Of a stretch of 64,000 nt of DNA, positions 1 through 64,000 are shown piece by piece (the stretch's first letter is position 1; every line of letters starts with the position of its first letter). The notes beneath the pieces were generated by a model that was not told where the DNA came from, did no database searches, and saw only the letters and a list, made by a program, of their open reading frames with translations. A program made the translations under genes and the position numbers. Source of the stretch: an uncultured Saprospiraceae bacterium (GTDB lineage: Bacteria; Bacteroidota; Bacteroidia; Chitinophagales; Saprospiraceae); contig CALFWO010000011.1 in the NCBI GenBank assembly GCA_937928045.1, positions 1-64,000 on the forward strand, in the 5' to 3' direction.

Positions 1-3000
1 TCCACCAGGTCTCATTCTAGTCGGGTTAACCGGTCCAGCTCCTGGATCTCTATCAAATACACGGAATACAGTTTGAACATTGTTTCCTATGTCCTCACAG
101 CAGTACATTGCGTAATCATCAAAGTAAATTTGGTTTCCGAAACGTGTAAGGTTATCATCTCCATTCAATGCATCACAATCAGTTGATGTTTGGTTAGAGT
201 TTGATCCAACATCAGTTCCTAAAAGATCATCCATACGGATAGTCTTGAAGTAAACTGGGCTACAGGCATCATGTGATCCATCATCAAATGTAGAAGCGAA
301 AATCTTAGCAGTTCCATCAACACTTAAGCTAGTTTGGTAGAATACCTCACATACAGCTGTTGGTGGTACTAAATCTTCAACGTGTACATCATAAGTCAAG
401 TTAGTTGCATTTCCACAGCAATCTTCAGTTCTCACTGTTACTTGGTGTGGTGCTAAGTTTCCAGTTTGGAATCTTGTAGGAGTTAATCCTTCGATTACAT
501 ATCTTCCGATAGTAGGTAACCAAGTAACATTTCCTGCAGAAGATACTACTGTGTAGTCTCCAGTGAAATCAGAACAGTTGTCCATGATCCATGGCTGAGG
601 TACATAGTAAGTAGCAGTACAAGTCCATACGTCAGTAGAGATTGTTACATCATCCAAATCAGTAATTGTTGGTCCTTCGTTATCAGATACTTTGATTACT
701 TGTGTGTGGTTTGCAAGCTCACCAGTACACCAGTCTAAGATTGTCCAGTTACGTAAAATCTTGAAACATCCGTCAGAAGATCCAGTTTGGCAAATGTTGA
801 TTCTGATATCTTGGTAAGTGTACTGGATATTTCCACAGTCAACTCCACCAGGAACACCAGTTCCAGCATACTTCACAGTACCACATGGGTACAACTCATC
901 GTTTGGATCTGGGTGACCAGCATATTGACCAGCGTCAAGCGCGTTCCATCCCAATACACCACCACAGAATGCAGTACTTGCAGGCTCTCTATCTTCACAG
1001 TTAAGTGAAGCTAAATCTTGATCATCAAAGTTGCTTGGAAGAACGATGTCAGCCAATTCAGCTCTGATCAAGTTAATTGTATCTTGACAAGTTGAGCTAT
1101 TTCCTGAAGCATCAGTGGCAGTCCATACACGAGTAATTACTTTTGTGTAAGGGTTTGCTGGATCAGCTAAACAGTCAATATCTTCAATTGTATCGTAGTA
1201 AGATAAGATTACATCAGAACAACCATCGAAGTTTGTAACTGTATAATCTTGAGTTCCTCTTTGTGCAAAAGTTTGGAATGCATTTGCAGTAGCAGGAAGT
1301 GGGAATTCAACTGGAGCAGCAGCTGTGTATGCTATTTCAAGGCTTAACAAGTTAAGGCTTCCTCCGTCTCCTCCAACGTTATCAGAAACATTTACAATCC
1401 AGTCTCCAAATGCTGGCTCACCATCAAAAGCAGATAGTGCGTTTTGTGGTTGCATGTCACCCGCTAATACAGGGATTCCAGCTCCACAAGCAAAAGGATT
1501 AGCTGACTCATCGTCAAACGTAACATTTACGTCGTCTGTGTTTCCACAAGAAGCTCCGAAAATAGTTACAGTAGTTCCGCTTGGAGAAGTTACAGAAACA
1601 TTTAAGTCTCCAACCCAAGTATGAGAAATATCAAGAGAAACATTTACATCAGTAACATTACCAAATGCATTTACTCCAAGAGGAGTATTAAATGTTCCTG
1701 TAGAAGCCCAAGATCCAGCGTCAGCAGCTGAAGGTGTAGCAACACCTGCAGGAATCACAACACCTGGTTCTGAAGAAACTGAACAAGGAATCTCATAGTT
1801 TCCACACTCAAGTTCTGGAATTTGCTTGTCTTCAACATAAACAACACCCCAACAGTTATTTCCATCAGGAGCAGTTACTCTTGCGTAACGAGTTTGTCCT
1901 AAATCTGCACCAGTTACAAATGGTGAAGATGGAAGTGGTTGGAACATGTTAGCATCGTAGAATAACTCAACGATGTAGTTATCATAACATCCGTATGGTC
2001 CACCTTCTAAAATATCATCAGCTCCAATTTCTGCTTGGCAATCATCAGCCAATGAAACTTGGATTCCTGCTTGGTTGCAAGAAAGTGAAGAAGAAGGATT
2101 TGGGAAATCACCTACAGTGATTGAGAATTCACAAGTTGAAACGTTTCCAGCTGCATCAGTAGCAGAGAAAGCGTAATCGTAAGTTCCAGCAGTTAATGGA
2201 GTTCCAGATGGGTCTCCAGCAGTCTGAACAATTGCGATTGGAAGATCAATGATGTATTCGTAAGCAATAGGAAGTCCGTTAGTAATTCCAAATCCAGTTA
2301 CATCAGTTGGAACAGCAGCACCACAAGCAGCAGCTTGTATCCAAGTAATACCATTTTGTCCTGGGCCGTAACCTGGGAAGAAAACGATTCCTTGAGGAAC
2401 TACGATCTCAACTACGATCTCATTACCAGCTGGAATAGCAGCAGTAGCTGCAACTGGAATATCCAATGTTCCGATAGCACCGTTAGGAGCAACAGTTCCA
2501 GTAGCAACAAGTGCTCCAGGACCAGCAGCAGGGAAAGTTCCACCACCATTGTCATATACATTAGCAGTGATCATTCCTACTCCACCTGTACCATCTAAAG
2601 TTACAGGAATTGAAATCATAGAGAAAGTTGCAGGAGCACCTAAAGTGAAAGTTCTAAAGTGTTGGTTACCAGTAGAAACGTTTCCAGTGTTACAGTTAAT
2701 AGATTGAACTCCGTTGAAAGTTCCAAGATCTCCTGTAGCAGTAGTAGTTGTAGGACAGTTATCTGTAGCTTCAATATTGAAGTTAAAGAAATATGCACAG
2801 TCTCCAGCATCTAGCGTTACAATTTGATCTGCAGGGCAGTTAACAAATGTAGGACCTTCAGCATCAACAACAGTAACGTTGAAAGAAGCTGTAGATAATC
2901 CTGAAGTGTAAGTTACAGTAGTTGTACCTAATGGGTATAAACCACTTGCATCCAAACCACCAGCAGTAAAGTCGTTTGTTACAGGATCTGTACAAGTTGG

Positions 3001-3627
3001 CGCAGTTGCCAAAAGACCTAAAACGTTTGCTTCACAAACACCAGGATCAGCATTCACCACAATATCAGCAGGTGGAATAATTGCACAAGCTTGAACGAAA
3101 GTGATTGAATATCCTAATAATGTTCCAGAGTCTCCACCAGCATCGTCACAGATACTTAGTGTCCAAGCACCGTTTGCAGCTTCACCAGCAAAAGCAGTGT
3201 TCATCGCACCGCCTTCAGCTTCGAAAGCTCCAGTAAAAGGAGCTGCACCAGTAGTAATAGAAGGAGCACCATCAACAAACATAGTGTTTGTGTAGCTATC
3301 TCCAGCACCACCATTATCAGAAGAAAGATCTAAAGTTGTTCCGGCAGGAGATATCAATTCGATATCAAGGTCACCGTCAAACGTGTGAAATAAATCGATA
3401 GTAACATCATCGATATTCCAGTCAGGACCAATTGTCCCTGGTAAACCAGCTGCGGTAGCTACCGAAGTGGTTGGACCACCAGCACAAGGAAACCCACCTG
3501 TTCCTGCTAAAGGAATATTCGAAGGGATTCCACCACCGGTGAAGGTTTGTGCAGTAATTTGGCCACAAAATGCAAGCATGGCTAAACTCAACACGAACCC
3601 AAAAATTCGTAAGTTCATTTTTTTCAT
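1..3627 (-). CDS. Giant secreted HYR / P-domain protein (3' end outside window)
   Basis: The reading frame is open from an ATG at 3627 to the left edge, so at least 1209 codons are present and the C-terminus is missing. The N-terminus is a signal peptide (MKKMNLRIFGFVLSLAMLAF, then a cleavage region ending ITAQ). A proprotein-convertase-type P-domain follows at about residues 50-180, then HYR-like Ig modules with recurring Cys pairs and 'TDNC' / 'ATDASGN' motifs. A second P-domain lies near residues 615-770, and further HYR modules run to the edge. Such proteins in Bacteroidota are exported by Sec and then T9SS, and act on the cell surface or as adhesins; the sorting domain that would prove this is not in the window. 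It lies 55 bp downstream of the small secreted gene at 3683-4087 and probably shares its transcript. The specific ligand is unknown. Confidence 0.85.
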   Translation of the reverse strand, partial: MKKMNLRIFGFVLSLAMLAFCGQITAQTFTGGGIPSNIPLAGTGGFPCAGGPTTSVATAAGLPGTIGPDWNIDDVTIDLFHTFDGDLDIELISPAGTTLDLSSDNGGAGDSYTNTMFVDGAPSITTGAAPFTGAFEAEGGAMNTAFAGEAANGAWTLSICDDAGGDSGTLLGYSITFVQACAIIPPADIVVNADPGVCEANVLGLLATAPTCTDPVTNDFTAGGLDASGLYPLGTTTVTYTSGLSTASFNVTVVDAEGPTFVNCPADQIVTLDAGDCAYFFNFNIEATDNCPTTTTATGDLGTFNGVQSINCNTGNVSTGNQHFRTFTLGAPATFSMISIPVTLDGTGGVGMITANVYDNGGGTFPAAGPGALVATGTVAPNGAIGTLDIPVAATAAIPAGNEIVVEIVVPQGIVFFPGYGPGQNGITWIQAAACGAAVPTDVTGFGITNGLPIAYEYIIDLPIAIVQTAGDPSGTPLTAGTYDYAFSATDAAGNVSTCEFSITVGDFPNPSSSLSCNQAGIQVSLADDCQAEIGADDILEGGPYGCYDNYIVELFYDANMFQPLPSSPFVTGADLGQTRYARVTAPDGNNCWGVVYVEDKQIPELECGNYEIPCSVSSEPGVVIPAGVATPSAADAGSWASTGTFNTPLGVNAFGNVTDVNVSLDISHTWVGDLNVSVTSPSGTTVTIFGASCGNTDDVNVTFDDESANPFACGAGIPVLAGDMQPQNALSAFDGEPAFGDWIVNVSDNVGGDGGSLNLLSLEIAYTAAAPVEFPLPATANAFQTFAQRGTQDYTVTNFDGCSDVILSYYDTIEDIDCLADPANPYTKVITRVWTATDASGNSSTCQDTINLIRAELADIVLPSNFDDQDLASLNCEDREPASTAFCGGVLGWNALDAGQYAGHPDPNDELYPCGTVKYAGTGVPGGVDCGNIQYTYQDIRINICQTGSSDGCFKILRNWTILDWCTGELANHTQVIKVSDNEGPTITDLDDVTISTDVWTCTATYYVPQPWIMDNCSDFTGDYTVVSSAGNVTWLPTIGRYVIEGLTPTRFQTGNLAPHQVTVRTEDCCGNATNLTYDVHVEDLVPPTAVCEVFYQTSLSVDGTAKIFASTFDDGSHDACSPVYFKTIRMDDLLGTDVGSNSNQTSTDCDALNGDDNLTRFGNQIYFDDYAMYCCEDIGNNVQTVFRVFDRDPGAGPVNPTRMRPGG

Positions 3628-3682
3628 GAGATTGAAAAATTAAATGATAAAATTCGTTTAAAAAATTACTGAGAAATACTGC

Positions 3683-4087
3683 TTATTCGGCAAGTAATGT
3701 TTCAGCATAAGATACTAGCTCAGCTAAATCGTCTTTGAAATCGCTATCAGCGATACCAGCGAAGAAAGATACACTAGGGTTTGGCTTGCTTGTAGGCAAG
3801 TCATTGTGAATTGCATAGTCAACTGACTGGCCATCCACATCGATCGCATTGAAAACTTGCATGAAGTATTGCTTTCTAAACAAAATATCAGACAAAGCGC
3901 TACCAGTAGCGTTTTGCTGAGCATTGTCTAGCGTAGTAATTTCTCCTTTCAACGTGATCAAGGCATCGTTTGTCCCTTGATACTGCGCTGAAGCAGTTCC
4001 CAATCCAGCCAAAAAGATTACTCCAAAAACTAAAGCTTTCAGAGCCATTCCTGACTTTTGAAAAAGATTTAAATTCATCTTATTCAT
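3683..4087 (-). CDS. Small secreted protein of unknown function
   Basis: I do not recognise a family. From the ATG at 4087 the product is about 134 residues: a signal peptide (hydrophobic stretch ALVFGVIFLAGLGTASA, then Q) followed by a roughly 95-residue soluble part predicted mainly helical and acidic. I prefer 4087 to the upstream ATG at 4126 because the sequence context around it (ATCTC-ATG-A) is the same as around the start of the next gene at 3627, and because the shorter form begins directly with the signal peptide. It is the first gene of a probable two-gene unit with the giant HYR protein, so an accessory role for that protein is a guess from position only. Confidence 0.7.
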   Translation of the reverse strand: MNKMNLNLFQKSGMALKALVFGVIFLAGLGTASAQYQGTNDALITLKGEITTLDNAQQNATGSALSDILFRKQYFMQVFNAIDVDGQSVDYAIHNDLPTSKPNPSVSFFAGIADSDFKDDLAELVSYAETLLAE

Positions 4088-4751
4088 GAGATAAAATTTA
4101 ATGGTTAAAAAATGAGAATTGAACATTGTTTAAAATTCTAATTGATAGAAAATTATTCTTATTTAGTAATTCCAGAGGAATTGATATTTATTACTTAATT
4201 CTAAGCCAAGGAACATTGACTTGTTCGTACACGAAAGGTGGGGGTAAATAGTAGAGTTGTAAAGTATGGTCATATATTTTCCTGGTTTACCGCACGAGCG
4301 GTAAGTACTTGAATAAACAAGGGGCTTTTGAAAATCAGAAATACAACTGATTTAATACAGTACTGTTATACGGTTCTTGGAAAATGTAAACGGTTAAAGG
4401 GAGGAGTTGGTAACGTAAGAAATTAATCTCTATACTTCTACCAACAGGTCAAATGTACAACAATATCAAAGGGTATACATACCTCAAAAAGGGTATTTTA
4501 GAAAGTGTACGTGGAAATTAACAATTTCAATACCCAGAAAATTGGATACAAATCTTTGCGATACAATTTTCTAAACTACTTCTTTGAAAAAATGGCAATT
4601 ATTATTTCAACAACCTTTAATACTGAAATTAGCTATATCGACTTAGAAGAAATTAGAAGTTTACGGATACTTAGTATTTTTACAGAAATCTACTAGAAAT
4701 GAATCTTCCTTGCTTGTAAATCGTTTTAAATTCAAGTAATATTCCAATATA
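4088..4751. other. Divergent intergenic region with one regulatory palindrome
   Basis: These 664 bp separate the minus-strand secreted genes from the plus-strand lipoprotein gene. I see one perfect inverted repeat at 4288-4303 (listed separately). A weak TAnnTTTG-like element on the minus strand at 4259-4266 (TACTTTAC) is followed by a long AT-rich leader. A TACATTTG on the minus strand at 4450-4457 is another promoter candidate. I find no convincing small gene. Confidence 0.6.
4288..4303. promoter_or_regulatory. TACC-N8-GGTA inverted repeat, candidate NarL-type operator (site 1)
   Basis: The 16 bp TACCGCACGAGCGGTA form a perfect palindrome with arms TACCGC and a 4-base centre. The site is about 200 bp upstream of the ATG at 4087. 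The same TACC-N8-GGTA pattern recurs at 12007, 21185 and 22221. It could also fold as a hairpin in a leader RNA, but the 16-bp length shared with the other copies favours a DNA site. Confidence 0.5.
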
Positions 4752-7700
4752 ATGACATCTAAATCAACAATCTTAATTCTTAGATTTTTCGCTTTCTTCT
4801 TTTATCTTCTGCTTATAACAAGTTGTAATTCAGACAACATAGAGCAAGAAGTTAGTATCACTGGTCCCATTTTCAAAAAATTGAATGCATCAGAAAGCGG
4901 AATATCATTTAACAATGAAATAGTAGAAGACAATACCTATAATCATATCCTATTAGACGTAGTTTTCAATGGAGGTGGTGTGGCTGTTATAGACATAAAT
5001 AATGATGGGCTTCAAGATATTTTTTTCTCAGGAAACATGGTTAATGATCGTTTATATCTGAACAAGGGAAACTTAAAATTTCAAGATATAACTAAAACAT
5101 CCGGAATCATTCAAGGAGATTGGTCAACAGGAGTTACAGTGGCCGACGTAAATAATGATGGACTATTAGATCTATACGTAGGGAAATTCATTAAATCTGA
5201 CCCAGAAAAAAGGGCAAATCATCTATACATCAATAATGGCGATCTAAGTTTTACAGAAAGTGCTAAAAAATATGGAATAGCTGATACTGGTCATTGTACT
5301 GCTGTTAATTTCTTTGATTATGATAAAGATGGAGATATGGATCTTTATGTTGGCAACGAACCATTAGTAAGTCGAAGAGCTAAAAAAGAAATAAAAAGAA
5401 ATAAAGGTGACGAGTTAAAATATAGTGATCGATTGTTCAGAAATGAAAATAATGAAAAGTTTATTGATGTAACCAAAGAAGCTGGAATTCTAAATTACAA
5501 CTACACATTAAGTGCCACAGTAAGTGATCTGAACAATGATGGTTGGCTGGACATTTATGTTGCCTCTGATTATGAGGAACCTGATTATTACTATCAAAAT
5601 AATCAAGATGGAACTTTTACGAATGTTATTCATAAAGCAATGCGCCATATCAGCAATTTCACGATGGGAGTTGACCTAGCTGATTTTAATAATGATGGAT
5701 GGATGGATTTATATTCTGCTGATATGGCTCCAGCTGATAACTACCGATCAAAAGCTAATATGAGTGGGATGAATCCTGAAAGGTTTTGGAGTTTAGCAAA
5801 TAATGGATTTCACTATCAATATATGTTTAACAATCTTCAACTAAATAACGGTACTGGTACATTCAGCGAGATTGCTCAATTATCAGGCACAGCTCAAACT
5901 GATTGGAGTTGGGCAACGTTATTTGCAGATTTTGACAATGATGGAGATAAAGATTTATACGTAACCAATGGCCAACCCAAAGATACCAGAAACAAAGATT
6001 ACATCAATAGACGAACGGAGATTATAGATTCGATCAATAATGTCCATAAAAAGAACAGCAATTCATCAGGGATAAATTCTTTATTACTTACAGAATTAGC
6101 TCCATATGAAAAGCTAGCAAATTACATGTTTGTTAATCAAGGTGATTTAACTTTTGATGACGAGGCTAACAATTGGGGGCTGCTAGATAAAAGTTGGACA
6201 CAAGGTGCAGCCTACGCAGACTTTGACAACGATGGGGACATAGATATAGTTACGAACAACATTGATGATCCCGCTTTTTTGTACGAAAACAGAGCAACTC
6301 AAAAGAATAACAATAATTTTCTAAAAGTCAAACTACAAGGCAACCATGGTTCTAATATGCTTTCTCATGGCGCCAAAGTATGGATTTATATTAATGATGA
6401 AATGCAACTTCTAGAAGTTTCTACTAACAGAGGGTACATGTCAAGTAATGATCCCGTTCTTCACTTTGGATTAAAAGATGCAAAAGAAGTTGATAGACTT
6501 GTAGCCATTTGGCCAAATGGGAAAGGAGTTGAATTAAAAAATATAAAGGCAAATCAAACTTTAGAACTTTTCCAAAAAAATGGAAAAACTATGACATCGC
6601 CTGAAAGCTTAGTAAAAAAGAAAATATTCAAAGATATTGCGAGTGAAACTCAGCTGGGATATGTACATAAAGAAAATAAACACGACGATTTCAAGTCTGA
6701 AGTTTTGATTCCTCACAGGATGTCTCAACTGGGACCTACAGGAGCAACTGCTGATGTAAACGGTGATGGATTGGATGACATTTTCCTTGGAGGTGCTGCT
6801 GGACAATCAGCTGAATTATATTTACAAAACAAAGGAAATAAGTTTGTCAAAAATAATTCTCAACCTTGGCAAAAAGATAAAGCTTCTGAAGACCTCGACG
6901 CTTTATTTTTTGATGCTGACAATGATAATGATATTGATCTTTACGTGGTAAGCGGTGGCAATGAATTTCCTGAAGGAAGCAAGTTGTATCAGGATCGTTT
7001 ATACTTAAATGACGGCAAAGGAAATTTCCAAAAATCAACACTGCCTAAAATATCTTCAAGCGGAGGTGTAGCATCAGCAGGTGACTTTGACAACGACGGA
7101 GATTTAGATTTATTTATTGGAGGAAGACAAACACCAAACAAGTATGGTTTTGCTCCAAGAAGTTATTTATTAATCAATAAAGACGGAAAATTTATTGATC
7201 AAACAGAGGCAATAAGTCCAGAACTTAAAAGTCCAGGTATGGTATCTGATGCCATCTGGATGGACGTAGACAACGACGAAGACAATGACTTAGTTATGGT
7301 TGGAGAATGGATGCCAATTTCAATATTTATTAATGAAAATGGAAAGCTATCTAACCAAACCGACCAGATGGGTCTTGCTAATTCTACTGGTTGGTGGAAC
7401 AGAATTGAAACAGCTGATATTGACAATGATGGAGATCAAGATCTAATAGCAGGTAATCTGGGGTTAAATATAAAATTCAAAGCTTCAGAAGAAAAACCAT
7501 TTACGGCTAAAATTAAAGATTTTGATGAAAACGGATCTAATGATATTTACCTTGCTTACTATGGAACTGATGGCAATCAATATCCTGTAAGGGGAAGACA
7601 ATGTTCTTCTGAGCAAATGCCATTTATTAAAGAAAAATTTAAAACATATAATGAATTTGCGCTAGCTTCCTTTGATGAAGTTTTAGGTGACCTCGCTGAA

Positions 7701-8096
7701 GACGCAGTCACTCATGAAGCAAAAATGTTTGAAAGCGTTTACATTGAAAATCAAGGCAATGGTAATTTTACCATTAACAAACTTCCATCTATCGCTCAAA
7801 CTTTTCCGACGTTCGGAATCCTTCCAAAAGATTGGAACAAGGATGGCCATTTAGATTTACTATTAGCAGGAAATTATTATGAACGTGAAGTTGAAACAAC
7901 AAGGTCTGATGCCGGTACTGGACTTCTATTAACAGGAGATGGAAAAGGAAATTTCCATCCTGTTTCTGCTCACAAAACTGGACTTCTAGCCTACTTTGAT
8001 GTTCGTGAACTGCTTACTGTTAACAATGATAGAAACAAACCTATTGTATTCATTATGAACAACAATCTAGGAATGCAAGTTTATGAGCTAGAATAG
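4752..8096 (+). CDS. UnbV/ASPIC and FG-GAP (VCBS) repeat lipoprotein, CRTAC1-like
   Basis: The 1114-residue product begins with a lipoprotein signal: a hydrophobic stretch, then LITSC with the lipid-carrying Cys at residue 25. Many FG-GAP/VCBS repeats follow, each with a calcium-binding loop of the form D-x-N-x-D-G-x-x-D (for example DINNDGLQDI, DFDNDGDKDL). They lie in two blocks, about residues 60-510 and 650-1090, which suggests two beta-propellers. An ASPIC/UnbV domain (LHFGL ... AIWPNGK) sits between them near 535-610. This architecture is common in Bacteroidota as a surface lipoprotein, often beside SusC/SusD genes, but no SusCD pair is present here. Substrate is unknown. The gene stands alone, with no neighbour in the same direction within 20 kb. 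Confidence 0.9.
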   Translation: MTSKSTILILRFFAFFFYLLLITSCNSDNIEQEVSITGPIFKKLNASESGISFNNEIVEDNTYNHILLDVVFNGGGVAVIDINNDGLQDIFFSGNMVNDRLYLNKGNLKFQDITKTSGIIQGDWSTGVTVADVNNDGLLDLYVGKFIKSDPEKRANHLYINNGDLSFTESAKKYGIADTGHCTAVNFFDYDKDGDMDLYVGNEPLVSRRAKKEIKRNKGDELKYSDRLFRNENNEKFIDVTKEAGILNYNYTLSATVSDLNNDGWLDIYVASDYEEPDYYYQNNQDGTFTNVIHKAMRHISNFTMGVDLADFNNDGWMDLYSADMAPADNYRSKANMSGMNPERFWSLANNGFHYQYMFNNLQLNNGTGTFSEIAQLSGTAQTDWSWATLFADFDNDGDKDLYVTNGQPKDTRNKDYINRRTEIIDSINNVHKKNSNSSGINSLLLTELAPYEKLANYMFVNQGDLTFDDEANNWGLLDKSWTQGAAYADFDNDGDIDIVTNNIDDPAFLYENRATQKNNNNFLKVKLQGNHGSNMLSHGAKVWIYINDEMQLLEVSTNRGYMSSNDPVLHFGLKDAKEVDRLVAIWPNGKGVELKNIKANQTLELFQKNGKTMTSPESLVKKKIFKDIASETQLGYVHKENKHDDFKSEVLIPHRMSQLGPTGATADVNGDGLDDIFLGGAAGQSAELYLQNKGNKFVKNNSQPWQKDKASEDLDALFFDADNDNDIDLYVVSGGNEFPEGSKLYQDRLYLNDGKGNFQKSTLPKISSSGGVASAGDFDNDGDLDLFIGGRQTPNKYGFAPRSYLLINKDGKFIDQTEAISPELKSPGMVSDAIWMDVDNDEDNDLVMVGEWMPISIFINENGKLSNQTDQMGLANSTGWWNRIETADIDNDGDQDLIAGNLGLNIKFKASEEKPFTAKIKDFDENGSNDIYLAYYGTDGNQYPVRGRQCSSEQMPFIKEKFKTYNEFALASFDEVLGDLAEDAVTHEAKMFESVYIENQGNGNFTINKLPSIAQTFPTFGILPKDWNKDGHLDLLLAGNYYEREVETTRSDAGTGLLLTGDGKGNFHPVSAHKTGLLAYFDVRELLTVNNDRNKPIVFIMNNNLGMQVYELE

Positions 8097-8336
8097 CACA
8101 AAACATCTTAAAGGTTAAAATAACGTGTACTATCCTTTTTCAATAAAGCTGCGTCCAACCTCTACGATGAGGCCACAAACGAACAGAAATATGATAGATA
8201 ATAGTAGCATGTTTTGTTTTCTATAATTTAAGAAAATATATATTTAAAAACATCCCTTAAAGAGGTAGTATTTTAACTTACATATTTTACAAATATGTCT
8301 TTAAAATCCTGCTTTCACTTACAAAACGATTTGAAA

Positions 8337-11300
8337 CTAGTATCCGTTACTAACTTTCACCGGAATTTCCAATAAGTTCCCATGTTTGTCAACCATTTGG
8401 CTTTTCTTAACGGATAATACCTCAATTTCTTGGTTGTCAAACTCAACTTTGAATAGCTCTGTTGATACATCAAGCAAAACAGAATTATGATGAAATCCAA
8501 CAACTCTTAAAAGGCCATTTTCTGGATTGTAGTAATAATCCATAGTTAACAAATTATTCTGGGCAAAATATACGCTTACGTTCTCAAGATACTGCTCACA
8601 TTCAATTTCGAACATAAAGCCGAACGTGCGCGTCGGACGCCTAAGCTTAAAGATGTGATCATCTCTTATCAATTCGACATTATCCTTATTTCCATCTTCA
8701 ATTTCACTAGAGTTGGTATTGATCAATTCGTTAGACACCATAGATAAAGTAGGATCCGCATTGCCACTGATATCTCCAAGTTTAACACCAATAAAGCCTT
8801 TCTCCGTATTTCCAATTCCTAGGTTATTGATTTCATGGTATTCGGGAATAAAATCCAAAAAGGGATTATTAGGATTACTAAAAACGAAGTCATCTGGAAT
8901 CATTCTCCAAGAGTTAGAATTCGGAACAATGGAGTCAATTCTAAGGATGAGTTTCTGCATCAAGATCAAATCAAAAACACTTAAGCCATTGTCGCGATCT
9001 ACATCTCCTGCCAGTATTTGATATGGATTTGTAAGCGGAGTCAATCCAATTAGAGACCTACTTAATAGTACAATGTCTAAGACTGAAATTCCATCTTCGT
9101 CATTACCATCCTTGAAAGCTTCTAATACATAATTTTGACCAGATGATAGATTATCAAAGGAGAATTCGCCATTTATATTAGTCATATCCTGCACTCCGTT
9201 TAGTTCCATTTCAACCGCATTCACCGGACTACCAGACCAAATGTTTACGTTTCCTAAAATGGTTCCACTTGGACAATCTCCAGGGTTATTTTGGATCGTA
9301 ATATTGGTAAAACAACTGGCAGCATTTCCAGCCTCATCATATACTATTAATTCCACTTGGTTAACTCCAACATCTTCACAATTAAATACATTTGGAATCA
9401 AGTCAAAGACCAACATTGTTGAATCAGTACAATTATCAAAGCTTCCATTATTGATATGAGCAGGATCAACTGTCACCGAACCATTTGAATCTAAATTTAT
9501 TATCAAACCTGATTTACATACTGGCGAGGGAGACTTACCATCCAATACCGTCAAAGTGAAACTGTCAGTACTTTTATTTCCACAATTATCTTCGGCTTCA
9601 AATCCAATTAAATGAATGCCCACTGGATAGTTTCCTGAAGGGTTGGCTCCATAATTACTCGCAAAAATAGAATTATTGGTGATGCTAATACTCTCAGAAC
9701 AATCTGATGCAGATGCATGATTAATACTGAAAAATTCGGCTCCACAATTTTCATCAAACAAATAGACAGTTGTATCATTCGGAACTGATAAAATTGGATC
9801 AATATCATCAACAACTTGCAATATTTGTGATGCTTCCCAATAGCCTTCATCTGTTTGAGGATCATGGCTACACCATTCGTAAATCTCCCAGTGCCTATAA
9901 ACTACAAAACAGGCTGGAAAAGCCTGATAAGTAGTGTCATCAGTAAATCCTATATATAGGAATTCGCAATCCAAATTACCCACAATCGGCTCTCCGGTAA
10001 TTTCTGGTGAAAGATCTGGATTACAAACATTGGTGCTATAATTACCAGGAAAGGCAATTGTCAGTGTTGTCGTATCCTGCAATGTAATTATCTGCTGACA
10101 TTGCACCTCTACCCCACCAAGATCTCTTACTACCCAAGTACGGATCACTTCACCAACATTGCATGTATTTAAGCTAATTTGATCGGAAAAAAACATTGTA
10201 TCGACGGAGCAATTATCATAAACATTAGGGCTCCCGGTAATACTAATATTCATATAATCCTCTGTACAATTAAGCGTGATTGAATCTGGACAAGTGATCG
10301 TAGGGGGCAATAAATCAACCACCGTTACTTGCACATCACATTCATTAAAATTTCCAAAAAAATCGATAGCTCGCATTGTTACCAATACCGGACTATTTTC
10401 AACATCATCACAATTGAATATCACCTCTGAACTGTAATTTATCCCATCTCGACTTACTAATAATTCATCTAGAATACAATTATCATAAGTTCCAGCATCA
10501 AAACTACTTGCAGGCACATAGGCCATTCCATCGAAATTCAAACCTACTTGTAAAAAAGCCTTACAAATATTTTGCGGAGGAATTTCATCAGCCACGGTAA
10601 CCATTACAACACATGTAGAATTATTTCCGCATGCATCTGTAGCTGTATAAGTAACGGGATAAACTCCTAATGGAATATTTACAAATGGACCATACCCTGT
10701 TCCAAATTCCCATACAGGATTTATAGTAACGGTACTACAATCATCTGTTGCAGTTGTTGTTGGGAGATTTACTGTTGCCGTGCAAGTGTTTACTCCAGTA
10801 CTAATTGTTAAGTCTTGAGGACATTCCATAATTGGCGCTAAAGTATCTCGAACTTTAATGAACTGGACATGTGTATTTACATCTCCAGTACACCAATCTG
10901 CCAATGTCCAAGTTCTTAGAATTAAATATCCAGCACCACAAATATTCAAAGGCTGATCGGAAAAATCAGCCGCGAGGTCACAAAAATTAGTTGAGTTTAA
11001 AGCAAGTCCATCTATATTGGGAAAACCCGTCAGATTTAAATCTAACGGATCCGCATTGCAATCAATAGCTGGTAACTGAGTGTCATCTAAATTTGGTGGT
11101 AAAATTACATCTGATAAATACGATTTTTTAAGTCGAATAAATTGACTACATGTTCCTGTATTTCCAAATTCATCAACAGCTGTCCATCTTCTTTCAATTA
11201 GAGCATTTAAGGTATCTCCATTATCTGCAAACCCACAAGAATAATCTGAGACAATATCTACAAAAGATAAATCTTGAATAGATAATGCTGTGCAATTATC

Positions 11301-11759
11301 ATAGACTGTTGGATATCCTAAGGTTGCTGGACTATAGTCTTGTCCACATTTCAAAGTGGTATCTTGACAAGCTATTACTGGATTCAAATTATCAAAAATT
11401 GTAATTTCAGTAGTACAAGAATTCCCATTTGAAATTTTAATTACTTTGGCGGTTAATGTTTGCCCAACCATAGAACACCATATCGTGTCCCCAAGATTAA
11501 AACCGAATGGATCTAGTAATTCAACTCTAAATTCTGCCGGATTACATGTGTTGTCTACCAATAAAATATTAGGTGTAACTACGCTAAAGCCATCGGTTCC
11601 TATGGACAGATTTAGACTTACTCTACAACTAACCACACATGCAAATGAAGTAGAAAAAAATAGAATGGAAAAAAACAATGCAAGGACTGTTCTCTTTACG
11701 AGTGGACCCTGTCGAAGAAGACAGGCATTGGACCAACATGTATTAAATAAGAAAGCCAT
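8337..11759 (-). CDS. Secreted HYR-repeat protein with dockerin-like module
   Basis: The start is taken as the ATG at 11759; a TTG two codons upstream also fits. The N-terminus carries a signal peptide (VKRTVLALFFSILFFSTSFA). Most of the 1140 residues are HYR/Ig-like modules with paired Cys and 'ATDACGN' / 'DNCS' motifs. After about residue 850 comes a carboxypeptidase-regulatory-like segment. A dockerin-like pair of calcium loops follows (SVLDIVLLSRSLIG ... AGDVDRDNGLSVFDLILMQK, around residues 910-960) and then a short beta domain. The end (VKVSNGY) does not resemble a type A or type B T9SS sorting domain, which is odd for such a protein. The dockerin-like part is closely related to the one in the peroxidase gene at 25272. 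A candidate operator (12007) and promoter (11976) lie upstream. Confidence 0.85.
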   Translation of the reverse strand: MAFLFNTCWSNACLLRQGPLVKRTVLALFFSILFFSTSFACVVSCRVSLNLSIGTDGFSVVTPNILLVDNTCNPAEFRVELLDPFGFNLGDTIWCSMVGQTLTAKVIKISNGNSCTTEITIFDNLNPVIACQDTTLKCGQDYSPATLGYPTVYDNCTALSIQDLSFVDIVSDYSCGFADNGDTLNALIERRWTAVDEFGNTGTCSQFIRLKKSYLSDVILPPNLDDTQLPAIDCNADPLDLNLTGFPNIDGLALNSTNFCDLAADFSDQPLNICGAGYLILRTWTLADWCTGDVNTHVQFIKVRDTLAPIMECPQDLTISTGVNTCTATVNLPTTTATDDCSTVTINPVWEFGTGYGPFVNIPLGVYPVTYTATDACGNNSTCVVMVTVADEIPPQNICKAFLQVGLNFDGMAYVPASSFDAGTYDNCILDELLVSRDGINYSSEVIFNCDDVENSPVLVTMRAIDFFGNFNECDVQVTVVDLLPPTITCPDSITLNCTEDYMNISITGSPNVYDNCSVDTMFFSDQISLNTCNVGEVIRTWVVRDLGGVEVQCQQIITLQDTTTLTIAFPGNYSTNVCNPDLSPEITGEPIVGNLDCEFLYIGFTDDTTYQAFPACFVVYRHWEIYEWCSHDPQTDEGYWEASQILQVVDDIDPILSVPNDTTVYLFDENCGAEFFSINHASASDCSESISITNNSIFASNYGANPSGNYPVGIHLIGFEAEDNCGNKSTDSFTLTVLDGKSPSPVCKSGLIINLDSNGSVTVDPAHINNGSFDNCTDSTMLVFDLIPNVFNCEDVGVNQVELIVYDEAGNAASCFTNITIQNNPGDCPSGTILGNVNIWSGSPVNAVEMELNGVQDMTNINGEFSFDNLSSGQNYVLEAFKDGNDEDGISVLDIVLLSRSLIGLTPLTNPYQILAGDVDRDNGLSVFDLILMQKLILRIDSIVPNSNSWRMIPDDFVFSNPNNPFLDFIPEYHEINNLGIGNTEKGFIGVKLGDISGNADPTLSMVSNELINTNSSEIEDGNKDNVELIRDDHIFKLRRPTRTFGFMFEIECEQYLENVSVYFAQNNLLTMDYYYNPENGLLRVVGFHHNSVLLDVSTELFKVEFDNQEIEVLSVKKSQMVDKHGNLLEIPVKVSNGY

Positions 11760-11975
11760 GAGCAAATATTTTATTGCTCATAGCCTTTGTTATCTGCTAT
11801 GTCCCTTGTAATTTAATTTACTAAGGATCTTTTGTTTTTGTTTTTTGTGCCTTAAGTAGGCGGCTTGTTCTGTTTTGTTTTCGTCTTGTCCCTTTTTCAG
11901 AAACTTTGTTTTTTGTTTTGGAGCGTTAGGATTTTGGTTGTAAGATTCGATTCGTTTCCTATTAACTCTCAGGTA

Positions 11976-11983
11976 CAAACTTA
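11976..11983 (-). promoter_or_regulatory. Candidate -7 promoter element TAAGTTTG
   Basis: On the minus strand this octamer matches the Bacteroidota -7 consensus TAnnTTTG. There is no TTTG/TTG at the usual -33 place. The 16-bp inverted repeat at 12007-12022 occupies that position instead, 23 bp upstream, which is what an activator-dependent promoter would look like. The leader to the ATG at 11759 would be about 210 nt. Confidence 0.5.
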
Positions 11984-12006
11984 AGGGAGTTTTAGACTTG
12001 AGACCA

Positions 12007-12022
12007 TACCCGTGTCGCGGTA
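12007..12022. promoter_or_regulatory. TACC-N8-GGTA inverted repeat, candidate NarL-type operator (site 2)
   Basis: The sequence is TACCCGTGTCGCGGTA, followed by AATT. Its centre is about 45 bp upstream of the transcription start expected from the -7 element at 11976-11983. See sites 1, 3 and 4. Confidence 0.55.
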
Positions 12023-12110
12023 AATTGATCTAAAAAAAAATAGTTATGGATAGATGACTAAATATGAGATTAGTAAATATTACGATTTGATCACATTCAA
12101 TGTTTTCTCC

Positions 12111-12145
12111 AAAAAATTAGCCCCCTCCTGACCGAAGTCAGGAAG
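12111..12145 (-). terminator. Intrinsic terminator of the adhesin/PorP operon
   Basis: Read on the minus strand, the stem CCTGAC / GTCAGG closes an exceptionally stable TTCG tetraloop (12127-12142). It is followed by a G-rich stretch and six T (12111-12116). It lies 45 bp after the stop of the PorP/SprF gene. Confidence 0.7.
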
Positions 12146-12188
12146 AGGCCATCCCAAAAACCAATTGTTATAAACTCTTTAGCCTAGA

Positions 12189-13115
12189 TTAAAAACTCTT
12201 CGTTTTCGCACCAGGATCCATTTTTCTTTGAATTGCGAAGTTGATTGAAATTTCGTGTGTTCCACCGCTATACTGTTGAAAATCGCCGAGAAACACTTCA
12301 TAACTGTATAGCACGCGAATAGCATTGTACTTTGTCCCAAGACTTAATCCCATTGCTCCTCCTGATCCTAATCTATAGGTCAGACCAGTAATCAATTGTT
12401 CTTGAAGAAATGAAGCTAAAATATTTAAATCGGTCAACAATGGTGTATTCAATGCTTGTCGCACCATTAAAGATGGATTCAACTTAATTCCTTTATCAGG
12501 AAATGAAAACTTAGCCCCAACGTTTGCAATAAAATTAAATTTCGGATTGAAATTTTCTATTTTTAATAGTCTTCTTCTCACAAGATTTGGAAAAGCAATT
12601 CCAAAATACACTTGATCCTTGTACTCTCCATATCCTCCTATACTAGCATCGAACTGACTGTCTCCATTCGTAAAATCAGCTAAAATAAAATCTCCAGCAT
12701 CGACCAATTCAGGATTTGCAAGCAAGGCACCATTGTCTAATTGCAGCCGATGCAACTCTGTAGAAAGTCCAGCTCCAAATTTGTAGTCACCAGCTTGGAA
12801 ATTAATTGCATAGGATAACTGCGCTCTGTAACGTGTGAGACTCCCAATATTTTCAGAATACAGCAATGCTCCTATTCCTAAATTTTTTCCAATTGGTCCA
12901 TTGTAATTAATTGAATAAGTATTTGGAGCTCCAGGAAAACCAGTCCAAGCAGATCTTAGATTTAAAAATACATTATGATTTTCTTCATCAAATCCAGTTG
13001 CAGCTGGATTCACCAACATTGGATTTATAGTATAATGAGAGAAAATCGCTTCCTCTTGTGCATTAGTAGTTGAGAAATACAAAAGAGACAATAATAGAGG
13101 TAAAAACTTTTTCAT
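12189..13115 (-). CDS. PorP/SprF family T9SS outer-membrane protein
   Basis: The 308-residue protein has a signal peptide (MKKFLPLLLSLLYFSTTNAQ) and the hallmark opening of the PorP/SprF family: FSHYTINPMLVNPAATGF, then the NVFLNLRSAW motif. The rest is predicted as an outer-membrane beta-barrel ending in a strand region before a short hydrophilic tail. Family members hold or help export T9SS substrates with type B (gliding-associated) C-terminal domains and are usually encoded next to such a substrate. That is so here: the SprB-like adhesin gene ends 33 bp upstream. I infer that this protein anchors that adhesin. It is the last gene of the operon, followed by the terminator at 12111. Confidence 0.95.
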   Translation of the reverse strand: MKKFLPLLLSLLYFSTTNAQEEAIFSHYTINPMLVNPAATGFDEENHNVFLNLRSAWTGFPGAPNTYSINYNGPIGKNLGIGALLYSENIGSLTRYRAQLSYAINFQAGDYKFGAGLSTELHRLQLDNGALLANPELVDAGDFILADFTNGDSQFDASIGGYGEYKDQVYFGIAFPNLVRRRLLKIENFNPKFNFIANVGAKFSFPDKGIKLNPSLMVRQALNTPLLTDLNILASFLQEQLITGLTYRLGSGGAMGLSLGTKYNAIRVLYSYEVFLGDFQQYSGGTHEISINFAIQRKMDPGAKTKSF

Positions 13116-13148
13116 GTCAAGTTTATTTTTTTCGGTTTTTGAGAATAA

Positions 13149-16100
13149 TTATCTTAAGATGGTAATGTGTCCTTTCAATTGTTGAATGGCACCGGAGGAA
13201 GGATCAGTATATTCAAATACATAGAAATAACCTCCAGCCGGTAATGTTTCGTTATCCAAACTAAAGCCTGCCCAGTCATTATTATAGCCAGCCGCTTGGT
13301 ATACCAATTCACCCCATCTATTGAAAATTGTTAACTCATTATCAAATAATCTGTAAGCACAGGCAATGATAAACTCATCATTTTCTCCATCATTATTAGG
13401 AGTAATAATGCTTCTAACATCTGTACATTCACCATCAAGATCTACATTGAAAGATTCGGTTCCTACACAGCCATTTTCATCTGTTACCAATACGGTATAA
13501 GCTCCGGGACCCAAATCAGTAATTGTATTTGTTATTTGCCCGAGTGGCTGCCAAGCGTAAGTATAATCTCCTGTTCCTCCTGAAGCAGTGGCTTCAAGGG
13601 AAGTTTCATCAGTAGATGATATAGTTACTACAACTTCTGAAGGTTCCAGTACCGTTCCGCTTTGAGAAAAAACTATTCCATTGGCATCTGTAATGGTTAC
13701 TGAATATTCCCCAGGTTGTAAATCACAAATTCTATCTCCTGAATCACCATTTGACCAGTTGTAACTGAAAGGAGGAAGACCTCCTCCGAATACATCAGCT
13801 TCCAAACAGCCCGTTCCTCCAAAACAATCTGCATTGGTGGATACCATGCTTATCATTGGTCCACCAGCAACAGTGAATGACTCAACTACCATACAACCAT
13901 TGTTGTCAAAAACAGTTACTACATAAGTTCCGGCAGATAACCCCGCTAGATCGTTAGATACAGAACCATTATCCCATTCTACTTCATAGTTACCATAACC
14001 CCCAGTGATCGTAATATCAATTGCCCCATTATTTCCATTGTTTGCAGGACTTGTTGTACCCGATACTGACAAAGGATTATCTGGCATTTGAACTGTGTAT
14101 GTAAAGATGCTTTGCATTCCCTCGCTATCAGTTATTGTCAAATCATAGTCTCCAGCACAAACACTAATTAGATTCTGGTTCGTAGAATTATTTGACCACA
14201 AATAAGTGTAAGGAGGAACACCACCTAAGGTGCTGCTAGTAAAAATTTCTCCATCGCAATTATCAACATTACACACGTTATTGATTGTTGCTTGAGTCGT
14301 AATACCAAGACCAACTTCCAGATCATTCACCACAATTAAACAACCACGATCATCTGTAATCGTCACAGAATAAGGACTTAGATTGTCACACAATTCAGAA
14401 ACATCTTCACTAGTCGGTCCATGACTCCATTGGAAGCTGTATGGAGGAACACCGCCATCAACTGTTAGATTAATAAATCCAGTACAGTTCGCTCCAGAAG
14501 GATCTGTATTATCAGTAATATCTGTAGTTGCAGTAATTTCTTCGTATTCAGTTACATCAAATGATCCATTGAAAATTAGTCCTCCATTTCCTATGATCGT
14601 GATGTTATGAGTACCACCGTTCAATCCAGTAAAACAAATAGAATTGTCTAAATCAACTTGAGGAGTACCTCCGTCCAGAGTAATGGTATAAGGTCCACAG
14701 CCACCGAAGTAATCTAAACAAACTTCTCCGTTCGAATCACCAAAACAAGCACCGCTTACTTCAGTTACATTGGTAATTCCAATGCCCGCTGGGTTAATTG
14801 TTATTATTTCAGAATTAACTACACATCCATTTCCATCTCGAACTTGAACACTATAGTCTCCCTTACATAAATCTGAAACAGTGGAAGTAGATCCGCCATG
14901 ACTCCATATATACTCGTAAGGTCCTTGACCATTTGAAGCAAGCACGGAAATTTGTCCATTACAGCCTAAGCCTGTTTCGTGAATAACATTTATTACTTGA
15001 ACCTGAATCGCTGGCGGCTCATCAATTGTATAACTTTGAAGACGAACCATGCCGTTAAAATCTGTGATTGTCAAGTTGTAAGTACCTGGTCCAACATCAA
15101 GAAGGTCCATGGCAAACGAATTATTTGTTAATGTCCCTCCAGACCACTCATAACTGTAGGGATCAACTCCACCAGAAATTGAACTCTGAATAATCGACCC
15201 GTCGGTTTCTCCAAAACAACTAACATCAATTACGTTGTAGGCAGCTCCAATATTTCCTTCAACCAAATATGTTCCAGTAAATGAACATCCCTCTTGATCA
15301 GTTATGGTCACATCATATTCTCCTGATGCAAGACCATTGATCACATTTGAATTTGGCAATGACGTCGTAGGTCCAGACCAATTGAAATCATAATCAGGAT
15401 TTCCACCTGTTACTTGAAGTGTGATCTTTCCGTCATCATTGTTAGATGATGCAGGATCAATAAATGCTTGAGCAGAAATTACATCAGGTTCGCCGATTAC
15501 GAAAGGACCAAATGTTGCTTCGCAACCTTGTCCATCGGCAATAGTTAATGAATAAGATCCAGGTCCAACGTCAATCAAGTCATCATCATTATTAATGTTT
15601 GCAGGTGGATCCCAAGTGTATGAATAAACTTGACCATTTCCACCTGTTGCTGCAATACTAATTGAACCATCATTCGCTCCATTACAACTTACATCAGTAA
15701 TAAATTCGTTAGCTCGAATTGGAGAATTAGGTTCGTCAATTGTAACTGTAGGTCCTGTTACTACACATCCGTTTGTTATGTCCGTTACTGTGGGCGTATA
15801 GTCTCCTGCCGGGATATTGGCGTAGGTTAGACCCCCGAATCCACCAGGACTCCATGTCACCACTAAATTCGCGTTCGGTGCTCCTCCAGAAGCAATAACG
15901 GTAATGCTTCCGGTCGATGCTCCATGACAAACAACGTCCGTTTGTGATACAATATTGATGTTAATTGGATCAGCAGCAAAAATTGTTATTCCTGCACCAA
16001 AATCTTGACAACCGTCCGAATCAGTGATTGTTGGCGTATAAGTTCCTGGCGCAAGTCCTGTCAGCATTTCTCCAGTAATTCCTCCACCCCAAGCTACTGT

Positions 16101-19100
16101 ATAATTTCCTGTTCCTCCTTGAATATCGAGAGTGATTGTTCCATCATCTCGATCATTACATGTCGTGTTAGTATGTTCTTCTGTAAATGTGATATCTGAC
16201 AAGGTAATAATCGTAATCGCTGTACCTTCTAATTCACATCCATCAGTATCAGTTATTGTCGGTGTATAGTTTCCAGGAGCTAAGTTCGTTCTCATATCGC
16301 CGAATTGTCCATCTGACCATTCAACAGTATAACTTCCAGAGCCACCGTCAATATCTAAGGTAATTGTTCCATTATCTATTCCTCCACATGCGATATCAGT
16401 ATGCATTTCTGTGTAGGTAATTAAGTTTACTTGATTTACTGTATAAGGTCCTCCAAAGGCCTCACCACCAGCCTGATCTATAACAGTGACATTATAAGTT
16501 CCTGGTACAAGTCCAGTCACATCTTCAGAAACACTTCCGTTTCCGTCATCCCAAATGAATGTATTTCCTCCTGCTCCACCTGCGACAGTTATGTCAATAG
16601 CTCCATCATCTCCTAAACAGCCAGCGTCCGTAATTACTGCACCAGTTATTGATGGGTCGCCAGGACCTCCAACTGTAAATGTCTCTGTTATTTCGCAGTC
16701 ATTAGCATCAGTAACCGTGAGATCATAAGTACCTGGACTTAACCCGGAGATATCATCTGATGATGAACTAAATGAATTTGGGCCTTCCCAATCAAACATA
16801 TAGTTTGTTGTTCCTCCTTCAACATCAATATCAATAGCTCCATCTCCAGGACCTGAATCATTCGTTACCGTACCTGAGACTTCTAATACATCAGGTTCAC
16901 TTATATCAATTGATAATATTTCTTCGCACATATTTTCATCAGTCACGGTCACTGAATAGGTGCCGCCATCTAAGTTTGACTGATTTTGCGTGTCTGGTAG
17001 AGAACCAGACCATTCAAAGGTATAATCACCGGTTCCTCCCGAAACATCTAAATTTATAGATCCGTCTCCATCTCCATTACAGGTTACATCAGAATGCATT
17101 TCTGTAACTTCTAGAAGAACTGGTTCTGAAATTTCGTATACGCCTGTCGCACTACAACCAATGGCATCTTCGACAGTTACCATGTATGTACCAGGGGCAA
17201 GATTATCTTGATCTTCTTGGGCTGGTAGTCCACTATCCCAAGTAAACATTTCGTTACCTGCTCCACCTGTAACTGTGAGATCAATTTCTCCATCATCTTC
17301 TCCATTGCAACTAACATTAGTTGTATCTGCTGATAGTTCAGGAGCGTTGTCTTCAACAACAGTAAAACACATATTTGCTGAGCAGTCTTTTGTATCAGTT
17401 ATGGTAACACAATATTCTCCGGCTGCGAGATTGGCTTGATCTTCTTGTGCTGGTAACGAGTTATCCCAATTGAAGGATATTGTACCAGTACCACCTTGAG
17501 TTGTGATGTTGATGGTACCATCAGTTCCGCCATTACAGGAAGCCGCAGTAGTTGTTCCAGTCAATGTAGGAGGTGTAGCTTCAACCACGGTAATACAACT
17601 TTCTGCAACACAATCATTGGCGTCTGTAACTGTAACGCAATAAGTTCCTGGTGCTAAACCAGTTTGATCTTCTTGCGCTGGTAAACCGTTGTCCCAAACA
17701 AAAGTATAATCTGTTGTTCCGCCAGAGACTGTCAAGTCAATTGTTCCATCGGGAGCTACACAAGAAGAAGTCGTTGCTGCTAAATCTAATGTTAATGAAT
17801 CAGGCTCTGTAATAGTAAAGGCATCCATGATCATCATTCCTGTACCGTCAGTAAAGGTCAGATTGTATGTTCCTGCTGCCAAATCTGAAATGTCTTCAGT
17901 GGTGGCCATAAAGTTATCCGGACCAGTCCAATTAAATTCTAATGTCGGAGTTCCATTTAAAACTGTTACATCGATTTCTCCAGAATTATCTTCAAAGCAA
18001 TCTAAGTTAGTTATTGTTGAGCTTAAACTTACCATTGGAACACTACAGTCAATTGTGACTATTGGATTTTCAATTGTATATGCCAAAGTGTCCATACTTG
18101 ATGAATTCACATCAGCGGCATTCAATGGTGTTAAATTATCTTCGGTAAATTCCAATGTTGTAGTTCCAGCGGGACCTTCAACTAAAAAGTCTAGTTGAAA
18201 AAGTATGCTATCCTGATCATAGGACTCTCCATCCAGCGCCGGGAAATCCAACCATAAAACTGAAATTTTTCCATTATCTGTGTTCTGAGGAGTTGCGTTC
18301 AGGGAAAAAGTTGGAGGTAAAATATTGTCATGAATTCCAATCCAATCTAATTGAGCGGTGTCCCATTGAAGTACAAATGACATCGCTGTAATGTCCGTCC
18401 AACCTTTTGCTAGAAAATCTAATGTGATTGTATCACCAGTACAAGCATTCGCATCAGTGAGATTAAAAATAAAGCCGCTGTCCATAGGAGGAACAGTATT
18501 ATCAAAAAGCTCGACAGATCCGTCTGATGTAATAAGCGGAATGGTAGTTTGTCCTCCTTGTCCATCACTTTGCAAGGCATTTTCAGGAGAAAGGCTACTT
18601 GTAAATTCGACAGGACTAACTTCACCATCAGTACCAACTCCATTAAAACAGACTTGATAAATAATTGTGCTATCCATTAAGGAGATGGAATCTGTTCCAA
18701 AATTTGGAGATAACCAACTTACGGTCAAAGCACCAGTATCCACCAACATTGGAGAACTGTTAATGCTTCCAGCAATGTCTCCCCCAAAGAAATTATTAGG
18801 ATCCAGTATGGTATCAAATTCAATTATTGTTTCATCCCATTCCATTGTATAAGCAAGAGAAAGCATATCGTCAAAATCATTAACTCGCACATCTACACAA
18901 GTATCTCCTCCTATTGCACAAAGTTCGTCTGAAGCATAAACAGAAACAGCTGCTTGAGAATTTCCGATGATTGAAACGACACCCGAAAGAGAACCAACTT
19001 CTAGTTCCATCTGAGTAGAATCTTGAGCTGCAAATACTGTCTGCGCACTATTTATATGTACAGAGTCTTGTTGTCCACCAGCACCTAAGGCAGTGAAACA

Positions 19101-19961
19101 AACTTCGTAAATGGTAGATTCATCTGCCAAGGTAATTCCATCAGGATCCTGCTGAGAATCAACCGTCCAAAACATATTGATCAATCCGTTACCTGCATTA
19201 TTAGTTGAGAAATTTCCAAGAGCCAGGTTAGACAACGTAATATTTGAAATGGAATCAAATTGTAATGTATCAGGATTAAATTCCATTGTGTAAGAAAATC
19301 CAACAATGTTATCAAAACCACAAACGGCTATATCCAAACAAGTTTGCGCTCCGGTCATGATGGAATCTGAAGAAACAAATATTCCAAATTCTGTGAAAGA
19401 AGAACAAGGATCATTCGGATTTGGAGGAGGCATACTAGGATCATTGATTGTAATCACCGAACCTACATCTGTCATTGGCACCGTATTCAAGGCTGCATCG
19501 ACATATTCAAAAGCTTGGAAATCACTATTAAAATCCACAGTGTCGATACCTGCCGAAATGGCTTTAAATCTGATATCATACATAACTGTATCTGGAGGTG
19601 TTAAAGTAACACCTGAACCAAAGTCAAACCAAAGTAATTGCAAATCTCCAGTAGCAATCTGATTGTCAATAAAACTACAGATAGATGCTCCACAATCTGG
19701 AGGAGTAAGTCCTGGAAATTGAATATCATTTGCAGGAACATCAATGAATTCCAATAGGTTTGGATTAAAATCGATGGTTCCACTAAACCCAAGGATACTA
19801 TTAAAATTAGTGGCTGAAACTGTGAGTGTAAAGGTATCACCAACTTCGACAGTTTGGAACGAAGGAAAATGCTCCATGGAAGTCGTTTGACTTTGAGCAT
19901 ATGGCAAACAGATCATTAAAGCTCCAAATGAAGCTACTAGATAACTAAAAATTCTACCCAT
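13149..19961 (-). CDS. Giant SprB-repeat adhesin with cohesin-like domains and type B T9SS C-terminus
   Basis: The 2270-residue product starts with a signal peptide (MGRIFSYLVASFGALMICLP, cleaved after AQSQ or nearby). Four cohesin-like domains follow at about residues 28-170, 190-330, 338-480 and 497-635, each with the pattern G-D-x-F/I-T-L-x-V ... I/L-x-F-D/N. About 20 SprB-type repeats of 70-80 residues then fill about 640-2190. Typical marks are 'DVSCNGxxDGSIxLxVxGG', 'Y-x-W' and 'LxPGTYxVTVTDxxGC'. The C-terminal 80 residues are a gliding-motility-associated (CHU_C, type B) sorting domain: ITPNNDGENDEFII ... IFNRWGELVY ... LPAGGYFYVFEY. By family knowledge the protein is exported by T9SS and displayed as a surface adhesin with help from a PorP/SprF partner, encoded directly downstream. 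It is the middle gene of a three-gene operon. Confidence 0.95.
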   Translation of the reverse strand: MGRIFSYLVASFGALMICLPYAQSQTTSMEHFPSFQTVEVGDTFTLTVSATNFNSILGFSGTIDFNPNLLEFIDVPANDIQFPGLTPPDCGASICSFIDNQIATGDLQLLWFDFGSGVTLTPPDTVMYDIRFKAISAGIDTVDFNSDFQAFEYVDAALNTVPMTDVGSVITINDPSMPPPNPNDPCSSFTEFGIFVSSDSIMTGAQTCLDIAVCGFDNIVGFSYTMEFNPDTLQFDSISNITLSNLALGNFSTNNAGNGLINMFWTVDSQQDPDGITLADESTIYEVCFTALGAGGQQDSVHINSAQTVFAAQDSTQMELEVGSLSGVVSIIGNSQAAVSVYASDELCAIGGDTCVDVRVNDFDDMLSLAYTMEWDETIIEFDTILDPNNFFGGDIAGSINSSPMLVDTGALTVSWLSPNFGTDSISLMDSTIIYQVCFNGVGTDGEVSPVEFTSSLSPENALQSDGQGGQTTIPLITSDGSVELFDNTVPPMDSGFIFNLTDANACTGDTITLDFLAKGWTDITAMSFVLQWDTAQLDWIGIHDNILPPTFSLNATPQNTDNGKISVLWLDFPALDGESYDQDSILFQLDFLVEGPAGTTTLEFTEDNLTPLNAADVNSSSMDTLAYTIENPIVTIDCSVPMVSLSSTITNLDCFEDNSGEIDVTVLNGTPTLEFNWTGPDNFMATTEDISDLAAGTYNLTFTDGTGMMIMDAFTITEPDSLTLDLAATTSSCVAPDGTIDLTVSGGTTDYTFVWDNGLPAQEDQTGLAPGTYCVTVTDANDCVAESCITVVEATPPTLTGTTTAASCNGGTDGTINITTQGGTGTISFNWDNSLPAQEDQANLAAGEYCVTITDTKDCSANMCFTVVEDNAPELSADTTNVSCNGEDDGEIDLTVTGGAGNEMFTWDSGLPAQEDQDNLAPGTYMVTVEDAIGCSATGVYEISEPVLLEVTEMHSDVTCNGDGDGSINLDVSGGTGDYTFEWSGSLPDTQNQSNLDGGTYSVTVTDENMCEEILSIDISEPDVLEVSGTVTNDSGPGDGAIDIDVEGGTTNYMFDWEGPNSFSSSSDDISGLSPGTYDLTVTDANDCEITETFTVGGPGDPSITGAVITDAGCLGDDGAIDITVAGGAGGNTFIWDDGNGSVSEDVTGLVPGTYNVTVIDQAGGEAFGGPYTVNQVNLITYTEMHTDIACGGIDNGTITLDIDGGSGSYTVEWSDGQFGDMRTNLAPGNYTPTITDTDGCELEGTAITIITLSDITFTEEHTNTTCNDRDDGTITLDIQGGTGNYTVAWGGGITGEMLTGLAPGTYTPTITDSDGCQDFGAGITIFAADPININIVSQTDVVCHGASTGSITVIASGGAPNANLVVTWSPGGFGGLTYANIPAGDYTPTVTDITNGCVVTGPTVTIDEPNSPIRANEFITDVSCNGANDGSISIAATGGNGQVYSYTWDPPANINNDDDLIDVGPGSYSLTIADGQGCEATFGPFVIGEPDVISAQAFIDPASSNNDDGKITLQVTGGNPDYDFNWSGPTTSLPNSNVINGLASGEYDVTITDQEGCSFTGTYLVEGNIGAAYNVIDVSCFGETDGSIIQSSISGGVDPYSYEWSGGTLTNNSFAMDLLDVGPGTYNLTITDFNGMVRLQSYTIDEPPAIQVQVINVIHETGLGCNGQISVLASNGQGPYEYIWSHGGSTSTVSDLCKGDYSVQVRDGNGCVVNSEIITINPAGIGITNVTEVSGACFGDSNGEVCLDYFGGCGPYTITLDGGTPQVDLDNSICFTGLNGGTHNITIIGNGGLIFNGSFDVTEYEEITATTDITDNTDPSGANCTGFINLTVDGGVPPYSFQWSHGPTSEDVSELCDNLSPYSVTITDDRGCLIVVNDLEVGLGITTQATINNVCNVDNCDGEIFTSSTLGGVPPYTYLWSNNSTNQNLISVCAGDYDLTITDSEGMQSIFTYTVQMPDNPLSVSGTTSPANNGNNGAIDITITGGYGNYEVEWDNGSVSNDLAGLSAGTYVVTVFDNNGCMVVESFTVAGGPMISMVSTNADCFGGTGCLEADVFGGGLPPFSYNWSNGDSGDRICDLQPGEYSVTITDANGIVFSQSGTVLEPSEVVVTISSTDETSLEATASGGTGDYTYAWQPLGQITNTITDLGPGAYTVLVTDENGCVGTESFNVDLDGECTDVRSIITPNNDGENDEFIIACAYRLFDNELTIFNRWGELVYQAAGYNNDWAGFSLDNETLPAGGYFYVFEYTDPSSGAIQQLKGHITILR
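13400..18040 (-). repeat. Array of about 20 SprB-type protein repeats inside the adhesin gene
   Basis: I counted about 20 units of 70-80 codons. They diverge at DNA level (no long identical stretches were seen), so they are an old expansion rather than a recent one. A few neighbouring units share an unusual phrase, 'LPAQEDQ', in repeats 2-4 (17190-17730), which marks the most recent duplications. Confidence 0.8.
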
Positions 19962-20008
19962 GGTTCTTGGAAATTGTGGGATGTTAGTTAATATGTTTAA
20001 TTCTATAA

Positions 20009-20788
20009 TTATTTTATAAACTCTACTTTTTGTGTGTGAACAAAATCAGCCGTACGCATTTGAACAAAGTAACTTCCGTTTACCGGAAAAATTTGCTGTT
20101 CTAGAGTTATACTTTGTTGTCCAGGCGTGTAGCTGGCAGACTTATAAAATATCTTTTTTCCAATCGCATCAAAAACGGACCACTCCACTTCAGATGAATT
20201 AGGTAAATAAAAATCAATTGATGTTATTTCGTCAAAAGGATTTGGCGAAATGGATGAAACGTTCCAACCAAAATCTTCTGGATTAGAAGTAGAGTTGGTT
20301 CCATTTACAGCTAAGAAGCCATTGTTAATGATCAAGGGAATCGGTCCAGACGTATTTGCATCTCCAGCTAATACAGGCATAGGATCATCTGTGAAAGCCA
20401 ATGCTGACGTATCACCAGGATTTCCAATCACTTTAAATTTGACCTGCATAAAATGATCTTCGTCTTCAAGTGAAAATCCTACAAGCGAAAGATCTGCCCA
20501 TGCGCAAACAAAATATCCGTTTTCTACTTTTGACGTATTCAAATGTAGATCAGGATTAAATTCAGGGAATCTGATGTCTAAAATTTCAACAAATTCTAAG
20601 ACACTGGAATCCCAAGCGAAAGTAAACTGAGTTGCTATAATCTGATCGTAATCTTTGACTTCGAAATCTACTATGATCTCTTCTTCCAAATCAGCGGTGA
20701 GTTCTGGCATAGTAAAGGCAAGTTGTGCCTTAACAGGCACAACTAACCAAATTAGCAAAGCAAAATATAACAGTACAGTTCTCTGCAT
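20009..20788 (-). CDS. Small cohesin-domain protein with type A T9SS sorting domain
   Basis: The 259-residue protein has a signal peptide (MQRTVLLYFALLIWLVVPVK, then AQ). One cohesin-like domain lies at about residues 25-155 (IIVDFEVKDYDQIIATQFTFAWDSSVLEFVEI). A type A T9SS C-terminal domain lies at about 178-259 (ISPNPFDEITSIDFYL ... YFVQMRTADFVHTQKVEFIK). Type A domains are usually cleaved and the protein is attached to A-LPS or released. Its cohesin domain is related to the four in the adhesin gene 47 bp downstream, so it looks like a single-module companion of the adhesin. First gene of the operon 20788-12189, with a long leader upstream. Confidence 0.9.
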   Translation of the reverse strand: MQRTVLLYFALLIWLVVPVKAQLAFTMPELTADLEEEIIVDFEVKDYDQIIATQFTFAWDSSVLEFVEILDIRFPEFNPDLHLNTSKVENGYFVCAWADLSLVGFSLEDEDHFMQVKFKVIGNPGDTSALAFTDDPMPVLAGDANTSGPIPLIINNGFLAVNGTNSTSNPEDFGWNVSSISPNPFDEITSIDFYLPNSSEVEWSVFDAIGKKIFYKSASYTPGQQSITLEQQIFPVNGSYFVQMRTADFVHTQKVEFIK

Positions 20789-20908
20789 GTAATAACAATT
20801 GGTTTAGGGCTCGGTTAAAAAATTAAGGTTATGGAAATCCAATGAGACAATGATCAGCAGGATTGTAAATCCTGTTAATTTAACTGTACTAGAGTTAGTA
20901 ACAGTCCT

Positions 20909-20920
20909 GTTCATGGGATG
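20909..20920. repeat. 12-bp direct repeat GTTCATGGGATG (second copy 21094-21105)
   Basis: Two identical 12-mers 185 bp apart both lie in the leader of the adhesin operon, each followed by an unrelated sequence. The meaning is unknown; they could be protein or RNA binding sites. Confidence 0.4.
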
Positions 20921-21154
20921 ACCAAAGACCTACTGTATCAGTAAAATCCGTAGCCTAAAATCGTTCTACGCAGTAATAGAACCAAAGGTCCATTTTCTGC
21001 ATATAAATATTCAATATTTTTTAACGGTTAACAGCTGAAATTCTCGAGTGCAATCAGTGTGGCAAGAAGTGCCAACGGGAGAGAGATATTTCAGTTCATG
21101 GGATGTTTTCCGTAAGTTTTGTTTTACAAAGGTTGTTCAAGCCTCCTTATGAAG

Positions 21155-21162
21155 CAAAGATA
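21155..21162 (-). promoter_or_regulatory. Candidate -7 promoter element TATCTTTG of the adhesin operon
   Basis: On the minus strand this is a perfect TAnnTTTG. The inverted repeat 21185-21200 begins 22 bp upstream, in place of a -33 box, as at 11976/12007. Transcription would start near 21149. Confidence 0.6.
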
Positions 21163-21184
21163 ACGGGATTCATCCGTAATTCAC

Positions 21185-21200
21185 TACCCTAAATCAGGTA
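21185..21200. promoter_or_regulatory. TACC-N8-GGTA inverted repeat, candidate NarL-type operator (site 3)
   Basis: The sequence is TACCCTAAATCAGGTA followed by AAAT, with heptamers in NarL-like 7-2-7 arrangement. It is centred about 43 bp upstream of the inferred start of the adhesin operon and lies between that operon and the response regulator gene. Confidence 0.6.
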
Positions 21201-21241
21201 AATTTATTGATTCACAAAAGTCTTCTGGAGAACTAGAAAAA

Positions 21242-21292
21242 CAAAAAAGAGTTGTAAACAACTGCTTTTCAGCAAATTACTTACAACTCTTT
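21242..21292 (-). terminator. Intrinsic terminator of the response regulator gene
   Basis: A perfect 12-bp stem (AAAGAGTTGTAA at 21246-21257 with TTACAACTCTTT at 21281-21292) is followed on the minus strand by a T-rich tract. It lies 25 bp after the regulator's stop codon. Confidence 0.75.
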
Positions 21293-21316
21293 GAATTACT
21301 AACTAACTAGTCTTTA

Positions 21317-22018
21317 CTACACAAGACTATTGTCATAAGCGAGTTTGATCAGGCCAGCCGTGTTGCTAACTCCTAATTTTCGCATGATGTTCTTTCTGTG
21401 TACAGATACTGTCTGATCTGAAATATAAAGTTCCTTAGCTATTTCTTTATTACTGAGTGCTTGAGTAATCAATCTTAAGATTTCGATCTCTCTTTTGGTC
21501 AGGTTATATTTTTGAATAAAACGATCTTCATAGGGAGAAACTGACCTTGCCAATACTTGGCCACTAGTTGTAATCAATTCTTCATTCAATTTCACTCCAA
21601 CACCCAAATGTGTTCTTCCTGACATCACTTCATGAATGCCTTTTAGAAGCCCCTCTTTTCCTTCATTTTTTAGAATATATCCATCTGAACCAGATTTAAA
21701 TGCAGCTTTAACGATTTTTGGTTCATCGTACATTGTCAGCGTTAAAATCTTTAAATCACGATTATTCTTTCGAATATCTTTCAATACATCCAAACCATCC
21801 CTCCCGGGCATGTTTAAATCTAATACCAAAAAATCAGGATTGTAAAGTTTAAGCTTATCCATCAATTCATCGCCATCATGCGCCAATGAAACGATATCAA
21901 ACTCATATAAGTCCGAATCTCTTAAAATAGAAGAAAGACCTGTGATAAATAAGTGATGATCGTCTGCGATAATTGTTCTAATCTGTTCCATGTCCTTGGG
22001 TTGCGTAGGCATTTGCAT
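21317..22018 (-). CDS. NarL/LuxR-family DNA-binding response regulator (orphan)
   Basis: The 233-residue protein has a receiver domain (about 12-130) with the acidic pair DD at 19-20, the phospho-acceptor Asp67 in LVLDLNMPG, and a conserved Lys region near 115. A LuxR-type helix-turn-helix follows at about 170-230 (LTKREIEILRLI ... NKEIAKELYISDQTVSVHRKNIMRKL). ATG codons at 22018 and 21991 are both possible; the shorter start gives MEQIRTIIADDH and is equally plausible. No histidine kinase gene is adjacent. A TACC-N8-GGTA site lies about 200 bp upstream, and the same site precedes three secreted-protein units in this window. I infer autoregulation and control of surface proteins; this is not shown by the sequence alone. 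Confidence 0.95.
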   Translation of the reverse strand: MQMPTQPKDMEQIRTIIADDHHLFITGLSSILRDSDLYEFDIVSLAHDGDELMDKLKLYNPDFLVLDLNMPGRDGLDVLKDIRKNNRDLKILTLTMYDEPKIVKAAFKSGSDGYILKNEGKEGLLKGIHEVMSGRTHLGVGVKLNEELITTSGQVLARSVSPYEDRFIQKYNLTKREIEILRLITQALSNKEIAKELYISDQTVSVHRKNIMRKLGVSNTAGLIKLAYDNSLV

Positions 22019-22220
22019 GCACTACTGAGTTATTCTTCAAAAGGAATTGCACTCTTATCATTGCAAAATAAGTGCCAGACCCCTTGAACTGATATGATTC
22101 AATGCTTAGCTCATATTTGAAACGAGCAAAATAAATTGGTTAAACGATTCTAGAACTGCTTTAAAATTTGACTTCAAAAAGATAATTTTGAAACCAATTA
22201 TGTCTTTGGTGCGGGGTTTC

Positions 22221-22236
22221 TACCCCATTTAGGGTA
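22221..22236. promoter_or_regulatory. TACC-N8-GGTA inverted repeat, candidate NarL-type operator (site 4)
   Basis: The sequence is TACCCCATTTAGGGTA, arms TACCC / GGGTA, followed by AAAT as at site 3. It sits in the 277-bp divergent region between the response regulator (minus) and the acyltransferase (plus), 60 bp from the latter's ATG. No perfect TAnnTTTG was found at the 22-23 bp spacing on either side; a near match, TAAATTG, lies at 22264. Confidence 0.55.
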
Positions 22237-22295
22237 AATATAAGAAGCTTTTCCGAAGTTCCATAAATTGAATAATTCGTCTTTTCTTTGTCGCT

Positions 22296-23165
22296 ATGAT
22301 TAGCTATCTGATTTTTCGGATTTTCCAAAGTTTTCTCGCAATGCTGCCGCTTAAAGGAGTGTATCTGATTTCGGATTTAATGGCTTGGGTATTACAACAC
22401 CTTATTGGATACAGAAAGTCAACCATAGAAAATAACCTTCGATTAGCTTTCCCAGATCTAACTCAAGACATCCTAAAAAAAACAATAAAAGAAAGCTATC
22501 GCAATCTTGCCGATACCAGTTTGGAATCCTTAATCGGAACCTCATTTTCTTCAAAATCCTTGAAAGAGAAAATGCACTTTATTAATCCTGAAATTATTCC
22601 AGACAGCAAACATGCATTATTAATTGGTGGCCATCAAGGTAATTGGGAATGGGGAGGATTAGCAGTAAGTCTATGGTTTTCTCAAAAAGTGGTTGGCGTT
22701 TATAAACCTTTACATCAAAAAAGAATAGATCAGTATTTCAAGGAGCAAAGGAAAAAATGGGGACTGCGACTTTTGTCTATGAGGGAAACTTTCAAATTTT
22801 TGAAAGAAGATAGTGAACCTTGTTTACTGGTTTTAATTGCTGATCAAAGTCCAGGAAATGGTAAAACGTCTATATGGACTAATTTTTTCAATCAGCCTGC
22901 GGCCTTTAATGTAGGGCCAGAAAAGATTTCAAGAGAGAAAAATTGGCCGGTTTACTTTTATTCCGTTAAAAGAGTAGCACGAGGAAAATATGAAGTACAA
23001 TTCGAGTTATTGGAAAAAAATCCGAAGGAATCTCCTCGAGGTCAAATCACCATGAAATTCCGGGATGCACTTGAAAAAACAATTAAGGAACAACCCCAAG
23101 ATTGGCTTTGGTCACACAAACGCTGGAAAAAAGAAAAACCAGCAGATATTCCTTTATTCAAGTAA
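22296..23165 (+). CDS. LpxL/HtrB-family lipid A biosynthesis acyltransferase
   Basis: The 289-residue protein begins with a short hydrophobic segment (residues 5-22) that would hold it at the inner membrane. It carries the H-x4-E catalytic motif of glycerolipid-type acyltransferases as HQGNWE, with His at residue 113. The family adds secondary acyl chains to lipid A or, in Bacteroidota, related chains to lipid A or aminolipids; the exact acceptor cannot be read from sequence. Its length is typical. The stop codon is 1 bp from the stop of the convergent flavoprotein gene, so the two transcripts must overlap or terminate inside each other. Confidence 0.9.
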   Translation: MISYLIFRIFQSFLAMLPLKGVYLISDLMAWVLQHLIGYRKSTIENNLRLAFPDLTQDILKKTIKESYRNLADTSLESLIGTSFSSKSLKEKMHFINPEIIPDSKHALLIGGHQGNWEWGGLAVSLWFSQKVVGVYKPLHQKRIDQYFKEQRKKWGLRLLSMRETFKFLKEDSEPCLLVLIADQSPGNGKTSIWTNFFNQPAAFNVGPEKISREKNWPVYFYSVKRVARGKYEVQFELLEKNPKESPRGQITMKFRDALEKTIKEQPQDWLWSHKRWKKEKPADIPLFK

Positions 23166-23166
23166 T

Positions 23167-25242
<2,076 letters not shown>

Positions 25243-25271
25243 ATTTTACAACTTTGCAGCTGTATTAGATC

Positions 25272-28130
25272 TTATCTTATCGCAATCATTCGTTGAGTGA
25301 TTGCTTGTTGATCATTTGAAATCCTATAATACAATAATCCACTTTGATCTATATCAGAAGTTTGCAGTTCAAGCTTATTTAAGCCTTTTTCGTAAGGCAA
25401 TTCATTTCTGTAAAGAATTTGTCCATTTGCGGAGAAAACTTCGATAGCAGTTACACCTTGGTCTGCCTGGAACCAATTCAAAGTAGTCATCTCATTAAAA
25501 GGATTTGGAACATTCTGGTAAACCATTAAACTCTCGCTCGCAATCGGTCCATCTTGAAAATTCAAGAAGTAATCTTTTTCATTAAACCCAGCATCAACAA
25601 TCGTGTTGGAAATTGATGCATCATTCAACTCAATATTTTCACTCAATGTGCCGGCTTGTTTCGCTTCGAAAATAATTTGAATAGGTTGATCTTGAATTAA
25701 ACTAGCTTGAAACCAACTCATTGAAATTGAATTATCTTCCACCTTTGACATCAAACCTTTCATTTCAGAAAGTCCGACAAATTCCAAATTCGTTTGGTCA
25801 AAATCAACAGAAAGTTGCACACCATATAGAGAAGCAATCAATTCTTTAGAAATCTCAAAAACTACTTGCTCTCCTTGCTCAAAATTTTGATTGTTAATAT
25901 TTAATGCGATTGGCAGTTCACGATTATCAGCTCCTCCATCGAGATCTGATGTTGCATCCTGCGTAAAATCTCCCACCTTAAATGCCGTCCAATCTGTTGA
26001 CACATCTCCTTCCAGCAAACCTAATGATTCTACTGGATGTGCATATGCAGGAAAAGCAGGAGTTGCGCTATTTACAAGACTGGTTGGTACCACTCTCCAT
26101 GACGGAACTTCATTTGGAAATTCACTGGTATAGAACAAATTCAATCTTTGTATTTCTATCAAATCAAAAACGGATAGTTCAAAATCTCCATCTACATCTC
26201 CAGCTGCTAATTGAATTGGAGCAGCTTGTGGATCAAGGCCAATAATCTGTCTTGCTATTTTAATCAAATCTAAGTTTGAAACTCCGTTTCGAAAGTCATT
26301 TGTCGTTCTTTCAGCACTTACTTTGTAGTAATTACAAGTGTTCAAAGGTTGAAAAGCAAAAGCTCCACTAGCATCAGTACTAACTGATTCTAACGGCGCT
26401 AAATCTTTATCAATAGCTGAAAAAGTAACATCAGCGACTAGATCACCATCAATGTTTTTCACCAATCCATCAACAACTCCTGAAGGATTTGCTGCACTGC
26501 AAATATCATTATGGTCTTCAGCTAAAAACACATTATCCTGCATCAATGTAATGCCTGTATTCCTCATAATGACCTCCTTAAAGGTTGTTCCTTGGATTAC
26601 CATTTTGTCATAAACGGAAAAGGCTGGATCATTTTGATAGTAGAATCTATCTGCATCTCGGAGTGCTTGAAATTGTTGAACCATTATTTCCATAATGGAT
26701 TCTCCGAACAAGGCATCCGCCATTGGTTCTTCTGAAAGCATTCCAACCCAAGCATCGATTTCATTAATATTAGTGTATGCTGCAGCAAGTGCATCTGTAG
26801 ATTCTGTATCAGAATTGATGTCAGAAAAATCATTAAAAATTGGAAGACCGAGATCCGATCTTAAAGTATTTAAATCTGGAAGTCCTCTTTCTCTACCTCT
26901 ATTAATATTAATTGCTGCGAGATCCAATCCACCAGCTCCCGGAGGTCCAAAAAGAAAATTTCTAACATCATCAATTAGCTTGCAATCCATGGCTTGTTCC
27001 ACTTGTACTGCCATTCCCTTGAAAAAAGGATCCAAACCTGTGCTTTCAACAATGTCCGGATTAAAAAATGCTTGAGCCAAAGTTAGATTCCCACTAGGGA
27101 TAACATTTCCATCAGCATCAAGTCTTTGAATGGTTCCATTCAACAAAGTATGACCTAATCGAAATGCTGCTGCGGAAAAAATATTTGATATACTTCCGTC
27201 AACACTACTATCGTATCCAGCATAATCTGGCAAATGGACTCCCATCGCTGGAAGCCATTCTTCAAAAACAATGGCTTGATAAATTCCTACAGTCCATCTT
27301 CTGGCCTCTTGAAATATTTCTTCATCTGTCCAATCTGGATGATCTTGAATTAAAACATCACACATTCTATTGTGCTCTCTAACAAATACAGTGTGGCAGG
27401 CATTCAATAATGGCTGTTCGTTTGCTCTAGCATCTCCAGCAACAAATAATCTTGAAGCAATTCCAACGGCATCATCCATATGAGGGGCATTGGGATCTAC
27501 AGGATCTCCTTTTTCGCCGGTTGTTGTATTCCATGGAAGTAAATCTCCAGTAGAAGTTTTCATTTTTCCATCAGCAAAAGATCTAAGCCAATCAGCAGTT
27601 TCTTGAGATGAACCATAAATGTTAGAACCGTCCAACCAATGTGTAAGTTCATTCAAGTGACCTCTCGGATTTGAAGTATTGGTTCCGGTTCCAGGAGCCG
27701 GCATATTTCTAAACATTGGAATCATAACATTTGGAATGATTCCTCCTGGATTAAAGTGCGGATCATCAAAGTCAACTGGAATTAAAGCTGGCTCTGTCGG
27801 GTTCTCGAAAACTGCCACAACATCATGGTCTATGAATTGTCCAAAAGTCCACAAGAAGTCACTCAGCCCCATATGGTCGCTTATCGCTACATCTTGGGCA
27901 AACAAAGCATTTGACAAAATTCGCGGATTTGGACGGGTTTGACCACCTGGAGTGGATATTCCATCTCCATATCCGTTGGACATCAGCCTGGAAAGACTAG
28001 TTCCAGCTTGGCCCATAGTAGGATTTGAGATGTTATTTCCAGAACCATCGAAGGATCTATTTTCCTGAGCTGTTAGTGAAAAGGAAATACAGATGGAAAT
28101 TATAAAGACGACAATGTGCTTAGAGTACAT
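25272..28130 (-). CDS. Secreted animal-type heme peroxidase with dockerin, cohesin and T9SS domains
   Basis: The 952-residue protein has a signal peptide (HIVVFIISICISFSLTAQ). An animal-heme-peroxidase domain lies at about 25-540, with the distal His101 in QFIDHD, Arg in GDARANEQ near 234 and the proximal His326 in FRLGHTLLNG. The usual RGRDHG motif reads RGRERG. A carboxypeptidase-regulatory-like segment (about 555-600) is followed by a dockerin-like pair (LDLIKIARQIIGL ... AGDVDGDFELSVFDLIEIQR, about 605-660), a cohesin-like domain (about 735-860) and a type A T9SS sorting domain (about 870-952, VPNPFNEMTTLNW). The expected role is peroxide-dependent oxidation of extracellular substrates such as halide, phenolics or glycans; which one is unknown. 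Single-gene unit. Confidence 0.9.
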   Translation of the reverse strand: MYSKHIVVFIISICISFSLTAQENRSFDGSGNNISNPTMGQAGTSLSRLMSNGYGDGISTPGGQTRPNPRILSNALFAQDVAISDHMGLSDFLWTFGQFIDHDVVAVFENPTEPALIPVDFDDPHFNPGGIIPNVMIPMFRNMPAPGTGTNTSNPRGHLNELTHWLDGSNIYGSSQETADWLRSFADGKMKTSTGDLLPWNTTTGEKGDPVDPNAPHMDDAVGIASRLFVAGDARANEQPLLNACHTVFVREHNRMCDVLIQDHPDWTDEEIFQEARRWTVGIYQAIVFEEWLPAMGVHLPDYAGYDSSVDGSISNIFSAAAFRLGHTLLNGTIQRLDADGNVIPSGNLTLAQAFFNPDIVESTGLDPFFKGMAVQVEQAMDCKLIDDVRNFLFGPPGAGGLDLAAININRGRERGLPDLNTLRSDLGLPIFNDFSDINSDTESTDALAAAYTNINEIDAWVGMLSEEPMADALFGESIMEIMVQQFQALRDADRFYYQNDPAFSVYDKMVIQGTTFKEVIMRNTGITLMQDNVFLAEDHNDICSAANPSGVVDGLVKNIDGDLVADVTFSAIDKDLAPLESVSTDASGAFAFQPLNTCNYYKVSAERTTNDFRNGVSNLDLIKIARQIIGLDPQAAPIQLAAGDVDGDFELSVFDLIEIQRLNLFYTSEFPNEVPSWRVVPTSLVNSATPAFPAYAHPVESLGLLEGDVSTDWTAFKVGDFTQDATSDLDGGADNRELPIALNINNQNFEQGEQVVFEISKELIASLYGVQLSVDFDQTNLEFVGLSEMKGLMSKVEDNSISMSWFQASLIQDQPIQIIFEAKQAGTLSENIELNDASISNTIVDAGFNEKDYFLNFQDGPIASESLMVYQNVPNPFNEMTTLNWFQADQGVTAIEVFSANGQILYRNELPYEKGLNKLELQTSDIDQSGLLYYRISNDQQAITQRMIAIR

Positions 28131-28368
28131 AGGATGTTCACAGATTATAAGAAGTCAAGAGGCTAAACCTCAATTGATACAGGGATGTCTTTTCGGTCTT
28201 AGGATGAATCAAAAATAGGCATTCTAGCGGACAAATGTTGTTGAAAATCAGCCAGCACTGAATGTTTAAACGAAAATTAACCGAAATGGGTTAGATGATA
28301 TATATCTGCCTACTTTTATGCAACCAAGGACAATAGATACGTTCAACTAAGAGAATTATTCATTTTTA
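28131..28368. other. Divergent intergenic region
   Basis: It contains a 16-bp inverted repeat TAACCGAAATGGGTTA at 28278-28293 and, on the plus strand, TACTTTTA at 28311-28318, one base off the -7 consensus. These could serve the barrel gene starting at 28369. No gene is seen. Confidence 0.4.
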
Positions 28369-31300
28369 GTGGGCAAATACAGCTTTTTCATACTCTCAAT
28401 TTTACTATGTGCATCGGTTGAAGCACAAGTAGACACGCTATCTTTGTCCAAAACTCTTAAGATCAAAATCTCGGACCTCCCCAAAAAATTAGATAGCCTG
28501 CCAGTCTACCCAAGCTCAATTGAATATTTTCTAGATGGTGAAGTCTTAAAATCAACACTATTCTCTTATGAATTTGGCAAATTATCTTTGAGCGATGAAG
28601 GGAAAAAACGATTTGAAACATCAGATCTCATAGAAGTTCATTACCAGACGCTGAGTGCGAACCTTGGGATCGGTCTACAACGAATAAATCCAAGCAAAAT
28701 ACAGAAGGGAGATGAACAAGAATTTATAGCCTTTGATTTCACCCCATCAGCTCCACAGTCTGGCTTGATAGATATGAAGGGATTAAATTATGAAGGAAGT
28801 TTTTCCAGAGGGGTTTCTTTTGGTAATGCACAAAACTTAGTTCTGAATTCCAATTTTAATCTGCGATTTGGAGGAATTGTTGGAGACGATTTAGAAATTA
28901 CTGCTGCGATATCTGATCAAAACATTCCGTTACAGCCAGAAGGCAATACACAGCAACTTCAGGACTTTGACAAGGTCTTTATGGAGATAAAAAAAGACGA
29001 TTGGAAATTAATTGCTGGAGACTATGAGCTGAATAGACCCAAAGGATATTTTCAGAATTATTTCAAAAAATTGCAAGGAGCAAATGTAAGTCAATCTTCT
29101 ATTATTGGAGAAAAAACAAAATTGACATCTACTGCTGCAGCAGCGATTGCCAGAGGAAAATTTGCAAGGAACGTCATCACGCCGCTTGAAGGAAATCAAG
29201 GCCCCTACCGATTAAGAGGAAATCAAGGTGAACGTTTTTTGATTGTACTTTCCGGGACTGAAAAAGTGTACATTGATGGTGTCCTAATGAGTCGCGGATT
29301 GGAAAACGATTATACCATTGATTACAATCGCTCAGAAGTAACTTTCAGTCAAAAAAGGCTCATTACAAAAGATATCAGAATCATTGTTGAATTTGAATAT
29401 TCCGATCAAAATTATTTAAGATCGGTGGTCGCCGCAAGCAGTCAATTTGAAACCGAAAAAGCCAATGTTTATTTAAATATTTATTCGGAACAGGATTCCA
29501 AACAAAGGGGAGCTGTTTTAGAATTAGATGATCAAGAAAAAGTAGCATTGAACACAGCAGGAGATCAGCAAAACCGAGCGAGCGTTTCCGGAATAGACAC
29601 TATAGAAGCATTTAATGAATTTACAATTTCCTACAAACTGATAGATACCACATTTTGCAATGGATTAGATACACAATATCTTGCTTATTCTACAAATCCT
29701 GATTCAGCGCTTTACACTGCTAGATTTCTAAATATAGGCCAAGGAAATGGAAATTATATTCAAGATTTGAATACTGCGGCAAATGGAAGAGTTTATGTAT
29801 TTGTTCCTCCAGATCCAATTACTTGTTTGCCTCAAGGAAGCTTTGAACCCATTAAATTATTGACAGCTCCTAATCTGCTTCAAATGGTCTCGTTGGGAGG
29901 TAATGTAAAGTTGGGAAACAATTTTAATTTATTTTCAGAAGCATCAATTTCTAAAAATGACCTAAATCGATTTTCTTCAGTAGATAGTGAAGATGATGTT
30001 GGTTTTGCTAATAAGACTGGGATTACTTTTGAGAAAAAACTGGGGGACAGCACCAGTTCTTGGCAAATGTTTTCCGAGGCCAGTTTAGAATATGTACAAG
30101 CGAATTTTAGAAGTCTAAACCCTTATAGATCAGCAGAATTTAACCGAGAATGGAACTTAACTTCCAACAATACTGGAGCAAGAAACGATACGACTTTCAA
30201 TCAAAGATCTAATGAACAAATACCAGCCATTTCATTGGGAATTCGCAATGGCAATAAATTCAAATTGAGCTATCAATCAGAGGCCTTACTCCGCGAAAAA
30301 TTTTACCAAGGTTTTAGACAAACGATAGATGGAAAAATCAAACAAAAAGGACTCATAGTTGACGCGAATTTGAGTTTTTTAACATCAGATGGGCTAAAAG
30401 AAAAGACAATATATGAACGCCCTACGGTAAACATTTCTCAAACTATTAAGAAATTAAATGATTTAAAAATTGGCGCATTTGGTCTAAGAGAGTGGAACCA
30501 AAGAAGGTTGGCAGATACTGATTCATTAGAACTGAATAGTTTTGGATTTAATGAATATAAACTTTTTATTGCATCCGAGGAAAAGGAAAAACTAGGTTAC
30601 AGAATAAGTTATGGACAGCGCCAAGATTTCGCTGCATTGGGTAATGAATTGAGCCAGTCCACATTGGCCAACAATTTAGAATTATCTGGAAAATGGATGA
30701 GTGGAAAGACTTCTACCTTGAAATGGAATGCTCATATGCGGCAGTTGTTCATAAAGAATGAAAACTTGACAAATCTAGACCCAAAAAACACCCTATTGGG
30801 TCGTGTAGAACATCGCTTAAATTTACTAAAAGGAGCCTTCATAAACAGCTTGAATTATGAAATAGGATCTGGTCAAGAACCCTTGGTAGAGTATCGATAT
30901 TTGGAAGTACAACCCGGAGAGGGAATTTACTTTTGGGATCCAGTAGAATCTGATTTTAATGGAGATAATGTTCCGCAAATAGATGAGATACAAGAAGCAC
31001 CATTACAGGGTCAAGGAAACGTCCAGCGCATCTCATTATTTACAGATGAATTCATTCAAACGAACAATAATCGGCTAAATCTAAATTTGAGATTTGACCC
31101 AAGGAGATTGTGGAACAAAAGGAAAGGGTTTCTTAAAGGTCTTTCTAAATTCTCAATTCAATCCAACCTTCAGATTGATCGAAAGATCAAAGAATCTCCA
31201 GGTGTCCAAGTATGGAATCCATTTCAACTGGCTATTCCAGACAGCAGTTTGGTTACGCTAAATCTAAGTACTCAACATACACTTTTCTATAGACCACTTG

Positions 31301-31905
31301 GAACCAAATTGGATGTTCGAGTTGGACAAAGACAACGGGGCGGAAGAACTTTATTAACAACAGGGTTTGATGCTCGCGATACCCAGTCTTGGTTTACACG
31401 AATTCGTTGGAATTTAAATGCCAAATTCTCTGCAGGATTGGAGAGTAGCATTGACGAAGATTCTCGAGATGTAGAATTTTTTAATCGTCAAGATTATGAT
31501 ATTCAATCCTACTTAGTAGAGCCCAACTTCACTTATCGACCTAATGCAGATTTGAGAATCATATTAGGATATCTTTATAAAAACTCTCAAAATGCTCAAA
31601 TCTTGGGCGGGGAATCAGCAGAACAGCAGGATTTAAATCTTGAAGTCACCTTTAACCAAAGCAGTAAAACCTCCATTCGACTTAAGACTACAGCAGCAGT
31701 AATCAACTATTCAGGAGCACCAAGAACACCTTTAGAGTTGGTTATTCTAGATGGGCTAAAGGATGGCCAAAACTACCTCTGGGAACTCAGTTTGAATCGA
31801 AATCTGACTGAAAACATCTTGATGACCGTTAATTATAATGGCAGAAAAACAGGTTCTTCGAATATCGTTCATATTGGAACCGTCCAAATAGGAGCTAGAT
31901 TCTAG
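28369..31905 (+). CDS. Large outer-membrane surface protein, Bacteroidota-specific
   Basis: The 1178-residue protein starts at a GTG; no in-frame ATG precedes it and the signal peptide (MGKYSFFILSILLCASVEAQ) begins exactly there. The segment after about residue 130 (GSFSRGVSFGNAQNLVLNSN, SDQNIPLQPEGNTQQLQDFD, AGDYELNRPKGYFQNYFKKL) belongs to a conserved Bacteroidota family that I know only as large uncharacterised envelope proteins. An N-terminal small domain is followed by long stretches of alternating-polarity strands, ending in an aromatic residue (IGARF). That fits an outer-membrane beta-barrel. A calcium-loop-like DFNGDNVPQIDEIQE lies near residue 864. It has a vague similarity in layout to SprA/translocon-type proteins, but I do not claim that function. 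Confidence 0.75.
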   Translation: MGKYSFFILSILLCASVEAQVDTLSLSKTLKIKISDLPKKLDSLPVYPSSIEYFLDGEVLKSTLFSYEFGKLSLSDEGKKRFETSDLIEVHYQTLSANLGIGLQRINPSKIQKGDEQEFIAFDFTPSAPQSGLIDMKGLNYEGSFSRGVSFGNAQNLVLNSNFNLRFGGIVGDDLEITAAISDQNIPLQPEGNTQQLQDFDKVFMEIKKDDWKLIAGDYELNRPKGYFQNYFKKLQGANVSQSSIIGEKTKLTSTAAAAIARGKFARNVITPLEGNQGPYRLRGNQGERFLIVLSGTEKVYIDGVLMSRGLENDYTIDYNRSEVTFSQKRLITKDIRIIVEFEYSDQNYLRSVVAASSQFETEKANVYLNIYSEQDSKQRGAVLELDDQEKVALNTAGDQQNRASVSGIDTIEAFNEFTISYKLIDTTFCNGLDTQYLAYSTNPDSALYTARFLNIGQGNGNYIQDLNTAANGRVYVFVPPDPITCLPQGSFEPIKLLTAPNLLQMVSLGGNVKLGNNFNLFSEASISKNDLNRFSSVDSEDDVGFANKTGITFEKKLGDSTSSWQMFSEASLEYVQANFRSLNPYRSAEFNREWNLTSNNTGARNDTTFNQRSNEQIPAISLGIRNGNKFKLSYQSEALLREKFYQGFRQTIDGKIKQKGLIVDANLSFLTSDGLKEKTIYERPTVNISQTIKKLNDLKIGAFGLREWNQRRLADTDSLELNSFGFNEYKLFIASEEKEKLGYRISYGQRQDFAALGNELSQSTLANNLELSGKWMSGKTSTLKWNAHMRQLFIKNENLTNLDPKNTLLGRVEHRLNLLKGAFINSLNYEIGSGQEPLVEYRYLEVQPGEGIYFWDPVESDFNGDNVPQIDEIQEAPLQGQGNVQRISLFTDEFIQTNNNRLNLNLRFDPRRLWNKRKGFLKGLSKFSIQSNLQIDRKIKESPGVQVWNPFQLAIPDSSLVTLNLSTQHTLFYRPLGTKLDVRVGQRQRGGRTLLTTGFDARDTQSWFTRIRWNLNAKFSAGLESSIDEDSRDVEFFNRQDYDIQSYLVEPNFTYRPNADLRIILGYLYKNSQNAQILGGESAEQQDLNLEVTFNQSSKTSIRLKTTAAVINYSGAPRTPLELVILDGLKDGQNYLWELSLNRNLTENILMTVNYNGRKTGSSNIVHIGTVQIGARF

Positions 31906-32002
31906 TAAAATACCAGGACTAGTCAATCCAAAAAGGCAGATTTTCTTCCAAGAATTGCAGTTAAAAGACTTCTGGGCGCTCCAATGAATACAAAGCTTCT
32001 GT

Positions 32003-32010
32003 TATATTTG
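32003..32010 (+). promoter_or_regulatory. Candidate -7 promoter element TATATTTG of metalloprotease 1
   Basis: Perfect TAnnTTTG in the context GTTATATTTGT, which is repeated letter for letter upstream of the paralogous gene (35768-35778). No clear -33 box. The leader would be about 55 nt. Confidence 0.5.
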
Positions 32011-32072
32011 TAACAACTGTCTTATCTGAAGCGATTTGACATTATCTTATAATTGAATCTTAAAAATATCAC

Positions 32073-35000
32073 ATGCGATTAATTATTTCGGGACTGTTCT
32101 GCATGCTTGTCAGCCTAAGCGTAAATGCACAGTCTTTTTTTAAGCCAGCAAATGAATCGAATATCCCCGCAGCTGTAAAGTCTGGAGATCGAGGAATTGT
32201 GCCCCAACAATATTTAAACTTTAGCAATGACCATAAGGGATTATTATCCTTTTTGGAAAAAGAACTAACACTTGAAAATATCGGAGCTAGTGTAACGATG
32301 GAATTTCCAGTGGCTGCCAATGAGCTGAAGACTTTTACAATCACAAGAAAAAACAATTTCCATCCTACGCTTGCTGCAAAATATCCAGCTATCGGAGCTT
32401 ATCAAGGGATATCGACTGATGGGGAAAGTTACGTGAGTTTCACTTCTTCGCCTTGGAATTTCTTAGCTGAGATTAAGCATGAAGGATTTACTTCATATCT
32501 ACAACCTTATGCGGCTGGTAATTATGATCATTTGATTCTATTTAAAAAAGTAGAGTATTTACCGGATGGTGGAATCGATTTCTTCTGTGGACATGAGCAT
32601 TCTAAGATTCACAATCACGATAATGCTACCGAAGAATTACAACAAATCATAGCAGAATATAGAGAAAAAGCAGGTGAACCAGTAGAGCTAAGAACTTACA
32701 GAATTGCAGTAGCTGCAGTAGCTGAATTTACAGCAGTTAACAACGGAGTTAGTGGATCCTTAGCAAAGATAAATGAAGCTTTAAATCTATTAAATGGAAT
32801 CTACAATAGAGAAATGGCTGTTCAATTTGAATTGATTGCGGACAACGATCAGCTCATTTATACGGATCAAAGTACAGATCCATATCTTTCAGTTGCGGAT
32901 GGCGGAGGTCTTTTGCCACAGAATCAATTAAATCTTGACAATACGATTGGAACTGCAGCTTATGACATTGGTCATGTATTTACAAGAGGATGCAGTAATG
33001 GATTGGGAGGAATAGCTGCCTTGGCATCAGTTTGCAACTCTAACAACAAGGGGCGAGGTGTGACTTGTCACTTCTCCAGTAATATTGCGACCATGGTCAA
33101 CAGTGTAATGTCCCATGAAATTGGACATAGTTTTGGATCACCCCATTCTTGGAATAGATGTATCCCTTCTATTGATCAATTGGCTCCAGGAAATGCCTAT
33201 GAGCCTGGATCTGGAACTACGATTATGTCTTATGCAGGATCTTGTGATAGTGATAATGTCTTTAACACGAACGATGATTATTTCCACGTAGGTAGCTTGG
33301 ATCGAATGTATGCTTACAGAGACGGAGCGGGAGCATGTGGAACAGTAAGTGATGCCAACTCTGCACCAGATATTGATATTGTATCTGAAGGTGGCGTTAC
33401 TATTCCAATGATGACTCCATTCAAATTAGTGGCTTCGGCGACAGATATGGAAAATCACGGTCTAACCTATTGCTGGGAACAATATGATCTTGGTCCTTCA
33501 GCTCCGCTTGGAGCTCCAGTTGGAAATGGACCTTCATTTCGTTCTTTCCCTCCAACTTCTTCTGCTGAGCGTGTATTTCCAAGATGGTCCAATATTTTGG
33601 CCGGCTCTTCAACTAATGTGGAGGTATTGGCGACTTACACAAGAGAATATAATTTCAGAGTTACAGTAAGAGATGATTATTTACCCGCAGGTGGAGTAGC
33701 TTGGGAACAAATTTCTTTTTCTTGTACTGAAGATGCTGGGGCGTTTAAAGTAACTGGACCAACAGCTGCTGCTGCTTGGGAAGAAGGCACGGTACAAACT
33801 GTAACTTGGGATGTGAGCAATACTGATCAAATGCCAGTAAATTGTCAAGCAGTTAATATTTGGTTGTCAACTAGTGGAGCAAACTTTGATACCCCTTTAG
33901 CGATGAATGTTCCAAACACAGGTTCGGCTGATGTAATTGTTCCGGGAGTTGGAAATGCTAGTGGTAGAATTATGGTAGAAGCTGCAGATAATATATTCTT
34001 CAATGTTAATGCTGGAACTTTCAATATTTCCGAGGCTTCTTCACCAGGAATTAGTTTAGGATTCTTAAATATCAATGAACAAGTTTGTTTGCCGGGAACA
34101 GTAGAATTACCAATTGAAAATACTGCCATCCAGGGCTACAATAATATGATCACTTACGATGTGACTGGCCTTCCTTCAGGCGCTACGGCTACTTTTTCGC
34201 AGAATCCAGTTATGCCTGGAACTGCTGTTACACTGACTTTAGACTTTCCAGTTACTACTCCCAATGACCTTTATAATTTGGAATTGACTGCTGCAGGTGA
34301 TGGAATAACGACATTGACACGCCCGTTTTCTGTTAATGCTTTAGGTTTAGACTTTTCTGCTTTAGCATTGACTAGCCCGACAAACTCAGCAACTGGAATT
34401 GCTGAGGTTCCAACTTTAGAATGGACAATGTTAAATAATGCAAATACTTATGACGTCCAGATTTCAAGTAATCCCGCTTTTGATTCTGGGAATACTTTTG
34501 AAGGTTTAGGGATAACTCAAAACAACTACTCGCCATCTCAAGCTTTGATGAAGAACACATTGTATTATTGGAGGGTCAGAGCTTCCAATGCTTGCGCTGA
34601 TGGCGAATGGTCTGATGTGTTTGTTTTTCACACTGTAAATTTTGCTTGTATTCCTTACGTGAATGAAAATCTTGGTTTCGCAATTCCTCAAAATATGGGA
34701 ACTGTTACAAATGTTTTCAGCATTGCTCAAGGTGGAACAATAAATGATTTGGACGTGACCTCAATAGACCTAGACTACCAGCCTATGAATTTCATGAAGA
34801 TAGAATTGGAAAGTCCAGCGGGAACCAAGGAAACGTTGTACGAAAAGAACTGTGGCGGGAATAAGTTGAAAATTGGATTTAATGATGAATCTCCCGATGA
34901 TATTTTATGTCCTCCGACTGATGAAGGTCTTTACAAGCCGGTTGGAACCTTAAGCAGTTTCACTGGAGAAAATACTCAAGGAGATTGGAAGCTAATTTTA

Positions 35001-35684
35001 ACTTCTGATTTTGATGCTTTTGATCCAGGCACATTGAATGCTTGGGAATTGCAAGTTTGTAGTGACTTTACACCTATTGCTCCGATGCTCGTTGAGAACA
35101 ATACATTAGATGTTAAAACCGGTGATGCCCAATGGATCGAGGATCTACAATTAAAGTGTACTGATGGCGACAATACAGCTGCTGAATTGGTTTATACTTT
35201 AGTGACCGTCCCTGAATTTGGAGATGTTGAATTGGACGGAGCTAAAGTTCCAGTAGGTGGAACATTTACACAGTCAAATATCAATAGTGTATCTGTTTTG
35301 TACAACCATACTGGTAGCACAGAAGTTGAAGACTCATTTGTGTTTACGGTTACAGATGGGGCAGGAGGCTTTGTTGGACCAGCAGTATTTAACATTTCTG
35401 TAGCTGATAACAATCCTACTTTAGGAATTGAGCAATTGGCAGTCGAAGCCTTTGTACTTTATCCTAATCCAGCATCCGAACAATTATGGATAAATACCGA
35501 AGCGTCTTTTGCTAATAGAACATTATCTGTGGTAGATATCCAAGGACGAATTTTGAGTCAACATGACTGGAAATCATCAAATAGCATGATGATTCCGACC
35601 AATGATTTAACTAATGGAATCTACTATTTGCGAATCCAAGAAGAAAATAAAGTTGGAACATTGAAATTCACTGTCTTAAAGTAG
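32073..35684 (+). CDS. Secreted reprolysin-like zinc metalloprotease with P-domain and T9SS domain (paralog 1)
   Basis: The 1203-residue protein has a signal peptide (MRLIISGLFCMLVSLSVNAQ) and a propeptide region up to about 200. A metzincin catalytic domain at about 205-425 has the zinc motif HEIGHSFGSPH (His348, His352, His358; catalytic Glu349) and a Met-turn (TIMSYAGSC). Ig-like and fibronectin-like modules follow, then a P-domain (about 865-1000), a cadherin/CSPG-type repeat (about 1005-1115) and a type A T9SS sorting domain (about 1120-1203, LYPNPASEQLWI). It should be an extracellular endopeptidase. It is a tandem duplicate of the next gene, with the same domain order, and is separated from it by a strong terminator. 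Confidence 0.93.
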   Translation: MRLIISGLFCMLVSLSVNAQSFFKPANESNIPAAVKSGDRGIVPQQYLNFSNDHKGLLSFLEKELTLENIGASVTMEFPVAANELKTFTITRKNNFHPTLAAKYPAIGAYQGISTDGESYVSFTSSPWNFLAEIKHEGFTSYLQPYAAGNYDHLILFKKVEYLPDGGIDFFCGHEHSKIHNHDNATEELQQIIAEYREKAGEPVELRTYRIAVAAVAEFTAVNNGVSGSLAKINEALNLLNGIYNREMAVQFELIADNDQLIYTDQSTDPYLSVADGGGLLPQNQLNLDNTIGTAAYDIGHVFTRGCSNGLGGIAALASVCNSNNKGRGVTCHFSSNIATMVNSVMSHEIGHSFGSPHSWNRCIPSIDQLAPGNAYEPGSGTTIMSYAGSCDSDNVFNTNDDYFHVGSLDRMYAYRDGAGACGTVSDANSAPDIDIVSEGGVTIPMMTPFKLVASATDMENHGLTYCWEQYDLGPSAPLGAPVGNGPSFRSFPPTSSAERVFPRWSNILAGSSTNVEVLATYTREYNFRVTVRDDYLPAGGVAWEQISFSCTEDAGAFKVTGPTAAAAWEEGTVQTVTWDVSNTDQMPVNCQAVNIWLSTSGANFDTPLAMNVPNTGSADVIVPGVGNASGRIMVEAADNIFFNVNAGTFNISEASSPGISLGFLNINEQVCLPGTVELPIENTAIQGYNNMITYDVTGLPSGATATFSQNPVMPGTAVTLTLDFPVTTPNDLYNLELTAAGDGITTLTRPFSVNALGLDFSALALTSPTNSATGIAEVPTLEWTMLNNANTYDVQISSNPAFDSGNTFEGLGITQNNYSPSQALMKNTLYYWRVRASNACADGEWSDVFVFHTVNFACIPYVNENLGFAIPQNMGTVTNVFSIAQGGTINDLDVTSIDLDYQPMNFMKIELESPAGTKETLYEKNCGGNKLKIGFNDESPDDILCPPTDEGLYKPVGTLSSFTGENTQGDWKLILTSDFDAFDPGTLNAWELQVCSDFTPIAPMLVENNTLDVKTGDAQWIEDLQLKCTDGDNTAAELVYTLVTVPEFGDVELDGAKVPVGGTFTQSNINSVSVLYNHTGSTEVEDSFVFTVTDGAGGFVGPAVFNISVADNNPTLGIEQLAVEAFVLYPNPASEQLWINTEASFANRTLSVVDIQGRILSQHDWKSSNSMMIPTNDLTNGIYYLRIQEENKVGTLKFTVLK

Positions 35685-35716
35685 TGTTAAAAGGACGTTT
35701 AGAATACATTTTCGAC

Positions 35717-35750
35717 AAGAGCCCCCGTAGTAATCGACGGGGGCTCTTTT
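35717..35750 (+). terminator. Strong intrinsic terminator between the two metalloprotease genes
   Basis: A perfect 12-bp GC-rich stem (35717-35728 with 35737-35748) closes an 8-base loop, followed by TTTT. It lies 33 bp after the stop of paralog 1, so paralog 2 needs its own promoter. Confidence 0.9.
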
Positions 35751-35769
35751 ATTGTGACGATCTAGGTGT

Positions 35770-35777
35770 TATATTTG
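35770..35777 (+). promoter_or_regulatory. Candidate -7 promoter element TATATTTG of metalloprotease 2
   Basis: Perfect TAnnTTTG, just after the terminator and 35 bp before the ATG. It shares the 11-mer GTTATATTTGT with the promoter of paralog 1, which supports both assignments. Confidence 0.6.
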
Positions 35778-35812
35778 TCATGTCTCCAAAATCTAAATAT
35801 TAACAATTACAT

Positions 35813-38800
35813 ATGAGATTTTTAGCTTTCCTATTCTGCCTATCATTTCTAAGTACTTCTACTGAAGCCCAAAAAATTCAATTTTGGAATGATGTTGAAA
35901 AAAGTGCTGTCCCATTAGAAATTGCAAATCAACAAAACATTGTCCCAAATGAATTTCGAGCTGTAAAGTTCAATTTTAAAGAACTTAGTTCTTATTTGGC
36001 TCAAGCGCCATTAGAAAGTGTTGGTGGAATAAATCCTGATGCTATTGAATTAATGATTCCCTATCCAGACGGAAGCAACAAGAAATTCTTAGTTGTGGAG
36101 TCTCCGAGTATGGAGGCTGGTCTAAGCGCCAAATATCCATCGATCAAGTCTTACTATGGATATAATGAAAAAGAAAAGTTTCGTAGAATTAGACTCGTGG
36201 TTAGTCCTATAGGAATACATGGGGTCATAGACAATCCTGAGGGTCAAGTTTATTTAGATCCTTATTTCACCTATGAAAAAGAGTATGTACAATCGTACTA
36301 TACAAAAGATTTTCAACCAGATTTGTCAGGAACTAATGCTTTAGCCTGTGGAACAAAACCTCAGGATATAAGAGATGAAATAGAACAACAAACGATTAAT
36401 TTAGAAACTCAGCAGGCTAAGAGTGGAACTGGCGAGATTGTGATACAAAGAACGTATAGAGCAGCAATAGCAGCTACTGGAGAATGGACATCTTCTTATT
36501 TCAATAGTAGTGTTGAAGAAGGGCTAGCAGGAATTGTTGTATCTGTTGCGAGGGTTAATAGTATTTGGGAAAGAGACATTAGCGCTAGAATCATATTAAT
36601 AGACGATAATGATCTTTTAATTCATACAGATCCAGCGCTAGATCCATATAGCGGAACAAATAATGGAGGAACGCTTTTAGGTCAAAACACCGATGTAATT
36701 AACAGTATTTTAAATCTTGCTAGTTATGACATTGGACATGTATACAATGATGGATGTAATGTTGGTGGAATTGCAAGTTTGTCATCGGTTTGTGGTCTTA
36801 ACAAAGGAGCTGGAGTAACTTGTTTTTTCTCTGGGGCAATTGACTTTATATCTGCAGGAACAGTAGCTCATGAGATGGGTCATCAGATGAGTGCAAATCA
36901 TACTTTTAATTCATGTCCTCAAAATGGACAAGATGACAATGTTAATTCAGGTACTGGATTTGAACCAGGAAGTGGATCAACAATTATGAGTTATAACGGA
37001 GGATGCGATAGTCCACAAAATATACCTGGTGGCCGACTTGATATTTATCATCCTGGAACTTTGGGCGAAATAAGAAATTTCTCGACTTCTACTGCAGGTC
37101 AATGTGCTAAGCAAATTATTTCATCTAATACTTCTCCTGACATTTCATTTCCCTATGAAGATGATTTTTACATTCCAATATCGACTCCATTTAAATTAGA
37201 AGTGGAAGCTTCTGATATCGATGATGATGTTCTACAATTTAATATAGAACAAATCAATTTTGGGAACCCTGCTACAATGGGACAACCAGTTGGGACTTCA
37301 CCTTTGTTTCGGGTATTTTATCCTAATACTGACAACTACAGATATTTCCCAAGATTATCAGATGTAATCAATAACAATTCTAGAATTACTGAGGTATTAC
37401 CAACGTATTCTAGAAACTTACTATTCAGAGGTGTAGCGAAGGACTATAATCCTGAAATTGGAGGAATTTCTTGGGATGACATTTCATTTGAGGCTACGGA
37501 TGAGGCGGGACCATTTTTGGTATCCTATCCTAACTCTAGTGTAAATATTTCGGCTGGTAGTACACAAGAAATTACTTGGGATGTGGCCAACACTGATGGG
37601 GAATTGGTGAATTGTAAATCTGTGAACATTCTTTTATCGACAGATGGAGGACTATCTTTTCCAATTGTATTGGCTGAGGCGGCCTTCAATGACGGTAGTC
37701 AATCAGTTGTAATCCCAGACATCGTTACAAACCTTGCAAGAATAAAGATTGAGGCTGTAGGAAATATATTTTACGATATGTCAAACGCAAATTTCAATAT
37801 TGAACCACCGACAGAACCTATTTACAATTTTACAGCATTTCCAGCATATCATAAGGCTTGTTTACCAAGCTCTCATAGTGTTGAATTAAATTCACTTTCA
37901 CTACTCAATTATGATAGCCCAATAACTTTTTCTGTAATAGGTCTTCCTGCAGGAGCGATTGCAAATATGAGCAGTACTACGATTAATCCAGGTGACTTAT
38001 TAACAGTAGAATTCAATATGGAGAATGTAGACCTTACAGAGGAAGTAGAAGTTGAGATTATGGGAATCAGTGAAAGTTTAGATACTGTAAGTCAATTTGT
38101 TTTATTTGATATCATTTCTAATAATTTTTCGGCAATAGAATTGACTGCACCTTCACAAAGTGCAGAAGGAGTCGAAGAGGCTCCTTTGTTTGAGTGGATT
38201 CCAAGTCAAAATGCAAATGAATATATCATAGAAGTTGCCTCTTCACCATCGTTTTCTCCACAAAGTATGTTAATTGTGGAAGAAGGTTTAATTGATCCAA
38301 ATTACCAAGCATCCGTTTTACTTGGAAAGAATATTCCAATTTATTGGAGAATTGCTCCATTAAATGAATGTGGTCAAGGACCATGGTCGAGTATAAATGT
38401 ATTTCATACTGAAACTTTTGCTTGTAATGCGGTAGGTGATGATGGATTGAATACAATTATTCCGATCAGTCAAGGAGAAATTTCTCATACTATTACATTC
38501 TTTGAAGATGGAATGATCAATGATTTTAACATTTCTAACTTAGATATTCTTTACTCTCCAGTCACTTACTTAGATATTAGTATTACTGGACCTCAAGGAG
38601 ACAAAGTTGAATTGATGAGCGGAATATGCGGTGGAACTTCAGCTGTTAAAATCGGTTTTGACAATGACTCCCCTACTGAAATTCCTTGCCCACCGATCAC
38701 AGGAATGAGCCATAGACCAGTTGGAGACTTGAGTGTATTCAACGGTCAAAATGTAAAAGGAGATTGGGTATTAACAGTGAAGACTAATGGTGATGCTTTT

Positions 38801-39472
38801 GATCCAGGAAAATTACGGGCGGTAGAATTAGAAGTTTGTGCGGAGTTCACTCCTGCGGGACCAGTACTAATAAACAACAATGTTTTGGAAGTCCAACCTA
38901 ATTCAGGACAGACTTTCGAACCTTCTTATTTATTAGCAGAAGATGACAACAATACACCAATTGAAATCATCTACACGCTTATTGAAGGATTGAACCACGG
39001 AGAGTTAAGATTGAATGGAGTGGTAATGGAAAATGGAGATCAGTTTTCTCAAACCAATATCAATCAAGGCGTATTGCGTTATTATCACAATGGCAATGAT
39101 GCAACCGACGACTCTTTTTTCTTTACGGTTATAGATGGAGAAGGAGGATTTATAGGGAAAACAGAATTTTTAATTGATATAGATCCAAATAATCCGGCAC
39201 TTGGAACCTCAGATTTTGAATTGGTGAAGCTTTCCATTTTTCCTAATCCAGCGGACCAATCTGTGACCATTGACTTCCCTGATACGGAAAGCCATGCGGG
39301 ATTACTCCAATTGGTAGATGTGCAAGGAAGAATAATTGAAAGTATGGATTTGGTTGCTGGTCAGAAACAGCAAATAATCAATACCTCTGCTATTTCTACT
39401 GGAGTTTACTTCGTGCAATGGATAAAGCAGGAAGCTATTATTGCTAGCCAAAAATTAATTATTCAACATTAG
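35813..39472 (+). CDS. Secreted reprolysin-like zinc metalloprotease with P-domain and T9SS domain (paralog 2)
   Basis: The 1219-residue paralog of the preceding gene has the same order: signal peptide (MRFLAFLFCLSFLSTSTEAQ), propeptide, metzincin domain (about 210-430), Ig/FnIII-like modules, P-domain, CSPG-type repeat and type A sorting domain (IFPNPADQSVTI). The zinc motif is HEMGHQMSANH (first His at residue 353). The Gly at position 8 of HExxHxxGxxH is replaced by Ser, while all three His and the Glu are kept; a Met-turn (TIMSYNGGC) follows. Activity is therefore expected, perhaps with altered specificity. Its stop codon is 2 bp from the convergent MATE gene's stop. Confidence 0.93.
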   Translation: MRFLAFLFCLSFLSTSTEAQKIQFWNDVEKSAVPLEIANQQNIVPNEFRAVKFNFKELSSYLAQAPLESVGGINPDAIELMIPYPDGSNKKFLVVESPSMEAGLSAKYPSIKSYYGYNEKEKFRRIRLVVSPIGIHGVIDNPEGQVYLDPYFTYEKEYVQSYYTKDFQPDLSGTNALACGTKPQDIRDEIEQQTINLETQQAKSGTGEIVIQRTYRAAIAATGEWTSSYFNSSVEEGLAGIVVSVARVNSIWERDISARIILIDDNDLLIHTDPALDPYSGTNNGGTLLGQNTDVINSILNLASYDIGHVYNDGCNVGGIASLSSVCGLNKGAGVTCFFSGAIDFISAGTVAHEMGHQMSANHTFNSCPQNGQDDNVNSGTGFEPGSGSTIMSYNGGCDSPQNIPGGRLDIYHPGTLGEIRNFSTSTAGQCAKQIISSNTSPDISFPYEDDFYIPISTPFKLEVEASDIDDDVLQFNIEQINFGNPATMGQPVGTSPLFRVFYPNTDNYRYFPRLSDVINNNSRITEVLPTYSRNLLFRGVAKDYNPEIGGISWDDISFEATDEAGPFLVSYPNSSVNISAGSTQEITWDVANTDGELVNCKSVNILLSTDGGLSFPIVLAEAAFNDGSQSVVIPDIVTNLARIKIEAVGNIFYDMSNANFNIEPPTEPIYNFTAFPAYHKACLPSSHSVELNSLSLLNYDSPITFSVIGLPAGAIANMSSTTINPGDLLTVEFNMENVDLTEEVEVEIMGISESLDTVSQFVLFDIISNNFSAIELTAPSQSAEGVEEAPLFEWIPSQNANEYIIEVASSPSFSPQSMLIVEEGLIDPNYQASVLLGKNIPIYWRIAPLNECGQGPWSSINVFHTETFACNAVGDDGLNTIIPISQGEISHTITFFEDGMINDFNISNLDILYSPVTYLDISITGPQGDKVELMSGICGGTSAVKIGFDNDSPTEIPCPPITGMSHRPVGDLSVFNGQNVKGDWVLTVKTNGDAFDPGKLRAVELEVCAEFTPAGPVLINNNVLEVQPNSGQTFEPSYLLAEDDNNTPIEIIYTLIEGLNHGELRLNGVVMENGDQFSQTNINQGVLRYYHNGNDATDDSFFFTVIDGEGGFIGKTEFLIDIDPNNPALGTSDFELVKLSIFPNPADQSVTIDFPDTESHAGLLQLVDVQGRIIESMDLVAGQKQQIINTSAISTGVYFVQWIKQEAIIASQKLIIQH

Positions 39473-39474
39473 AC

Positions 39475-40764
39475 CTAATTGATTTCAGCACCTTTTTTTA
39501 GATATAAAAAACCTTGAATTAAACCGCGTGTGATCATTAAAACTAAAAGGCTGAACCAAAGGCCATGATTCGAAAATTCTCTGGTAAAAAACCAGGCAAC
39601 AACAAATATTAAGAAAGACAAGGCCATGCTATTCCGCATGGCCTTGCTTGCTGTAAGACCTATATAAATTCCATCCCAGATATAACTAGGAGTAGCAAAC
39701 AATGGGAGTAATATCATCCAAAACATAAAATCTTTAGCTACAAGAATAACTTCTGTTTGATCCGTAAAGAGATGTAATAAAAAGTCACCGGAAAAACCGT
39801 AGACTAGAGCATAAACTAAAGCTCCTATCATCGACCAAATGAATGATTTGCGAATAGCTATTTTTAGCTGTTCCAAATTATTGGCTCCTTTATACTTTCC
39901 AACCAAAGCTTCGGCTGCATATGCAAATCCGTCTATTCCGTAGGACATCCAATTCAGGAATTGCATCAAAATCACATTGGCTGCAAGAATAGTTGCTCCG
40001 GCTACTGAAGACTGCCTATAAAAAAAGGCAAAGGAAGCAGTGAGAAAAAGTGTGCGAATAAAGATGTCTCGATTGACTGAAAAAAATTCTAACATTTCAT
40101 TTTTAACCCAAAATAATTTTCTTTGAAAATGAATCTTTAGTTGGCCATATTTAAAAATTATCATAATTACAGCCAAAATTAACGCCGCATATTGGGCGAT
40201 AACTGTTGCCCATGCCACGCCTTCAATTTCCCAATTCCATTGCCAGACTAGAAAAAAGCTTAAGGCAATGTTGATCAAATTTGCGAAGAGGGTAAAAATT
40301 AATGGGAAAATAGCGTTCTGCATTCCGAAGCACCAGCCATTTAATGTGACTAAAGCTAATGTTGCCGGTGCAGCCCAAACTCTTATGAAAAAATAATTAG
40401 CTACTAGTGATTCATTTGCTTCGGAAACACCCAGAATAGAAAAGCCAAGTGTAGCAATTGGCTTTTGTAACAACAACAGTAACAACCCTAATAAAACGGC
40501 AATCAAAACGGAACGAAGTAGGGTGTTCAATATTTTGGCTTTGTCATTCCCTCCAAAGGCTTGGGCCGTCATGCCAGTAGTTCCCATTCTCAAGAAACCT
40601 AAGTTCCAGTATAAAAAATTGAATAGAAGTGCCCCGAGACCAACAGCCCCAAGATGCATTTCCGAAAAGCGTCCCATTAGCGCAGTATCCACTGTACTAA
40701 GCAACGGAATTGATATATTGCTCAATACATTCGGTATGGCTAATCGAAGAATCTCCTTATTCAT
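39475..40764 (-). CDS. MATE family efflux transporter (DinF-like)
   Basis: The 429-residue protein has about 12 predicted membrane helices in two pseudo-symmetric halves. The N-terminal signature is LSNISIPLLSTVDTALMGRF and RMGTTGMTAQAFG, typical of the DinF branch of MATE exporters. It works in the inner membrane as a Na+ or H+ antiporter; natural substrates of DinF proteins are poorly known. Single-gene unit, divergent from the PASTA gene. Confidence 0.93.
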   Translation of the reverse strand: MNKEILRLAIPNVLSNISIPLLSTVDTALMGRFSEMHLGAVGLGALLFNFLYWNLGFLRMGTTGMTAQAFGGNDKAKILNTLLRSVLIAVLLGLLLLLLQKPIATLGFSILGVSEANESLVANYFFIRVWAAPATLALVTLNGWCFGMQNAIFPLIFTLFANLINIALSFFLVWQWNWEIEGVAWATVIAQYAALILAVIMIIFKYGQLKIHFQRKLFWVKNEMLEFFSVNRDIFIRTLFLTASFAFFYRQSSVAGATILAANVILMQFLNWMSYGIDGFAYAAEALVGKYKGANNLEQLKIAIRKSFIWSMIGALVYALVYGFSGDFLLHLFTDQTEVILVAKDFMFWMILLPLFATPSYIWDGIYIGLTASKAMRNSMALSFLIFVVAWFFTREFSNHGLWFSLLVLMITRGLIQGFLYLKKGAEIN

Positions 40765-40833
40765 ACCCCAAATGTAATTGGATGTCTTGAATTTACCACG
40801 ATTCCTTATCTTTCGGCCTTGAATTGTCCAAAT

Positions 40834-40841
40834 TACTTTTG
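40834..40841 (+). promoter_or_regulatory. Candidate -7 promoter element TACTTTTG of the PASTA gene
   Basis: Perfect TAnnTTTG 40 bp before the ATG. TTTC at 40811-40814 lies 19 bp upstream, in the place of a -33 box. Confidence 0.5.
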
Positions 40842-40881
40842 ATAAGGGCTATTTTGATAGAAAGGGGAACAAAATCATCTA

Positions 40882-41751
40882 ATGCTAGAGAAAGTTAAAA
40901 AAGGTCTACTCATAGCTGCTCGAGAGAGTTGGTTATTCTTAAAGAGTACTATTTTTTTGAAAAATTTAGGAATTTTTCTAGTCTTAGCATTCCTAGGGAT
41001 TTTCATTACAAAAATTTGGTTGAGTTATTATACCAATCATGGTCAAGCATTGAAGGTTCCAGATTTTATCCAGATGGACTTTGATGAAGCGGAAAAATTG
41101 GCCAATGATAAAAGCTTCGAATTGGTTGTATCAGATTCCGTTTTTTTACTGAATCAAGCTCCTCATCGTATCTTAGTACAAGATCCTCCAGCTGATTTCA
41201 AAGTAAAAGAGAATCGAAAAATCTATGTTACGGTTACCAAGAATATTCCAGATCTGGTGAAGGTGCCCAATTTACTTGCTGGAAATGATGACTACAAGCA
41301 ATATTCACGCAAATTGGAGCGGATTGGAGTAAGTTCAAAAGTAGTCGATAGAAAATACAGCATTAAACTGCAAAGGAATACCATCCTTGAAATTAGATAT
41401 GATGGTGAGAATATCACTGACAAAGTAGGTGGAGGATTTCAAGTTCCTATGGGTTCAACACTTGAATTCGTAGTAACAGACCGAGGCGGAGGAATGGTCG
41501 AGGTTCCTAATTTGATCTGCAAGTCCTATGATGCTGCAAAATTTTTGATTAAAAATTATGGTTTAAAGGTAGGTAATGTAACCGTAGGATCAAATGTGAA
41601 GGATCCAGAACAGGCCTATGTAAGTAAGCAAAACCCTTCCTATCGTCCAGGAGCCAAAATGGATATTGGAGCTACAATCGATGTAGAAATTGTAGGCACT
41701 TTACCGAAAAATTGTACAGGAGGAGACGATTACTCTAATGATTCCCAATAA
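40882..41751 (+). CDS. Membrane-anchored PASTA-domain protein
   Basis: The 289-residue protein has a cytosolic N-terminus and one membrane helix at about 28-48 (LGIFLVLAFLGIFITKIWLS). Three PASTA modules follow on the outside: about 55-115 (KVPDFIQMDFDEAEKLA), 118-195 (VKVPNLLAGNDDYKQYSRKL) and 205-278 (VEVPNLICKSYDAAKFLI). PASTA domains bind muropeptides or mediate contacts in kinases and PBPs. Here there is no kinase or transpeptidase domain, which is the common short form in Bacteroidota. It probably has a cell-wall-related role; the partner is unknown. Confidence 0.9.
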   Translation: MLEKVKKGLLIAARESWLFLKSTIFLKNLGIFLVLAFLGIFITKIWLSYYTNHGQALKVPDFIQMDFDEAEKLANDKSFELVVSDSVFLLNQAPHRILVQDPPADFKVKENRKIYVTVTKNIPDLVKVPNLLAGNDDYKQYSRKLERIGVSSKVVDRKYSIKLQRNTILEIRYDGENITDKVGGGFQVPMGSTLEFVVTDRGGGMVEVPNLICKSYDAAKFLIKNYGLKVGNVTVGSNVKDPEQAYVSKQNPSYRPGAKMDIGATIDVEIVGTLPKNCTGGDDYSNDSQ

Positions 41752-41811
41752 GCACTTCAAATAGTCATAAAAATGAGGACCAAGACCGCTCTATATCAGC
41801 AACATATAGCA

Positions 41812-41819
41812 TAAATTTG
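41812..41819 (+). promoter_or_regulatory. Candidate -7 promoter element TAAATTTG
   Basis: Perfect TAnnTTTG 41 bp before the ATG of the T9SS protein gene at 41861; no clear -33 box. Confidence 0.5.
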
Positions 41820-41860
41820 CGTTTTTCTACCAGATCTAGAACTATCACACAATATCATTT

Positions 41861-44386
41861 ATGAGACTTTTTATTTTTGGCATATTGCTCTTCTGCCTAC
41901 CAGCGTTTTCCTTTTGCCAAATGGAAATCGTTCCGTTGACCTACAATTCCCAAGTTTCTAAGGCCAATGAAGCTAAAATGGCAGAATGGAATCGGAACAA
42001 TCCAGTTAACAGTGATCGCAGTGCTGAACCTTGCCAAGACGCTGAAGTCTTTGACTATAGTAGTGAGGGTGGAATTGTATATGCCACAAGTGGAGAAGAA
42101 AAAGAATTTTGTCTCCTTCTTTTGACATTTGATTTATTGGATAGTATTGCTTGTGGGAATTGCAATGATCTGGTCAACGGAAGTGTTCAAATAGATTTAG
42201 AAAATTTTTGCCTTGTCTATACCGCTGATGCAGGAATAGACTTAGATGTTTCTGATACAATTGAATTGATTGCATTTGAGTCTGCCGATACGATCACCGT
42301 AGAATTTCCAGTAGTCGTAAGACGGCCCAATAACACCATTGACGTATTGGCCCAAACTGTTCAAACGGAAACGACAACGAACATCTGTTTACCGACACCT
42401 ACACTTCCGGGTACAACATTTGAATATTACACCAAAGACTGTAATGACCCCATTTTGGGAAGAGTCGGAGATGCAGATGATAATGGCTGTTTTAATTATA
42501 GATCATTTAGGTTTGGAGGAGCAGATCAAGCCTGTGTAGTAGTCTGTGATGAATACTGTGTTTGTGATATTTACAATTTTACTATCAATATTGATAATCC
42601 ACCATCTAAATCGCTTCCTTTCTTTGATGACTTTTCGAATGTAGGACCATTTCCGAATCCTTCGCTTTGGTTAGATGATCGCGTTTGGGTTAATAACGAA
42701 TTGGCATTTAATCCTCCTTCGATAGGGGTGGCAACATTTGATGGAATTGGAAAAGACGGAACTCCATATGGTGGTGGTTACGGACCTTCCGATGTTTTAA
42801 CCTCTACCTATATTGACTTAAGTAACAACAACGAAAACGAGGATGTCAATTTATCTTTTTATTTATCTCCAAAAGGACTTGGCTATCCACCAACAGCTAT
42901 CGACTCCTTTAAAGTAGAATTCAAAATGAACGATGGATCATGGGAAGAAGTAGACGGAAGAGTTGCTGAATATGTAACGAACCCTTCAATTCCTTTTCCT
43001 GGCATCCTAGAAAAAATTGACTTTGGATCCATAATAGTGATTCCACTGGATGAAGCAGAGTATTTTCATGAAGATTTTCAGTTTAGATTTATTAATAATT
43101 GTAATCGTGTAGGCGTACAATATGTTTGGCATTTAGATTATGTTAGGCTATCAAATAATGTAATTGACAGCTTTGGAAGTTTAAACGACATGGCCTTTAC
43201 GAAGTCACCTTCACTTATATTGAAGAATTACAATCACATTCCTTTTGTACAGTTTGAGAACAATCCAACTAATGAAATATCGGACAATGTAGAAATTGAA
43301 CTTTTTAATCATTTCAGCACTGACAATTCCATTACAGATATTGGATCTATGACGATTTCGGATAATATTTCTGGTCAAGTTCTTTTTCAGGATAATAACT
43401 TCATTGACCCTACAGTGACCATATTAGATTTTCCGGCTAACATGAGATTTAATGGAATCATTCCTGAAATGATTTCTTCAAACATTATCATACCAAATGG
43501 AATTGATGCATTGGAATTAGTTACCAATTACGAGTTTGACAACACGGAAGAGTTCAGTGGATTTGGCCCTGGAATAAAAACGAATAACAGTGTTTCTAGA
43601 ACAAACTACATTACAGACTTTTATGGATATGACGACGGCAGCGCAGAAGTAGCTATAAAAATGGATCAAGAAGGTGCTGCCATAGCTTCAGAATTCGATC
43701 TCAATGTTGCTGATGAACTCCGAGGATTTGAAATCTACTTTCCAAGATTTGGAAATGGACAGGCACCAGGAGATGAATTTGTAGTAAAAATATTTGAAGG
43801 CTCATTGGACTCAGATCCAATTTATACGTCAGATGAGATTGGCGTATTATTTCCTGACCAGTTCATCGCGGACATAGCAGGATTTACTCAGTATAGATTG
43901 CTGGACGAAAACGGAGATGCGACCACGCTTTCTATCAATCCTGGTAAAATGTATTTTGCAATTGAGCAAGTCAACAATGGAGATTTGCTGTATATAGGTT
44001 TTGATTTAAACAGCCCTGAGTTCAAGGACAAACAATACTTCTTAAATACCAACACTTTAGAATGGGTCACTCAGAATGGCCCTGGAGCATATATGATTCG
44101 TCCGGTGTTCGGCGATGTCACTCCCCCATCTACTCCAATTGATGAGATTTCGGATGTTATCGACTTTGAAGTATTTCCTAATCCTGCCAAAAGTGAGATC
44201 AATGTGAAAACAATTGATGGTAATTTTAACTTTACCATGTATGACATCTACGGAAGAGTAATTCTTCAAGGAGATTTAGATGGAAAAATAAATGTATCAG
44301 AATTAATGGATGGTTTGTACTACTTGCAATTGAATGAAGTTGGAAATGAGCGAAGTGGTGTTCAAAAGATTCAAATTCTGAAATAA
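41861..44386 (+). CDS. Large secreted protein with type A T9SS sorting domain
   Basis: The 841-residue protein has a signal peptide (MRLFIFGILLFCLPAFSFCQ) and ends in a type A sorting domain at about 760-841 (VFPNPAKSEINVKTIDGNF ... GLYYLQLNEVGNERSGVQKI). The region at about 250-430 (PFFDDFSNVGPFPNPSLWLD) is a recurrent Bacteroidota beta-sandwich of the MAM/jelly-roll kind, found in many T9SS cargo proteins. A Cys-rich stretch lies at about 85-240. I do not recognise an enzymatic motif. A surface or matrix protein is the likely role. Confidence 0.85.
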   Translation: MRLFIFGILLFCLPAFSFCQMEIVPLTYNSQVSKANEAKMAEWNRNNPVNSDRSAEPCQDAEVFDYSSEGGIVYATSGEEKEFCLLLLTFDLLDSIACGNCNDLVNGSVQIDLENFCLVYTADAGIDLDVSDTIELIAFESADTITVEFPVVVRRPNNTIDVLAQTVQTETTTNICLPTPTLPGTTFEYYTKDCNDPILGRVGDADDNGCFNYRSFRFGGADQACVVVCDEYCVCDIYNFTINIDNPPSKSLPFFDDFSNVGPFPNPSLWLDDRVWVNNELAFNPPSIGVATFDGIGKDGTPYGGGYGPSDVLTSTYIDLSNNNENEDVNLSFYLSPKGLGYPPTAIDSFKVEFKMNDGSWEEVDGRVAEYVTNPSIPFPGILEKIDFGSIIVIPLDEAEYFHEDFQFRFINNCNRVGVQYVWHLDYVRLSNNVIDSFGSLNDMAFTKSPSLILKNYNHIPFVQFENNPTNEISDNVEIELFNHFSTDNSITDIGSMTISDNISGQVLFQDNNFIDPTVTILDFPANMRFNGIIPEMISSNIIIPNGIDALELVTNYEFDNTEEFSGFGPGIKTNNSVSRTNYITDFYGYDDGSAEVAIKMDQEGAAIASEFDLNVADELRGFEIYFPRFGNGQAPGDEFVVKIFEGSLDSDPIYTSDEIGVLFPDQFIADIAGFTQYRLLDENGDATTLSINPGKMYFAIEQVNNGDLLYIGFDLNSPEFKDKQYFLNTNTLEWVTQNGPGAYMIRPVFGDVTPPSTPIDEISDVIDFEVFPNPAKSEINVKTIDGNFNFTMYDIYGRVILQGDLDGKINVSELMDGLYYLQLNEVGNERSGVQKIQILK

Positions 44387-44444
44387 AATAACCAATAATA
44401 TGCCTTACCATTAGGCAACAATTTTTAGTATAAATAAAGTTTAA

Positions 44445-44747
44445 ATGGATATTAACGTACAAGAACTTAAGCAAAAATTAGACAGCAAAGAAGAATTTGT
44501 ATTTATTGATGTACGTGAAGTACATGAAAACGAAGAGTTCAATTTAGGGGCGACACTAATTCCACTTGGCGAAATCGCAGGAAAATTAGAAGATCTTGCA
44601 GATGCGAAGGACAAGGAAGTTGTTGTGCATTGCAGATCAGGAGCAAGGTCAGGAATGGCTAAAAGTTTAATGCAACAAGCAGGATTTTCCAATGTTCGAA
44701 ATCTCGAAGGCGGTGTATTGGCTTGGATAGATGCTTTCGGTCGATAA
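44445..44747 (+). CDS. Rhodanese-like domain protein
   Basis: The 100-residue single-domain rhodanese has the start motif FIDVREVHENEEFNLGATLIP and the active-site loop HCRSGARSGMA, with catalytic Cys63. The six-residue loop C-R-S-G-A-R fits sulfurtransferases of the GlpE/PspE size class, acting on thiosulfate or persulfide in the cytosol. There is no signal peptide. Its own start lies 58 bp after the T9SS gene, so it may be co-transcribed. A long hairpin follows. Confidence 0.9.
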   Translation: MDINVQELKQKLDSKEEFVFIDVREVHENEEFNLGATLIPLGEIAGKLEDLADAKDKEVVVHCRSGARSGMAKSLMQQAGFSNVRNLEGGVLAWIDAFGR

Positions 44748-44762
44748 ATTAATAATGACTAT

Positions 44763-44802
44763 TTGAAAATCACAATCAGAATATTCTAATTGTGATTTTC
44801 AA
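44763..44802. terminator. Long hairpin between convergent genes
   Basis: A perfect 14-bp stem (44763-44776 with 44789-44802) and a 12-base loop lie exactly between the rhodanese and NTF2-like stop codons. T-tracts beside it are poor, so its efficiency is uncertain. The position suggests a two-way terminator. Confidence 0.6.
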
Positions 44803-44806
44803 TCAG

Positions 44807-45676
44807 TTATTTCTTTTTCTCTTTTCCTATTAATTCCAAGAAGCCATCTATTTTATCATTAGGAACTAAAATCGCCAAATTATAGTGTGCGATTTTCCAG
44901 CCTTCCGAAGTTAATTTAACGACTCCCGATCCTCGACATGGGCCCATCCAAGTATCCAATCGTTCTTCAAACCAAGCCGTAAGTCCATCCTCTGCAAAAT
45001 AGATTTCTCTGTCTTTAGCTGTAAATGACCAAGCACTCTCCTTTTGAAAATAGGGATCAGCCCACTCAGCCATATCATCTCGTAGCCATCTTTCAGAATC
45101 GTCTGTTCCAAGATAGATTCCATCTTTAGTCATCGATCCAAAAAATACATCTTCGTCTGCCACGGCAGCGGCATGATGCCAATCATCCATTAATGTATGG
45201 ATCAAAACCGATGGAGCCTCTTCACAATTTTCTCTGTACCGAGTATCAATAATTTGAATGATTTGCCATCCGTTATTTCCTTTGACAAGTTGAAAAGCAT
45301 TGGTTCCGCAGTGAGATAATTTTTTCCCTACATAAAAAGTATAAGGCGCCCAAACCGTAGCCAATCTCCCATCTTCCTCAATCTTCACTTCATAAAGTTG
45401 TTCGTTGTAAATCTCCTCATGAGGGGTCCCTACCATTTTCACAAAGTCCGCTACTTTATTGGAAGGCAGAGCTATTGTTCCATCTTTCTTTTGAGCTATT
45501 GAAAGCAATCGAGCTTCAGGATGAAATGCATTTTTCACCATTATAGAATCACTGGTTCTCATTCCATCAAACAATTGATTGACCGCATCGATTGGATTTA
45601 AATTTTCTTGCCCACGCAAAACGATTGAAGAAAGAGAAAGACAAATTATAATGGAGACTCGGATTAGATTGATCAT
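44807..45676 (-). CDS. Exported protein with two NTF2-like (SnoaL) domains
   Basis: From the ATG at 45676 the product is 289 residues: a signal peptide (MINLIRVSIIICLSLSSIVL, then RGQ) and two NTF2-like alpha+beta domains (about 25-150 and 155-285). The first has AVNQLFDGMRTSDSIMVKNAFHPEA and the second SWSFTAKDREIYFAEDGLTAWFEE. The frame stays open to 45769, but the longer form puts 31 hydrophobic/basic residues before the signal peptide and overlaps the divergent promoter at 45731, so I reject it. Such small-molecule-binding folds occur in isomerases and in non-catalytic proteins; no function can be assigned. Confidence 0.8.
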   Translation of the reverse strand: MINLIRVSIIICLSLSSIVLRGQENLNPIDAVNQLFDGMRTSDSIMVKNAFHPEARLLSIAQKKDGTIALPSNKVADFVKMVGTPHEEIYNEQLYEVKIEEDGRLATVWAPYTFYVGKKLSHCGTNAFQLVKGNNGWQIIQIIDTRYRENCEEAPSVLIHTLMDDWHHAAAVADEDVFFGSMTKDGIYLGTDDSERWLRDDMAEWADPYFQKESAWSFTAKDREIYFAEDGLTAWFEERLDTWMGPCRGSGVVKLTSEGWKIAHYNLAILVPNDKIDGFLELIGKEKKK

Positions 45677-45730
45677 TAAAAACAAAAATTGGTTTTTAAA
45701 AATTTCTAACAAGATATTAAATAAAAGGCG

Positions 45731-45738
45731 TACTTTTG
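45731..45738 (+). promoter_or_regulatory. Candidate -7 promoter element TACTTTTG
   Basis: Perfect TAnnTTTG directed at the gene starting at 45854, giving a leader of about 110 nt. The -33 region is weak. Confidence 0.45.
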
Positions 45739-45853
45739 CGCAAATTTTATAGGTAATATTGAGTATCAAAGAGATACACGCTTGCGATTATAATTAGGAG
45801 ACAAAATTCAAAAACAAAATTTTCTTTTACAGGACTAAAATACAGATAACAAA

Positions 45854-46588
45854 ATGAGCCTAAAAAAGCAGTACTCAAAATCAAAGCCGGTTTGTAAGGT
45901 TACATTCAACCTTCCAAAAGAAGCCACTAATGGTGGTAAAAAAGTTGTTATACTTGGAGATTTCAACGATTGGAATGTATCTAAAGCGGTAAAAATGAAA
46001 GCTGGAAAGAATGGATTTTCTGCTAGCATTGAATTAAAAACAGGAAAAGACTACGAATTCCGTTACTTGATTGATAAAATCAATTGGACCAACGATTGGG
46101 ATGCAGATGCTTACCGTCCTTCTCCTTACTACGGAATTGATAATTCCGTATTGTTTTTAAGAACTGAAAACAAGTCAAAGAAGATTGACAAATCAAAAAA
46201 GACAAACGTCAAAAAAAGTGCAGCTAAAAAGAAAGTATCTCTAAAAGCAGAAACGAAAAAAGCGGCTGCAAAGAAAACTTCAGCTAAAAAAGCGATTATT
46301 AAGAAAGCTCCTGCAAAAAAAGTAACTAAGAAGGTTGTTGCTGACGATTTGAAAAAGATCGAAGGTGTAGGGCCAAAGATCGCTGGGCTTTTGGCTAAAG
46401 GAGGATTTCCAACTTTTGCCGCTGTAGGAAAAGCAAAAAAGACTGAACTTAAAGCCATCCTAGATGCTGCTGGAAAAAGATATCAAATGCATGATCCAAG
46501 TACTTGGGCAAAACAAGCTAAATTGGCTGCTGCAGGTAAGTGGGATCAGTTGAAAAAATTACAAGATACATTGAAAGGAGGAAAATAA
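45854..46588 (+). CDS. Glycogen-binding-like domain fused to a lysine-rich linker and HhH domain
   Basis: The 244-residue protein has three clear parts. Residues about 10-100 are a CBM48/isoamylase-N-type beta-sandwich (CKVTFNLPKEAT, VVILGDFNDWN, YEFRYLIDKINWTNDWDADAY). Residues about 105-170 are an Ala/Lys-rich low-complexity segment, like histone H1 or bacterial H1-like proteins. Residues about 172-244 are a helix-hairpin-helix domain (LKKIEGVGPKIAGLLAKGGF, then MHDPSTWAKQAKLAAAGKWD), the type that also extends ribosomal protein L21 in this phylum. No signal peptide, so cytosolic. The lysine-rich and HhH parts suggest nucleic-acid binding; the sandwich suggests glycan or protein binding. 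Single-gene unit with its own terminator. Confidence 0.85.
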   Translation: MSLKKQYSKSKPVCKVTFNLPKEATNGGKKVVILGDFNDWNVSKAVKMKAGKNGFSASIELKTGKDYEFRYLIDKINWTNDWDADAYRPSPYYGIDNSVLFLRTENKSKKIDKSKKTNVKKSAAKKKVSLKAETKKAAAKKTSAKKAIIKKAPAKKVTKKVVADDLKKIEGVGPKIAGLLAKGGFPTFAAVGKAKKTELKAILDAAGKRYQMHDPSTWAKQAKLAAAGKWDQLKKLQDTLKGGK

Positions 46589-46609
46589 TTTCTCTCTAGG
46601 TAATAGATT

Positions 46610-46644
46610 AAAAGCACTCTCCTGATATAGGTGGGTGCTTTTTT
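46610..46644 (+). terminator. Intrinsic terminator
   Basis: A 10-bp stem (46610-46619 with 46633-46642, one G-U pair) is followed by six T at 46639-46644. It terminates the glycogen-binding-like/HhH gene. Confidence 0.85.
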
Positions 46645-46724
46645 ATTGCTCAGCATCAAATTTCGACGGAATTTTTAGAAGATTAGTCGAGAAAGGATAT
46701 TCGAAACTTGTTTTTTTATAAAGT

Positions 46725-46746
46725 TATTTAGACATTTATCTAAATA
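46725..46746. promoter_or_regulatory. Perfect inverted repeat, likely operator of the ArsR-type repressor
   Basis: The repeat TATTTAGA-CATTTA-TCTAAATA has 8-bp perfect arms and a 6-bp spacer. It ends 10 bp before the GTG start of the SdpR-like repressor gene, a position that would block transcription. ArsR/SmtB repressors typically bind such AT-rich palindromes in their own promoter. Confidence 0.7.
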
Positions 46747-46755
46747 CTTAACTAA

Positions 46756-47010
46756 GTGAATAAAGTCTTTAAGGCACTAAACGATGAAACGCGCCGATCA
46801 ATTCTGCATCTGCTGCGAGAAAAGTCCATGAATGCAGGACAGATAGCTGAACAGTTTGACATGAGCAAACCCAGCATATCTCATCACCTCGATCTGCTTT
46901 ACCAGGCAGAACTAGTGACCAAAGCTAAAAAAGGACAGTTTATTCACTATTCGATCAATACCACTGTGCTTGAGGATCTTTTCGAATGGTTAATCACCCT
47001 TAAAAAGTAA
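46756..47010 (+). CDS. ArsR/SmtB-family repressor, SdpR-like
   Basis: The 84-residue winged-helix protein starts at GTG, directly after the palindrome at 46725. It has the ArsR core: FKALNDETRRSILHLLREKS, then NAGQIAEQFDMSKPSISHHLDLLYQAELV. No metal-binding Cys cluster is present, which fits the SdpR autorepressor branch rather than a metal sensor. The next gene, 5 bp downstream, encodes an SdpI-family membrane protein, as in the Bacillus sdpRI pair. In that system SdpI sequesters SdpR at the membrane; whether that holds here is inference. Confidence 0.93.
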   Translation: MNKVFKALNDETRRSILHLLREKSMNAGQIAEQFDMSKPSISHHLDLLYQAELVTKAKKGQFIHYSINTTVLEDLFEWLITLKK

Positions 47011-47015
47011 GTCAT

Positions 47016-47660
47016 ATGGTAAAATTTAAAGAAATATCGATACTTGCAGTTGTAGCCATACCATTTATACTTTTGGCTTGGATATGGCCTAGTTTACCTG
47101 AAATAGTGCCAATCCATTGGAATATCTCTGGAGAAATCGATGGATACGGCAGTAAATCTAACCTGATCATCGTTCCAATTCTATTGCCCTTATTGACCTA
47201 TTTGATCATGACTTTACTTCCAACTATCGACCCGAAGAAAAAGGTGCAAACAAATAGCACAAAATATCAAAATCTACGTTTGCTATTAATAGGTGCGATG
47301 AGTATACTAAGTTGCGTGATAATTTACGCTGCACTAAGCAATACGGATGGACAATTAAAGCAGCCGACGGTTTTTTTTATTCTCGGGTTGACATTGATCA
47401 TCTTGGGAAATTACATTCCAACAGTTAAACAGAATTACTTCATTGGAATTAGAACCCCGTGGAGTTTGAAAAATGAGGATAACTGGACCAAAACCAATCA
47501 GCTTGGCGGAAAATTATTTTTTGCGACCGGGATTTTGGTTGTCATTTTTAGCTTGCTTTTAGAAGGATCAAAGCTCATTACCTTAACGACTGTATTAGTT
47601 ATTGCATCGGCAATTGCAAGTATTTTTTACAGTTATAAAATTCGTAAACAGACTTCTTAG
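47016..47660 (+). CDS. SdpI-family membrane protein
   Basis: The 214-residue protein has six predicted membrane helices. The N-terminal DUF1648-like motif is WPSLPEIVPIHWNISGEIDGYGSK, and the SdpI signature in the second half is GNYIPTVKQNYFIGIRTPWSLKNEDNWTKTNQLGGKLF. It is encoded 5 bp after the SdpR-like gene and so is co-transcribed. In Bacillus, SdpI gives immunity to the SDP toxin and controls SdpR. No toxin gene is seen nearby, so the physiological signal is unknown. Confidence 0.92.
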   Translation: MVKFKEISILAVVAIPFILLAWIWPSLPEIVPIHWNISGEIDGYGSKSNLIIVPILLPLLTYLIMTLLPTIDPKKKVQTNSTKYQNLRLLLIGAMSILSCVIIYAALSNTDGQLKQPTVFFILGLTLIILGNYIPTVKQNYFIGIRTPWSLKNEDNWTKTNQLGGKLFFATGILVVIFSLLLEGSKLITLTTVLVIASAIASIFYSYKIRKQTS

Positions 47661-47679
47661 TCTTCGAAAATTTAAACAA

Positions 47680-49083
47680 ATGCGATTTATTCAAGTACTT
47701 TTTTTAACCTGCTTTTCATTCAGCGTAATCGCGCAACCGGCCTCCTACCAGGGTGCATGGGAAGGAAGCATAGAACTAGGGGATGCTGGAAGCCTAGATG
47801 TCATATTTAACATTAACGGCAAAGGAAATGCATGGACTTGCGTAATGAAAGTTCCTCAGCAAGGCGAAGCAGAAGTTCCAGCAGAGAAAATTTCCATTGC
47901 TAACAATCAAATCTACATCGAGTATCCAAATCTTCGAGCCAGTTACAAAGGTGAAATGGATGGTGAATTGATTAAAGGAACATGGTCTCAAAATGGAATG
48001 ACTTTCCCGCTAGATTTGGAACCATTTGTTGCTAACAAAGCTCCAAATCGTCCACAACATCCAAAGGCACCTTTTAATTATAACATTAGTGAAGTCGATG
48101 TTTCGGTTGAAAATAAATCTGGATCATTTAATCTTTCTGGAACACTGACACAACCAAAAGGTAATGGCCCATTTCCTTTAGCTATAATGGTAACGGGTTC
48201 TGGTCCTCAGGATCGAGATGAGACCATATTTCACCATAAGCCGTTCTGGGTAATTGCAGATTATTTAACGAACAACGGAATTGCTGTTTATCGTTATGAT
48301 GAAAGAGGCGTCGGTAAATCAAGTGGAAAGTTTTCAGCATGTACCACGAAGGATTTTGCTGATGATGCACTAGCTGTCTTGAACCACATGTCAGCTATGC
48401 CACAATTTGATAAAGAAAAAATTGGGTTCATTGGTCACAGCGAAGGAGGATTGATTGCTTCCATGGTTGCCGCTAAATCAAAGGATGTAAAATTTGCTAT
48501 TCTTTTGGCTGGTCCTGCCGTTCCAGGGCATCAACTTTTGAAAAGACAAATTAGAGATATCTCATTGGCGGAAGGCGTCAAGCCTGAGCAAATTCAGAAG
48601 GAGTCTCAAATAAAGTCAGACATGATTAGAATTGCTACGAGCAAAGGGAGCAACGCTGAAAAAAGCGCTAAAGCAAGAAAAATGCTAAAGTCATTTTACG
48701 ACAGTAACTTCAGTGCTGAAGAGAAAAAAGTAAAAGGAAGCTTTGATCAATATTATAAAATGAATGCCGATCCATTGTTCAATGATTGGATGAATTTTTT
48801 CTTAAACACCGAACCTAAAGTTTACCTAGAGAAAATGTCCTGTCCTACACTTGCAATGATTGGAAGCAAAGATACTCAGGTAAGTGCTGATGATAATATT
48901 TCTGCTTTTCGTGCCGCATTGCATGCCGCCCCAACGGAGGAATATAAAGTAAAAGTAATTGAAGGTGTTAATCATTTGTTTCAACATAGTAGAACAGGAA
49001 AGCCGAGCGAATATGGCGTTCTTGGGGAAACTTTTGCGCATGAAGTATTGGTACTTATGAGAGATTGGTTAAAGTCAATATAG
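47680..49083 (+). CDS. Secreted alpha/beta hydrolase (esterase-like)
   Basis: From the ATG at 47680 the protein is 467 residues: a signal peptide (MRFIQVLFLTCFSFSVIAQ), a lipocalin-like beta domain of about 110 residues (YQGAWEGSIELGDAGSLDVI), then an alpha/beta-hydrolase fold. The nucleophile elbow is GHSEGG with Ser254, and the likely His lies in GVNHLFQ near 436. The frame extends upstream to 47602, but that would overlap the SdpI gene and precede the signal peptide. The family is common in Bacteroidota as periplasmic or secreted esterases; substrate unknown. Confidence 0.88.
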   Translation: MRFIQVLFLTCFSFSVIAQPASYQGAWEGSIELGDAGSLDVIFNINGKGNAWTCVMKVPQQGEAEVPAEKISIANNQIYIEYPNLRASYKGEMDGELIKGTWSQNGMTFPLDLEPFVANKAPNRPQHPKAPFNYNISEVDVSVENKSGSFNLSGTLTQPKGNGPFPLAIMVTGSGPQDRDETIFHHKPFWVIADYLTNNGIAVYRYDERGVGKSSGKFSACTTKDFADDALAVLNHMSAMPQFDKEKIGFIGHSEGGLIASMVAAKSKDVKFAILLAGPAVPGHQLLKRQIRDISLAEGVKPEQIQKESQIKSDMIRIATSKGSNAEKSAKARKMLKSFYDSNFSAEEKKVKGSFDQYYKMNADPLFNDWMNFFLNTEPKVYLEKMSCPTLAMIGSKDTQVSADDNISAFRAALHAAPTEEYKVKVIEGVNHLFQHSRTGKPSEYGVLGETFAHEVLVLMRDWLKSI

Positions 49084-49108
49084 AAAGACTAATTCCTTAA
49101 AAAATCCA

Positions 49109-49399
49109 ATGATTGAGATCCGAACCAACTGTGAAAATTGTAATCGATCACTACCTCCGAATAGTAAAAAAGCCAGGATTTGTGCTTTTGTATGTACATT
49201 TTGTAAAGACTGCGTAGAGCAGGTTTTACAAAATGTATGTCCAAACTGTGGTGGAGGATTTGAAAAAAGACCGGTGCTGGTTAAAAAATATTTAGACAAA
49301 TATCCTCCATCTGATAAGAAGATTTACAAGCCGGTGAATCGGGAAAAATTTAAGGAAATGCTGGATCAATTCAAAGATATCAAGCCTTCGGAAAGATAG
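49109..49399 (+). CDS. DUF1272 zinc-ribbon-like protein
   Basis: The 96-residue protein matches the DUF1272 pattern: IRTNCENCNRSLPPNSKKARICAF, then CTFCKDCVEQ and VCPNCGGGFEKRP. Four CxxC-type pairs suggest one or two structural zinc ions. Function is unknown throughout the family. It follows the hydrolase gene by 25 bp and may share its transcript. Confidence 0.9.
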   Translation: MIEIRTNCENCNRSLPPNSKKARICAFVCTFCKDCVEQVLQNVCPNCGGGFEKRPVLVKKYLDKYPPSDKKIYKPVNREKFKEMLDQFKDIKPSER

Positions 49400-49449
49400 C
49401 TTGTCTCAACTTTTTTTCCGACAAACAACTTAGGTTATCAATGCCCTTC

Positions 49450-50172
49450 TTAGAAATTAAAGTCAATCCCAAAACCAATATTATCTGGACTAAAATTGGC
49501 AAAAAATTGATTTGTACTTTCAGTACCATTAGTATTATTTCCTAAGGAATTAATGACATATGCGATGTTTCCCATGTTGAAAATCAAGTTAATTCTTTGG
49601 TGTAAAAAAACGTCAATATTAGGTCCTAAGAAAAATTCAATTGAATTATCAGTAATTGACATTTCACTTTGAGGGAAGGTATCTCCGTTTAATACAACCT
49701 GCTCTTGAATTCTAGTTGACTTGAAGGTTTGAAAATTTGTTCCCAGTTCCAAACGTATTCCCAATATTCTTGTTAGAATAAAATAATGGTCCACTGATGC
49801 TCCAAACGAAAATCCATTTAGATTATCGTTAGTTGGTCTCAAGATAAATCCTATTGGATCAGAAACATTTACCAATGATGATCCAGACTGACTGCCAGTA
49901 GTATATCCTAACAATAAATTCAGGGAAGTACGGTTATTCTTGAGCCCATAAGTCAAGACCGGATTAATGCTAAAGTAATTGCTTTTTTCAACATTGGAAA
50001 GAAATGAAAATGGAAACAATTGATTAAAATTAGTACTTGAAAATCTAACATTCCCGCCAATAGTCCAAGGACCTACCGGATTTGAATTCATCCCCGAAGT
50101 ATCTATTTGACCAATAACACTTGAACATTTCAAGAAAAATAGGAAAATAAAAAATCGTTTTGCTAAGTACAT
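49450..50172 (-). CDS. Outer-membrane beta-barrel protein
   Basis: The 240-residue protein has a signal peptide (MYLAKRFFIFLFFLKCSSVI, then GQ) and about ten amphipathic strands, ending in GFGIDFNF with a C-terminal Phe, as is usual for barrels inserted by BamA. I do not recognise a specific family. Its ATG overlaps the stop codon of the upstream hydrolase gene (TAATG), so the two are translationally coupled. Confidence 0.75.
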   Translation of the reverse strand: MYLAKRFFIFLFFLKCSSVIGQIDTSGMNSNPVGPWTIGGNVRFSSTNFNQLFPFSFLSNVEKSNYFSINPVLTYGLKNNRTSLNLLLGYTTGSQSGSSLVNVSDPIGFILRPTNDNLNGFSFGASVDHYFILTRILGIRLELGTNFQTFKSTRIQEQVVLNGDTFPQSEMSITDNSIEFFLGPNIDVFLHQRINLIFNMGNIAYVINSLGNNTNGTESTNQFFANFSPDNIGFGIDFNF

Positions 50173-52085
50173 TAGTCTAAAATTTCAACAGATAAAAAAC
50201 TTGCATCATCACCAGATACGTAAATGCTATGCTCTGCGGATTTAAAATCTTTTGATTTCGCCTTAAAAATATTTTTAACAAAGGTTTGCGGATTCCTGTC
50301 AATATATGGAAACCAGGTACTCTGTACTTGAACCATAATACGATGCCCTTTTTTAAAGGTATGCAATACATCTTGTAGCTTCAAATCCACCGGAGTGATC
50401 ACATTCGGTTCGAATGGTTTACCCTTTTTGAAACTTTCCCGATACCGTCCTCTTATACATTCAGAGCGCACCATTTGTTGGTATCCACCAAGTTTAATCG
50501 ATTCGGGATTATTTGGGTCATCCGGAAAGTCTCCCGGGTACACATCGATTAGCTTAACTATCCAATCTGCATCTGTTCCTGTCGTGCTTACTTTTAGCTT
50601 CGCCAATAGTTCACCACCTATAGTTATGTCTTCTTTCAACGGTTCCGTTTTAAAGGTCAATACATCCGGCCTACGACTCGCAAACCTTTGATCATCCGCC
50701 ATAAATTTTCTGGGTGTAAAAACCATTCTAGTTTCTTCTGAATAAGGAACTGGCTTCGCGGGATCAGAGATAAAAGAAATTTTATCTGTGCCATTTTTTT
50801 TATTAAAACTTAAAATTTCATCTCCAGCAAAATACAATTGTCTTTTAACTGAGTTTGGTTGTGGCCATTGCTCAAATTCCCGCCATTCTTTTTTTCCAGT
50901 ATCATACAATAAGGCTTCAGGTAATTCAGGATTATCAGCTCCTTTTAGGTGATGTTTAAAAAAAGGCAGTTCTATTTCTTCTTGGAAATATTTAGACAAA
51001 TTTTTACCAAAGTTGATATAACTAACATATTGATCTTCTTTATCTCTCGCCCAATCTCCATGAGACCATGGTCCCATAACAATAGTATTATTGATACCCG
51101 GATTATTTTTTTCTATGGTTTTATAGGTCATTAAAGGACCATACAAATCTTCTGCATCAAACCATCCACCCACAGTCAATACTGCATGATTAATATTAGT
51201 CAAATGAGGCAGTATATTTCTTCGTTGCCAAAAGGTGTCATAGTCTGGATGTTCTTTTAATTGTCGCCAAAAAAAATTATCCTTTCCGTAATATTTATCT
51301 CCATTGGAAAGTGGACCCATTTCCATGAAAAATTCATATTGATCCGGTGTATTTGGAGTAATAAAAGGATACCATGGTTCTGTAGTTGGCTCAGACTGAT
51401 AACCAAAAACGGTTGTTGCTCGGAAATAACTCAAAAGATAAGCTCCTTGATGGTGAAAATCGTCAAAATAAAAATCAGCGATGGGGGCTTGTGGACTTGA
51501 TGCCTTTAAAGCTGGATGTCCAGAAAGTGCTCCAACGGTAGAATAAAATCCGGGATAAGAAATTCCCCATTGCCCCACTTTACCATTGTTATGATTCACA
51601 TTTTTAACCAACCAATCAATAGTGTCATAAGTATCGGAACTTTCATCAATTTCTGAAGGATGAGATTTTAATGGAGCTTGCGGTCTCATATTGTCATAAT
51701 CACCTTCGGAATTCCATCTTCCTCTTACATCCTGGTAAACAAAAATAAATTTCTCATCGACCAATGCTTTTGAGGCTTGCAATTTATCAGGATACTTATC
51801 TGCCCCATAAGGACGACAGCTGTAGGGAGTTCGCTTTAACATTATGGGATAAATATTTGATGGACTTGCATCTTTCGGAGTATATACCGTAGTATGCAAA
51901 CTTATTCCATCTCTCATTTTGACTTGATACTCCATTTTAGAATAACGAGCCTCCACTGTATTCAATTCTTTGTTGGCAACCTCGGTTTCCACTGTCGCTA
52001 CCTTTTGATCTCCAACTGTTTTCCTAGCTGTATTACAACTCGCTACGAATGCAGTTATCAATAGAAGAAAGTAAATTCGGATCAT
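50172..52085 (-). CDS. CocE/NonD-family acyl hydrolase / X-Pro peptidase-like lipoprotein
   Basis: The 637-residue protein has a lipoprotein signal with VASC (Cys17). The S15 alpha/beta-hydrolase domain carries the nucleophile motif GQWGISYPGFYS (Ser176), and WSHGDW near residue 350 supplies the His. The C-terminal jelly-roll (PepX_C) is at about 400-630. CocE/NonD relatives cleave acyl, ester or X-Pro bonds, for example glutaryl-7-ACA acylases. A cap domain lies between. It probably sits on the outer membrane or in the periplasm. It overlaps the porin-like gene by one base and forms an operon with it. Confidence 0.9.
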   Translation of the reverse strand: MIRIYFLLLITAFVASCNTARKTVGDQKVATVETEVANKELNTVEARYSKMEYQVKMRDGISLHTTVYTPKDASPSNIYPIMLKRTPYSCRPYGADKYPDKLQASKALVDEKFIFVYQDVRGRWNSEGDYDNMRPQAPLKSHPSEIDESSDTYDTIDWLVKNVNHNNGKVGQWGISYPGFYSTVGALSGHPALKASSPQAPIADFYFDDFHHQGAYLLSYFRATTVFGYQSEPTTEPWYPFITPNTPDQYEFFMEMGPLSNGDKYYGKDNFFWRQLKEHPDYDTFWQRRNILPHLTNINHAVLTVGGWFDAEDLYGPLMTYKTIEKNNPGINNTIVMGPWSHGDWARDKEDQYVSYINFGKNLSKYFQEEIELPFFKHHLKGADNPELPEALLYDTGKKEWREFEQWPQPNSVKRQLYFAGDEILSFNKKNGTDKISFISDPAKPVPYSEETRMVFTPRKFMADDQRFASRRPDVLTFKTEPLKEDITIGGELLAKLKVSTTGTDADWIVKLIDVYPGDFPDDPNNPESIKLGGYQQMVRSECIRGRYRESFKKGKPFEPNVITPVDLKLQDVLHTFKKGHRIMVQVQSTWFPYIDRNPQTFVKNIFKAKSKDFKSAEHSIYVSGDDASFLSVEILD

Positions 52086-52170
52086 CTTTAATCTTTTAAT
52101 TATTGCGAAAATACAAGGTTAAATCCATTGCGCCGTATTCAATTCAATTAATCCTTTTATATTTAAGCAT

Positions 52171-54084
52171 ATGCTCAAAGAATTCTCACAAACCATTCAT
52201 ACCAGCTTGATTTCCGCTCAGGATATCCAACTATTCCAAGCTGGGACCCATCGAAAGATCTATGAAAAACTAGGTGCTCACTTGATGACACATGAAGGTA
52301 CAAATGGTACTTACTTTGCAGTTTGGGCACCGAATGCAAAAGAGGTCGCTGTGATAGGAAATTTCAATGAATGGAAAACTAATGGATATGAGCTTTATCC
52401 AAGATGGGATCATTCAGGAATTTGGGAAGGATTTATTCCAAATATTAACAAAGGAACTATTTATAAATATTCCATAAAGTCCAACAATGGCCGCACCGTT
52501 TTAAAAGGTGATCCTTACGGAAAAAGATGGGAGCATCCTCCAAGTACAGCTTCTATTGTTTGGGACTTTGATTACCAATGGCAGGATAAAAAATGGCTGT
52601 CAAATAGAAAAAAAAGAGGACAAAAACCCCAGCCGTATTCTGCATACGAAGTCCATTTGGAGAGTTGGAGAAAAAAGGAGGATGGATCTGTGATGAACTA
52701 TGAGGAAATAGCACAGACGCTGGTTCCCTATGTATTGGAGATGGGTTTTACACATGTTGAATTCATGCCTATCATGGAATATCCCTATTCGCCAAGTTGG
52801 GGATATCAAATTACCGGATACTATGCTGCTTCAAGTCGCTTTGGAAATCCAGAAGGATTAATGCACTTAATTGATCAATTTCACCAAGCAAACATTGGTG
52901 TTATCTTAGATTGGGTACCTTCCCATTTTCCCACTGACGCACATGGTCTAGCTGATTTTGATGGGACTCATTTATATGATCATGAAGATCCGAGAAAGGG
53001 ATTCCATCCGGATTGGAAATCAGCGATTTTTAATTATGGCCGTCACGAGGTTCGCAGCTTTTTAATTTCCAATGCTATTTACTGGTGTGATAAATTTCAT
53101 GTGGATGGTCTGCGTGTTGATGCGGTTGCATCAATGTTATATTTAGATTATTCCAGAGAAGATGGTGATTGGATACCAAATGAATACGGCGGCAATGAAA
53201 ACACTGAGGCCATTGCATTTATTAAGTTATTCAATGAAGCTGTAAGTAATGAGTATCCTGATATCGTAACCATTGCGGAAGAATCTACTTCTTGGTCGGG
53301 AGTAACTAGGCCGGCTTCCGAAGGAGGTTTAGGTTTTGGTCAAAAATGGATGATGGGATGGATGCATGATACATTGAAATTTCTCAAAGAAGATCCCATC
53401 AATCGAAAGTTTCATCATGACACCATTACCTTTTCGCAAGTATATGCCTATTCAGAAAAATTCATGCTGCCGCTTTCCCACGACGAGGTGGTACATGGGA
53501 AATGTTCACTTTTGTATAAAATGCCTGGTGATGAATGGCAAAAATTTGCAAACCTTAGAATGATGTATACATATATGTATACTCATCCTGGTTCTAAATT
53601 GCTTTTCATGGGTGGTGAATTTGCCCAAAGTTCTGAATGGAATTTTAAGACTCAATTGGATTGGCACCTACTACAATATCCTTTGCACAAAGGAGTTCAA
53701 CAATTGATTAAAGACTTGAATACATTATACAAAGCGGACAAAGCTTTGTATGAAAATCAATTTTCAGCTGATGGATTCGAATGGATTGATTATTCGGATC
53801 GTGACAATTCTGTTATTGTATATTCAAGAAAAGGAAAAAAGAAGTCAGCACCACTTGTTGTAATTTGTAATTTCACTCCTGTTCCCAGGAATGATTACGA
53901 AATTGGAATTCTTAGGTCCGGGGAATGGCAACTGGCATTAAATTCTGATGATAAGAAATATGGAGGTTCCGGACATTTAGAATTGAACAATTTTAAATCC
54001 AAAAAGAAAAAACTACATGGGCAGAAAAATATTTTATGTTTGAATTTACCTCCTTTGAGTGTTTTGATTTTAAAGCAGAAATAA
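52171..54084 (+). CDS. glgB: 1,4-alpha-glucan branching enzyme
   Basis: The 637-residue GH13 enzyme forms alpha-1,6 branches in glycogen. A CBM48 domain at about 35-135 (FAVWAPNAKEVAVIGNFNEW) is followed by the catalytic barrel, with conserved regions DWVPSHFP, GLRVDAVASMLYLDYSRE (nucleophile Asp317), AEEST (acid/base Glu) and LPLSHDEVVHGK. A C-terminal all-beta domain completes it. It is the short form without the extra N-terminal module of E. coli GlgB. No other glg gene is adjacent. A two-way terminator separates it from the receptor gene. Confidence 0.97.
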   Translation: MLKEFSQTIHTSLISAQDIQLFQAGTHRKIYEKLGAHLMTHEGTNGTYFAVWAPNAKEVAVIGNFNEWKTNGYELYPRWDHSGIWEGFIPNINKGTIYKYSIKSNNGRTVLKGDPYGKRWEHPPSTASIVWDFDYQWQDKKWLSNRKKRGQKPQPYSAYEVHLESWRKKEDGSVMNYEEIAQTLVPYVLEMGFTHVEFMPIMEYPYSPSWGYQITGYYAASSRFGNPEGLMHLIDQFHQANIGVILDWVPSHFPTDAHGLADFDGTHLYDHEDPRKGFHPDWKSAIFNYGRHEVRSFLISNAIYWCDKFHVDGLRVDAVASMLYLDYSREDGDWIPNEYGGNENTEAIAFIKLFNEAVSNEYPDIVTIAEESTSWSGVTRPASEGGLGFGQKWMMGWMHDTLKFLKEDPINRKFHHDTITFSQVYAYSEKFMLPLSHDEVVHGKCSLLYKMPGDEWQKFANLRMMYTYMYTHPGSKLLFMGGEFAQSSEWNFKTQLDWHLLQYPLHKGVQQLIKDLNTLYKADKALYENQFSADGFEWIDYSDRDNSVIVYSRKGKKKSAPLVVICNFTPVPRNDYEIGILRSGEWQLALNSDDKKYGGSGHLELNNFKSKKKKLHGQKNILCLNLPPLSVLILKQK

Positions 54085-54105
54085 AAACTAGAAGTATTTG
54101 TGTTC

Positions 54106-54148
54106 AAAAAAAGAGGGATTATTTAAAAAACAATCCCTCTTTTTTTTT
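54106..54148. terminator. Bidirectional intrinsic terminator
   Basis: A perfect 15-bp stem (54106-54120 with 54132-54146) has A and T tracts on both sides, so it works for glgB (plus) and for the receptor gene (minus), whose stop codon lies at its edge. Confidence 0.92.
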
Positions 54149-54149
54149 A

Positions 54150-56609
54150 TTAAAATTCTCCTCCACCGCCGCCATCATAACCACCGCGTCTTCCTCCTCT
54201 TCGTTTTTTCTGATTAAGTCTATAACTGAAAGTTAAATCTGCCTGTCTTGCTCGCCATTGAAAATCTCCCTCTCGAATAAATTGAAATCCATCTTCATTG
54301 ACACCTTCAGTCTTGTATCTTCTTCTTCGTGAATTAAAAACATCTCTAACACTTAATGTCAAAGTAGCTTTATCATTCATAATGTCTCGACTTGCAGCGA
54401 AGTCCAAACTTGCAATTGCCTTTGCCAAACCTTGAGTTGTTTCTCTTGGTGCTCGATAATTGAATCGCAATTGTATGTCAGTGGTTTTCCAAGCAGTAAA
54501 TCTTGCGCTACCTCTAGCAAACCAAGTATAAGTATCAGCAGTAAAATCTTCATCTACATTTTGTCCATCAATAATAGACCGATAGAAATTGAAGTCAGAA
54601 TTGAACTTAAACCATTTAATTGGACTTAGCGATACATTGAATTCTAATCCAAAAGCATCTTCAGTAGCCAAATTCTCTGGCTTGGTTCTATAATTCCCTA
54701 AACTATCCACGCGCGTATTTCTTTGAATCTTATCGGTAGTGTGTCTATAATAGATTGCGGATGAAAGGGACGCTTTGTCCCAGTATTTCACATGACCCAG
54801 TTCATAAGCATCAGTAAATTCTGGGTTCAAATCTGGATTTCCACTAAAGAAATTCCGATCATCGGAGAAGGTGAAAAAAGGATTCAAATCCCAGAATCTA
54901 GGACGTCGAACTCTTCTCGAATAACTCAATTGAATATTGCTATTATTTGATAATTCATAGCCGATATGTCCAGAAGGAAAAACGTTAAGATAATCTCTAG
55001 CATTGACTGAATCAGACGTAGTTGTCGTCACATCTGTATATTCAGGGCGCAATCCTATTTGGAAGGAAAATTTATTGACCTTATTGCCGTAAATCAAATA
55101 GGCAGCGTAAATATTTTCATCGTATTCAAACTGATCCGTAAATTCAGGTAACTCAGTCCAAACATTGTCATTTAATTCTTCAACTGCATAATCATTATCA
55201 ATATTTCTGATGGAAGCTCTTCCACCTACTTCAAATTTACTTTCCTTACTAAATGGTAAAACAAAATCAGAAGAAATAGTTAACTGATTCGATCGTTCAT
55301 CATTTCCAGATCTTTGAAAATCTTGTGGCCTACCCGATAAGGAACCGTCCAAATTATAGTAAGTATTTACCAATTCTGATCCTTCAGATTCAATATTATC
55401 TTGGTACCGGATATCTGTCGTCCACTTTTGACCTTTTCGATCAAAAGTCTTTTTATGCGTCAGTGAATATTCTAATCGTGATTCATCTTCCGTTTCATTA
55501 TCTGTTCTAATTGTTCTGTTGATGAAATTATCAAAGTTATTTATGTAATCCAGATACTCAGAACTTGAAAAATTATTTTCATCGCCGAGCCTGAGGTTAA
55601 AAGCTGTTGTAATGGTATTCTGCTTATTAACGGAATAATCAGCCCCAAAACGAATATTGTTAGACAGACCACCACGTGTACGATCAGTATTTTGTCGCGT
55701 TAAAAAAGTGGTATCAGGTTTTATCAAGGAAATATCATTATAACCTCCTCCTGGTCCTTTCCGATAAGAGACTCCGTAATTTAAAAAGAAGTTGAATTTG
55801 TTCGCTCGATAATTTATGTTTGCAGACAAGCCAGTATTTCGGGGCCAGCCAACTGTAGCTTCAAAAGCTCCGTTAAAACCTTTGGCTTGGTTCTTCTTTA
55901 ATACGATGTTGATAATTCCAGCCATTCCTTCAGCGGCATATCTTGCTGAAGGATTTGTAATGACCTCGATCTTTTCGATCATATTGGACTGAATCGCTCT
56001 TAGACCATTGGTTCCATTTCCAATCAAGCCTGTTGGCTTTCCATCAATTAAGATTCTAACATTTTGAGAACCTCGAAGCGATACATTACCCTCTACGTCT
56101 ACTTGAACAGAAGGAACATTGTCTAAGACATCTGCTGCTGATCCGCCCTTAGAGGAAAGATCTTTTCCAACATTAAATATCTTTTTATCCAATCCCATTT
56201 GAAGCGTGCTTCGCTCTTCCGTAACAACCACCTCATCTAAGGCAGCAGCTTGAAATGCCATGGTAATTTTTCCCAAATCCTTCACTGGGTTTTCTGGCGA
56301 CAATTTTATTGCCTCCACAAGACTTTCATCATACCCCAAGAATTCAAACTTCACATCATAAACGCCAGGCCTCAATTTTATGGAGAATTCTCCATTTACG
56401 TTGGTAATATCCCCGTTAACCAAGTTTCCATCCCTTTTCTGAAAAATACTAATGGTGGCATATTCGAGAGGACCCTCCGTTTCTTGGTCGATAACTTTAC
56501 CCTTGAGAATTAAACTTGCTCCACCCTGACGCCCTTGACCTCCACTTGGTTGCGCTACTATAATGGATGATATAGATAAGAAAAAAAGAAAGCCAAATAA
56601 TTGTCTCAT
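54150..56609 (-). CDS. TonB-dependent-receptor-like outer-membrane protein
   Basis: The 819-residue protein has a signal peptide (MRQLFGFLFFLSISSIIVAQ) and a carboxypeptidase-regulatory-like domain (about 32-120, LKGKVIDQETEGPLEYATIS). A plug domain (about 130-240, ALDEVVVTEERS, VRILIDGKPTGLIGNGT) is followed by a long barrel of the OMP_b-brl_3 type. The C-terminus is an unusual basic, glycine-rich tail (KKRRGGRRGGYDGGGGGEF) in place of a last barrel strand ending in Phe-rich sequence, although it does end in Phe. Cargo is unknown; family members take up siderophores, glycans or peptides, and this branch lacks an adjacent SusD. Confidence 0.9.
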   Translation of the reverse strand: MRQLFGFLFFLSISSIIVAQPSGGQGRQGGASLILKGKVIDQETEGPLEYATISIFQKRDGNLVNGDITNVNGEFSIKLRPGVYDVKFEFLGYDESLVEAIKLSPENPVKDLGKITMAFQAAALDEVVVTEERSTLQMGLDKKIFNVGKDLSSKGGSAADVLDNVPSVQVDVEGNVSLRGSQNVRILIDGKPTGLIGNGTNGLRAIQSNMIEKIEVITNPSARYAAEGMAGIINIVLKKNQAKGFNGAFEATVGWPRNTGLSANINYRANKFNFFLNYGVSYRKGPGGGYNDISLIKPDTTFLTRQNTDRTRGGLSNNIRFGADYSVNKQNTITTAFNLRLGDENNFSSSEYLDYINNFDNFINRTIRTDNETEDESRLEYSLTHKKTFDRKGQKWTTDIRYQDNIESEGSELVNTYYNLDGSLSGRPQDFQRSGNDERSNQLTISSDFVLPFSKESKFEVGGRASIRNIDNDYAVEELNDNVWTELPEFTDQFEYDENIYAAYLIYGNKVNKFSFQIGLRPEYTDVTTTTSDSVNARDYLNVFPSGHIGYELSNNSNIQLSYSRRVRRPRFWDLNPFFTFSDDRNFFSGNPDLNPEFTDAYELGHVKYWDKASLSSAIYYRHTTDKIQRNTRVDSLGNYRTKPENLATEDAFGLEFNVSLSPIKWFKFNSDFNFYRSIIDGQNVDEDFTADTYTWFARGSARFTAWKTTDIQLRFNYRAPRETTQGLAKAIASLDFAASRDIMNDKATLTLSVRDVFNSRRRRYKTEGVNEDGFQFIREGDFQWRARQADLTFSYRLNQKKRRGGRRGGYDGGGGGEF

Positions 56610-56782
56610 GATAAGTTAATCTAGAAGGTATTAGACTATTTGACGCTAAAACTGGCCAATAGTTTAACAAAGATGAAGAAAAATAAATTCCAAAGAGTTA
56701 ACAGGTTGTTAATCAATCGATTTCGAATCGAATCTGATAAAAAATTGGGGATAACCATAATATTCTAAACTTGGCATATTGT

Positions 56783-58906
56783 ATGCTGCGTTTATCTATA
56801 ATGATCCAGTCTTACGCTTTAGTAAACAATGTATTTAAACAGTATTTAAGCAATTTAACTACTATCCTAATTTTAGGCTTTCTCCTCTGTGCTCCATTGA
56901 CTTCCAAAGCCTTCGGAAATTATGAATTTCTAAAATCCAGTAATCGATCTGAAAAGGAGTTGTTCTCCATGCTAATGGATAGTCTTTATAAGTATAATTC
57001 CCGAAACGATTCTACACTTCAAGAAGGAATTTACAATGGTCTAGATTTTCTGCAAAATTCATCGAGATTAGATAATAATGACATAATACGATTTGCTGTA
57101 ATAAGAGCTCATCAATTTCATAAGACCGGAGATATTTTAGAATGTTACAAAATGCTTTCTGCTTACAGCGATCTGAGTAAAAAAGAAGAAATAAGCACAA
57201 TCGCACAAAAGAATTTCAACTACATATATAGATTTACATTGATAACGATTGGAGACTATAAGGAGGCTCAAGCACTTTCTTACAAAAGTCTCGCTAAAGC
57301 AAAAGAAGAAAAAGACACCACTACCGTAATAAGAAATTTAATGATCTTATCTCAAATTTACGGAGATCAGGGAGAATACAAACTAGCTGAGCAGCACCTA
57401 TCAACGTTGTATTCAAATAAATTCCATTATAAAGTTCAACCAAATACCCAATGTCTAATTGATTACGAATTAAGTGAAGTCTATATAGAAACAAAGCAAT
57501 ACCAAAAGGCTAACGAAATAATAGATCAAGCGTTGATATATTTGGAACAAAACGAGCAACAGTTTTTAAGACCTGATTTCATATATCTAAAAGGAACAAT
57601 TGCCCTTAGGAATAATAAAATGAAATTGGCTCAACAAATGGCAGACGATCTAGAGGAATCTGCAAAAGGTTCGCAGGATCCAATTATCATCAAAAACAGT
57701 TTGAAACTATCTTGCGAACTATTAACTAAACAACAAAAATATACCGAGGCCTTAAACTTCTATAAAATTTATCTCGATCAAACAACTGATCTAGAAACAT
57801 CTGTCAAGTCTGAAATACATGGAAAAATCCATAAAATCTATCACTTAGTCGGTAATGATACTAAGGCATATGAGCATCTATTAATTTCAGATAATCTTTT
57901 GAAAATAGCCAATGAAAAAAAGAAGGCTCAAGAAACTGTTTACTTACAAATAAAATTTCAAACAGAAGAAAAAGAAAAAGAAAATCAAGAATTAGCCATT
58001 GAGGTGTTAAAAAATCAAAATAAAGCAAAAACGCAACAAGTCATTATTTCGTTTTTCTTTATTAGTATTCTATTTCTATTTGGCGCGTTTGCTCAAAAAA
58101 GAAGATACAATCATAAACTGGCTATAAAAGTTGAACAGAAAACAAAAGAACTTGCTGACAACAACTCAGAATTGATAAAAACAAATAAAGAGTTAGATCA
58201 ATTCAATCGTATACTTTCCCACGACCTACAGGAACCTTTGCGAAGTATTGTAAGTTTCTCTGATTTAATAATCAAAGAGAAAACAGAGAACAATAATGTT
58301 AATGAATACATCGGATATATTAGACGCTCGGGAAATCAACTTAGTCAAATCGTAAAAGACGTTTTACGATATCAGAAAATTAAATCAAAATACGAAGAGG
58401 CACCACGACCAATCAACTTTAATAAAATGATTGGTGGTATGAAAGAAGTAATATCTAAAAATAATTCTGAATTGGATCTAAAATTATTTTTTACGAAACT
58501 TCCTGAATTTCAGTCCAATTATTCAATTGTGCAGGAAACGTTTTGGCAACTTATTCAAAACAGTATTAAATTCAATCAATCGAACCGCGTTGAAATTAAA
58601 TTTTCATATTTCGAAAAAGAAAAGGAGCACATATTTCTTTTACAGGACAATGGAATTGGGATTCCCAAAGATTTTCACCTAGAAATATTTGAAATGTTTA
58701 AGAGATTACATGACCGCGCTAAATATGAAGGAACAGGCCTTGGGCTTAGTATAGTCAAACGTATGTTGCAAAAAATTGGAGGCGACATTTCGGTATTGCA
58801 ATCTGAAGTAAACAAAGGAACACTTTTCGAGATCAGGCTTCCGAAATTACAAAATGACAATATTCAAAATTTCAATAATGAAAAGGTAAAAACAGTAATA
58901 TATTAA
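56783..58906 (+). CDS. Sensor histidine kinase with TPR sensor region
   Basis: From the ATG at 56783 the protein is 707 residues. It has an N-terminal membrane/signal segment (about 28-48), a tetratricopeptide-repeat region in the periplasm (about 60-400), one membrane helix at about 419-437, a short coiled coil, then the kinase core. The core has the H-box LSHDLQEPLRSIVSF (His480), N-box FWQLIQNSIKFN, G1 DNGIGIPKD and G2 GTGLGLSIVKRM. This TPR kinase layout is frequent in Bacteroidota. No response regulator is adjacent. The orphan NarL-type regulator at 21317 lies too far away to be paired by position. Confidence 0.93.
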   Translation: MLRLSIMIQSYALVNNVFKQYLSNLTTILILGFLLCAPLTSKAFGNYEFLKSSNRSEKELFSMLMDSLYKYNSRNDSTLQEGIYNGLDFLQNSSRLDNNDIIRFAVIRAHQFHKTGDILECYKMLSAYSDLSKKEEISTIAQKNFNYIYRFTLITIGDYKEAQALSYKSLAKAKEEKDTTTVIRNLMILSQIYGDQGEYKLAEQHLSTLYSNKFHYKVQPNTQCLIDYELSEVYIETKQYQKANEIIDQALIYLEQNEQQFLRPDFIYLKGTIALRNNKMKLAQQMADDLEESAKGSQDPIIIKNSLKLSCELLTKQQKYTEALNFYKIYLDQTTDLETSVKSEIHGKIHKIYHLVGNDTKAYEHLLISDNLLKIANEKKKAQETVYLQIKFQTEEKEKENQELAIEVLKNQNKAKTQQVIISFFFISILFLFGAFAQKRRYNHKLAIKVEQKTKELADNNSELIKTNKELDQFNRILSHDLQEPLRSIVSFSDLIIKEKTENNNVNEYIGYIRRSGNQLSQIVKDVLRYQKIKSKYEEAPRPINFNKMIGGMKEVISKNNSELDLKLFFTKLPEFQSNYSIVQETFWQLIQNSIKFNQSNRVEIKFSYFEKEKEHIFLLQDNGIGIPKDFHLEIFEMFKRLHDRAKYEGTGLGLSIVKRMLQKIGGDISVLQSEVNKGTLFEIRLPKLQNDNIQNFNNEKVKTVIY

Positions 58907-58924
58907 CTTAATAGGAAAAATGAT

Positions 58925-58958
58925 CTTGGAAGATTCCTAAAGAGATGAATCTTCCAAG
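58925..58958 (-). terminator. Hairpin terminator between convergent genes
   Basis: A perfect 11-bp stem (58925-58935 with 58948-58958) is followed on the minus strand by ATCATTTTT. It serves mainly the barrel gene ending at 58990. Confidence 0.65.
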
Positions 58959-58989
58959 AAACTAAACTATTTTGGCCTTTTATCTTTTT

Positions 58990-59664
58990 TTAAAGTCCAT
59001 AGAAAGAAAACCTCAGTGACAATCTATCCATTTCGTTTTTATCAATTGAATCACTAGGTACTCCTAAATATCTTTCTTGTTCGCTCAAGCCTTTAGTAAA
59101 TACCACCTCTGGTCTTAATACAAAATTTTTAAACGCAATCGCTACGCCTATCCCAGCCTCCAAAGAAATTTGAAAGGCGTTTTCATCGCTAACTAATGCT
59201 GTTGGATCATTTGTATCACTCGTCAAATCGTAACCAAAATTTCCACCAAGCATAAAGGTTGGACTTACTTTTTTAGCTAAATTTTCATAAATAATTCCGA
59301 AGGGAAATTCGACCAAAACATATTCTTTAATTCTCGAAAACTTTCGATCAAATGCACCTTCCAAGTCAAATATTACCTCCGTTTCTAAAAATGAAATTTT
59401 CGGATCAATCTTAAATCCGATTTTATCATTAAATCGATGTTGATAATTGATTCCTAAACCAAATCCAGGTTTACTTCTGTTTTCTACATTAGATATTGTC
59501 CCTCCAAATGTTGGAATAAATTCATTGGAAAGATTGATTCTAGCGAATGACATATTCGATTCTAATGAAATCCCAAAGCTGTTTATTTTTCGATTTAGTG
59601 TAAACTGAGCTAGAATTGAGTTTGAGATAAATAAGAGAATCACGCAAAAAGATATACTTTTCAT
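58990..59664 (-). CDS. PorT-like outer-membrane beta-barrel protein
   Basis: The 224-residue protein has a signal peptide (MKSISFCVILLFISNSILAQ) and eight or so predicted strands with the motif GFGLGINYQHRFNDKIGFKIDPKISF, typical of the outer-membrane beta-barrel (PorT-like) family of Bacteroidota. It ends in FSFYGL. Function is not assigned. Convergent with the histidine kinase. Confidence 0.8.
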   Translation of the reverse strand: MKSISFCVILLFISNSILAQFTLNRKINSFGISLESNMSFARINLSNEFIPTFGGTISNVENRSKPGFGLGINYQHRFNDKIGFKIDPKISFLETEVIFDLEGAFDRKFSRIKEYVLVEFPFGIIYENLAKKVSPTFMLGGNFGYDLTSDTNDPTALVSDENAFQISLEAGIGVAIAFKNFVLRPEVVFTKGLSEQERYLGVPSDSIDKNEMDRLSLRFSFYGL

Positions 59665-60022
59665 AAAAGTTGGTATTTAGTGAAGTATAATTTTCCTTAT
59701 GCGCAGCAATTTATTCCTGAATCTTATTGAAAAGATTCATTCTGAAAGTGTTTAAACTTTCTAAGATTTAAATACTTGATTTAGAATTGTAATTAGATTC
59801 GTTGCAGAGGACGTGGATAAAACGGAAGGAATATTGGATTAGTATGGTCTTAACATATATTGTTTACCAGTATTATTCCTGACGAATTCCTTTATTATCA
59901 GATTATCGTAACGTCAATAAAATTCAGTTTAAGGCAAAGTCCAAAAACTAGTAAGCGCCCCAACACCATTGCATTCAAATTTAGCTAACTTCATTCTTTT
60001 TCAAATTTATTTACTAAAAAAG
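59665..60022. other. Intergenic region before the structured RNA
   Basis: AT-rich and without credible coding frames. I see no clear promoter for the minus-strand barrel gene and no repeats here. Confidence 0.5.
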
Positions 60023-60054
60023 TTGCAATTTTAAAAAATGTGCCGTTATCTTTG
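60023..60054 (+). promoter_or_regulatory. Strong Bacteroidota-type promoter of the structured RNA
   Basis: TTG at 60023-60025 and TATCTTTG at 60047-60054 (perfect TAnnTTTG) are separated by 21 bp, the ideal -33/-7 arrangement. This is the best promoter in the window. Transcription would start near 60060. Confidence 0.8.
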
Positions 60055-60063
60055 CGTCAGATA

Positions 60064-60141
60064 TGAAAAATAATTTTTTAAATATTAGTTTTAAACGGAC
60101 ACCATTTTGTGTTCTAATTAGCGGGATTTTACTCGCCTAGT
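60064..60141 (+). other. Possible 25-codon leader peptide at the 5' end of the structured RNA
   Basis: ATG at 60064, only a few bases after the inferred transcription start, opens a frame of 25 codons (MKNNFLNISFKRTPFCVLIS and five hydrophobic residues) ending in TAG. It reads like a small membrane-inserting peptide, but the stretch also folds as a hairpin (GGACAC/GTGTTC), so it may be chance. Confidence 0.25.
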
Positions 60142-60147
60142 CTTCTC

Positions 60148-60205
60148 TTGCATTTCGCTCGCGTTGGCTAGTGCCAATGCAAATTTTCATTTTTTTGTTT
60201 TGGTT
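60148..60205 (+). promoter_or_regulatory. Possible attenuator hairpin near the 5' end of the structured RNA
   Basis: A compound hairpin, TTGCA ... TTGGC-TAGT-GCCAA-TGCAA (ending at about 60182), is followed by ATTTTCATTTTTTTG. It may cause partial termination after about 130 nt; the full transcript would then be the read-through product. Confidence 0.35.
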
Positions 60206-60328
60206 AAATTAGTGACTATTAATTCAATTTCGAATTAATTAACATTCAATACACTCTGGAATTCGTATTCTGACTTTTTAACGAATGAGGTGAAAAGTAA
60301 TGGGATTACTATATCCTAAATATAATTT

Positions 60329-60401
60329 TAGCCCATAGCTTAATCGGCAAAACATCGCATCTTAGATGTGTGGATTGTGGTTTCGACTCCTACTGGGTTA
60401 A
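60329..60401 (+). tRNA. tRNA-like domain 1 (UAG- or UUA-type loop, degenerate)
   Basis: A cloverleaf can be drawn: acceptor TAGCCCA/TGGGTTA (7 of 7 pairs with one G-U), T8-A9, D-arm GCTT/AAAC (one mismatch), D-loop with GG, anticodon arm CGCAT-CTTAGAT-GTGTG, and T-arm GTGGT-TTCGACT-CCTAC with a mismatch at the normally invariant 53-61 pair. No CCA is encoded (CAA follows). The mismatches suggest a tRNA mimic inside the large RNA rather than a working tRNA. Confidence 0.5.
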
Positions 60402-60881
60402 CAAATGATTGTATATGAAGCAATCAACATGTTCTTTGACATTTTCACTCACTTCGGTGAGTGCATAAATATAGGCAGCTTATTGTCTAGGGCTTGACCC
60501 GAAAATAAACTTGGCAACAAGTATAAATCCGGAAAAGGAAATCACCTTTATTGGAGACTAACTTCGGTTAGTTTAAGTAAGCAAGCAACTAACAGTTGAT
60601 ATCCTAATATGTAGTGTCAAGCGATGAGCATATTGGATAGCACTATCTCAGCAGTGGAACTGAGATTGAGGTGGAGACATCAATAGAGAAAGTTGTAGAA
60701 TGCTGGTTGACATAAATCTATTCAATTTATTTCGGCTGGATTCAGTATCAAGGATAGGTGTCCAGCAATGGATCGTTATCCTGAAGTACGGTGAGTCGGA
60801 AGGCTTGCAAAAAGGAGTGAGGTATTCTGAGGGCTAAAATCTTCGGAGCCGCTTTCGAGACACTTCTTTTAAAATCCGCTA

Positions 60882-60953
60882 GTACGATTAGCTCATTGGT
60901 AGAGCATCTGACTTAGGATCGGAGTGTGCTGGGTTCGATTCCCAGATCAAACT
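60882..60953 (+). tRNA. tRNA-like domain 2 (anticodon UAG, short variable loop)
   Basis: The cloverleaf is good: D-arm GCTC/GAGC with GG in the loop, anticodon arm TCTGA-CTTAGGA-TCGGA, 5-nt variable loop, and T-arm CTGGG-TTCGATT-CCCAG (all pairs). The acceptor GTACGAT/ATCAAAC has two adjacent A-A/C-A mismatches, but pairing continues beyond position 1 (TA/TA). No CCA is encoded. Anticodon UAG would mean leucine, yet leucine tRNAs need a long variable arm. It is enclosed by the outer 8-bp helix 60854-60861/60964-60971, so it is a domain of the large RNA. Confidence 0.6.
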
Positions 60954-61305
60954 AAAAGCAAAAGTCTCGAACGTAGAAAAGTAGTAATTGCCTAAACCCA
61001 TTGCAAAATATGGGCTGAAGAATACCGCAAGTATTTTTCAGGTGGTGTACATTCGTTTAGCCGGCTTCAAGGCATGCCTTGGGGAACGCTAATTAAAAGC
61101 TCGGGGATCAACCCCGCAATGTTGAAAACATTGTTGCAAAGCGCAACCGTCGAGTTGCTATGCAAACCAAGTCTAAGATGCCGATCATTTTCTATGTAGT
61201 TTTCTGGCATTGAACCTTTACTATCAAGGCGCAAGTTGAGATAGTGGATAACTGAGGAACCTTGGGCCCGCAAGCTTAAGTATAATCTCAGGAAAGGAGG
61301 TTTGG

Positions 61306-61336
61306 AAAGTGTGTAATCCGAAGCACTTTTTTTTTT
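61306..61336 (+). terminator. Strong intrinsic terminator of the structured RNA
   Basis: The stem AAAGTG (61306-61311) with CACTTT (61324-61329) runs into ten consecutive T at 61327-61336. The stop codon of the convergent minus-strand gene overlaps the end of the T-run. Confidence 0.85.
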
Positions 61337-61694
61337 AAAAACTTTTTGAATGATTACTAAACAACAACGCGCCTTGCAAGAGAATAATAAATACTGCAAT
61401 AATTGGTGCGATACTATAAAACAAAAAAGATAGGCCTGGTTCCATTATTGGTTGATTTGAACTTGGAACGGACCACTGAAGGTTATAGACAATATAAATT
61501 AATACCGCAACAGCTGATATAGAAAATCCAATAAGTGCTCTTTTCTTCAGCTTTCTCAATTCCATGGAGCGGTCTTTTTGAACGGTAATCAACTTTAATA
61601 TATCATCCTCAATGTTGAGATTTCTTCCTTCTTCGTCAAAACTCGCTTGGAGCATTTGGCGAATTTTTAAGTCTTCTTGATGCTGATCTTCCAT
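61335..61694 (-). CDS. Small membrane protein downstream of ECF sigma factor, possible anti-sigma
   Basis: From the ATG at 61694 the product is 119 residues; a TTG at 61700 is also open. The N-terminal cytosolic part (about 55 residues, acidic and helical) contains MLQASFDEEGRNLNIEDDILKLIT. Two membrane helices follow at about 55-72 and 90-110. It comes directly after the sigma factor gene (the stop at 61701 abuts it), the usual place for an anti-sigma factor, and the topology fits. No zinc-binding HxxxCxxC motif is present. I do not recognise the family. Confidence 0.75.
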   Translation of the reverse strand: MEDQHQEDLKIRQMLQASFDEEGRNLNIEDDILKLITVQKDRSMELRKLKKRALIGFSISAVAVLIYIVYNLQWSVPSSNQPIMEPGLSFLFYSIAPIIAVFIILLQGALLFSNHSKSF

Positions 61695-61700
61695 AATCAA

Positions 61701-62252
61701 TCAATTATTTTCTAAATATATTTTCATAAAACTCTTCCGAGCTCGATACAACAATATCTTAATATTGCTCTTGGAGAATCCAGTAATGTCCTCCATTTCT
61801 CTTAAAGCGTACTCGTGCAAATAGTGCAACTTTAAAACAAGCGCTTCTTTGGGTTTCATATCCTCCAAGGCTTTTTGAATGGCCGCTCTTTTTTCACCCA
61901 AATCAATAATCACAATCGCGTCATTAAATGCTGATCCATATTCCTGATGGTCATCTTCAATTGCAGTGTAGCTCCCCCATTTTTTGTTTTTTCTAATAAA
62001 TTGAAGCGACTCATTCACAACAATTTTATATAGCCAAGTTGAAAACTTTGCATCTCCTTTAAAGCTCTTCAGCGCTTTGTAAGCTTGTATAAAAGCATTT
62101 TGAACGATGTCTTTGGTATCTACATCATTTTTCACCATACTAAAAGCAATAGAATACGCCATCTCTTGATGCTCACGCACCAAGTGGCGAAAGACCTCAG
62201 TTTCTCCATCCAATACACGGCTGACGTGTTTGCCATCTAGTTCGGAACCCAA
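61701..62252 (-). CDS. ECF-type RNA polymerase sigma-70 factor
   Basis: The 183-residue protein has sigma region 2 at about 18-85 (VREHQEMAYSIAFSMVKND, DIVQNAFIQAYKALKSFKGDAKFSTWLYKIVVNES) and region 4 at about 120-178 (LEDMKPKEALVLKLHYLHEYALREMEDITGFSKSNIKILLYRARKSF). The only start that keeps region 2 intact is a TTG at 62252, one base after the stop of the upstream gene, so translation is coupled. It is the middle gene of a three-gene operon between two membrane proteins. The signal it answers is unknown. Confidence 0.93.
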   Translation of the reverse strand: MGSELDGKHVSRVLDGETEVFRHLVREHQEMAYSIAFSMVKNDVDTKDIVQNAFIQAYKALKSFKGDAKFSTWLYKIVVNESLQFIRKNKKWGSYTAIEDDHQEYGSAFNDAIVIIDLGEKRAAIQKALEDMKPKEALVLKLHYLHEYALREMEDITGFSKSNIKILLYRARKSFMKIYLENN

Positions 62253-62253
62253 C

Positions 62254-62562
62254 TTATTTCCTATTGTTTAGAAAATGGGATACTACTAATCCCATGCCTC
62301 CAAAAAGCAGTAAAAATCCTGGAATAAAAATATAGTCCGGCCAATTGAAAGCCTTTGATGTTATATATGCCGTAAACAATCCTAAGGCCAAAAAAATAAG
62401 AAAAAGTCCAAAACTTCTTAGTGCGTTGGTCTTCGTATTAGCTTCGGGCATTCCATGCTCTATTCTTGTCATTCGCTCGACATGTCTTAGTTTAAGCAAG
62501 TAAAAAAAGGTGAATCCGCACATTATAATAAAGGCCACCATAGGTATTACTGGTCCAGTCAT
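62254..62562 (-). CDS. Small membrane protein, DUF6249-like
   Basis: The 102-residue protein has three membrane helices: about 5-22, 50-68 and 76-94. A short charged cytosolic loop carries RHVERMTRIEHGMPE. It resembles small membrane proteins (DUF6249 type) found beside ECF sigma genes in Bacteroidota; this assignment is from memory of the motif. First gene of the sigma factor operon. Confidence 0.75.
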   Translation of the reverse strand: MTGPVIPMVAFIIMCGFTFFYLLKLRHVERMTRIEHGMPEANTKTNALRSFGLFLIFLALGLFTAYITSKAFNWPDYIFIPGFLLLFGGMGLVVSHFLNNRK

Positions 62563-62797
62563 TTTATAGAATTTAATGAATGATGCTGATTAGATACACT
62601 AAGCTAGAAAAAGGTTACAGGAAATTGAAAGAGAATTTATTTTCGAATAAGGATATCTGTGGATTTAAGGCTAAAAAGTGTTTCTAATCTTATTCTAAAA
62701 CAGAAACAAGCATCAATTCTACTACTAACGAATTCATCACATTCATAATTTGTAACCTTTTTTAGATCGGTTGCATCTAATCTGGGAATCAAATAAA
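62563..62797. other. Divergent intergenic region
   Basis: It lies between the sigma factor operon (minus) and the serine hydrolase (plus). It is AT-rich; I see no convincing palindrome or TAnnTTTG element. Confidence 0.4.
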
Positions 62798-64000
62798 ATG
62801 ATCATGAAAAATCTAACCTTAGCTATTCTACTTACTGCATGTTTCTGTTCAACTTCAGCTTTCAGCACAATCGAGTCTCCCGAAAGAATAAGTAAAACTT
62901 CAAAAGTTTATTTTACTCAAAAGTATATTTCCATCGATGAGTTTCAAGAAAAAGAAACGATAGACTTCATTAAATACGACAAGAATATCAATCTATTCAT
63001 TCGTGCTTTTCATGATCAGCCTTTACTGGACTATCTAAAAGAATTGTCAACTGATTCCTCCGAAGAAGCATTGATCAATGCAGGTAATTATCAGTTTACT
63101 TTTTTGGTGGATGGCAAAAAAATATATACTGAAAACCTAAATGCTGGAGCTGGAACCAAAGAAAGCAAAAGCAAATGGTCTTCCATGATGGTACCGCTGA
63201 CAACAAAAAAGAAAATAGATTCTTGGGGAAGATTTCTATGGAATCGATTTTTAGGAAACGGTGGAAAAATGGCACTTACGAATGGCCAACATCATTTGAC
63301 CATTGAGATCAGACCCTATGTTGAAATTGAAGAACTAAAAGTTGGACCAATCATTTCTGAGGGATCCATTATCATCGAAAAGCCACAAAAAAATATTTCT
63401 CAAAAAAAGACAATGGTTCAAAAAATTGAGGAACATTCGGACTTTAAGACTTCCAACGCAAAAATAGACTTTGAAAAAATAAAACAATTGAATACTGCAA
63501 TCGCCAGTGAAGAATTTCAAGATATCACCAGCATTGTTGTACTTAAAGCTGGAGAAATTTTATTAGAAGAATATTTTAATGGGGCGAAAAGAAAAACATT
63601 GCATGATACCAGATCTGTTGGAAAAACCATTGCCGGAACGATGACGGGAATTGCAATTAAAGAAGGACATCTTCGAAGCACCAATCAATCTTTGAACGAA
63701 TTCTACAAATTAAGTTCCTATGATAATTACGATGCTAAAAAAGAAGCTATATGCATCGAAGATTTATTAACCATGTCTACCGGGTTAGAAGGATTTGACT
63801 TTGATACCGATTCCCCTGGGCAGGAAGAAAACATGTACCCTACTAAAGATTGGGTGAAGTTTGGGTTGGATCTTCCAATGGATAAAAATTTAAAATCGGG
63901 AAAAGATTGGAGATATCTTTCTGCTGGGGCAGTTTTGCTTGGTGATATTATTCATCAAAGGGTTCCCGGAGGATTGGACAAGTATACTTTGGAAAAATTA
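62798..64000 (+). CDS. Secreted beta-lactamase-family serine hydrolase (3' end outside window)
   Basis: The frame is open from ATG 62798 (a second ATG at 62804 is equally good) to the window edge, 401 codons. A signal peptide (MKNLTLAILLTACFCSTSAF) is followed by about 190 residues of beta-rich unknown domain. The class C beta-lactamase-type domain then begins, with the S-x-x-K motif in TRSVGKTIAG. The expected Y-x-N motif reads WRYLSAG, so the Asn is replaced, as in several esterase-type relatives. The catalytic domain continues beyond the edge. It probably acts as a periplasmic esterase or peptidase rather than an antibiotic-resistance enzyme. Confidence 0.85.
   Translation, partial: MIMKNLTLAILLTACFCSTSAFSTIESPERISKTSKVYFTQKYISIDEFQEKETIDFIKYDKNINLFIRAFHDQPLLDYLKELSTDSSEEALINAGNYQFTFLVDGKKIYTENLNAGAGTKESKSKWSSMMVPLTTKKKIDSWGRFLWNRFLGNGGKMALTNGQHHLTIEIRPYVEIEELKVGPIISEGSIIIEKPQKNISQKKTMVQKIEEHSDFKTSNAKIDFEKIKQLNTAIASEEFQDITSIVVLKAGEILLEEYFNGAKRKTLHDTRSVGKTIAGTMTGIAIKEGHLRSTNQSLNEFYKLSSYDNYDAKKEAICIEDLLTMSTGLEGFDFDTDSPGQEENMYPTKDWVKFGLDLPMDKNLKSGKDWRYLSAGAVLLGDIIHQRVPGGLDKYTLEKL

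Follow-up and report, generated by a model that had tools for sequence, protein, structure and literature searches.

A solitary chromosomal GOLLD RNA gene in a Saprospiraceae bacterium, with a boxA and a linker tRNA whose acceptor stem is incomplete

GOLLD RNAs are known mostly from phages, and the available text of the cage study (PMC12286853) describes them as forming a hollow RNA cage, a 14-mer, with the linker inside the lumen and with tRNAs sometimes present in that linker. According to the same text, GOLLD binds ribosomes in pull-down experiments, the cages are without known function, and the env-38 GOLLD is located downstream of a Met-tRNA. A mycobacterial GOLLD carries a pseudo-tRNA inside, the expression of which was not seen, as far as the available part of PMC6582537 reports. 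ROOL is likewise a large phage cage RNA found near tRNAs (available text of PMC12286853).

Exploring a window of 64,000 nucleotides, by which we mean the whole stretch analysed (positions 1 to 64,000 of contig CALFWO010000011.1 from an uncultured Saprospiraceae bacterium), we found that positions 60023-61336 are a gene for a long structured RNA. Its identity as a true GOLLD, here in a solitary chromosomal setting, is nearly certain. The locus resembles RF02032 and the env-38 GOLLD in its full 3' domain, its 5' domain of the ~360-400-nt class, its linker within the 3' domain, and its tRNAs, one just before the 5' domain and one in the linker. Unlike these, the window copy is solitary in the chromosome with neither tRNA array nor phage genes, carries a boxA, scores below the family threshold and has a degraded linker acceptor stem. 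The GOLLDs of mycobacteria and mycobacteriophages (L240-L242; PMC6582537, available part) likewise show a tRNA before the 5' domain and a pseudo-tRNA in the linker, but they lack a boxA of the Bacteroidota form and lie in a tRNA array, and in Bongo the 5' domain begins with GGGGCATGGCCCATAAG a few nucleotides past the tRNA. What is new is a solitary chromosomal GOLLD variant with a boxA and a linker tRNA with an incomplete acceptor stem. An earlier note on this DNA, made from the letters alone, had described a 1.27-kb ornate RNA with its own promoter and terminator; the two tRNA-like units, the boxA and the degraded linker acceptor stem go beyond it.

Identity and structure of the RNA

The elements of 60023-61336 follow one another in the order promoter motif, leader, tRNA-like unit, boxA, 5' domain, 3' domain and terminal hairpin with T10, and the second tRNA-like unit lies within the 3' domain:

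60023-60054, plus strand: putative Bacteroidota-type promoter TTG-N21-TATCTTTG (sequence; same motif in locus L004)
60137-60186, plus strand: conserved leader block CTAGTCTTCTCTTG...GCGTTGGCTAGTGCCAATGCAA, common to the window and L004 only
60329-60402, plus strand: 5' tRNA-like unit, called tRNA-Leu(UAG) (ARAGORN; Rfam, 35.1 bits; acceptor stem)
60431-60442, plus strand: boxA GTTCTTTGACAT, 28 nt after the 5' tRNA and like the boxA of rRNA
60446-60809, plus strand: GOLLD 5' domain (covariation in nine sequences; the window copy retains 98 of 103 pairs)
60810-61326, plus strand: GOLLD 3' domain (RF02032 matched over its full length; the window copy retains 123 of 132 pairs)
60881-60954, plus strand: linker tRNA-like unit, called tRNA-Leu(UAG) (ARAGORN; Rfam; covariation)
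61307-61336, plus strand: terminal GOLLD hairpin with T10, an intrinsic terminator (sequence; covariation of the last helix)

An Rfam search aligned positions 1-416 of the 416 of RF02032 (GOLLD) to 60810-61326 with 127.4 bits and an E value of 1.7e-34, and non-standard pairs were few in this alignment. The score falls short of the gathering score of the family, 150, which is a curation cut-off and no biological trait, so that a search at the gathering threshold misses the GOLLD of the window; at the default Rfam threshold only two tRNAs were reported from the locus. The modest score may be due in part to the tRNA inserted in the linker. The earlier note had left the choice between a chromosomal member of the GOLLD/ROOL group and a new class, and had proposed covariance models of GOLLD, ROOL, OLE and HEARO as a check. 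The full-length match settles this for GOLLD, an assignment we hold with very high confidence, and the other three identities are ruled out, as ROOL, OLE and HEARO were absent from the seven Rfam matches obtained at E up to 5 in 59000-62500.

The 5' domain extends over 364 nt from 60446, is separate from the 3' domain and less conserved, and by analogy with the published cage would correspond to its cap domain (PMC12286853). The GOLLD body proper begins near 60446; the earlier note had counted a leader of 270 nt in with the ornate RNA. Plus-strand ORFs inside the span reach at most 45 codons (60700-60837), in agreement with the statement that no plus-strand frame reaches 60 codons. On the minus strand, a TTG-start ORF of 110 aa (61067-61399) runs antisense to the GOLLD 3' end and probably arose by chance. 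At the 3' end the T10 (61327-61336) follows directly after the hairpin AAGTG...CACTT, as had been noted; in this last GOLLD helix, helix 23 of the 3' domain, two of four pairs changed on both sides and 85.7% of cells were paired.

The earlier note had also asked for a covariation test. Both domains were aligned across nine of the 17 Saprospiraceae loci described below, the other eight being excluded because they are more distant. Changes on both sides were found in 64 of 103 pairs of the 5' domain (31.1 in shuffles, sd 3.2) and in 77 of 133 pairs of the 3' domain (41.2, sd 3.5), and none of 500 shuffles reached the observed covariation. Slid controls gave 16-24 and 12-24 pairs, respectively, a comparison biased in favour of the structures since these were drawn from the same alignments. 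In each domain 95.8% of cells were paired. The alignments yielded 39 helices, 16 in the 5' domain and 23 in the 3' domain, three of the latter belonging to the linker tRNA, and in 37 of the 39 one or more pairs changed on both sides. Together with the folding of 60443-61340 (z = -5.8 against 20 shuffles), this bears out the description of a richly structured RNA.

Promoter, leader and boxA

The motif TTG-N21-TATCTTTG at 60023-60054, which we take to be a promoter of the Bacteroidota type, is present where the earlier note had placed it. That it is the promoter of this gene gains from its recurrence at a similar distance in L004, a Saprospiraceae locus of another genus: TTG-N21-TANCTTTG starts at -787 from the 3' domain in the window and at -782 in L004. 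The motif alone is weak, with 19 matches in the window against 11 expected by shuffling, and it was absent from the remaining 15 of the 17 loci. The two loci also share the leader block CTAGTCTTCTCTTG...GCGTTGGCTRGTGCCAATGCAA (window 60137-60186; L004 835-875) although their surroundings have diverged. Among 271 loci this block was found, besides the window, in L004 only (L018 and L020 repeat these two places), and viral contigs gave no match. In both loci it contains a terminator-like hairpin of eight pairs (60161-60180 in the window) followed by a T-rich stretch; attenuation and termination of a separate small RNA are possible roles. Given this hairpin between promoter and tRNA, the single 1.27-kb transcript stays putative. 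It is conceivable, if rather doubtful, that transcription from the 60023 promoter yields a separate small RNA, terminated at the hairpin (60161-60200), and that GOLLD is transcribed from another promoter next to the tRNA. The T-rich tail of the hairpin at 60161 fits such a small RNA, as does the leader block, which is closer to L004 than the downstream sequence is; against it, 3 nt separate the stem from the start of the T-rich stretch, and 60055-60329 contains no further plus-strand TTG-N17-24-TANNTTTG.

The boxA of the window follows the 5' tRNA and precedes the 5' domain; tRNA and boxA come in the same order in the rRNA spacer. In most loci the 5' tRNA is followed by G[T/A/C]TC[T/A]TTGA, and we fixed [GAT][ACT]TC[TA]TTGA as the Bacteroidota form, a pattern written down after inspecting the same 17 loci. 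Fourteen of them have it upstream of the 5' domain, 13 with an upstream tRNA call and one (L015) without, and it is missing in L008, L009 and L016. Twelve loci carried it within -480 to -330 against 0.2 expected by mononucleotide shuffling; in L003 (-487) and L012 (-620) it lay outside this interval. Within 60 nt after a tRNA, the pattern was found for 11 of 13 5' tRNAs, 3 of 78 other array tRNAs and none of 12 linker tRNAs. One of the three array cases is itself the 5' tRNA of a second GOLLD in genome G035, and with this tRNA left out of the 78 the difference between 5' and array tRNAs has a Fisher p of 1.4e-10. Identity was 94% over the nine boxA columns and 63% over the following 41 scored columns.

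For comparison with rRNA we used five Bacteroidota operons hand-picked from plasmid records, which are not the window's own (a 16S match was obtained in 0 of 11 genomes). All five carried the pattern in the spacer downstream of 16S and four of them in the 16S leader. The exact 12-mer GTTCTTTGACAT occurs in two of the spacers (L152 and L155), while L153 and L154 differ from it by one base and L151 by two. In the three operons with a spacer tRNA called by ARAGORN, tRNA-Ala is separated from boxA by 26, 31 and 23 nt, compared with 28 nt in the window. The locus is built like the Bacteroidota rRNA spacer (tRNA-Ile/Ala, boxA, 23S), with a tRNA, 23-31 nt, a boxA of the GTTCTTTGACAT type and a long structured RNA, except that GOLLD stands in place of 23S and that the 5' tRNAs are Leu, Met, His, Lys, Pro, Gln and one Ile. 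These identities make it unlikely that tRNA and boxA were taken over together, as one unit, from an rRNA spacer.

Among other viral or phage GOLLD candidates the pattern occurred in 2 of 25 (23 distinct; two more were too short upstream), boxA forms of other phyla being looked for by eye only. The two, L057 and L073, are near-identical viral contigs with a strong GOLLD (295 bits), a promoter resembling those of Bacteroidota and, as far as could be seen, no upstream tRNA. A universal GOLLD element is therefore ruled out; its absence from 3 of 17 loci and 23 of 25 other candidates makes boxA a lineage trait. Weak boxA-like stretches that do not fit the pattern precede the 5' domain in two viral GOLLDs, L104 (TGATCATTCAAAACTGAAC) and L145 (TTGTTCTTACACAGTTGAATA).

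In E. coli, the boxA of rRNA is bound by NusB and S10, which are considered to act against Rho, according to the available parts of PMC4807359 and PMC10250234. Judging from sequence match and position, boxA is probably in use on GOLLD as well. We regard it as improbable that the motif is a coincidence or a structural element of GOLLD with no role in antitermination. A chance origin would suit a motif that has a short core, is set in AT-rich DNA, was picked out by eye in the very loci in which it was counted and is missing from the loci and candidates named above. It does not suit the 12-nt identity to the boxA in the rRNA spacers of two records, at the same place after a tRNA, the preference for 5' tRNAs over other tRNAs, or the presence of the motif in L057 and L073 with no tRNA in sight; and boxA lies outside every predicted helix. 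Our literature search found no paper joining GOLLD to Saprospiraceae; papers matching GOLLD and boxA were, going by their titles, all on plant physiology, with the letters probably starting some other word, and those matching GOLLD and Bacteroid were by title not on GOLLD RNA, none of which proves absence; the main text of PMC12286853 does not mention boxA, antitermination, NusB, acceptor or Saprospir.

The linker tRNA

The 5' unit lacks a long variable arm, and has an acceptor stem of seven out of seven pairs and, by eye, a C-A mismatch in the D-stem. The linker unit, with an Rfam tRNA score of 51 bits, has intact D, anticodon and T arms and an acceptor stem of five out of seven pairs with a stability of -0.2 kcal/mol. 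In the eight of nine aligned loci having this unit, 100% of cells in the D, anticodon and T stems were paired, with compensatory changes. We scored acceptor stems in their best register, with mean duplex energies and with identical sequences counted once. Among the ARAGORN-called linkers of Saprospiraceae, window included, a seven-pair stem was present in 1 of 12 (L003; mean of the set -1.2 kcal/mol), compared with 70 of 78 array tRNAs (-8.2) and 11 of 13 5' tRNAs (-8.0 kcal/mol) at Saprospiraceae loci. In phage and viral GOLLDs it was present in none of ten linkers (-4.5 kcal/mol), several of which are closely related and so represent fewer independent events, compared with 101 of 137 other tRNAs (-8.6) and 7 of 8 5' tRNAs (-7.7 kcal/mol) of these records. 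The weakening is milder in the phage and viral set than in Saprospiraceae, and the stems there are never complete. This contrast between the acceptor stems of linker and 5' tRNAs across many loci is new here.

ARAGORN called no linker tRNA in five of the 17 loci (L004, L007, L008, L012 and L017); in the alignment a tRNA shape is visible in the linkers of L004 and L017 and none in that of L007. Linker anticodons vary widely between loci. Array tRNAs that are called Leu, measure 72-75 nt and have no long variable arm, like the units of the window, were seen in L002, L005, L012 and L013.

The linker acceptor arm looks too weak for the unit to function as a tRNA. On the simplest view the 5' tRNA undergoes processing and the linker unit is kept as a tRNA-shaped part; we consider it quite likely that the linker tRNA is retained in the RNA. 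That it is instead excised and used in translation would agree with its Rfam score and with its canonical D, anticodon and T arms and their compensatory changes. This is very unlikely, given the near-zero stability of the window stem, the incomplete stems of 11 of 12 Saprospiraceae and all ten phage or viral linkers, and a Leu call without a long variable arm; expression of the Mycobacterium counterpart, too, was not seen according to the available part of PMC6582537.

Distribution, setting and possible role

GOLLD was found in 14 of 150 Saprospiraceae genomes and in 6 of 60 relatives, the window's own included in both counts. Three genomes have two copies, giving 17 Saprospiraceae loci. RF02032 scores reach 150-204 bits in five loci, and 5 of the 14 positive genomes lie above the gathering threshold, so that the Rfam threshold would miss the other nine. 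Order-wide, 3 of 198 genomes were positive, all three Saprospiraceae, and phylum-wide 1 of 198, the window's own; searches over 40 genomes use stricter filters that lose weak matches, and the order and phylum draws overlap. A first viral pattern was too loose, with GOLLD in 1 of the 50 loci given to RF02032, of 80 among the matches listed. The viral and phage candidates used above were picked by motif, and all 11 that were given to Rfam, plus L150, proved to be GOLLD over the cut-off. In a pattern scan of genomes 3 of 64 stretches passed the motif filter, which may have dropped other GOLLDs: L204, the same place as L004, is GOLLD, and L157 and L192 look by eye like rpsD.

Three cases stand apart. 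The best-scoring Saprospiraceae GOLLD (L008 in G146, 204 bits) has neither tRNA call nor boxA and carries TATCTTTG shortly upstream of its 5' domain. Contig C44 of G035 holds, within a single tRNA array and separated by about 1.7 kb, two GOLLDs of two subtypes (L002 and L007), both with a boxA. L009, on the single 7.5-Mb contig of G087, is a truncated chromosomal copy that has kept the 3' domain and linker tRNA and lost the 5' domain, in place of which a 365-codon ORF ends 87 nt before the 3' domain.

The usual setting of GOLLD, in phages or prophages and near tRNA islands, is not obligatory; 10 of the 17 loci sit among several other tRNA genes, and the window does not. Over the 64 kb of the window and the next 16 kb (80 kb), ARAGORN found only the two tRNA-like units of the locus itself, and likewise only their own units over ~20 kb each at L004, L006 and L009; no array is in view at L015 (4-kb contig) and L008 (3.1-kb locus). 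Pfam assigned no phage family to 22 proteins beside solitary copies (10 at the window, 10 near L004, L006 and L009, and 2 near L015), apart from a marginal P-loop match of a UvrA-like ATPase near L009 to Viral_helicase1 (E 0.00095). At the window this is in keeping with the earlier remark that no phage gene is in view. Between the solitary neighbourhoods, BLASTP (E up to 1e-8) gave three weak inter-genome matches of 22-28% identity, among them one that links a TonB-receptor-like protein of the window to one near L004 (28%) and one between the surroundings of L004 and L006 (27%). Domestication at one conserved chromosomal place is ruled out, since the neighbourhoods share nothing beyond these. 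In an empty-site test, the flanking sigma-factor gene was not found in the two other genomes of the genus.

Two contigs point to mobile elements. That of L016 (L028), which is phage-like and bears tRNA genes, encodes a phage-like DNA ligase, RtcB (5127-6353) and ribonucleotide reductase, and that of L013 (L023) a tyrosine integrase, Tpt1/KptA (9388-9933) and a Schlafen AlbA_2 protein. The tRNA repair genes fit a role in tRNA damage, on the basis of these two contigs. Eleven proteins beside the arrays of L003, L005 and L011 (contigs L024, L026 and L025) belong to chromosomal-type families or to none. The window GOLLD could be a passive relic of a phage or mobile tRNA array, kept through recent arrival rather than use, a possibility to which we give limited weight. 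It draws on the loci in arrays, the gene content of the L016 and L013 contigs, the lack of shared neighbours among solitary copies beyond the weak matches, and the loss of the 5' domain in L009. A relic is hard to reconcile with nearly all pairs being kept in the window copy and with a promoter and leader block shared at the same spacing with another genus; none of the ten neighbouring window proteins has a phage family, by Pfam only.

The explanation we favour as a whole, and hold to be reasonably probable, is a solitary Saprospiraceae GOLLD gene that is antiterminated by boxA and yields a tRNA-bearing cage. Its source would be a mobile tRNA-array element that left the gene behind or from which the gene was co-opted. 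Host RNA polymerase would read promoter, leader, 5' tRNA, boxA, 5' domain, 3' domain and terminator. The boxA may recruit NusB-S10 as on rRNA, as sequence match and position suggest, and the 0.9-kb untranslated RNA would thereby escape Rho and fold during transcription. The usual tRNA enzymes would excise the intact 5' tRNA and free the GOLLD 5' end, while the linker tRNA, its acceptor stem weakened, would escape excision and stay in the RNA. By analogy with the published structure, the window RNA is likely to assemble as a GOLLD 14-mer cage, with up to 14 tRNA-shaped linkers pointing toward the lumen.

As to what the cage does, its most likely role would be to trap tRNA-binding proteins or ribosomes through the tRNA bodies. 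A decoy or trap for tRNA-binding proteins is nonetheless a tentative idea that we think unlikely, and the varied linker anticodons count against a decoy for one enzyme. More speculative still, and improbable, is that Saprospiraceae took over a phage RNA nanocage, made by rRNA-like antitermination, in which up to 14 uncharged tRNA mimics trap tRNA-cutting toxins or translation factors. If true, the trap reading would make GOLLD a tRNA-mimic trap in general, which fits the presence of RtcB and Tpt1/KptA beside two GOLLD copies.

The incomplete acceptor stem of the linker, in Saprospiraceae and in phage records, suggests that this tRNA is kept as a shape and not for translation. For the making of a long untranslated RNA, the boxA suggests a route, and it links GOLLD to the rRNA machinery. 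With a solitary chromosomal copy, knock-outs would be possible without a phage cycle.
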